Source: Caulobacteraceae bacterium (lineage in GTDB: Bacteria > Pseudomonadota > Alphaproteobacteria > Caulobacterales > Caulobacteraceae). Taken from it: a stretch of DNA of 32,014 nt. A program made the translations under genes and the position numbers. Shown here piece by piece: positions 1 to 32,014 of this stretch. The stretch lies in NCBI GenBank assembly GCA_947475845.1, contig CANJMO010000028.1:1-32014 (forward strand), read 5' to 3'. Within the stretch, counting starts at the first letter, position 1, and the number at the start of each line of letters is the position of its first letter. The notes beneath the pieces are model-generated. The model was not told the DNA's origin, made no database searches, and saw nothing but the letters and a program-made list of their open reading frames with translations.

Positions 1-890
1 CGGCCGTGGAATAAGCCCAGCATGTGGCGGACGATGGCGTAGAGGTGGGTTCCGCCCGCCAACTGCTCCTGGATGTAGGGCCGATAAGCCAGCACCGCGG
101 CCTCCGGCGTCACCACGGGCGCGTCTGGGTCGAACATCAGCTGATCCACGGCCCCGAGCAGGCCCGGCTCGTGATAGGCGGCGCGGCCGAGCATGGCCCC
201 GTCCAGCCCCCGCTGCACATGCGCGTGCGCCTGCTCGAGGGTCGCCAGCCCGCCATTGAGCACGATGGTCAGCCCAGGCCGCTCGACCTTCAGCCGGTGC
301 ACCAGCTCGTAGTCCAGCGGCGGGACGTCCCGGTTCTGCTTGGGGCTCAACCCATCCAGCCACGCCTTGCGGGCATGCACGACGAACACCGTCACGCCCG
401 CCGAGACGCACAGGTCCACCAGCCCGAACAGGCTCTCCTCTGGCTCCTGCTCGTCGACGCCGATCCGGCACTTGACCGTGGCCAGCACGCGCACCGCGTC
501 GATCATCGCCGCCATGCAGTCGGCCACCCGCTGCGGCTCGCGCATCAGGCAGGCGCCGAAGCGGCCGCTCTGCACCCGGTCGGAGGGACAGCCGACGTTC
601 AGATTGACCTCGTCGTAGCCGAAGTCCTCGCCGATCCGCGCCGCCGCCGCCACATCGGCCGGCTCCGACCCGCCCAGCTGCAGCGCCACCGGATGCTCCG
701 ATGCGCCGAACCCCAGCAGCCGCTGCCGGTCGCCGTTCAGCACCGCGCCGGTGGTGACCATCTCGGTGTAGAGCCGCGCCCGCGTCGACAGCACACGATG
801 CAGCGCCCGGCAATGCCGGTCGGTCCAGTCCATCATAGGTGCAACGGACAGGCGGTAGCTCTGGCTTTCCGGGGCTCTGATTGAAGACAT
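1..890 (-). CDS. dusA: tRNA-dihydrouridine(20/20a) synthase DusA, 3' end cut by window edge
   Basis: This FMN enzyme reduces uridine to dihydrouridine in the tRNA D-loop using NADPH. The frame opens at an ATG at 890-888 and is still open at base 1, so about 296 codons are visible and the C-terminus lies outside the window. Visible family marks are the N-terminal APMMDWTDRHCR flavin-binding start (about residues 17-28), then NLNVGCPS with the catalytic cysteine, a GACLM stretch, KCRIGVD, and the C-terminal VLNGG and GRAAYHEP phosphate-binding segments. Reading order and spacing fit DusA better than DusB or DusC. The gene is separated by about 50 bp from the DUF1801 gene, which runs in the same direction upstream of it. 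A long frame on the other strand over the same bases is a composition shadow. Confidence 0.93.
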   Translation of the reverse strand, partial: MSSIRAPESQSYRLSVAPMMDWTDRHCRALHRVLSTRARLYTEMVTTGAVLNGDRQRLLGFGASEHPVALQLGGSEPADVAAAARIGEDFGYDEVNLNVGCPSDRVQSGRFGACLMREPQRVADCMAAMIDAVRVLATVKCRIGVDEQEPEESLFGLVDLCVSAGVTVFVVHARKAWLDGLSPKQNRDVPPLDYELVHRLKVERPGLTIVLNGGLATLEQAHAHVQRGLDGAMLGRAAYHEPGLLGAVDQLMFDPDAPVVTPEAAVLAYRPYIQEQLAGGTHLYAIVRHMLGLFHG

Positions 891-940
891 TGGGATCGCT
901 TACAGCCGTGAAGCGGACTTTGCCACCCTAGGCGGGCCCG

Positions 941-1348
941 CTACCCCTTCGGCTTCTTCTTCGCCGTGTTCAGCGCCACCGCCGCCAAGACCAGCGCCTT
1001 CAGCGCGGCCTCGTTGATCGCCTCGCCCTCGTGGATGTCGATCGCGCGGCGCACATTACCTTCGAGGCTGGAGTTGAACAGGCCGGCGGGGTCGTCCAGC
1101 GCCGCGCCCTTGGCGAAGGTCAGCTTGACCACCGCCTTGTAGGTCTCCCCGGTGCAGATGATCCCCGCGTGCTCCCACACCGGCACCCCGCGCCACTTCC
1201 ACGTCTCCTCGACCTCGGCATCGGCCTGTTTGATCAGGGCCCGCACCCGCGCCAGGGTCTCGCCGCGCCAATCGGCCAGCGAGGCGATGCGGCCGTCGAT
1301 CATCTCGGACGGCGTCTTGCCGTCGGTCGGTTCACTGGTCTTCTGCAT
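941..1348 (-). CDS. DUF1801 domain-containing protein
   Basis: A 135-residue protein of the DUF1801 (YdhG-like) family, whose biochemical role is not settled. The start is an ATG at 1348-1346, five bases after the stop of the small membrane protein gene, which suggests co-transcription and coupling. Visible family features are an N-terminal helix with IASLADWRGETLARVRALI, the EETWKWRGVPVWEHAGIICTG segment, KLTFAKGAALDDP, and a C-terminal lysine-rich tail (KKKPKG). Length is normal for the family. Oddly, the frame upstream has no stop: it stays open through the membrane-protein gene into the ArsR coding region, so the sequence formally encodes an ArsR-DUF1801 run-on product. I treat DUF1801 as a separate gene because it has its own ATG and a family-sized product. 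Confidence 0.8.
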   Translation of the reverse strand: MQKTSEPTDGKTPSEMIDGRIASLADWRGETLARVRALIKQADAEVEETWKWRGVPVWEHAGIICTGETYKAVVKLTFAKGAALDDPAGLFNSSLEGNVRRAIDIHEGEAINEAALKALVLAAVALNTAKKKPKG

Positions 1349-1897
1349 GGCGCTTAGTCCTTGGCGGCGCGTCCCCTGCCCCGCTTGGCGAGGTAGGGCA
1401 GCGCGAACAGATAAAGGCCAGTGATCGTCATCAAGGCCAGCGGCAGCAGCGGCACATAGGACATCCACACGATCGGCGGTTTCTGCGCCATGGCGATGGT
1501 GGTGGCGATCACGCAGGCGACGAAGACGATCGACAGCCAGCGATGGATTTGCCGGATTAGGGTGTTGATGTTCATCGCTCATCCTCTTCAACAGGTCTTC
1601 CAGTTGGTCGAACCGGCCTTCCCAGAAGCCGGCCATGTCCTTGGTCCAGTGGATCAGCGGCGCCAGGGCGCCCAACTGCGCGCTGTAATGGGTCTGGCGG
1701 CCCTCGTGGCGATCACGCACCAGGCCCGCGCGCTTGAGCACCCCGAGGTGCTTTGACACCGCCGGCTGCGAGACGCCCGCCTGCGCCGTCAGCGCCCCCA
1801 CCGTCTGTTCGCCGTCGCGGCACAGGCGCTCGAACAGGGCCCGCCGCGTTGGGTCGGCGAGGGTTCTGAACAGCATGTCGTGGGCGTCGAGCGTCAA
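941..1897 (-). CDS. ArsR/SmtB-family transcriptional repressor (first ~107 residues of a 318-codon open frame)
   Basis: The first about 107 residues (1897 down to about 1577) form a complete ArsR winged-helix domain: DPTRRALFERL, the recognition helix AGVSQPAVSKHLGVLKRAGLV (about residues 40-60) and the wing RHEGRQTHYSA. The metal-binding ELCVCDL motif is absent, so this is probably a non-metal, SdpR-like autorepressor. Homologues normally stop close to LLKRM. Here the frame has no stop and continues through low-complexity R/H/A-rich sequence, which is the out-of-frame reading of the membrane-protein gene, then enters the DUF1801 gene in frame. Possible explanations are a lost stop, an indel near 1580, or a genuine fusion. 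I favour the first two because the linker looks non-coding. Upstream there is a strong promoter with an overlapping dyad. Confidence 0.7.
   Translation of the reverse strand: MTLDAHDMLFRTLADPTRRALFERLCRDGEQTVGALTAQAGVSQPAVSKHLGVLKRAGLVRDRHEGRQTHYSAQLGALAPLIHWTKDMAGFWEGRFDQLEDLLKRMSDEHQHPNPANPSLAVDRLRRLRDRHHHRHGAETADRVDVLCAAAAAGLDDDHWPLSVRAALPRQAGQGTRRQGLSAMQKTSEPTDGKTPSEMIDGRIASLADWRGETLARVRALIKQADAEVEETWKWRGVPVWEHAGIICTGETYKAVVKLTFAKGAALDDPAGLFNSSLEGNVRRAIDIHEGEAINEAALKALVLAAVALNTAKKKPKG
1354..1575 (-). CDS. Small two-helix membrane protein
   Basis: A 73-residue protein beginning MNINTLIRQIHRWLSIVF. Two hydrophobic helices are visible (about residues 12-30 and 38-62), ending in a basic tail (KRGRGR), so the C-terminus is probably cytoplasmic. 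The HRWLS start and TGLYLF segment recall PepSY-associated transmembrane helices, but that is only a resemblance. The gene sits between the ArsR domain and DUF1801 on the same strand. Only about 9 of its 73 codons end in A or T, while roughly half do in the ArsR frame over the same bases. That supports this frame as the coding one. Its start lies just after the last conserved ArsR residues. Function is unknown; it may be the regulated target of the ArsR protein. Confidence 0.7.
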   Translation of the reverse strand: MNINTLIRQIHRWLSIVFVACVIATTIAMAQKPPIVWMSYVPLLPLALMTITGLYLFALPYLAKRGRGRAAKD

Positions 1898-1925
1898 AAT
1901 GATAACTCACTGGCTATGGGTTAGC

Positions 1926-1954
1926 ATATAACCGGATAGCTATGAATAGGTCAA
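1926..1954 (-). promoter_or_regulatory. Sigma-70-type promoter and candidate ArsR operator
   Basis: On the minus strand TTGACC (1954-1949) and TTATAT (1931-1926) are separated by 17 bases and lie about 29 bases upstream of the ArsR ATG. This is an AT-rich island in very GC-rich surroundings. An imperfect dyad, TAGCATAT-AACCGG-ATAGCTA (1922-1942), overlaps the -10 box and spacer, where an ArsR-type autorepressor would be expected to bind. Promoter boxes are seen directly; repressor binding is inferred. Confidence 0.6.
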
Positions 1955-2038
1955 GCAGGCGCCTGACGGGCGGCGAACTTCAGCCTATGGTCCGCTTAAG
2001 CCGGCGTTCAAGCCGCGCGCCACAGGTGGGAAACGCCG

Positions 2039-2497
2039 ATGTCCAAGCTGAAGATCGTCCTGGGGGCGCTGCTGAGCGCGGCCGCCCTCACCGCCGGCCC
2101 ATCCGCCCGCGCGGCCATGGACCCCAAGGCGCTGGTGATGACGCCACCGGACCAGATTCAGTGGAAGGGCGACCCCGGCAAGCCGCAGAGCGTGGTCCTG
2201 GCCGGTGACCCGACCAAGGAAGGCTCGCTCTACGTCATGTTGATCAAGTGGCCGCCGCATCAGTCAAGCCGGCCGCACAGCCACCCGCACGACCGCTTCA
2301 TCACCGTGTTGGAAGGCACCTGGTGGGTGAACACTGGCGCCAAATATTCGCCCGAGACCATGACGCCGGTGCCCAAGGGCAGCTTCGTCACCCACTTCGG
2401 CAACCAGATCCACTACGACGGCACCAAGGACGACAGCGCCATCATCGAGATCGTCGGCATCGGCCCCGCGGCCATGACCCCGCGCGAAGAGAAGTAG
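2039..2497 (+). CDS. Secreted cupin-domain protein
   Basis: A 152-residue protein with a clear signal peptide (basic MSKLK, hydrophobic core to about residue 20, cleavage likely after ARA at 24-26), so it acts in the periplasm or outside. The single cupin barrel shows the metal-binding histidine cluster around H80, H82 and H84 followed by FITVLEGTWWV, and a second-motif histidine at about 125 (QIHYDG). Such small exported cupins are common in proteobacteria and mostly uncharacterised; a metal-dependent dioxygenase or isomerase role is possible but not shown. The start is supported by AGGTGG upstream. It runs divergently from the ArsR gene and converges with mobB, leaving one base between stops. 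Confidence 0.82.
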   Translation: MSKLKIVLGALLSAAALTAGPSARAAMDPKALVMTPPDQIQWKGDPGKPQSVVLAGDPTKEGSLYVMLIKWPPHQSSRPHSHPHDRFITVLEGTWWVNTGAKYSPETMTPVPKGSFVTHFGNQIHYDGTKDDSAIIEIVGIGPAAMTPREEK

Positions 2498-2498
2498 G

Positions 2499-3005
2499 TC
2501 AGAGCGTCGCCAGTAGGCAGGCCCGCTTCTCGATCAGGCTGGCGATGGTCTGCACGTCGTCGAGGTCCAGCACCGGGATCGGCGCGCCAGGGATCGGCCC
2601 ATCGGTGGCCACCGCCACCACATCCGGATCGTCGGGATAAAGCAGCGGCTTGCCGACCTCGGCGCGGTGGATCTCGATCTTGGGGTGGCTCTCGCGTTTG
2701 AAGCCTTCGACGATCACTAGATCGACCGGCCCCAGGTGCTCCAGCAGGCGGCGCAGGGTCGGCTCCTCCGCGTTGCGCAGTTCGTGCATCAACGCCCAGC
2801 GCCGCGCGCCCGAGACCAGCACCTCGGTGGCACCCGCGACACGATGGGTGTGAGAGTCCTTGCCCGGCTGATCGATATCGAAGTCGTGGTGCGCGTGCTT
2901 GACCGTCGACACCGTATGACCCCGCGCGATCAGCACCGGGATCAGCTTGGCCACCAGGGTGGTCTTGCCGCTGCCGCTCCAGCCGGCGAGCCCGATCACG
3001 CGCAT
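2499..3005 (-). CDS. mobB: Molybdopterin-guanine dinucleotide biosynthesis adaptor MobB
   Basis: A 168-residue P-loop GTPase that assists MobA in attaching GMP to molybdopterin, giving the MGD cofactor used by DMSO-reductase-family enzymes. The Walker A loop GWSGSGKT is at residues 8-15, followed by STVKHAHHDFDIDQPGKDS, which is highly characteristic of MobB, and VDLVIVEGFK around the Walker B region. I chose the ATG at 3005-3003 because the protein then begins MRVIGLAG as in the family. The frame is open for 29 more codons upstream, but these show no conserved features. It is divergent from mobA with only about 60 bp between them, consistent with a shared control region. Confidence 0.92.
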   Translation of the reverse strand: MRVIGLAGWSGSGKTTLVAKLIPVLIARGHTVSTVKHAHHDFDIDQPGKDSHTHRVAGATEVLVSGARRWALMHELRNAEEPTLRRLLEHLGPVDLVIVEGFKRESHPKIEIHRAEVGKPLLYPDDPDVVAVATDGPIPGAPIPVLDLDDVQTIASLIEKRACLLATL

Positions 3006-3068
3006 GGGATGACTGCCTGGATGTTCACGACCCTGCCTGTACTGGTGGAGCTCAGTCCCTAGCCTATT

Positions 3069-3683
3069 ATGCGGCCCATGGATCACAGGCAAACCACCGC
3101 GGGCCTTGTCCTCGCCGGCGGCCGCTCTTTGCGGTTTGACGGCGAGAAGGCGGTCGCCCCCCTGGCGGGACGGCCTCTGCTACTGTGGGCGGCCGAGCGG
3201 CTGCAGGCCGATTGCGGCGCGGTGGCGGTCAATGCGCGCCCGGCCAGCGAAGCGGAGGCCATGGCCAGGGCCAACAGCCTGCCTGTGCTGCACGACGCGC
3301 CAGGCGACCCGGACGGGCCCCTGGCGGGGGTGCGGGCCGGACTGATCTGGGCTGTGGGGATCGGCGCACGCGCGCTGGTCGTCAGCCCCTGCGATGTTCC
3401 CGGCCTGCCCAGCGACCTCTTCGCGCGCCTGATTGACGCGGCGGTCGACGGCGCCGCCATGGCCCGCACAGCCGATGGCCTGCAACCCCTGTGCGCCCTG
3501 TGGCCGGTCACCGCCCTGCCCGCCGTCAGCGAAGCCCTGGCCGGGGGCGAACACCCGCCAACCTGGCGCGTGCTGGAGGCATTGGGCGCCGCCACCGTGG
3601 ATTTCGAACACGCGGCCGCCTTCGCCAACCTCAACACCCGAGCCGATCTGGTGGCTGCCGAGGCCCGGCTGAAGCGATCCTGA
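3069..3683 (+). CDS. mobA: Molybdenum cofactor guanylyltransferase MobA
   Basis: MobA transfers GMP from GTP to molybdopterin. The nucleotide-binding loop LVLAGGRSLRF with the following GEKAVAPLAGRPLL is at the N-terminus, DGPLAGVRAGL follows near residue 75, and SPCDVPGLP supplies the metal-binding aspartate. Length (about 200 residues) is normal. Two in-frame ATGs exist, at 3069 and 3078, and neither has a Shine-Dalgarno sequence. A TATTAT box at 3065-3070 overlaps the first ATG, so transcription may start at about 3077, giving a leaderless mRNA that begins at the second ATG. I give the longer frame; the 3078 start (201 residues) may be the true one. It pairs with the divergent mobB. Confidence 0.9.
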   Translation: MRPMDHRQTTAGLVLAGGRSLRFDGEKAVAPLAGRPLLLWAAERLQADCGAVAVNARPASEAEAMARANSLPVLHDAPGDPDGPLAGVRAGLIWAVGIGARALVVSPCDVPGLPSDLFARLIDAAVDGAAMARTADGLQPLCALWPVTALPAVSEALAGGEHPPTWRVLEALGAATVDFEHAAAFANLNTRADLVAAEARLKRS

Positions 3684-3745
3684 CGCCCGCGCGTTGCAGC
3701 ATCTGCCCCGATAGGCGGTAGTATCTGACAAGCCCAGGATTTCAG

Positions 3746-4144
3746 ATGAGCGATTCCCTCTCTCCGCCCCAGATTTCCGACTCCCTGATCGAGGAAGCCG
3801 TCGGCCGGCTCGACATGGCCGCGCGCCTGGAGGGCCCCAACCGCACCCTGTTCCTCGACGTGAAGCTGCCGCGCGACGATCACGAAGCTGGCGGCGACCT
3901 GCTGTTCCTGATGCGCGCCGCCGTCGAACTGCACGCCGAGACCCAGTCCGACGAAGAGCTGTCCGATATCGAGGAGACACTGGAGGACGCGCTGAAGGGC
4001 GACGATCTTCACGCCATCGACGAGGGCTGCGAGATTTATCGCTCCCTGCTGGCCTCGCGGCTGAAAGCGGTCTGGCGCGGCCAGTACGGCGAGGAAAAGC
4101 TGGCCGACCTCAGCGACGCCCAGCGCAAACCCTGGACAGGCTGA
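3746..4144 (+). CDS. Hypothetical acidic helical protein
   Basis: I do not recognise this 132-residue protein. It has no signal peptide or membrane segment, is rich in acidic residues and leucine, and looks mostly helical, for example an acidic run at about residues 72-100 (SDEELSDIEETLEDALKGDD). A more basic stretch follows (SRLKAVWRGQ). Codon choice matches its neighbours. It lies about 60 bp after mobA and only 9 bp before the SRAP gene, so it is probably transcribed with SRAP and arfB. A weak TTGCAG and TAGTAT pair lies upstream (3694-3724), with long 19-base spacing. A long antisense frame across mobA and this gene is a shadow. Function unknown. Confidence 0.72.
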   Translation: MSDSLSPPQISDSLIEEAVGRLDMAARLEGPNRTLFLDVKLPRDDHEAGGDLLFLMRAAVELHAETQSDEELSDIEETLEDALKGDDLHAIDEGCEIYRSLLASRLKAVWRGQYGEEKLADLSDAQRKPWTG

Positions 4145-4153
4145 CCGCGCGGC

Positions 4154-4759
4154 ATGTGCAACCTGTTCGAGAACAAGACCACGTTTCGCGAACTGGTCGA
4201 TGCCTTCGCCAATTGGAAGCTTCCAGTCGTCAAGCCCGCGCCTCAGTCCGCGCCTAATCTGCAGTCGCTGGACGCCGTGCGTCCCACGGACGAAGCCCCG
4301 GTGATCCGCGCTTTCGAAGACGGCGTCGAACTGACCAGCCTGCGCTGGGGCTTTGTTCCCGAGCGGGCCAATGCCGGGCCGATCACTAATTTCCGCTCCG
4401 AGGGTCGCCGGTTCGGCGCCGCCAGCCGCTGCCTGATTCCCGCCACCGCCTTCTTCGAATTCACCGGCGCGAAATACCCCAAGACCCGCTGGCGCTTCAC
4501 CGAAACCGAACAACCGTGGTTCTGCCTGGCCGGCCTGTGGCGGGACGACCGCTTTACCCTGCTCACCACCGAACCCGGCCCGGACATGGCACCCTATCAC
4601 GACCGCCAGGTCGTGCTGTTGCCGCGCCGGCAATGGAGCGATTGGCTAGAGGGCGCGCCGGAGGCCGATCTGCTTCGCGCGGGGCCCGCCGGGAGCCTTG
4701 GGGTGGTCAAGGACAGCCCGGGGCGGGAGGTCTCCCTGCCCTTGTTCGCCGCCCTATGA
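4154..4759 (+). CDS. SRAP (SOS response-associated peptidase / HMCES-YedK) family protein
   Basis: SRAP proteins form a protein-DNA crosslink with abasic sites in single-stranded DNA through the amino group of Cys2, shielding them from breakage. This 201-residue protein keeps the catalytic set: Cys2 right after the initiator Met (MCNLF), N79 and R81 in ITNFRSE, E102 in AFFEF, and H149 in PYHDRQVVLL. It is divergent from YedK in surrounding sequence (MCNLF rather than MCGR) and somewhat short, so it belongs to a separate subfamily. Its TGA overlaps the arfB start (ATGA), implying translational coupling. No LexA-like box is obvious upstream, so damage control cannot be claimed. Confidence 0.88.
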   Translation: MCNLFENKTTFRELVDAFANWKLPVVKPAPQSAPNLQSLDAVRPTDEAPVIRAFEDGVELTSLRWGFVPERANAGPITNFRSEGRRFGAASRCLIPATAFFEFTGAKYPKTRWRFTETEQPWFCLAGLWRDDRFTLLTTEPGPDMAPYHDRQVVLLPRRQWSDWLEGAPEADLLRAGPAGSLGVVKDSPGREVSLPLFAAL

Positions 4760-5175
4760 TCGAGATCACCGACCGGCTGTCCATCGAGGACGACGAGGTC
4801 GAGATCCGCCATGCCCGCGCCAGCGGTCCAGGCGGCCAACACGTGAACAAGACCTCCAACGCCATCGAGCTGCGCTTCGACGTGCGCGGCTCGCCGTCCC
4901 TACCCCAGGAGGTGCGTGAGCGGCTGGAGAAGCTGTCGGGCAGCCGTCTGACCCTGGAGGGCGTCCTGGTGCTGTTCGCCCAGGGCTCGCGCTCGCAGGA
5001 GATGAACCGGCAGGATGCCATCGAGCGGCTGGTGGAACTGATCAAGCTCGCCACGATTCGGCCCGAGCCGCGCAAGGCGACCCGGCCGACCTATGCCTCC
5101 AAGCTGCGCCGGCTGGAAGGCAAGGCGACCCGCTCCGGCGTCAAGGCGCGGCGCGGCAAGCCCTCGCTGGATTAG
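4756..5175 (+). CDS. arfB: Alternative ribosome-rescue factor / peptidyl-tRNA hydrolase ArfB (YaeJ)
   Basis: ArfB releases nascent chains from ribosomes stalled on mRNAs without a stop codon. The N-terminal release-factor-like domain carries the catalytic GGQ at residues 26-28 in SGPGGQHVNKTSNAIELRFD, and the C-terminal tail from about residue 105 is strongly basic (YASKLRRLEGKATRSG), as required to enter the empty mRNA channel. Length of 139 residues is almost the same as E. coli YaeJ. The ATG at 4756 overlaps the SRAP stop, so I prefer it over the longer open frame upstream. It converges with a small minus-strand gene with a four-base overlap of stop codons. Confidence 0.94.
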   Translation: MIEITDRLSIEDDEVEIRHARASGPGGQHVNKTSNAIELRFDVRGSPSLPQEVRERLEKLSGSRLTLEGVLVLFAQGSRSQEMNRQDAIERLVELIKLATIRPEPRKATRPTYASKLRRLEGKATRSGVKARRGKPSLD

Positions 5176-5456
5176 TCCTGCGCGGGGGCCTCGGCCACCA
5201 GGTCGCCGAAGTGCAGGTCCTCGTCCGGGGACAGGCGTTTTTCCGCCCATTCCAGCACCAGCTGTGCGTCGGCCATCCCGACGCGCAGGCTCACCGAGCC
5301 ATGCGCCTCGTCGTGCCAGGCCTGGGCGATGGCCGCCTTCAGATCGGCCACCAAACTCGGCTCGCCGGAGGCCTCGCACTGGCGTTCCAGGATGGTGATG
5401 AGTTCGCTCACCAGCACGAGGCTGGCCTCTTCGCTGATGTTCGTCAGTTTGGTCAT
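5172..5456 (-). CDS. Hypothetical small soluble protein
   Basis: A 94-residue acidic, mostly helical protein that I do not recognise. It lacks a signal peptide, membrane segments or cysteine motifs, and it shares a four-base stop overlap with arfB. The ATG at 5456 gives MTKLTNISEEASLVLVSEL and no better start is visible. Codon usage is like that of its neighbours. About 228 bp of non-coding, AT-richer sequence lies upstream, which probably holds its promoter, though I could not pick a convincing pair of boxes. Confidence 0.6.
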   Translation of the reverse strand: MTKLTNISEEASLVLVSELITILERQCEASGEPSLVADLKAAIAQAWHDEAHGSVSLRVGMADAQLVLEWAEKRLSPDEDLHFGDLVAEAPAQD

Positions 5457-5684
5457 GGCGTAGCGCCTGCGGGCGTGGGGCGCGCGGCGTCCTCGAAACT
5501 GGGGTGATTACCGTTGGCGCTTAGGTATGGAAGTCGACTCCGGAACTCCAGCTAAAGCGGCCCAAAATGGGTCAAACAACTAAGCTTTGGAGCGATTCCG
5601 GGACAATTCGGGATGTTTTTGTCGCTTCACGCCGGGATTCCGGAGCGTTTCCGCGAATTTTCCCCTCAAGATCGACTCGCCGCC

Positions 5685-6161
5685 TCAAGGCTTCGTGGCG
5701 GCCTTTTCTGAGATTTGGGCCATCGTTTCCATCGCCGCCGTCATGCGCTTGATCTCGCGCGTGGCCAACAGGACGAAATCACGGTTGCCGCGCTGATCGA
5801 TCAGGGGCGGAAAGGTGTGCACGCCTTTGCTGTCCTGGTGCAGGTGCCCGGCGGCAACCAGAACGGCGATCTTGCGGCGCACGGTCTCGCGGGGCAGGCC
5901 GGTGGCCTCGGCGATGGCGCGGGCGCTGATGGCGTGGTGCTCGTCCTCCGAGAACGGCCCGGCATTGTCGAGCAAGGTGTTGAGATCGTCGCTGCGCAAC
6001 ACTCGGCCGATGCTGGCGATGGCCACCGACCAGTAGATCAGGATCGCCTCGTAGTCGTGACCGTAGGTGTCGCCCGCCGCGCGCATTATGCGCAGCAGGC
6101 CCTCCACGGCGATCAAGCCGTTGGCCGCCACCAGCCCCCGCGGTGTTGGCTCGCTGTCCAT
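5685..6161 (-). CDS. Helix-turn-helix domain protein
   Basis: A 158-residue protein with a C-terminal winged-helix-like segment at about residues 80-110 (AISARAIAEATGLPRETVRRKI followed by AVLVAAGHL), similar to the Crp/GntR class of DNA-binding helices. The N-terminal 75 residues are helical and not recognisable; they could form a dimer or ligand domain. The start at 6161 is supported by GAGGA five bases upstream. The gene lies 68 bp downstream of corA on the same strand. The target is unknown; regulation of itself or of corA would be a guess. Confidence 0.7.
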   Translation of the reverse strand: MDSEPTPRGLVAANGLIAVEGLLRIMRAAGDTYGHDYEAILIYWSVAIASIGRVLRSDDLNTLLDNAGPFSEDEHHAISARAIAEATGLPRETVRRKIAVLVAAGHLHQDSKGVHTFPPLIDQRGNRDFVLLATREIKRMTAAMETMAQISEKAATKP

Positions 6162-6229
6162 GATGTTCCTCGGCAGGCTCGCCCCGTACCGGCCCCACTA
6201 TTCCAAAGATCGGCGTTCGATGGAAACGC

Positions 6230-7177
6230 TTAAAGCCAGCCCTTCCATTTGAACCAGCCGAGCGGGATCAGGGCGCTGATGACGATCACGGCGATGCCGA
6301 ACGGATAGCCAAGATGCCATTCCAGTTCGGGCATGAACTTGAAGTTCATACCGTAGACGCCGGCCATAAGGGTCGGCGGGATGCCGACGATGGACGCCAC
6401 CGTCAGCACCTTGAAGATGTCGTTCTGCGAGATGGTGATGAAGCCCAGCACCGCATCCAGCAGGAACTGCACCTTGTTGGCCAAGTGCCCCTCGTAGTCG
6501 TTGAGCGAGACGATGTCCTGGCGCACCGCCTTCAGCCGCGCCGCCAAGGCGTCCGGGGCCGGCGCATGCAGCACCTCCAGCACGAACGGCACGATCCGCC
6601 CCACCCCCAGCAGCACGTCGCGGATATGAGACAGCCGCTCGCCGATCCGCCCGACCTTGGACAGGGTGGCGCGCTGGAACAGCTCCGACTTGTTGGCGTC
6701 CCGCTTGCGGTTCTTCTGGTGGAAGATGCCGCGCGAGACCCCGTCCAACTCGGCGGCCGCAGCCTCGAGCAAGTCGGCGACCCGGTCGATGATCGACTCG
6801 AACACACAGGTGAACACGCCCAGGCTGGTGATCGCATCGCCGTCTTCCAGGGCGTGCCGGGCGGCCGTATCGAAGGCCATGAACTTGTCGAAGCGCACGG
6901 TCAGTAGCCGCTTCTCGCTCAGCACGAACCCCACCGGCGACAGGTGCGGCGCCTCGACGCCGGCCATCAGCGGCGTGGACAGATACAGGGCGTGGTCGAT
7001 GCGCTGCAGGCGGCTCGACTGCTCGATGGCGCTGAGGTCGTCGCGGGTCGGCGCCTTGAAGCCGAAAGCCGCCTCGGCGGCCGCGATCTCATCCTCTGTC
7101 GGCGATCTGAGATCGATCCACACCGCCTCGTGCAGGCGCTCGGGCGTGTCGGCGGAGGCGGGATAGGCGGTCAGCAT
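6230..7177 (-). CDS. corA: CorA-family magnesium/divalent-cation transporter
   Basis: CorA forms pentameric inner-membrane channels for Mg2+ and sometimes Co2+, Ni2+ or Zn2+. The large N-terminal cytoplasmic domain is followed by two C-terminal transmembrane helices. The first ends in the diagnostic YGMNF filter motif, preceded by VASIVGIPPTLMAGV, and the second ends in a basic tail (GWFKWKGWL). Length from the ATG at 7177 is 315 residues, normal for the family. An in-frame start at 7225 would add 16 residues without family similarity. The motif alone cannot separate Mg2+ importers from ZntB-type transporters. Confidence 0.92.
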   Translation of the reverse strand: MLTAYPASADTPERLHEAVWIDLRSPTEDEIAAAEAAFGFKAPTRDDLSAIEQSSRLQRIDHALYLSTPLMAGVEAPHLSPVGFVLSEKRLLTVRFDKFMAFDTAARHALEDGDAITSLGVFTCVFESIIDRVADLLEAAAAELDGVSRGIFHQKNRKRDANKSELFQRATLSKVGRIGERLSHIRDVLLGVGRIVPFVLEVLHAPAPDALAARLKAVRQDIVSLNDYEGHLANKVQFLLDAVLGFITISQNDIFKVLTVASIVGIPPTLMAGVYGMNFKFMPELEWHLGYPFGIAVIVISALIPLGWFKWKGWL

Positions 7178-7241
7178 GGCGACTCGACTGGCTGTGATGA
7201 CGCTGGGAACGTGCGCGCGCTGCAAAGGCGCCGCAAGTCGC

Positions 7242-7730
7242 TCAGCCGTCGGTCATTTCGTGGCGCATCAGGCGGCGGCGCAGAGCCATGGCGTCCCACC
7301 AGGCATTGTGCTCGACGGCGCCCGCGACATCGGTGGGATAAGAAAAGACCCGCCGAATATCAAAGCGCAGACGGTCGACAGGCGCCTTGCGGCCAGGGCT
7401 GAACATCAGGGCCGCGCAGAACAGGCGCACGTCGTCTGGCCAGTCGGCGATGATCTCGGGATCGGGATCGCCGAACAGGAAACCGGCGATCGCCCGCGCG
7501 CCGTCGATCTGCCCGACCTCGCGCACCTCCACATCGTTCGGAACCGCACGCAGGTGGGGCTCGACATGGACCGCCACCCACGGATCGATGACCTCGCCCG
7601 GGTCATACAACAGATAGAGGCTGTGGCCGTCCTCGCGCACCAGGGCCAGCGACAGCAGAGGGCCGCCGAAGCCGTTGAACTCCGTATCCAGAAAATAACG
7701 CAGTGGACTGTTCCCCAACCAAGGGGGCAA
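7242..7730 (-). CDS. DEDDh-type 3'-5' exonuclease (RNase H-like fold)
   Basis: A 162-residue protein with the acidic catalytic pattern of DEDD exonucleases: LDTEFNG near the N-terminus (D and E), an aspartate in IADWPDD at mid-protein, and HNAWWDAMALR near the C-terminus (H and D). The size and motif spacing resemble the single-domain exoribonuclease group typified by Mycobacterium Rv2179c; substrate cannot be told from sequence. No ATG precedes the first motif. The best start is TTG at 7730 or possibly TTG at 7718, and neither has a good Shine-Dalgarno sequence, so the N-terminus is uncertain by a few residues. Confidence 0.82.
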   Translation of the reverse strand: MPPWLGNSPLRYFLDTEFNGFGGPLLSLALVREDGHSLYLLYDPGEVIDPWVAVHVEPHLRAVPNDVEVREVGQIDGARAIAGFLFGDPDPEIIADWPDDVRLFCAALMFSPGRKAPVDRLRFDIRRVFSYPTDVAGAVEHNAWWDAMALRRRLMRHEMTDG

Positions 7731-7946
7731 GGGTGGCAGCTATTTAGGACGAGGCAATGACGGCGCCCCGCAAACCGGCTTGCGGCCGCGCTTTGGACAT
7801 TCCGCGCGTTGGCCTGAACGCACAAAGGCGCCGGTAAGGCCGTAGCGATAAGCTCTGGGGTTTGACGCCGCGACGCAACAGGTCCACCACCGGGTCTTAC
7901 CCGCCCGTTGCGTTCCGGCGGCCCGGGCCGCCCGACGGAGATCCGC

Positions 7947-8636
7947 ATGCGCAAGACAGTCCTGGCCGCGATTCTGCTGGTGTCCGCGCCCCTGGCCCGC
8001 GCCCAGGAGGGGCCCAACAACCTTTTCATTAGCCCGTGCGGCGAGCCCTTCGTCGCCCCGGCCAGCGCACCCTACCCGATCGTCAACTGGTTCAACGGCG
8101 CCGACGCCAACCACGACGGCAAGCTCGACGCCGTGGAATTCACCAATGACAGCGAACGCTTCTTCGCCGTGCTCGACCGCAATCACGACGGCTTCATCGA
8201 TTCGCGCGAGGTGAACATCTACGAGCATGTCTTCGTGCCCGAGATCCTGCCCCGCAACGGCACCGAGGCCGAAGGACTGATGATCCGCGTGGCGATGCAG
8301 TTCGACGCCGGCGGCGCCGGCTATGCCGCCGGCGGGTCCAACGTGGCGCAGGGCGCTCAAGGCCCTCTGGACGTGAGCCCGCCGGTCGATCCGAACGCCC
8401 CGCCGCGCCAGAGACTGGATTCGAATCAGGGCGCTGTGCCGTTCAGCCTGTTCGCGGCGCCCGAGCCGGTGCGCGCCGCCGACCGCAACCTGGACGGCAA
8501 GGTCTCGCAACAGGAATTCCGCAACCTGGCCGCGCGCCGCTTCGCTTCCCTGGACACGACCATGCGCGGCTATCTGCTGCTGGCCGAATTGCCCCAGACC
8601 GACTTCGAACGCGCGGCCAAGGCCCGGCGGAAGTAG
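7947..8636 (+). CDS. Secreted EF-hand domain protein
   Basis: A 229-residue protein with a signal peptide (MRKTVLAAILLVSAPLARA), so exported. Three EF-hand-like calcium loops are readable: DANHDGKLDAVEF, DRNHDGFIDSREV and, after a proline- and glycine-rich linker, DRNLDGKVSQQEF. Each loop has acidic or polar residues at the expected coordinating positions and a final E, which points to calcium binding in the periplasm. The ATG at 7947 is chosen because CGGAG sits six bases upstream and the signal peptide starts there. The gene ends 11 bp before the 3' end of the minus-strand tRNA. Function is unknown; such proteins are frequent in Caulobacterales. Confidence 0.82.
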   Translation: MRKTVLAAILLVSAPLARAQEGPNNLFISPCGEPFVAPASAPYPIVNWFNGADANHDGKLDAVEFTNDSERFFAVLDRNHDGFIDSREVNIYEHVFVPEILPRNGTEAEGLMIRVAMQFDAGGAGYAAGGSNVAQGAQGPLDVSPPVDPNAPPRQRLDSNQGAVPFSLFAAPEPVRAADRNLDGKVSQQEFRNLAARRFASLDTTMRGYLLLAELPQTDFERAAKARRK

Positions 8637-8647
8637 CGGTCGCTGCG

Positions 8648-8721
8648 TAGGCCCGGCTGGACTCGAACCAGCAACCAGACCGTTATGAGCGGCCGGCTCT
8701 AACCAATTGAGCTACGGGCCC
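8648..8721 (-). tRNA. tRNA-Ile2 (anticodon CAU)
   Basis: A full cloverleaf can be folded: acceptor GGGCCCG paired to CGGGCCT (with a terminal G1-U72 wobble), D-stem GCTC/GAGC, anticodon stem GGCCG/CGGTC with loop CTCATAA, and T-stem GCTGG/CCAGC with loop TTCGAGT. The anticodon is CAU. The initiator's unpaired position 1-72 feature is absent. The C4-G69 and C5-G68 acceptor pairs are known TilS identity elements, so I call this isoleucine (lysidine-modified, reading AUA) rather than elongator methionine. CCA is not encoded; A73 is followed by CGC. The Met/Ile decision is an inference from these pairs. Confidence 0.85.
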
Positions 8722-8738
8722 TATGCAGCGCGTCCCGG

Positions 8739-8767
8739 TTAGCATGCACGCCGGGCGGCGCAAACAA
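8739..8767 (-). promoter_or_regulatory. Candidate promoter of the tRNA gene
   Basis: On the minus strand TTGTTT (8767-8762) and TGCTAA (8744-8739) are separated by 17 bases and end about 17 bases before the tRNA 5' end. The -10 resembles the GCTA-type box described for Caulobacter housekeeping promoters. Only the position and boxes support it. Confidence 0.4.
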
Positions 8768-8785
8768 CGCAGGGCCGCTTAGCCT

Positions 8786-8911
8786 CTAGTCCTTGTCCTT
8801 AAGAGTCTCGCCGCGCGGCGTGGTCACCTTGACCATCAGCCCGTACAGGCTGCCGTCCTTCATCGGATGCAGGGTGATGGCCATCTTGTCGCCGACCTTG
8901 GCCCAAGGACC
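8786..8911 (-). pseudogene. C-terminal remnant of a DUF6152-like gene
   Basis: Reading the minus strand from about 8911 to the TAG at 8788-8786 gives 41 residues, including KVGDKMAITLHPMKDGS and then YGLMVKVTTPRGETLKDKD. This strongly resembles the C-terminal end of DUF6152-type exported proteins (GDK.T...HP.KDGS.GL...VT.P.G.TL). No start codon with a ribosome site or signal peptide precedes it: immediately upstream the bases belong to the methyltransferase coding sequence on the other strand. The 5' two-thirds of the gene is therefore missing. Family assignment is from memory of the C-terminal pattern and should be confirmed. Confidence 0.6.
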
Positions 8912-8919
8912 GCCCGCTG

Positions 8920-9435
8920 ATGATCCTCGACGTCGGCAGCGGCTACGGCGACATGCTGCGCCGGGTCAGGCGCTGGACAGCGGCGCGCGGTCTAGAGGTC
9001 AAACTGACCGGCCTCGACCGCAACCCGTGGTCGGAGCGCTCTGCCGAGCGGGTGCTCGGTTCATCCGACATCGCCTTCGTCACCCAGGACCTGTTCGACT
9101 ACCGAGACGGCGCCGACGTGGCCATCTCGTCCCTGTTCGCCCACCATCTGACCGACACCGAACTGATCCGCTTCGTGGAATGGCAGGAGGCTAACGCCCG
9201 GGTCGGCTGGTTCATCAACGACCTGCGCCGCCACCCGTTCAGCTACTACGGCTTCGCCCTGCTCTCGCGTCTTATGCTCTGGCACCGTTTCGTGCGCCAC
9301 GATGGGCCGGTATCGATCAGCCGCGCTTTCAGCCGCGAGGACTGGGGTAAGCTCCTGGCCACGGCCGGGGCCAAGGCCGCCCGCATCGAGCCCTGGTTCC
9401 CGTTCCGCCTGTGCGTGTCGCGGGTGCGCGGATGA
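8920..9435 (+). CDS. SAM-dependent methyltransferase, N-terminally truncated
   Basis: The coding similarity begins abruptly at RPLMILDVGSGYGD, the SAM-binding motif I, which normally lies about 50 residues into this family. It continues with TGLDRNPWS (motif II), FVTQDLFDY and the ISSLFAHHLTD segment. The frame opens after a TGA at 8875-8877, with no ATG, GTG or TTG before the ATG at 8920, so the 171-residue product lacks the N-terminal helices. AAGGA at 8905-8909 might serve as a ribosome site by chance. Immediately upstream on the other strand is the DUF6152-like tail, which marks a deletion or rearrangement junction. The stop overlaps the downstream FAD oxidoreductase start (ATGA). The truncated enzyme may be inactive. 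Confidence 0.75.
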   Translation: MILDVGSGYGDMLRRVRRWTAARGLEVKLTGLDRNPWSERSAERVLGSSDIAFVTQDLFDYRDGADVAISSLFAHHLTDTELIRFVEWQEANARVGWFINDLRRHPFSYYGFALLSRLMLWHRFVRHDGPVSISRAFSREDWGKLLATAGAKAARIEPWFPFRLCVSRVRG

Positions 9436-10574
9436 GCGGCGTCGTCGTCATCGGCGGCGGGCCTGCGGGCGCGGCGAGCGCGATCCTGCTGGCGCGTGCC
9501 GGGCGAGCGGTGACCCTGCTGGAGCGCGAGAGCGGCCCTCACGACAAGGTCTGCGGCGAATTCATCAGTCATGAAGCGGCCGCTTATCTCGCGGCGCTCG
9601 GTGTCGATCTTTCCGCCCTCGGCGCCGTACCGATCCGCCATACGCGGCTGGCCGGCCGCCACGGCGAGACCCGTATCGCTCTGCCTTTTGCCGCCAGCAG
9701 CCTATCGCGGCGGCGGCTGGACGAAGCACTCCTGCAACTAGCCGCCGATGCGGGCGTGGAGGTCCGACTGGGCATCCGGGCCCGGCGCATGGCCCGCGAC
9801 GGGGACGGCTGGCGTATCGGCGTCGACGACGGCGCCCTGCACGCGTCCAGCGTGTTCCTGGCGGTGGGCAAGCACGATCTCAAGGGCTGGAAGCGGCCGC
9901 CCGGCCTACAAAGCGATCTGGTCGGCTTCAAAATGCACCTGCGCCTGGCGCCCGCCGAAGCTGCCGCGCTCGACCGCCATGTGGAGTTGATCCTGTTCCC
10001 CGGCGGCTACGCCGGGCTGGAGCCAATCGAGGACGGCTTGGCCAATCTGTGTTTGCTGGTCCGCCGCTCAGCCCTTCCCAAGGGCGAGGTTTGGCCCGAG
10101 CTGTTGGCGCTGATACGGACCGCCTGCCCCTTGCTGGATCGGCGCCTCGAAGGCGCCCAGCCGCTCTGGCCCAAACCCCTGGCGATCACCGCGATCCCCT
10201 ACGGCCACGTTCAAAAGTCCGCCAACGGCGTCTGGCGCCTCGGAGACCAGGCGGCGGTGATCCCGTCGTTCGCCGGCGACGGCATGGCCATCGCCCTACA
10301 CAGCGCCCACGTCGCGGCGGCGGCTTATCTGGAAGGCGGCACGGCGGAAACCTATCAACGACGGATGGCGCGCGATCTGGGGCTTCAGGTGCTCGGCGCG
10401 ACCCTGCTGTCCCAGGCCCTGGTGCGCCCTTGGGGCCAGGCCGCCCTGACCTCGCTCGCACGGCTGCAGCCGCGGCTGATGACCGCCGCGGCCGCGCGCA
10501 CGCGCATTTCGGAAAAGGCCCTGGAGCGGACCTTGCCGCAGCCTAGAGGGCTATCGTTTCAATCTCGCCCCTGA
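9432..10574 (+). CDS. NAD(P)/FAD-dependent oxidoreductase (geranylgeranyl-reductase / UbiH-like)
   Basis: A 380-residue flavoprotein. The Rossmann dinucleotide loop VVVIGGGPAGAASAILLARAG opens the protein, followed by LLERE and DKVCGEFIS, typical of the geranylgeranyl-reductase-like group. The second FAD motif GDQAAVIPSFAGDGMAIAL lies near residue 270. It starts at the ATG overlapping the methyltransferase stop, giving a coupled pair. In many proteobacteria such a methyltransferase-oxidoreductase pair follows a type III polyketide synthase; no such synthase is present here, and the sequence upstream is the truncation scar. It ends by overlapping the convergent ilvE 3' end by 32 bp. Substrate unknown. 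Confidence 0.85.
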   Translation: MSGVVVIGGGPAGAASAILLARAGRAVTLLERESGPHDKVCGEFISHEAAAYLAALGVDLSALGAVPIRHTRLAGRHGETRIALPFAASSLSRRRLDEALLQLAADAGVEVRLGIRARRMARDGDGWRIGVDDGALHASSVFLAVGKHDLKGWKRPPGLQSDLVGFKMHLRLAPAEAAALDRHVELILFPGGYAGLEPIEDGLANLCLLVRRSALPKGEVWPELLALIRTACPLLDRRLEGAQPLWPKPLAITAIPYGHVQKSANGVWRLGDQAAVIPSFAGDGMAIALHSAHVAAAAYLEGGTAETYQRRMARDLGLQVLGATLLSQALVRPWGQAALTSLARLQPRLMTAAAARTRISEKALERTLPQPRGLSFQSRP

Positions 10575-11436
10575 CCATCTGGGAATACTCTTCCATGAGG
10601 TCCAGGGTGATGTTGCCGGGCTTGAAGCGGTGCTCGGCGATCTCCGACACCGGGGTCACCTCCGCCGCGCTGCCGGTCAGGAACACCTCGTTGAAGGTCG
10701 ACAGCTCATCCGGATGGATGTGCCGCTCGATCACTTCCACACCCTTGCGCTTGGCCAGGGCGATCACCGACTGACGGGTCAGGCCGTTCAGGAAGCAGTC
10801 CGGCGTCGGGGTATGGATCGCACCGTCGCGCACCAGGAAGATGTTGGCGCCCGTGGACTCGGCGACATAGCCGCGCCAGTCGAGCATCAAAGCGTCGGCA
10901 TAGCCGTCCTTCTCCGCGGCGTGCTTGGAGATGGTGCAGATCATGTACAGGCCCGCCGCCTTGCTCTCGGTCGGGGCGGTGAACGGCGCCGGACGGCTGT
11001 ACTTGGCGCGGGTCAGGCGGATGCCCTTGGCGCGCTCTTCCGGCTTGAAGTAGCTCGGCCAGTCCCATGCGGCCACGGCCACATGGATCTTGGTCAGCTG
11101 GGCGGCCACGCCGATCTGCTCGGGTCCGCGCCAGGCGATCGGGCGCAGATAGCAGTCCGACAGCCCCATCTTCGCGGCGGTTTCCTTGCAGGCGCGGTTG
11201 AGTTCCTCCACGCTGTAGGGAACCTCGAAGTCGAGGATGTTGGCGGAGCGGTGAAGACGCTCGGAATGTTCCTGGAGCCTGTAGATCTCACCATTGTACA
11301 TGCGCGCGCCCTCGAACACCGCCGAGGCATAGTGAAGAGCGTGCGTCAGTACGTGCACCTTCGCCTCGCGCCAGGGTACAAATTCCCCGTCCAGCCAGAT
11401 CCAGCCGTCGCGATCGTCGTAGGGCACTAGTGACAT
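10543..11436 (-). CDS. ilvE: Branched-chain amino acid aminotransferase IlvE
   Basis: This PLP enzyme catalyses the last step of leucine, isoleucine and valine synthesis and the first step of their breakdown. From the ATG at 11436 (AAGGAG nine bases upstream) the protein has 297 residues. Fold-type IV features are LDGEFVPWREAKVHVLTHALHY at the N-terminus, FEGARMY, the PLP lysine K159 in TESKAAGLYM (same number as E. coli IlvE), YVAESTGANIFLV, and LTGSAAEVTPV. An in-frame upstream start at 11505 is less likely because it would place the ribosome site inside the gene. It is divergent from the MarR gene and convergent with the FAD oxidoreductase. Confidence 0.94.
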   Translation of the reverse strand: MSLVPYDDRDGWIWLDGEFVPWREAKVHVLTHALHYASAVFEGARMYNGEIYRLQEHSERLHRSANILDFEVPYSVEELNRACKETAAKMGLSDCYLRPIAWRGPEQIGVAAQLTKIHVAVAAWDWPSYFKPEERAKGIRLTRAKYSRPAPFTAPTESKAAGLYMICTISKHAAEKDGYADALMLDWRGYVAESTGANIFLVRDGAIHTPTPDCFLNGLTRQSVIALAKRKGVEVIERHIHPDELSTFNEVFLTGSAAEVTPVSEIAEHRFKPGNITLDLMEEYSQMVRGEIETIAL

Positions 11437-11461
11437 CGTGAAATACTCCTTCCGTCCGGAC

Positions 11462-11490
11462 CTTAGACCCCCGACAAAGGGCATCGTCAA
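11462..11490 (-). promoter_or_regulatory. Candidate ilvE promoter
   Basis: On the minus strand TTGACG (11490-11485) and TCTAAG (11467-11462) are exactly 17 bases apart, with the predicted transcription start about 20 bases before the ilvE ATG. The -35 matches the consensus well. It lies in the short divergent region shared with the MarR gene, so that regulator could act here; no clear palindrome was found. Confidence 0.55.
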
Positions 11491-11511
11491 CCGCCGCAAA
11501 GTCATAGGACA

Positions 11512-11994
11512 ATGACCACCGATACCCGCCTGATCCTGCGTGAAGAGGAGCTGGACGCTTCAGTGGAACTGTTCGTCCTGGCCGAGGCCGCGCTGTGGTC
11601 GACGGCCGAGGCGGCTCTGCAAGGCCATCCCTCCGGGCTTGGACGCGGACACTACCGCGCCGCCCTGCTGCTCAAGCGCCGGCCCGGCATCGGCGTGCAG
11701 GAACTGGCGCAACTCACGGGCCTTTCCAAGCAGGGCGCCAGCCGCGTGCTCACCGACCTGGAACAGGCCGGCTATGTCGAGAAGGCCGCCGGCAAGGCCG
11801 ACGGACGCCGCAAACCCGCCCAGCTGACCGCCGACGGCCGTCTGTTCGAGGCCCGCGTGTCGGAGCGCCTGCGCGCGCACTTGGCCCTCGCTTATCGCTC
11901 TGGTGGGCTGGAATCGGTGGCGGGCGCCCGGCGCATCCTGGCCGCTGTCGCCGGCTCGCGCCTGCAGGTCGGGACCGGCGGAGACGCCGAGTGA
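11512..11994 (+). CDS. petP: MarR-family transcriptional regulator (PetP-like)
   Basis: A 160-residue winged-helix regulator. The DNA-binding part is visible at about residues 55-105: LKRRPGIGVQELAQLTGLSKQGASRVLTDLEQAGYVEK followed by the wing DGRRKPAQLTADG. Flanking helices form the MarR dimer arms. The gene overlaps the following response regulator as GTGA, and the pair divergent from ilvE matches the petP-petR arrangement known in Rhodobacter capsulatus and other alphaproteobacteria. The symbol rests on this context and overall similarity, not on function. Promoter signals are weak; only a short AGGA stands just before the ATG. Confidence 0.82.
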   Translation: MTTDTRLILREEELDASVELFVLAEAALWSTAEAALQGHPSGLGRGHYRAALLLKRRPGIGVQELAQLTGLSKQGASRVLTDLEQAGYVEKAAGKADGRRKPAQLTADGRLFEARVSERLRAHLALAYRSGGLESVAGARRILAAVAGSRLQVGTGGDAE

Positions 11995-12704
11995 GCGAGC
12001 GCCATCTCCTGATCGTCGACGACGACGACCGCATCCGCGGCCTGCTCAAGGAATACCTGGCCCGCGCCGGCTTCCGCGTGACCAGCGCCCCGGACGCGGC
12101 GGGCGCCCGGCGCATGCTCAACGCCCTGGATTTCGACCTGATGATCCTCGACGTCATGATGCCGGGCGAGGACGGCCTCAGCCTGACCCGCTCGATCCGC
12201 GCCGAGGACGGCCCCAAGGCCCACACCCCGATCCTCATGCTGACCGCGCGCGGCCTGGCCGAAGACCGCATCGAGGGCCTGACCAGCGGCGTCGACGACT
12301 ATCTGCCCAAGCCGTTCGATCCGCAGGAACTGCTCCTGCGCATCGAGGCCATCCTGCGCCGCACCGGCGGGCGCAAGGCGCGGGTCGCCGAGCGCCTCTC
12401 CCTCGGCCGCTGCGCGCTCGATCTCGGCCGCGGCGAACTGCTGCGCGACGAGGCGCCCGTGCGCCTGACCGAGGCCGAATCCAACCTGCTGCGCCGCCTG
12501 GCCCAGACCCCCCACGTCGCCGTCGATCGCATGGAGCTGGCCCAGGGCGCCGGGCCGATTCCCGAGGTCATCGACGGGGCCGGGCGCGCGGTGGACATCC
12601 ATGTCACCCGCCTGCGCCGCAAGATCGAAGCCGATCCCAAGAACCCGCGATACCTGCAGACGGTGCGAGGCGTCGGCTATATGCTGGCTCCCGATGAGAC
12701 TTAG
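11991..12704 (+). CDS. petR: OmpR/PhoB-family response regulator (PetR-like)
   Basis: A two-domain regulator of 237 residues starting with GTG that overlaps the MarR stop. The receiver domain has the acidic pocket D10-D12, phospho-acceptor D54 in LMILDVMMPGEDG, T85 in LMLTARG and K107 in YLPKPFDP. The C-terminal winged helix ends with VDIHVTRLRRKIEADP and QTVRGVGYM, as in OmpR/PhoB proteins. The gene is followed with an 11-bp overlap by its likely kinase. In R. capsulatus petR was described next to the cytochrome bc1 operon; here petABC is about 11 kb away in the same direction. The regulon cannot be read from this sequence. Confidence 0.9.
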   Translation: MSERHLLIVDDDDRIRGLLKEYLARAGFRVTSAPDAAGARRMLNALDFDLMILDVMMPGEDGLSLTRSIRAEDGPKAHTPILMLTARGLAEDRIEGLTSGVDDYLPKPFDPQELLLRIEAILRRTGGRKARVAERLSLGRCALDLGRGELLRDEAPVRLTEAESNLLRRLAQTPHVAVDRMELAQGAGPIPEVIDGAGRAVDIHVTRLRRKIEADPKNPRYLQTVRGVGYMLAPDET

Positions 12705-14043
12705 CCGCGCTTACCGCAGGCTGTTTCCGCGCTTTCTCAAGCGCCGGCTGCCGACCACGCTGTTCGGCCGTTCCCTCTTGATCATCATCCTGCCCATCGC
12801 GGTGATGCAGATCGCGGTCACCTACGTATTCTTCGACGCCAACTGGCAGACCGTGACCAGCCGCCTGTCCGAGGGCCTGGCCGGCGACGTCGCTTGGGCG
12901 GTGGACAGTTACAAGCAGGATTCCAGCCCCGTCTCCCTCGCCCGCATCGCCGACCGGGCGGAGCGCTCGCTCGACCTGTCGATCGTCCTGCAGCCGGGAC
13001 GCGACGCCCTGCCTGAGCGTACCCGGTTCAACTATTTCGAGGCCATCGATCGATCCCTCAACCAGGCTCTGTCGGACCGGCTGAACGACCCCTACTGGTT
13101 CGACACCACCCGCTACCCCGCCTACGTCGATATCCGGGTGAAGGTGAAGCAGGGCGTCCTGCGCATCATCGCCCCGCGCGACCGCGCCTTCGCCACCCAG
13201 GGCCATATCTTCGTCATGTGGGTGGCCGGGGCGACCTTGGTGCTCACCACCGTGGCGGTGCTGTTCATCCGCAACCAAGTGCGGGCCATCGAGCGCCTGG
13301 CCGAGGCGGCCGAGGCCTTCGGGCGCGGCGGCGACGCCGACTTCAAGCCGCACGGCGCCCGCGAGGTGCGCCAAGCCGCCCAGGCCTTCCTCGACATGAA
13401 GGAGCGCCTGCAGCGCCATATCGAACAGCGCACCGCCCTGCTCGCCTCCGTCAGCCACGATCTGCGCACGCCGCTCACCCGCCTGAAGCTCGAGCTGGCC
13501 CTGGCCGAGCCCAGTCCAAGGCTGGAGGAGATGAAGCTCGATTTGGCCGAGATGGAGCACATGATCGACGAATACCTCGCCTTCGCCCGCGGCCAGGGCG
13601 GCGAGAGCGTCGAGACCGTACGGGTGCTCAGCCTGATCGAGGAGGTGTCGGAGGGCGCCAAGCGCGCGGGGGCCCAGGTCAGCGTCGATGTCGACCCCGC
13701 CCTGACCACCGCTGTCCGTCCCAACGCCTTCAAGCGGGCCATCTCCAACCTGGTGATGAACGCCGCCGTGCATGGCGAGCGGGTCGAAGTCGCCGCCCGT
13801 GCAGGCCCTTCGGGCGGCGTCGAGATCATGGTCGACGACAACGGCCCCGGCATTCCCGCCGAACGCTACGAGGAAGCCTTCCGCCCGTTCAGCCGGCTCG
13901 ATGAAGCGCGCAACCAGAACGAAAAGGGCGTTGGCCTCGGCCTCGCCATCGCCCGCGACATGGCCCGCGGCCATGGCGGCGACGTGACCCTGGATCGCAG
14001 TCCGCTCGGCGGCCTGCGCGCGGTCGTGAGGCTGCCGGGATGA
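12694..14043 (+). CDS. EnvZ-type sensor histidine kinase
   Basis: A 449-residue inner-membrane kinase, the presumed partner of the upstream response regulator. Transmembrane helix 1 is at about residues 26-46, a periplasmic sensor region follows (47-170), and helix 2 is at about 172-193. HAMP comes next, then the phosphorylated histidine H255 in ASVSHDLRTPLTRLKLE. The ATP-binding boxes are NLVMNAAVHGE (N-box), DDNGPGIP (G1) and GVGLGLAIARDMARGHGG (F/G2). I chose the ATG at 12694 because the longer frame reads the response-regulator C-terminus out of frame. Start and stop both overlap neighbours (11 bp and ATGA), so translation is coupled. The signal sensed is unknown. Confidence 0.93.
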   Translation: MRLSRAYRRLFPRFLKRRLPTTLFGRSLLIIILPIAVMQIAVTYVFFDANWQTVTSRLSEGLAGDVAWAVDSYKQDSSPVSLARIADRAERSLDLSIVLQPGRDALPERTRFNYFEAIDRSLNQALSDRLNDPYWFDTTRYPAYVDIRVKVKQGVLRIIAPRDRAFATQGHIFVMWVAGATLVLTTVAVLFIRNQVRAIERLAEAAEAFGRGGDADFKPHGAREVRQAAQAFLDMKERLQRHIEQRTALLASVSHDLRTPLTRLKLELALAEPSPRLEEMKLDLAEMEHMIDEYLAFARGQGGESVETVRVLSLIEEVSEGAKRAGAQVSVDVDPALTTAVRPNAFKRAISNLVMNAAVHGERVEVAARAGPSGGVEIMVDDNGPGIPAERYEEAFRPFSRLDEARNQNEKGVGLGLAIARDMARGHGGDVTLDRSPLGGLRAVVRLPG

Positions 14044-14612
14044 AGCACGCCGTCGTCTTGCTCGCGGCGCTGGGGATCCTGTCGGCTTGCAAACGCCCGG
14101 CGCCCGAACCCACGACGCCGGTCGATGCGCCCACCAGCGCGCCAGTGTCCGATTATCCGCTGGTCGAGCCCCGGGAGCCCGGACCCCCCGGCGGCCTGCC
14201 CGACGATCGCACCCCGCTCTCCGAAGCGCCTTTCACGCCCACCAGCGCCCAGGGCGCCGCTGACGTGATGCAGGTCTATTACGCCCAGATCGGCCAACAC
14301 GAATACGCCAAGGCCTGGGCGCTCTGGAGCCAGGGCTCGCCCGCCCGCGCGGCCAGCGGCGAGGCCTTCACGGCAAGCTTCGGCGCCTATCTGCAGTACA
14401 ACGCCCACGTCGGATCGCCCGGCGCCATCGAAGGCGCGGCCGGTTCGCTGTTCATCGAAGTGCCCATCCAGGTCTACGGACGTCTGAAGACCGGCCAGGA
14501 ACTGCACCAGCTGGGCAAGGCGACCCTGCGCCGTTCCAATGACGTGCCGGGGGCCACGCCCGAACAGAGGCTGTGGCGCATCGACCGGATCGAGCTGACG
14601 ACTGTCCCTTAG
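14040..14612 (+). CDS. Putative lipoprotein coupled to a two-component operon
   Basis: A 190-residue protein with a type II signal: charged MKH, hydrophobic stretch and lipobox LSAC with Cys17, followed by a proline-rich linker to about residue 65. The C-terminal 120 residues (VMQVYYAQIGQHEYAKAWALW onward) resemble in pattern an alpha/beta cone-type periplasmic domain, but I do not recognise the family. The start overlaps the kinase stop as ATGA, making it the fourth gene in an overlapping chain (MarR, regulator, kinase, lipoprotein). It could feed information to the sensor or be a target of the operon; this is inference. It converges with the retropepsin gene with a four-base overlap. Confidence 0.8.
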   Translation: MKHAVVLLAALGILSACKRPAPEPTTPVDAPTSAPVSDYPLVEPREPGPPGGLPDDRTPLSEAPFTPTSAQGAADVMQVYYAQIGQHEYAKAWALWSQGSPARAASGEAFTASFGAYLQYNAHVGSPGAIEGAAGSLFIEVPIQVYGRLKTGQELHQLGKATLRRSNDVPGATPEQRLWRIDRIELTTVP

Positions 14613-15382
14613 GCCTTGGGCTTCAGATACAGCTTGGAGCCCTCGAAGCGGAAAGACTGCAGGCGGCTGAAGAACGTCATCCCCAGCAGCGAACTGCTCA
14701 TCGCGGCCTTATTCACCTGCATCGGCACTTCGGTCAGGGCGATCGACCCCACTTGAAACCTCGCCGCCGTATAGGATGCGCCGAAACCGACGCCGTTGGC
14801 AGTCTGCACCTGATGGTTGAAGGCCAGCGCTGAAAGGTCCGCCCCCACGCGCTGGGCGTCGGCCGGGCTGAGCACGATCTCGCTGGCGCCGGTGTCCACC
14901 AGGAAGCGCACCGGCTTGCCGTTCACATTGCCGGTGACGTAGTAGCCGCCACCGGCGTCCTGGCTGACAACCATCTCCTTGCCAGGCGCGGCCACGGGAT
15001 AGCTCGGCATGATCTCAGACCGGATGCGCAGGGCGGCCCCGCCGATCTCGCCGCGGAAGCTGTAGAGCAGCACGCCCACCAGCACGATCACGGTCCAGAT
15101 GGCGATATCCCGGAGCAGCTGCTTGGCCTTCAGCTGACGCGACATCAATCCGGCCAACACCAGCGCCACCATCAGCACGCCGCGCGAAACGTCCGCCCAG
15201 TCCGCGCCCGTCGTGACCCGCCCGGGGAACAGGTAGGTCAGCCCATAGAGGCCCGCGCAGAACACCGCGACCGCCAGCAGCCACAGGCCGATGTGCAGGC
15301 CCCGGCGCGAAGGCTTGGGCGTTGGGGGCGGAGGCGGCAGGCGGCTCCAGGGGCCGTCGGGGCTGGTCATGACCAGACTCAT
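14609..15382 (-). CDS. Membrane-anchored retropepsin-like aspartic protease (TIGR02281 type)
   Basis: A protein of about 257 residues with a proline-rich N-terminus and three hydrophobic segments (LHIGLWLLAVAVFCAGL, GVLMVALVLAGLM and AIWTVIVLVGVLLYSF), followed by a C-terminal single aspartic-protease lobe. The catalytic motif is VDTGASEIVLS, with downstream NGVGFGASY and a hydrophobic LLGMTFFSRL flap region typical of clan AA, which works as a dimer. Substrate is unknown; the protease faces the periplasm if the topology is as predicted. I chose the ATG at 15382 (AAAGG nine bases upstream) over ATGs at 15412 and 15370. The longer start would add 10 residues. Confidence 0.85.
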   Translation of the reverse strand: MSLVMTSPDGPWSRLPPPPPTPKPSRRGLHIGLWLLAVAVFCAGLYGLTYLFPGRVTTGADWADVSRGVLMVALVLAGLMSRQLKAKQLLRDIAIWTVIVLVGVLLYSFRGEIGGAALRIRSEIMPSYPVAAPGKEMVVSQDAGGGYYVTGNVNGKPVRFLVDTGASEIVLSPADAQRVGADLSALAFNHQVQTANGVGFGASYTAARFQVGSIALTEVPMQVNKAAMSSSLLGMTFFSRLQSFRFEGSKLYLKPKA

Positions 15383-15418
15383 ATAGGGCCGCCTTTGCCG
15401 CTGCCAATCCATGCGCGA

Positions 15419-15447
15419 TTACATACATTGGAGATACATTGTATGGA
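15419..15447 (+). promoter_or_regulatory. Candidate promoter with direct repeats upstream of the DUF983 gene
   Basis: TTACAT (15419-15424) and TATGGA (15442-15447) are 17 bases apart. Between them the octamer ATACATTG occurs twice (15423-15430 and 15434-15441), 11 bases or one helical turn apart, and the second copy is part of the palindrome ATACATTGTAT (15434-15444). The island is AT-rich within the shared upstream region of two divergent membrane-protein genes. The repeats look like an operator; the binding protein is unknown. Confidence 0.4.
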
Positions 15448-15456
15448 TACCAGATC

Positions 15457-15885
15457 ATGGACGCCATCCACGCCCCTCTCAATCCCGTCTGGGCCGGCAT
15501 CCATTGCCGCTGTCCGCGCTGCGGCGAGGGAAAGCTGTTCGCCGGTTTCCTGACTCTGGCGAAGGCGTGCAGCCGCTGCGGCCTCGACTACAACTTCGCC
15601 GACCCGGCCGACGGCCCGGCCTTTTTCGTCATGAGCGGCGTGGGCATAGTGGTGATCGCCTGGTTCGCCTGGCTGGAGGTCGCGGTGCATCCGCCGGTGT
15701 GGGTGCACTTCGCCACCACCTTCCCGATGCTGATCGGCGGCTGCCTGATCGCCCTGCGTCCGGTGAAGGCGTGGCTGGTGGCGTCGCAGTACGTCAACAA
15801 GGCCGAAGAAGGCCGCTTCGAGAGCATCGGCAAGCACGGTGAAGGCGGCTTCGCCTTCGACCGGCGTAAGGCCAGCGGCGACTAG
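15457..15885 (+). CDS. DUF983 family zinc-ribbon membrane protein
   Basis: A 142-residue protein. The N-terminus carries two CxxC pairs, CRCPRCGEGKLF and ACSRCGLDY, forming a probable zinc ribbon, then DPADGPAFFVMSG and two transmembrane helices (about residues 57-78 and 86-105) with the charged C-terminus in the cytoplasm. DUF983 is widespread in alphaproteobacteria without known role. The ATG at 15457 has no Shine-Dalgarno sequence; a TTACAT/TATGGA pair with 17-base spacing (15419-15447) predicts a start of transcription near the ATG, so a leaderless message is possible. An alternative TTG at 15439 is in frame. It converges with proC with a four-base overlap. Confidence 0.88.
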   Translation: MDAIHAPLNPVWAGIHCRCPRCGEGKLFAGFLTLAKACSRCGLDYNFADPADGPAFFVMSGVGIVVIAWFAWLEVAVHPPVWVHFATTFPMLIGGCLIALRPVKAWLVASQYVNKAEEGRFESIGKHGEGGFAFDRRKASGD

Positions 15886-16676
15886 CCCGCCAGTTCTTTC
15901 GAACGCTTGATGCAGGCGGCCACGGCCTGCTCCAGCAGCGGGCCAAGCCCCCCCTGCCCCATCAGCACCTCGAGCGCCGCCTGGGTGGTGCCGCCGGGCG
16001 AGGTGACCTGCTTGCGCAGTTCGGCGGGATCGTCGCCCGACTCGTGCAGGAGGGCCGCCGATCCAGCGATGGTGGCGCGCGCCAAAGCCTTCGACGCCTC
16101 CGGCGTGAGGCCGGCGCTCACGCCCGCCGCCTCCAGCGCCTCGACGAAAGCATAGAGGTAGGCCGGAGCGGAACCCGAAACGCCGGTCGCCGCGTGCATC
16201 AGCGCCTCCTCGTCCAGATCGACCACCGTCGCGATCGGCGCGAACAGGACATGAGCGCGGGCGCGGGCATGAGCGTCGGCGGCATAGATCGAAGCCGTGC
16301 CCTTGGCGATGGAAACCGCGGTGGTGGGCATGATGCGGGCCACGCTGCGGCCACCGAATTCTCGCGCGATGTCGGCGGCGGATACGCCGGCGACGATGGA
16401 CACGATCACGGCGTCCTCGGCCAGGTGCGGCGCGTAGAACGCGGCCGCGGCCTTCCACATCTGCGGCTTGACGGCCAGAAGCACCGTGCGTGCTCGGCTG
16501 TAGTAGAGGTCGGGCGGATTCAGCAGCACGTCCGAAGCGACCAGGGCCTCGGACGGGTTGGGCTCGACCGCGATCAGGTCGACCTCGGGAAACGCCTCGG
16601 TGCGGATCCAGCCCTCGATCAGGGCCCCGCCCATGCGGCCGGCGCCGAGCAGGAGGATCGGGGTGACTTCGTTCAT
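15882..16676 (-). CDS. proC: Pyrroline-5-carboxylate reductase ProC
   Basis: ProC reduces pyrroline-5-carboxylate to proline with NAD(P)H in the cytosol, the last step of proline synthesis. The 264-residue protein begins with the Rossmann loop LLGAGRMGGALIEGW, has VKPQMW and ARIMPTTAVSIAKGTA in the middle, and the family signature TGVSGSAPAYLYAFVEAL with KQVTSPGGTT at the C-terminal domain. Length is normal. The start follows the ybjN-like gene by only five bases, so both are likely in one transcript. Confidence 0.95.
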   Translation of the reverse strand: MNEVTPILLLGAGRMGGALIEGWIRTEAFPEVDLIAVEPNPSEALVASDVLLNPPDLYYSRARTVLLAVKPQMWKAAAAFYAPHLAEDAVIVSIVAGVSAADIAREFGGRSVARIMPTTAVSIAKGTASIYAADAHARARAHVLFAPIATVVDLDEEALMHAATGVSGSAPAYLYAFVEALEAAGVSAGLTPEASKALARATIAGSAALLHESGDDPAELRKQVTSPGGTTQAALEVLMGQGGLGPLLEQAVAACIKRSKELAG

Positions 16677-16681
16677 AGGGC

Positions 16682-17191
16682 TCAGGCCGAGCCGATGGTC
16701 TCGAACATGCAGGCCGAGATGGCTTCCTCGGGCGACTTGCCGCCGTTCAGCAGGAAGTCGAACGCCGGATAGAAGCGGTCAGCCGCCTCCACCGCCGCGT
16801 CGATCATCGAGGCGGCCTGGGCCAGGGTCGGGCGCTCGCCCGTGGGCAGGGCCATGGCGTGGCGGAACACCACCTCGCCGTCGTCGGTCCAGACTTCGAA
16901 GTGGCCGAGCCAGACGCGCTGGTTGATGATCGACAGCATGGTGTGCGCCGCGGTCCGGCGGGGCTTCTTGGCGCGGATGTCCAGCGACAGGCACAGTTGC
17001 AGGCAGTCGGCCTCGGGCCGCCAGGCGAACCACAGCTCATAGTCCTTCCAGTCGCCGGCCAGGGTGAAGGCCAAGTCGCCGTCCTCGGTCCGGTCGAACG
17101 TCAGGTTCTCCGCCGACAGGACGTGCTCGATCACATCGAGCGGGTCCATGGCGAAGTCGACGTCGTCTTCTTCCGGTTGAGGCGTGTCCAT
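16682..17191 (-). CDS. YbjN domain-containing protein
   Basis: A 169-residue acidic protein with the YbjN domain (related in fold to type III secretion chaperones): DPLDVIEHVLSAENLTFDRTEDGDLAF and the DYELWFAWRPEADCLQLCLSL strand region, followed by INQRVWLGHFEVW. The molecular role is unknown; E. coli YbjN has been tied to stress and motility. It is the first gene before proC, with a five-base gap. AGGA lies about 10 bases upstream of the ATG. Conserved pairing of ybjN with proC is common in alphaproteobacteria, to my recollection. Confidence 0.88.
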   Translation of the reverse strand: MDTPQPEEDDVDFAMDPLDVIEHVLSAENLTFDRTEDGDLAFTLAGDWKDYELWFAWRPEADCLQLCLSLDIRAKKPRRTAAHTMLSIINQRVWLGHFEVWTDDGEVVFRHAMALPTGERPTLAQAASMIDAAVEAADRFYPAFDFLLNGGKSPEEAISACMFETIGSA

Positions 17192-17298
17192 ACTTGGCCG
17201 TTCCTGATAGGGGCCGTCCGCGACCTTTCTGGGGAGGCAGGGCGCGGAAGGGAATCAGAGACGCAATTACGAGGGTAGTCCGCTTCTGGCCCGGCGTC

Positions 17299-17586
17299 TC
17301 AGCCGTCGGCGGCGGCGGCTTTCTTGGCCTTAGCGGCAGGTTTGGCCGCCGCCGGAGCGGGCGTGGAAGCCTTCGCGGTCAAGGCCGCGACCGCCTCACG
17401 CAAGGCGGCGACCTCGGCCTTGAGGGCCTCGTGCTCATCCTTGCGCACCAGGTCGAACTCGGCCGCGATCTTGTCGGCTTGGGCGCGCATGGCGGCCTTG
17501 GCTTCTTCGCCGGCGGCCTGGGCGATGCCCATGGCGGCGGTGGTCAGCTTGGCGAATTCGTCCAGGAAAGGGTTCTGCGTCTGCAT
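17299..17586 (-). CDS. ubiK: UbiK-family ubiquinone biosynthesis accessory factor (BMFP)
   Basis: A 95-residue protein with an N-terminal amphipathic helix (NPFLDEFAKLTTAAMGIAQ), a long coiled coil at about residues 40-72 (DLVRKDEHEALKAEVAALREAV), and an alanine/lysine-rich tail. This is the UbiK/YqiC/BMFP architecture: a trimeric, membrane-interacting protein that helps the Ubi complex under aerobic conditions. Domain order and length match the family. It is divergent from lgt, with 168 bp between them including an AGGGGC-TT-GCCCCT dyad at 17603-17616 just before its ATG. Confidence 0.87.
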   Translation of the reverse strand: MQTQNPFLDEFAKLTTAAMGIAQAAGEEAKAAMRAQADKIAAEFDLVRKDEHEALKAEVAALREAVAALTAKASTPAPAAAKPAAKAKKAAAADG

Positions 17587-17754
17587 AGTGGTGGTCCGTT
17601 ACAGGGGCTTGCCCCTCCTTCTATATGGGAAACGCGACGCGAAAGCGAAGGGCTGCGTTGCAGCGCATCAATCGGCAAAAAAGCGCGCGCCATCCGCGAC
17701 GGTCCTGCTACATCTTGCGCAGTCCCCTCGCTCGCCCTGTTTCGAGAGCCCGCA

Positions 17755-18630
17755 GTGATCTTTCCCGAATTCGATCCCGTCCTGCTCCATCTCGGCCCGA
17801 TCGCGATCCGCTGGTACGCGCTGGCCTATGTCGCGGGCATCCTGCTCGGCTGGCGCTACGGCGTCGCCCTGGTGCGCGATCAGAAGCTGTGGCTGGGCTC
17901 GCGCCCGACCATGACGCCGCTGCAGATCGACGATCTGGTCCTGTGGATCACCCTGGGCGTGATCCTCGGCGGGCGGATTGGCTACGTCCTGTTCTACGAC
18001 TTCAGCAGCATGATGGCCGACCCGATCGAGATCATCCGGGTCTGGCACGGCGGCATGTCGTTCCACGGCGGCCTTCTGGGCGTGACCGTCGCCCTGCTCT
18101 GTTTCGCCAAGTTCAACAAGCTCAACGCCTTCCGCGTCGCCGACGTGGTGGCGCCCGCCGTGCCCATCGGCCTGTTCTTCGGCCGCATCGCCAACTTCAT
18201 CAACGGCGAGCTGTGGGGCCGCCCCACCAACCTGCCGTGGGGCATGGTGTTCTGCAACAAGCGCATCGCCTCGATGAACAGCGGCGACTGCCCCGCCGGC
18301 CTTTTGACCCGCCATCCCAGCCAGCTCTATGAAGCCGCGCTGGAAGGCCTGGTCCTGTTCTTGCTGCTGCGCTGGGCCACCCACAAGGCCAAGTGGCTGC
18401 CGCGTCAGGGGGCCATCACCGGCCTGTTCCTGGCCGGCTACGCCCTGGCCCGGATCAGTCTTGAGAACGTGCGCCAGCCGGACGCCCAGCTGCCCGACTT
18501 CCCGCTCGGCCTGACCATGGGCATGATGCTGTCGATCCCGATGTTCCTGATCGGCGCCTTCCTGATCTGGCGCGGGCTGACCAAGCCGCCGGCGCCCCCC
18601 GAAGTCGAAGAGCCCGCCACCACCGGATGA
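17755..18630 (+). CDS. lgt: Phosphatidylglycerol-prolipoprotein diacylglyceryl transferase Lgt
   Basis: Lgt adds diacylglycerol to the lipobox cysteine of prolipoproteins, the first step of lipoprotein maturation in the inner membrane. About seven hydrophobic helices are visible in 291 residues. Key motifs are IRWYALAYVAGILLGW, HGGMSFHGGLLG, the signature GRIANFINGELWGRPT (about residues 142-157) with its conserved arginine and asparagine, and HPSQLYEA. The GTG at 17755 begins VIFPEFDPVLLHLGP, the usual family start; the longer open frame upstream is non-coding. The stop overlaps the next ATG (ATGA). Confidence 0.96.
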   Translation: MIFPEFDPVLLHLGPIAIRWYALAYVAGILLGWRYGVALVRDQKLWLGSRPTMTPLQIDDLVLWITLGVILGGRIGYVLFYDFSSMMADPIEIIRVWHGGMSFHGGLLGVTVALLCFAKFNKLNAFRVADVVAPAVPIGLFFGRIANFINGELWGRPTNLPWGMVFCNKRIASMNSGDCPAGLLTRHPSQLYEAALEGLVLFLLLRWATHKAKWLPRQGAITGLFLAGYALARISLENVRQPDAQLPDFPLGLTMGMMLSIPMFLIGAFLIWRGLTKPPAPPEVEEPATTG

Positions 18631-19694
18631 GCCTGGAGCAGCGGCTCAAGGCGCAGATCGCGGTCGATGGGCCCCTAACCGTCGCCCAGTACATGACCGC
18701 CTGCCTGCACGACCCGCAGGACGGCTACTACGCCACCCGCCCGCGCCTCGGCCGCGAAGGCGACTTCATCACCGCCCCCCTGGCCTCGCAGATGTTCGGC
18801 GAGTTGCTGGGCCTGTGGGCGGTTGAGACCTGGATGCGCCTGGGCGAGCCCGGCGCCTTCATTCTCGCGGAGGCCGGACCCGGCGACGGGACCCTAATGT
18901 CCGACATCCTGCGCGCGGCCCGGCTGGCGCCCGGCTTCCTGGCGGCGGCGCGGCTGCATCTGATCGAGACCAGCGCGCCCCTGATCGAAGCCCAACGCCA
19001 ACGGCTGACCGACGCAGCCCTGCAACCACTTTGGGTCGACAGTATCGCCGCCCTGCCCGCCGACGCGCCCCTGATCCTGCTGTCCAACGAACTGCTCGAC
19101 TGCCTCCCTGCGCGCCAGTTCGTGCGCACCGAGCGCGGTTGGGCCGAGCGCATGGTCGGGCTCGACGATCAGGGCGCTCTGGCCTTCGGTCTCGCCTCGC
19201 GGCCTCTGGATCGGGTCATGCCCGACGCCACGCCGGGCGCGGTGCTCGAATTGTCCGCCGCCCAGCAAGCCTTCGGCTCGGAACTGGGCGCGATCCTGGC
19301 CCGCCAGGGCGGCGCGGCCCTGCTGATCGACTATGGCCGCGACGCGCCGGGAACAGGCGACACCCTCCAGGCCCTGCAGGGCCACCGCAAGCTCTCGCCC
19401 CTCGACAGTCCCGGCGCGGCCGACCTGACCATCCATGCCGATTTCCCCGCCGTGGCGGCCGCCGCCATCGCCGCCGGGGCCCAGGCCGCCCCGATCCAGA
19501 CCCAGGGCCAGTTCCTGCGCCGCCTTGGCATCATCGAGCGCGCCCAGGCCCTGGCGCGCGCCCACCCCGACCGCGCCGACGCCCTGCAAAGACAGCTTGC
19601 GCGCCTGACTGGCGACGATCAGATGGGGACCCTGTTCAAGGCCCTGGCGCTGCACGCGCCGGGCTTGGTCCCGCCCGGTTTCGAAAGCGCGTGA
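18627..19694 (+). CDS. MidA/NDUFAF7-family class I SAM-dependent methyltransferase
   Basis: A 355-residue methyltransferase of the DUF185 (MidA, NDUFAF7) type; the mitochondrial member methylates an arginine of a complex I subunit. Family features are GPLTVAQYMTACLHDPQDGYYATR at the N-terminus, GDFITAPLASQMFGELLG, the SAM loop LAEAGPGDGTLMSDILR, and LSNELLDCLPARQF, with a later LLIDYGRDAPGTGDTLQA. It lies between lgt and pgeF with one to four base overlaps, a gene order typical of alphaproteobacteria. The substrate in bacteria is unproven. Confidence 0.9.
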   Translation: MSLEQRLKAQIAVDGPLTVAQYMTACLHDPQDGYYATRPRLGREGDFITAPLASQMFGELLGLWAVETWMRLGEPGAFILAEAGPGDGTLMSDILRAARLAPGFLAAARLHLIETSAPLIEAQRQRLTDAALQPLWVDSIAALPADAPLILLSNELLDCLPARQFVRTERGWAERMVGLDDQGALAFGLASRPLDRVMPDATPGAVLELSAAQQAFGSELGAILARQGGAALLIDYGRDAPGTGDTLQALQGHRKLSPLDSPGAADLTIHADFPAVAAAAIAAGAQAAPIQTQGQFLRRLGIIERAQALARAHPDRADALQRQLARLTGDDQMGTLFKALALHAPGLVPPGFESA

Positions 19695-20467
19695 TGCCGC
19701 CTGTCCCGACTCTGCAGTCGCCGCTTCTGAGCAAACTGGCCGGCGTGCGCCACGCCTTCTTCACCCGCAACGGCGGCGTCTCCCAGGGCGTCTACGGCAG
19801 TCTCAATGTCGGCGTCGGCTCCAAGGACGATCCAGCCGCCGTGCAGGAGAACCGCGCCCGCGCCGCCGCCGCGCTCGGCGTGCAAACCGACGCTCTCCTC
19901 ACCTGCTACCAGATCCACTCCACCATCGCCGTCGGCGCCGACGCGCCCTTCCCCGAGCGGCCCCAGGCCGACGGTGTGGTCACCGGGACGCCCGACCTGG
20001 CCTGCGGCGCCCTCTCCGCCGACTGCGCCCCGATCCTTTTCGCCGACCCCGAGGCCCGCGTCGTCGCCGCCTGCCATGCCGGCTGGAAAGGCGCGCTCGG
20101 CGGCATCGTCGAATCGACCGTGGCGCAGATGCAGGTCCAGGGCGCCCGGCGCGAGCGGATCGTAGCCGCTGTCGGCCCCTGCATCTCGCAAGCCTCCTAT
20201 GAAGTCGGCGAGGAGTTCCGCGACCGCTTCGTCGGCGAATCGGCCGGCGCCGACCGCTTCTTCGTTCCCGGTCGTCCCGGCAAACATCAGTTCGACCTGC
20301 CCGGCTTCGTCCTGTCCCGCATCGCCGAGTCCGGCATCGTCCAATCGGAATGGATCGGCCGCGACACCTGCGCCGAAGAAGCGCTGTTCTTCTCCAACCG
20401 CCGCGTGGTCCTGCGCGGTGAAGCGGACTACGGGCGCCTGCTTTCGGCGATCCTACTCACAAGATGA
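19694..20467 (+). CDS. pgeF: Peptidoglycan editing factor / purine nucleoside phosphorylase PgeF (YfiH)
   Basis: A 257-residue copper-oxidase-like (LACC1/YfiH) protein. Zinc-binding and catalytic residues are seen in CYQIHS, SADCAPILF, CHAGWKG and GPCISQASYEVG. The family has been reported both to remove misincorporated serine-type stem peptides and to act as adenosine and inosine phosphorylase or deaminase. I chose the ATG at 19694, whose A is the last base of the preceding stop (TGATG); the longer frame upstream is the shifted reading of midA. A 7-bp GC-rich hairpin follows the stop. Confidence 0.93.
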   Translation: MPPVPTLQSPLLSKLAGVRHAFFTRNGGVSQGVYGSLNVGVGSKDDPAAVQENRARAAAALGVQTDALLTCYQIHSTIAVGADAPFPERPQADGVVTGTPDLACGALSADCAPILFADPEARVVAACHAGWKGALGGIVESTVAQMQVQGARRERIVAAVGPCISQASYEVGEEFRDRFVGESAGADRFFVPGRPGKHQFDLPGFVLSRIAESGIVQSEWIGRDTCAEEALFFSNRRVVLRGEADYGRLLSAILLTR

Positions 20468-20468
20468 T

Positions 20469-20487
20469 GCGGCAAAGCTCTTGCCGC
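20469..20487 (+). other. GC-rich hairpin between pgeF and prs
   Basis: GCGGCAA and TTGCCGC form a perfect 7-bp stem with a five-base loop, starting two bases after the pgeF stop. It lacks a T-run, so it is not a standard intrinsic terminator; it may slow or stabilise the mRNA end, or lie in the prs leader. Confidence 0.45.
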
Positions 20488-20508
20488 GGGCGCCTGCCCT
20501 GATAGAAG
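20481..20508 (+). promoter_or_regulatory. Candidate prs promoter of the Caulobacter housekeeping type
   Basis: TTGCCG (20481-20486) followed after 14 bases by GATAGAAG (20501-20508) resembles the published Caulobacter pattern of TTG-C- with a 10-14 base spacer and a GCTA-type -10. It overlaps the hairpin arm and lies about 26 bases before the prs ATG. This is a pattern match only. Confidence 0.35.
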
Positions 20509-20533
20509 CCGTCGCAAACGTCACGGGGTCCCG

Positions 20534-21469
20534 ATGAAGCTTCTCGCCGGCAATTCCAACCGTACGTTGGCCACCGCGATCGCGGACTATCTCGACAACC
20601 CGCTAACCGTGGCTCAGGTGCGCCGGTTCGCCGACAACGAGGTGTTCGTCGCCATCGAGGAGAACGTGCGCGGCGAGGATGTGTTCGTCATCCAGTCGAC
20701 CTCGTTCCCGGCCAACGACAACCTGATGGAACTGCTGATCTGCATCGACGCCCTGGCCCGCGCCTCGGCCAAGCGGATCACGGCGGTTCTGCCCTACTTC
20801 GGTTACGCCCGGCAGGACCGCAAAACCGGCGGCCGCACCCCGATCTCGGCCAAGCTGGTGGCCAACCTGATCACCCGCGCCGGCGCCGACCGCGTCCTGA
20901 CCATGGACCTGCACGCCGGCCAGATTCAGGGCTTCTTCGACATCCCCACCGACAATCTCCTTGCCACCCCGGTGCTGGCCGACGACATCCGGGTGCATTA
21001 CTCCGACCACGAGAGCCTGATGATCGTCTCGCCCGACGTCGGCGGCGTCGTCCGCGCCCGCGCCCTGGCCAAACGACTCAACGCCGACCTCGCCATCGTC
21101 GACAAGCGCCGCTCGGGTCCGGGCGAGAGCGAAGTGATGAACATCATTGGCGACATCCGCGGCCGCCACTGCATCTTGTTCGACGACATCGTCGACTCGG
21201 CCGGCACGCTCTGCAACGCCGCCAAGGCCCTGATCGACCAGGGCGCCTCGGAGGTCTCCGCCTACGTCACCCACGGGGTGCTGTCGGGCGCCGCCTGCGA
21301 CCGCGTCGCCAAGTCGGTGCTCAAGGAACTGGTGATCACCGACTCCATCGAGGCGCCGCAGCCGGTCAGCGGCTGCAAGAAAGTGCGCGAGGTCTCCATC
21401 GCCCCCCTGATGGGCGAGGCCATCCGCCGGATCGCCAACGAAGAGTCCGTCTCCAAGCTGTTCGACTGA
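20534..21469 (+). CDS. prs: Ribose-phosphate pyrophosphokinase Prs
   Basis: Prs makes PRPP from ribose-5-phosphate and ATP for purine, pyrimidine, histidine, tryptophan and NAD synthesis. The 311-residue protein has [20 protein letters not shown] at the N-terminus, [11 protein letters not shown] (ATP-binding loop), [18 protein letters not shown] (divalent cation site), SPDVGG, and the PRPP loop [14 protein letters not shown]. Length is normal. It is followed one base later by a glutamine amidotransferase gene that may be co-transcribed. In many bacteria prs neighbours rplY-pth-ychF; here these lie about 8 kb away. Confidence 0.97.
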
Positions 21470-21470
21470 G

Positions 21471-22199
21471 TTGGCTGTGCGGGTCGCGATCCTCGAAACG
21501 GGTTCGCCTCCAACCGATCTGGCCGCGCGCTTCGGCTCCTATCCCCAGATGTTCGAGCATCTGCTGGCCGCCGACGGCCTGACCTTCCACGCCTATGACG
21601 TGACCGCCGGCGAATGGCCCGCGCCCGGTGCCTTCGACGCCCTGCTGATCACGGGCTCGGCCGCCGGAGCCTACGATCCCCTGCCCTGGATCGAACCGCT
21701 CAAGGCCTTCCTCAACCAGTCGAAATCGAAGCCGATGGTTGGCGTCTGCTTCGGCCACCAGATCATGGCCGAGGCCTTCGGCGGCCATGTCGAGAAATCG
21801 TCCAAAGGCTGGGGCGTCGGCCTGAATCGCTACACCGTGATTGAGCACGAGCCCTGGATGGACGCGGCGAGCGAGTTCGCCATCCCCGCGTCGCACCAGG
21901 ATCAGGTGACCGTCCCGCCACCGAACGCCCGCGTCATCGCCGCCAGCGACTTCACGCCCTACGCCGCCCTCGCCTACTCAGGCCAGCCGTCGATCTCGTT
22001 CCAAGGCCATCCGGAGTTCGCGCCCGCCTACGCCGAATCCCTGATCCAGAACCGGCGCGGGACGCGCTACACCGACGCCCAGGCCGACAAGGCCGTCGCC
22101 AGTTTGGAACGGCCCAACGACAGGGCCCGGGTCGGACAGTGGATCGTGAACTTCCTGAAAGGCCCTAAGGCCACTTCACCACAGGCGGCATCGAGCTGA
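21471..22199 (+). CDS. Class I glutamine amidotransferase-domain protein
   Basis: A 242-residue protein with the class I amidotransferase triad: the nucleophile elbow [15 protein letters not shown] and the FQGHPEF histidine-glutamate pair, plus [12 protein letters not shown] for the oxyanion loop. Stand-alone members include gamma-glutamyl hydrolase-like and GMP synthase-like enzymes of unknown substrate. The start is TTG at 21471 or GTG at 21477; neither has a good ribosome site, and the short gap after prs suggests coupling. Its 3' end overlaps the convergent hemF by 35 bp. Confidence 0.85.
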
Positions 22200-23043
22200 G
22201 GATCGACTCCACGTTCCCGCCCGTCTTCAACCCAAACATCGTCCCGCGGTCGTAGAGCAGGTTGAATTCCACATACCGCCCGCGCCGCACCAACTGCTCC
22301 TCGCGCTCGGCGTCGGTCCACGGCTCGGGCGCCCGCCCGGCGATGATCCCCGGATAGACTCCAAGAAACGCCTCGCCGACATCGCGGGTGAAGGCGAAGT
22401 CCTTCTCGAAGTCGCCCGAGTCGTGCCGGTCGTAGAAAATTCCGCCGACACCGCGCGGCTCGTTGCGGTGCGGGAGGAAGAAGTACTCGTCGCACCAGGC
22501 CTTGTACTTGGCGTGCCAAGCCGGATCGTGGACGTCGCAGGCAGCCTTCATGGCGGCGTGGAAGGCCACAGCGTCGGGGAAGCTCTCGTCGCGCTGGTAG
22601 TCCAGCAGGGGCGTCAGGTCGCCGCCGCCGCCGAACCAGCCCTGGGTGGTGCAGATGTAGCGGGTGTTCATATGCACCGCCGGCACGCGGGGCGAGCGCA
22701 TGTGTGCGATCAGGCTGATGCCGGTGGCGAAAAATCGCGGGTCTTCCTCGGCGCCCGGCATGGTCTTGGCGAACTCCGGCGTGAAGGTGCCGTGCACGGT
22801 CGACACATGCACCCCGACCTTCTCGAAGAAGCGCCCGTACATCATGCCCATGACGCCGCCGCCGCCCTCGTCGCGGCTCCACGGCTTGAAGGTGAAGCGG
22901 CCAGCCTCGCCCGGATAGAGGTCCGCCGGCGCGTTGTCCTCCAACGCCTCGAAGGCGGTGCAGATGCGGCTGCGCAGGGCCTCGAACCAGGCGCGGGCGC
23001 GCGCCTTGCGGTCATCGAGTACAGTTTCGGTCAAAGCGGTCAT
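22165..23043 (-). CDS. hemF: Oxygen-dependent coproporphyrinogen III oxidase HemF
   Basis: HemF converts coproporphyrinogen III to protoporphyrinogen IX in haem synthesis, requiring oxygen. The 292-residue protein shows [28 protein letters not shown] with the conserved histidine, the signature [37 protein letters not shown], and [14 protein letters not shown] near the C-terminus. Length matches proteobacterial HemF. It is seven bases after the trmL stop, so both are likely in one operon. Haem supply fits the nearby divergent petABC genes. Confidence 0.97.
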
Positions 23044-23050
23044 GGCGGTC

Positions 23051-23521
23051 TTATAAGGGCTCGCTCGCCGGCCACAAATCGGTCTGACGCAGCGCTTCTC
23101 CCAATGCCATGGACGCGGCGGTGATCACGTTGAGCGAGCGCAAACCCGGCGCCAGGGGAATCAGCAGCCGCGCCTGCGCGTAATCGTGCACCGCGTCGGG
23201 GACCCCGGCGCTCTCACGGCCGAACAGCAGGGTGTCGCCAGGCTCAAAGGCGAACCGGTGAAACGGCTGCGCCCCGCGCGTGGTGAAGAGAATCAGCCGG
23301 CCCTCCAGCCGCGCCGGATCGGTGATGAAAGCGTCCCAGCTCGGCTGCAGCATCAGGTGCGACGGATCGCCGTAGTCTAGGGCCGCCCGCTTCAGCGTTT
23401 TGTCGGTCAAAGGAAAGGCGCAGGGCTCGATGACCTCCAACGGAACAGCCACACAGGCGGTCAATCGGATGGCTGCACCGAGGTTTTGCGGAATGTCCGG
23501 TTGAAAAAGGGCTAAACGCAT
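23051..23521 (-). CDS. trmL: tRNA (cytidine(34)-2'-O)-methyltransferase TrmL
   Basis: A 156-residue SPOUT-class methyltransferase that modifies the wobble base of leucine tRNAs. Visible features are [19 protein letters not shown] at the N-terminus, LDYGD in the middle, and the knot motifs [16 protein letters not shown] and [20 protein letters not shown] chose the ATG at 23521; a second ATG at 23539 would add six residues. The gene precedes hemF and is divergent from petA, with about 146 bp of shared upstream sequence. Confidence 0.93.
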
Positions 23522-23579
23522 TCTAAGCGGTCCCTCCATAGGCGCTGGGGTAGCGTTCGCACTTGCGAGATTGTTTGCG

Positions 23580-23595
23580 GCGAGACCGCTCTCGC
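23580..23595. promoter_or_regulatory. Dyad in the trmL-petA divergent region
   Basis: GCGAGA and TCTCGC flank CCGC as a perfect 6-bp inverted repeat, about 73 bases before the petA start. It could be an operator for petABC, or chance in GC-rich sequence; no convincing -35/-10 pair was placed around it. Confidence 0.25.
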
Positions 23596-23667
23596 GGCAT
23601 ACACCCCTGGCGACTTGTCTCAGTTCGCCCTCCCCGGCGGCAAGCTTTGAATCAAAGGTGATCTAAG

Positions 23668-24219
23668 GTGGCGAACACCGTCCTGGACACGACCCCGCAT
23701 GAAGCCGGGCACGGCGATCCCAGCCGTCGCGACTTCATCCACATCGCCGCCGCCGCCGGCGCGGTGGGCGCTCTCGGCGCCGCCGTGTGGCCGCTGGTCG
23801 ATCAGATGAACCCTTCGGGCGACGTGCTCGCCCTGGCCTCCATCGAGTTCGACCTCTCCAAGGTCATGGAAGGCCAGCAGGTCGTGGTCAAATGGCAGGG
23901 CAAGCCGGTGTTCGTGCGCTACCGCACGGCCAAGGAAATCGCCGAAGCGGTCAAGGACGACAACGCCTCGCTGAAGGACCCCGCCACCGACGCCAGCCGC
24001 CACAAGGACGGCAAGGCGCAGTGGCTGATCCTGGTCGGCGTCTGCACCCACCTGGGCTGCGTGCCCAACTTCGGCGGCGGTTCCTTCGGCGGGTGGCTTT
24101 GCCCCTGCCACGGTTCGATCTACGACACCTCGGGCCGCATCCGTTCCGGCCCCGCGCCGCGCAACCTCGATCTGCCTGAATACGCCTTCCTTTCCGACAC
24201 CAAGGTCAAGATCGGCTGA
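23668..24219 (+). CDS. petA: Cytochrome bc1 complex Rieske iron-sulfur subunit PetA
   Basis: The 183-residue Rieske subunit carries electrons from ubiquinol to cytochrome c1. It starts with GTG at 23668, with AAAGGTG seven bases upstream. A twin-arginine-like signal anchor ([23 protein letters not shown]) holds it in the membrane. Cluster ligands are in CTHLGCVP (two residues) and CPCHGSIYD (two residues), followed by [12 protein letters not shown]. Domain length is standard. petB follows two bases after the stop. Confidence 0.97.
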
Positions 24220-24221
24220 TC

Positions 24222-25505
24222 ATGAGCGGACAACACTCCACCTACGAGCCGAAGACCGGCTTCACCCGCTGGCTGGATTCGCGCCTGCCGATCATCCGCC
24301 TCGGCTGGGACAGCTTCATCGACTTCCCGACCCCCAAGAACCTCAACTACTGGTGGACCTTCGGCGGCGTCCTGGCCATGTGCCTGGGCATCCAGATCGC
24401 CACCGGCGTGGTGCTGGCCATGCACTACACCCCCGACGCGGGCCTCGCCTTCAACAGCGTCGAGCACATCATGCGCGACGTGAACCACGGTTGGATGATC
24501 CGTTACATCCACGCCACCGGCGCCTCGATGTTCTTCCTGGCGGTCTACATCCACATGCTGCGCGGCGTGTACTACGGCTCGCACAAGGCGCCCCGCGAGA
24601 TCCTCTGGATCCTGGGCTGCGTGATCTACCTGCTTATGATGGCGACCGGCTTCATGGGCTACGTCCTGCCCTGGGGTCAGATGTCCTATTACGGCGCTGT
24701 AGTGATCACCAACCTGTTCGGCGCCTTCCCCATCATCGGCAAGGGCGTCACCACTTGGCTGTGGGGCGGGTTCGCGGTCGATAATCCCACGCTGAACCGC
24801 TTCTTCTCCCTGCACTACCTGCTGCCGTTCATGATCGCCGGCGTGGTGGTGCTGCACATCTGGGCGCTGCACGTGCCGGGCAACAACAACCCGACCGGCG
24901 TCAATGTGAAGAGCAAGGAAGATACGATCCCCTTCCACCCGTACTATACGGTGAAGGACGGCTTCGCGATGGTCTGCTTCCTGATCCTGTTCGCGGTGTT
25001 CGTGTTCTTCATGCCGGACGCGCTCGGCCACGCAGACAACTACGTCCCGGCCAACCCGCTGCAGACCCCCGCGCACATCGTGCCCGAATGGTACTTCCTG
25101 CCGTTCTACGCGATCCTGCGAGCCGTCCCCGACAAGCTGACGGGCGTGTTGGCCATGTTCGGCGCCGTCGGCGTGCTGTTCGCCCTGCCCTGGATCGACC
25201 ATTCCAAGGTCCGCTCGATGCGCTACCGCCCAGCCGCCAAGCTGTTCTTCATCATCTTCGTGCTGGTCTGCGTCGGCCTCGGCTTCTGCGGCGCCAACCC
25301 GCCCGACAAGCCCCTGTTCGGCGACGGCGGCATCGGCTTCACGCTCGGCGACGCCAACCTCAACAGCTTCGTCTGGCTGTCGCGCTTCCTGACCGCCTAC
25401 TACTTCGCGTTCTTCGGGATCCTGTTCGTGCTCGGCTTCGTCGAGAAGCCGCTGCCGGTGCCGGACTCGATCTCGACCCCCGCGCTTTCCGAAAAGAAAG
25501 GTTGA
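24222..25505 (+). CDS. petB: Cytochrome b subunit of the bc1 complex PetB
   Basis: A 427-residue, full-length cytochrome b (not split into b6 and subunit IV) with about eight transmembrane helices. Haem-ligand histidines lie in [21 protein letters not shown] regions and [20 protein letters not shown] (pairs 14 residues apart), and the quinol-site motif is [16 protein letters not shown]. Length is similar to Rhodobacter cytochrome b. It lies between petA and petC in one operon. A 751-codon antisense frame across this region is a codon-bias shadow. Confidence 0.98.
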
Positions 25506-25510
25506 GCTCG

Positions 25511-26368
25511 ATGCTGCGCAAAACCACCGTACTCGCAGCGTTTGGGTTCGCCCTGGCCCTCGTGGGCGTCGCCGCGCCGGCTTCGGCCGCCACCACCGAG
25601 CGGGAGCCCAAGGAAGCCAGCTGGAGCTTCGAAGGACCGTTCGGCAAGTTCGATCAGGCCCAGCTGCAACGCGGCTACAAGGTCTATCACGACGTCTGCG
25701 GCACCTGCCACGGCATGAACCTGCTGTCCTACCGCAACCTCGCGGACAAGGGCGGCCCGTTCTACAGCGAGAAATACCCCAACCCGAACGACAGCCCGTT
25801 CGCCAAGGCCATCGCCAAGGACTTCCAGGTTGCGGACATCGACTCCGAGACCGGCGACGCCATCCAGCGTCCGGCCACCACCTCTGACCACTTCCGCCAG
25901 CCCTTCCCCAACGAAGCGGCGGCCCGCGCGGCCAACGGCGGCGCCGCGCCGCCTGACCTGTCGCTGATGGCCAAGGCCCGCGAAGGCGGCCCGCGCTACA
26001 TCTATTCGCTGCTGTCCGGCTTCGTCGATCCGCCCGCCGGCCTGACCGTGACCCCGGGCAAGTACTACAACCCCTACTACCAGGGCGATCTGTCGGGCTT
26101 CTGGACCGGAGCCAAGGACAAGGTGCCGGTAGGCGGCCTGATCGGCATGCCTCCGCCCCTGCACGACGACGCGGTAACCTTCGACGACGGCACCAAGGCC
26201 ACCATCGACCAACAGGCCAAGGACGTGTCGGCCTTCCTCGCCTGGGCGGCCGAACCGCACCAGGAAGAGCGCAAGAAGACCGGCTTCGCGGTGCTGATCT
26301 ATCTGGCGATCTTCGCCGGCCTGCTCTACGCCAGCTATCGCCGGGTGTGGCGCAACATCGCTCACTAG
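25511..26368 (+). CDS. petC: Cytochrome c1 subunit of the bc1 complex PetC
   Basis: A 285-residue membrane-anchored cytochrome c. A cleavable signal (MLRKTTVLAAFGFALALVG to about APASA) exports it; the haem site is CGTCHGMNLLSYRNLADKGG, the axial methionine is in the IGMPPPL region, and a C-terminal helix (FAVLIYLAIFAGLLYASYRRVW) anchors it. The ATG at 25511 is preceded by AAAGG. It closes the petABC operon, followed by a strong intrinsic terminator. Confidence 0.96.
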   Translation: MLRKTTVLAAFGFALALVGVAAPASAATTEREPKEASWSFEGPFGKFDQAQLQRGYKVYHDVCGTCHGMNLLSYRNLADKGGPFYSEKYPNPNDSPFAKAIAKDFQVADIDSETGDAIQRPATTSDHFRQPFPNEAAARAANGGAAPPDLSLMAKAREGGPRYIYSLLSGFVDPPAGLTVTPGKYYNPYYQGDLSGFWTGAKDKVPVGGLIGMPPPLHDDAVTFDDGTKATIDQQAKDVSAFLAWAAEPHQEERKKTGFAVLIYLAIFAGLLYASYRRVWRNIAH

Positions 26369-26396
26369 GCTTCACGCCGGGTCGAGCTGAACAATC

Positions 26397-26430
26397 AAAA
26401 GGCTCGCCTCCAGGCGGGCCTTTTCTTTTT
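26397..26430 (+). terminator. Rho-independent terminator after petABC
   Basis: Arms AAAAGGCTCGCCT and AGGCGGGCCTTTT pair with one mismatch around a two-base loop, and TTTTCTTTTT follows. This is the only textbook intrinsic terminator I found in the window; it ends the petABC transcript and separates it from mtaP. Confidence 0.9.
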
Positions 26431-26440
26431 GGGGTGACGG

Positions 26441-27310
<870 letters not shown>

Positions 27311-27340
27311 GCTCGACCCGGACCTTCAGAAAGCCTCCCG

Positions 27341-27868
27341 ATGAACCTGATCCAAGCCATCCGCACCATCCCGGACTACCCCAAGAAGGGGATCATGTTC
27401 CGCGACATCACCACCCTTTTGGGCGACGCCGAGGCGTTCCGCCATGCGGTGGACGCCCTGGTCGATCCGTTCCGCAACGAGGGCATCACCAAGGTGGCGG
27501 GCATCGAGGCGCGCGGCTTCATCCTCGGCGGCGCCATCGCCTATCACCTGAAGGCCGGCTTCGTGCCCCTGCGCAAGCGCGGCAAGTTGCCGGGCGAGAC
27601 CTACGCGGTGGAATACGCCCTCGAGTACGGCGTCGACTCCATGGAGATGCACCGCGACGCCCTGATCGAGGGCGAGCGCACCATGCTGATCGACGATCTG
27701 ATCGCCACCGGCGGCACCGCCATGGCGGCGGTGGATCTGCTGCGCCGGGCGGGGGCCGAGGTGGTCGCCGCGGGCTTCGTCATCGACCTGCCGGAACTGG
27801 GCGGGGCGCAGAAGGTAATCGACGCCGGCGTGCCGGTGTCCAGCCTGGTCACTTTCGCCGGACACTGA
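27341..27868 (+). CDS. apt: Adenine phosphoribosyltransferase Apt
   Basis: Apt salvages adenine with PRPP to AMP. The 175-residue protein has [18 protein letters not shown] at the N-terminus, the purine-site segment [36 protein letters not shown], and the PRPP loop [18 protein letters not shown]. Length is normal. It follows mtaP by 30 bp, giving a methylthioadenosine-to-AMP salvage pair. Confidence 0.97.
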
Positions 27869-27913
27869 CGAACGGCCCTTTTCTCGGCGCGCGGGCGGGC
27901 TATCTTCAATGGG

Positions 27914-28393
27914 ATGCCCCCCGAACCGGACCACACCCCCGCCTGGCGCAACTTTCGACGGATGCAGGACTGCGCCTGCCTGTTCGCCAGCCTGATCTAT
28001 CTGGGTGCGGCCATCCACGGCTGGCGCGTCCTGCCGGGCCCGACCCAGACCAAGCTGATCTTCCTGGTCGCCGCGCCGATGATCTTCATGGCCCTGGTCG
28101 TGCTGGCGCCCCTGGTGATCGTGGGGCTGCGGCGCCAGATCGGCCGCTATGTCTGGATGAGCTTCAACGCCGGCTTCGGCCAGACCCCGGGCTCGGTGAT
28201 CTCGGGCCTGGGCCTGCTCGCCTTCGCGGCAGGCTTCATCTATCTGCAGATCGCCGGCGTCGCCAAAGGCGGGCGTTACCCGGCCGGGGTATACTCCGGC
28301 TACGCGGCGGGCATCGGCATCCTCTACGTCCAGGCGGCGCTGGTGCGCGTGCTGGAGCGCGATCCCGAGATCAGGAAGAAGATAGAGACCTAG
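27914..28393 (+). CDS. Hypothetical membrane protein
   Basis: A 159-residue protein with about four hydrophobic segments (near residues 20-38, 48-70, 94-112 and 122-140) and a charged C-terminal tail (RDPEIRKKIET). I do not recognise the family. The ATG at 27914 has no Shine-Dalgarno sequence, but TATCTT lies at 27901-27906, placing a start of transcription at or next to the ATG, so it may be leaderless. The stop codon is part of a 50-base imperfect hairpin. It converges with the dienelactone hydrolase-like gene. Confidence 0.72.
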   Translation: MPPEPDHTPAWRNFRRMQDCACLFASLIYLGAAIHGWRVLPGPTQTKLIFLVAAPMIFMALVVLAPLVIVGLRRQIGRYVWMSFNAGFGQTPGSVISGLGLLAFAAGFIYLQIAGVAKGGRYPAGVYSGYAAGIGILYVQAALVRVLERDPEIRKKIET

Positions 28394-28440
28394 AACCTGT
28401 CAGGCGAAGTGTGGGCGGTTCGCCGTCCGGACAGGCTCTA
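28391..28440. repeat. Large imperfect hairpin at the convergent gene boundary
   Basis: Outer arms TAGAACCTGTC and GACAGGCTCTA pair over 11 positions with one mismatch; inside, GGCGAA (28403-28408) pairs with TTCGCC (28419-28424). The first three bases are the stop codon of the upstream gene. No T-run follows in either direction, so it is not a typical intrinsic terminator, but it could block read-through between convergent genes or be a dispersed palindromic repeat. Confidence 0.5.
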
Positions 28441-28448
28441 AACAAAAA

Positions 28449-29117
28449 TCAGGCTTCGACCTTGCTGGTCGAGGCTTGGTGGAACAGCTGCAGGGTGCGC
28501 AGGCGGCTGAGGTGCGCCGGCTCGGCCGCGTAGTCGTCGCGGTCCTGCGAGAAGAAGCCGTGGTCCGCGTCGTACAGGAACAGCGGGATATCCGGGTGAA
28601 CCCCCGTGATCTTGTCCCAGTGATCTGAGGTGATGTGGCTGTCCTTCTTGCCGAAGTGCAGGATCACCGGAACCTTGGGCATCTCGTCCACCAGACCCGA
28701 GATGCCGCCGCCGTAGTAGCAGGACGCCGCGCTCAGGCCCGTGGCGCGGCAGGCCGCCAGCCAGGACACCGTGCCGCCGTAGCAGAAGCCGGTTATGAAC
28801 ACCGGGCCCTTCAGGGCGTCGATACAGGCCTGCACATCGCCCAGGGCGTTGTCCCAGCCATTGGCCTGCATATAGCCGCGGCCCTTCGCGAAGCCCTCGG
28901 CGTCGCGCTTGATGTCGAGGCCGGGCTCCTGCCGGTCGAACATCGAGGGGGCCAGCACCTCATAGCCGTCGGCCGCGAAGCCGTCGGACAGATCCTTGAT
29001 GCCCTGGGTGACGCCGAAGATTTCCTGGATCAACACCAGGCCGCCGCGGCGGACGTCGGTAGGAACCGCGTGATAGGCCTCGAACTCGAAACCGTCGTGC
29101 TTGCTCTTCAGCTTCAT
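28449..29117 (-). CDS. Dienelactone hydrolase family protein
   Basis: A 222-residue alpha/beta hydrolase. The nucleophile is the cysteine in GFCYGGTVSW, the acid is in HFGKKDSHI, and the histidine is in YDADHGFFSQDR, together the Cys-Asp-His triad of dienelactone hydrolases. The N-terminal LVLIQEIFGV (oxyanion region) also fits. The real substrate is usually unknown for genomic members outside catechol-degradation clusters, and none is nearby. It lies 17 bp downstream of ychF on the same strand. Confidence 0.92.
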   Translation of the reverse strand: MKLKSKHDGFEFEAYHAVPTDVRRGGLVLIQEIFGVTQGIKDLSDGFAADGYEVLAPSMFDRQEPGLDIKRDAEGFAKGRGYMQANGWDNALGDVQACIDALKGPVFITGFCYGGTVSWLAACRATGLSAASCYYGGGISGLVDEMPKVPVILHFGKKDSHITSDHWDKITGVHPDIPLFLYDADHGFFSQDRDDYAAEPAHLSRLRTLQLFHQASTSKVEA

Positions 29118-29134
29118 GGCGTGTGCTCCCGGAC

Positions 29135-30232
29135 CTAGGACGTAAAGCGGAAGTGCATGACGTCGCCGTCCTGCACCACGTATTCCTTGCCTTCCAGCCG
29201 CATCTTGCCCGCCTCCTTGGCCCCGTTCTCGCCGTTCAGGCGGACGTACTCGGGGTAGGCGATGGTTTCGGCGCGGATGAAGCCCTTCTCGAAATCGGTG
29301 TGGATGACGCCGGCCGATTGCGGCGCGGTCATTCCCACCGAAATGGTCCAGGCGCGCGCTTCCTTGGGGCCGACGGTGAAGTAGGTCTGCAGACCCAGCA
29401 GGCTGTAGGCCTCACGGATCAGGCGGTTCAGGCCCGGCTCCTCCAGCCCCAGGGTCTCCAGAAACTCGGCGCGCTCGGCGGCGTCGAGCATGGCCACCTC
29501 GCTCTCGATCTGGGCGGAGATGACCACCGACTTGGCGTTGTCGGCGGTGGCGCGCTTGGCCACCGCGTCGGACAGGGCGTTGCCCTTGTCGGCCGCCTCT
29601 TCCTCGACGTTGCAGATGTACAGGGTCGGCTTGGAGGTCAGCAACTGCAGCATCTGCCAAGCCTTCTCGTCGTCGGCGTCGACGGTGGCCTTGCGCGCGG
29701 GCTTGCCGGCGTTCAGCTGCTCCAGCGCCTTCTTGACCAGGGCCAGGGTCAGAGCCGCTTCCTTGTCGCCGCCCTTGGCCTTCTTCTCCAGAGCCGTGGT
29801 GCGCTTCTCCAGGCTCTCCAGATCGGCCAGCATCAGCTCGGTCTCGATGATGTCGAGGTCCGACACCGGATCCACCCGGCCTTCGACGTGGGTGATGTCG
29901 TCGTTGATGAAGCAGCGCGAGACATAGGCCACCGCATCGCAGTCGCGGATATTGGCCAGGAACTGATTGCCCAAGCCCTCGCCCTTGGACGCGCCGCGCA
30001 CCAGGCCGGCGATGTCGACGAAGTTGATCCGCGCGGGGATGATCTCCTTGGAGCCGGCGATCTTGGCCAGAACATCCAGCCGCGGCTCGGGCACCGCCAC
30101 GTCGCCCACATTGGGCTCGATGGTGCAGAACGGATAGTTGGCCGCCTGGGCCTGCGCCGTCTGGGTCAGGGCGTTGAACAGGGTGGACTTGCCGACGTTG
30201 GGCAAGCCGACGATCGCGACCTTGAGCGCCAT
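29135..30232 (-). CDS. ychF: Redox-regulated ATPase YchF (OLA1-like)
   Basis: A 365-residue Obg-related P-loop ATPase that binds ribosomes. The P-loop is GLPNVGKST (residues 9-17), followed by switch I YPFCTIEPNVG, the G3 motif DIAGLVRGASKGEGLG, and NVEE in place of NKxD, explaining ATP preference. A coiled coil follows the G domain, and a TGS domain closes the C-terminus (GVIHTDFEKGFIRAE). Length is standard. It lies downstream of pth and a TPR gene on the same strand. Confidence 0.97.
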   Translation of the reverse strand: MALKVAIVGLPNVGKSTLFNALTQTAQAQAANYPFCTIEPNVGDVAVPEPRLDVLAKIAGSKEIIPARINFVDIAGLVRGASKGEGLGNQFLANIRDCDAVAYVSRCFINDDITHVEGRVDPVSDLDIIETELMLADLESLEKRTTALEKKAKGGDKEAALTLALVKKALEQLNAGKPARKATVDADDEKAWQMLQLLTSKPTLYICNVEEEAADKGNALSDAVAKRATADNAKSVVISAQIESEVAMLDAAERAEFLETLGLEEPGLNRLIREAYSLLGLQTYFTVGPKEARAWTISVGMTAPQSAGVIHTDFEKGFIRAETIAYPEYVRLNGENGAKEAGKMRLEGKEYVVQDGDVMHFRFTS

Positions 30233-30293
30233 CAGTTCCTCAGAGTTTCAAGTGGTGCGGTCTTATGGCCAAGGGCGCGGCCAAAGGAAAGGG

Positions 30294-31046
30294 CTAGCGC
30301 GCTCGCGCTATCCCCTCGGCCGCCAGGGACCGCCACTGGCTGGCTTCCTTGCGGAAGCGGCTATTGAGCCGCTCGATGCGCTTGTCGATCTCGGTCAGGG
30401 CTTCCTGCGCCTCGGCCTTGCGGCCTGTGCGGGCCAGGAACACCGCCTGGCGGGCGATGCCTTCCAGTCCGGGCAGACGGGCGGCGGCGTAGTGATAGGG
30501 CGTCTCAGCGTCGCCCATGCGTCCCAGGCCCTCATAAGCGCGGGCCAGTTGCAGGGCAGTCTGCGGGGTGCGCGGATTGGCGGCCTCCAACTGCTCCAGC
30601 AGCGGCGCGGCCTCGGCGTAGCGGCCGAGCTCCACCAGCGAATGGGCCAGGCCATAGGCCAGAGCCGGATCCTCGGCGTGCACGCCCTGTGCGGCGATGC
30701 GGTAAAGGCTCTCCGCCTCTTCCCAGCGCCCTAGCTGCCCGGCCGCCGAGGCCAGGCGCATGCGGTTGTAGACCGTTGGGCTGTCCTCCACGGCGGCTTT
30801 GGCGGTGCGGTAGTCGCGGGTCGGATCAAGGGTCTCGCGGGCGGCGTCTCTCGCCTTGCGCGCGGCCGGGCCACCGGCCAGCGATGGGATGATGATCGCG
30901 ATCAGATAGACCAAGGCCCCAAGCGTCGGGATGAACAGGATGATGTAGAGCCACATCATGTTCTGGTTGGTGCGCACCACGTGTACGCACATGGCGATCG
31001 AGAACAGAAGGCCAAGGCCCACGACCGGCAGCGGCAGACCCATCAT
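30294..31046 (-). CDS. Membrane-anchored TPR protein
   Basis: A 250-residue protein with two N-terminal hydrophobic segments (about residues 3-22 and 31-56) followed by a soluble region of helical repeats at about residues 90-230. Repeat-like pieces include LGRWEEAESLYRIAA, LGRYAEAAPLLEQLEAANP and LGRMGDAETPYHYAA, matching the TPR pattern. The soluble part presumably faces the cytoplasm or periplasm and binds partners. It starts two bases after the pth stop, so the two genes are coupled. Role unknown. Confidence 0.85.
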   Translation of the reverse strand: MMGLPLPVVGLGLLFSIAMCVHVVRTNQNMMWLYIILFIPTLGALVYLIAIIIPSLAGGPAARKARDAARETLDPTRDYRTAKAAVEDSPTVYNRMRLASAAGQLGRWEEAESLYRIAAQGVHAEDPALAYGLAHSLVELGRYAEAAPLLEQLEAANPRTPQTALQLARAYEGLGRMGDAETPYHYAAARLPGLEGIARQAVFLARTGRKAEAQEALTEIDKRIERLNSRFRKEASQWRSLAAEGIARAR

Positions 31047-31048
31047 GC

Positions 31049-31654
31049 TTAGTTCTCCCGCCCCGCCGCGCGGGGATCCAGCTTATCGGCTGGCGCCAGG
31101 CGCATGACCTCGGCCTGATAGCGCTCATCCTCGCCGGCCACCAGCATCGGCGCGGCGTCGGCCACGGCCTCGTTGAGCGCCTTCAGCCAGGTCTGGTCCA
31201 CCTTGTGGAAATCCGACAGCACGTGCCCCAGCACCCGATCCTTGTGGCCCGGATGACCAATTCCCATACGAGCACGGCGGAAATCAGGCCCGACATGCGC
31301 GATGGTCGAACGCACCCCGTTGTGTCCGGCCGCGCCGCCGCCGGTCTTCATGCGGAAGCGGCCCGGGGCCATGTCGAGTTCGTCGTAGAAGGTGACCACG
31401 TCGGCGGGGGTCAGCTTGTAGAACTTCACGGCCTCGCCGATCGAGCGGCCGCTGTCGTTCATGAAAGTCTGCGGCTTGAGTAGCAGCACCTTCACGCCGT
31501 CGATCATGCCCTCGGCCGCCAGCGCCTGGAACTTGGAGCGCAGTGTCGGGAACGACCAGCGGCGCGCGAGCGCGTCCACGGCCATGAAGCCGATGTTGTG
31601 CCGGTTATGCTGGTATTGGGCGCCGGGATTTCCGAGCCCCGCCAGGATCAGCAT
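31049..31654 (-). CDS. pth: Peptidyl-tRNA hydrolase Pth
   Basis: Pth recycles tRNAs from prematurely released peptidyl-tRNA. The 201-residue protein begins MLILAGLGNPGAQY, has the catalytic histidine in NRHNIGFMAVDAL, the KPQTFMNDSG motif, and the highly conserved DELDMAPGRFRMKTGGGAAGHNG stretch. Length is normal. It lies 21 bp downstream of rplY and just upstream of the TPR gene in one likely operon. Confidence 0.97.
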   Translation of the reverse strand: MLILAGLGNPGAQYQHNRHNIGFMAVDALARRWSFPTLRSKFQALAAEGMIDGVKVLLLKPQTFMNDSGRSIGEAVKFYKLTPADVVTFYDELDMAPGRFRMKTGGGAAGHNGVRSTIAHVGPDFRRARMGIGHPGHKDRVLGHVLSDFHKVDQTWLKALNEAVADAAPMLVAGEDERYQAEVMRLAPADKLDPRAAGREN

Positions 31655-31675
31655 GGCCGATCCCTTTGCTCAGGC

Positions 31676-32014
31676 TCAGGCTTCGGGCGTCGCCGTCGCT
31701 TCGTCGGCCTTGTCGTCAGCCGACATGGCCGAGGACATGCCGATGCTGGCGATGGTGGCGTCACGGTCGTGCGGAGCGATCTTGGCGCCCTTGGGCAGCT
31801 TCAGATCGGCGGCGCGGATCGAGTCGCCGACGTCCAGGCCGGTCAGGTCGACCACCAGTTCCTCGGGGATCGAGTCGGCGGGCACTTCCAGCTGAACTTC
31901 ATGCAGGGCGATGGTCAGGGCCCCGCCGCGCTTCATGCCGGGCGACAGTTCTTCGTTCTTGAAGTGGACCGGCACGGCGATCTTGATCATCTGGTGCTCG
32001 TCGATGCGGTACAG
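31676..32014 (-). CDS. rplY: 50S ribosomal protein L25 (general stress protein Ctc type), 5' end cut by window edge
   Basis: The visible 112 residues begin within the protein (LYRIDEHQMIKIAVPVHF) and extend to the stop; the start lies beyond base 32014. They form the C-terminal beta domain of the long, TL5/Ctc form of L25: KIAVPVHFKNE, GGALTIALHEVQLEVPADSIPE, DLTGLDVGDSI, and an acidic/alanine-rich tail. L25 binds 5S rRNA. The neighbour pth is in the usual rplY-pth order. The frame is truncated only by the window limit. Confidence 0.93.
   Translation of the reverse strand: MYRIDEHQMIKIAVPVHFKNEELSPGMKRGGALTIALHEVQLEVPADSIPEELVVDLTGLDVGDSIRAADLKLPKGAKIAPHDRDATIASIGMSSAMSADDKADEATATPEA

Follow-up and report, generated by a model that had tools for sequence, protein, structure and literature searches.

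Evidence for a single deletion of about 6 kb joining remnants of a DUF6152 gene and a methyltransferase gene in a Caulobacteraceae genome

The window, a stretch of 32,014 nucleotides that forms contig C28 of the draft genome of a Caulobacteraceae bacterium (G000; 2.65 Mb in 101 contigs, with an estimated completeness of 98.67%), carries the 3' end of a DUF6152 gene joined to a methyltransferase gene that is truncated at its 5' end. We hold it to be very probable, at roughly 93%, that this arrangement arose in the lineage of this genome through one deletion of ~6.0 kb between the last 37 codons of DUF6152 and codon 57 of the methyltransferase. Such a deletion would have removed everything from the 5' part of DUF6152 through to methyltransferase codon 56, including a type III polyketide synthase (PKS) and a FUSC-family permease, and would document the clean loss of a polyketide cluster that is widely shared and whose undeleted state is preserved in two sister species. 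Deletions at short homologies, with gene remnants left behind, are a general feature of bacterial genome evolution; in the present case, too, both ends of the loss appear to lie in unrelated genes that have a couple of bases in common, and in this there is nothing unusual, the event being otherwise ordinary deletion and genome decay.

The junction and the undeleted locus

The genus is represented by three genomes, G000 and its sisters G001 and G002. In both sisters DUF6152 and the methyltransferase lie on one contig, ~6 kb apart and in the order and gene orientation of the window, and the undeleted locus reads tRNA-Met, full DUF6152, ~6.0 kb of genes, full-length methyltransferase and FAD oxidoreductase; both gene parts and the intervening DNA are thus present in each. 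A first-pass annotation, made from the window alone, had read the locus as two 5'-truncated half-genes joined by one deletion that took the DUF6152 5' part, the methyltransferase N-terminus and the genes between, and had guessed a type III PKS among the latter. Both half-genes are indeed present and each matches its own arm of the sister loci, all the parts said to be lost are found in G001 and G002, and the PKS is among them. The comparison with related genomes that it proposed showed both sisters to carry, in the same order, a full DUF6152, genes in between and a methyltransferase of greater length, and neither a relative with the same short methyltransferase start nor a tail unrelated to DUF6152 was encountered. 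Two half-genes in raw sequence can thus be enough for a reader to recognise a true deletion and to name one of the genes that went with it.

Contig C117 of G002 aligns to the window in two arms, 8642-8900 (86% over 259 columns, E 1e-79) and 8899-14039 (83% over 5,157 columns, E 0), and on these alignment scores chance is excluded as the source of the matches. G001 gives the same join, with arms at 8647-8900 (77%) and 8899-9784 (75%), where its contig ends. With each of the sisters the best single breakpoint falls equally at 8898, 8899 or 8900; the arms accordingly have 2 bp (TG) in common, and the junction, which belongs to neither strand, is placed at 8898..8900; the best breakpoint matches 172 and 159 of 200 bases in the two comparisons, one arm alone at most 121 and 119. 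Relative to G002 the net loss amounts to 5,963 bp and relative to G001 to 6,014 bp, the stretch lying strictly between the matched arms being 2 bp shorter in each sister. As only 2 bp are shared, illegitimate, short-homology recombination would be the likely route. Long direct repeats at the break sites were considered and rejected, as a direct-repeat search of both sister loci gave no family linking these sites among those listed (20 of 25 families in G002, 20 of 37 in G001). A sigma-70 consensus scan of 8600-9000, which by its nature says little, gave no promoter in the junction region.

The DUF6152 remnant occupies 8786..8899 on the minus strand, with 37 codons at 8789-8899 and the stop codon at 8786-8788, and was recognised by protein and DNA matches to G002. 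Counted by eye, 37 of 37 residues are identical to the DUF6152 C-terminus in G002 and 34 of 37 in G001. The first-pass annotation was right in calling the tail DUF6152-like and in having both genes cut at one place; its 41 codons and its cut at ~8911 are replaced by 37 inherited codons and a join at 8898-8900, since homology to the DUF6152 arm stops at 8900 and the last four "tail" codons, up to 8911, are therefore not DUF6152 and consist of antisense methyltransferase DNA. The 41-aa tail scores 12.1 bits against DUF6152 (PF19649; E 0.22, model positions 77-97 of 98), below the curated cut-off of 27, so Pfam alone would not have revealed the remnant; the full gene of G001 scores 104 bits. The window tail is thus the C-terminus of a gene of a family with 16 matches in G000, and it differs from such genes in that just 37 codons are left, which fall below the cut-off on their own. 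DUF6152 genes are present in 17 of the 60 genomes compared, G000 included, with 16 copies in G000, 18 and 17 in the sisters, 28 in G014 and 42 in G019; the remaining 43 are without any match, the family being strongly multiplied in some of the others. A literature search for DUF6152 found no paper.

A tRNA-Met gene (CAU) lies nearby at 8647..8721 on the minus strand, as identified by ARAGORN, Rfam and the alignments. The distance of ~65 bp first given between scar and tRNA holds for the stop codon of the tail (64 bp), the scar itself being ~177 bp away. A role of the tRNA in the deletion, which had been hinted at, was rejected: tRNA-Met also adjoins DUF6152 in both undeleted sisters and, as an inherited neighbour, it is no evidence of cause.

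The lost genes and their absence from the genome

The gene content of the lost stretch is given here in coordinates of the G002 locus (L038). From the DUF6152 side, the first item is the 5' part of DUF6152, after which come a secreted-looking protein (11045-11872), two membrane proteins of DUF6644 type (10516-11010 and 10011-10511), a second secreted-looking protein (9171-10007), a small ORF (8757-9095), the FUSC-family permease (7528-8640), the type III PKS (6382-7497), in which both Chal_sti_synt domains are over cut-off, and methyltransferase codons 1-56, from a start at 6389 chosen from the alignment to the cut at 6221. "Secreted-looking" refers to N-termini judged by eye. A Pfam scan of 10 proteins, a mix of G001 and G002 copies, placed one membrane protein from each sister over the DUF6644 cut-off and found no family for one secreted-looking protein per sister or for the G001 small ORF; a PADLOC scan of six sister proteins gave no match.

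The PKS was not found elsewhere in G000, either with the type III PKS C-terminal domain (PF02797), which has no match there, or in a search with the G002 PKS protein. PF02797 is matched in 8 of 11 hand-picked genomes, once each in G001, G002, G014, G008, G009 and G019 and twice each in G018 and G032, and as G003 and G022 are also without a match, absence of the PKS alone is not remarkable in the family. The 6.1-kb sister segment gave 70 matches in G000 (40 of 507 first-look candidates scored), of which the best beyond the tail is 75% over 509 bp on contig C3, the others being weaker or short. This stretch matches a deleted secreted-looking gene as closely as the orthologous DNA matches G001. 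A second match to the same gene, at 67%, lies ~3 kb away with no other substantial part of the segment beside it, for which reason we read the C3 stretch, on sequence grounds, as a paralogue and not as the segment moved. Relocation of the segment within G000 was accordingly rejected, the scored candidates giving DNA matches at paralogue level only, as was the idea that a DUF6152 half-gene running off the end of contig C32 is the lost half, its sequence being that of a different paralogue.

The draft state of the genome, in 101 contigs, raises the question of an assembly chimera, in which two separate parts of an intact locus would have been misjoined in the contig and the 6-kb segment dropped from the assembly; the 2 bp common to the arms could occur at a join in chimeric reads as well. 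Against this, the order and orientation of the sisters are preserved on both sides of the join, neither sister has a repeat family linking the break sites among those listed, the estimated completeness is high and yet no type III PKS was found, and the half-gene at the contig end belongs to another paralogue. Judged on the assembled contigs a misassembly is unlikely, and we would give the chimera very little weight. It is somewhat less improbable, while still doubtful, that the deletion is real and present in only part of the source population, which is compatible with a single deletion and concerns its spread: such a mixture would be consistent with one consensus sequence, but no PKS-bearing contig was found in the assembly.

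Direction of change

The methyltransferase is found in 6 of the 60 genomes, G000 included, and its relatives in G001, G002, G014, G018 and G032 are 234-237 aa long, with starts chosen from their alignment. For every one of the best 80 of 153 methyltransferase relatives in GTDB genomes, the match to the 234-aa sister protein begins no later than residue 12, in a list that was ranked by match to the full-length query and in which truncated genes are perhaps under-represented. Within flanks of up to 9 kb, some of them cut by contig ends, 76 of the 80 loci show a PKS ahead of the methyltransferase and 75 show the oxidoreductase; the four loci with no PKS in the fetched flank are L108, L128, L132 and L153. 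Since the 80 are all close to full length and 76 of them are preceded by the PKS, the long methyltransferase and the PKS are shown, as far as gene sequences and neighbourhoods go, to be old and the short form in the window to be derived.

The reverse order of events, in which the short form is ancestral and an insertion of 6 kb in the sisters provided both genes with new 5' ends, could appeal to the fact that only 2 of the 80 loci, those of the sisters themselves, showed DUF6152, FUSC and the secreted-looking and membrane genes next to the PKS. It is nonetheless hardly conceivable, as the methyltransferase 5' end (80/80) and the PKS (76/80) are common to distant genera, so that the outgroups speak against it on the methyltransferase side, and the insertion would need to restore conserved parts in both genes simultaneously.

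The remaining methyltransferase and oxidoreductase

After the deletion, which we continue to prefer, the methyltransferase would have been left with 171 aa from an ATG at 8920 (8920..9435, plus strand; identified as 5'-truncated by comparison with relatives). Homology to the methyltransferase arm begins slightly upstream at 8899, so that former codons 57-63 in sister numbering are preserved at 8899..8919 on the plus strand, before the present start, and the frame is closed further upstream by a stop at 8875-8877. The sequence LDVGSGYG, which we take to be the glycine-rich motif, follows directly after the ATG. As residues 1-56 of the sister protein are missing, the gene is no full-length member of its family; as a candidate class I SAM-dependent methyltransferase it scores 26.3 bits against Methyltransf_25 (cut-off 27) and 104 bits against NF004851 (cut-off 243), and the one structural relative found by profile matching is 3dtn_A (E 0.00024). 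The window sequence was aligned with 44 others chosen by hand from the 80 loci and G002, and conservation reaches at least 90% at 59 positions; 14 of these lie in the lost residues 1-56, and the other 45 are all intact in the window. In the G002 protein as modelled by AlphaFold2 (mean pLDDT 95.6), helices are confidently predicted at 21-37 and 42-53, both of which are lost. From the loss of two predicted helices and of 14 of the 59 conserved residues, the 171-aa protein is probably inactive.

No relaxed selection was seen on the methyltransferase remnant, in what is a weak test. Over 170 shared codons dN/dS is 0.28 against G002, 0.21 against G001 and 0.29 between the sisters, values that average the whole time since divergence and say little on the period after the deletion, and residue changes unique to one genome number 16 in the window and 15 and 17 in the sisters. 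We infer from the lack of visible decay, in a comparison of three genomes of the genus, that the event was probably recent and that the short methyltransferase is too young for decay to be seen.

The oxidoreductase (9435..10574, plus strand; alignment and Pfam), the last gene of the former cluster, has an intact ORF. It is FAD-dependent, scoring 36.8 bits against FAD_binding_3 (cut-off 22), and shares 75% identity with the G002 gene at the corresponding position. Over 140 codons comparable in all three genomes it has 17 unique changes in the window against 11 and 7 in the sisters, which might point to relaxed selection, yet unique synonymous changes are in matching excess (22 against 8 and 14). 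Of the former cluster the window therefore has the oxidoreductase, no PKS and a methyltransferase that is not full-length, and the polyketide pathway would be dead in G000. That selection maintains the shortened methyltransferase and the oxidoreductase in a role unrelated to the polyketide, such as a reaction on a resorcinol or quinone obtained from neighbours, seems to us improbable. Annotators should not count the two genes as a working pathway.

Operons of a type III PKS, a methyltransferase and an FAD oxidoreductase have been reported in planctomycetes, and in cyanobacteria as hidABC, and the planctomycete PKSs that were tested reportedly produced alkylresorcinols (PMC10896814). The same three gene kinds are adjacent in G001 and G002; in the window, by contrast with these operons, the PKS is gone and the methyltransferase truncated. 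The sisters have the order PKS-methyltransferase-oxidoreductase and the published operon has methyltransferase-oxidoreductase-PKS (PMC10896814). As the order differs and the comparison covered kinds of gene, the likeness would be one in kind only.

Further differences between the genomes were noticed around the locus. The 3' side of tRNA-Met (window 8637-8647) is variable, with an EF-hand gene there in the window and a tyrosine integrase adjoining the tRNA in G002 (L038:12445-13545), and another G002 contig (C142:26827-26848) carries 22-23 bp that repeat the 3' end of the tRNA. Integrase and copy together form the pattern expected of an integrated island. Beyond the tRNA, 3.25 kb in G001 and 7.07 kb in G002 have only matches of less than 100 bp in the other two genomes. 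Window positions 4828-8637 are colinear with G002 contig C142, on which other genes come after the EF-hand gene, some with homologs on G000 contigs C44 and C62; as colinearity ends there, a second synteny break lies ~260 bp from the deletion scar. Farther downstream, 569 bp of the window (14040-14608), with a 190-aa ORF that has no Pfam match, find no match in G002, where the sequences matching the two flanks are directly adjacent.
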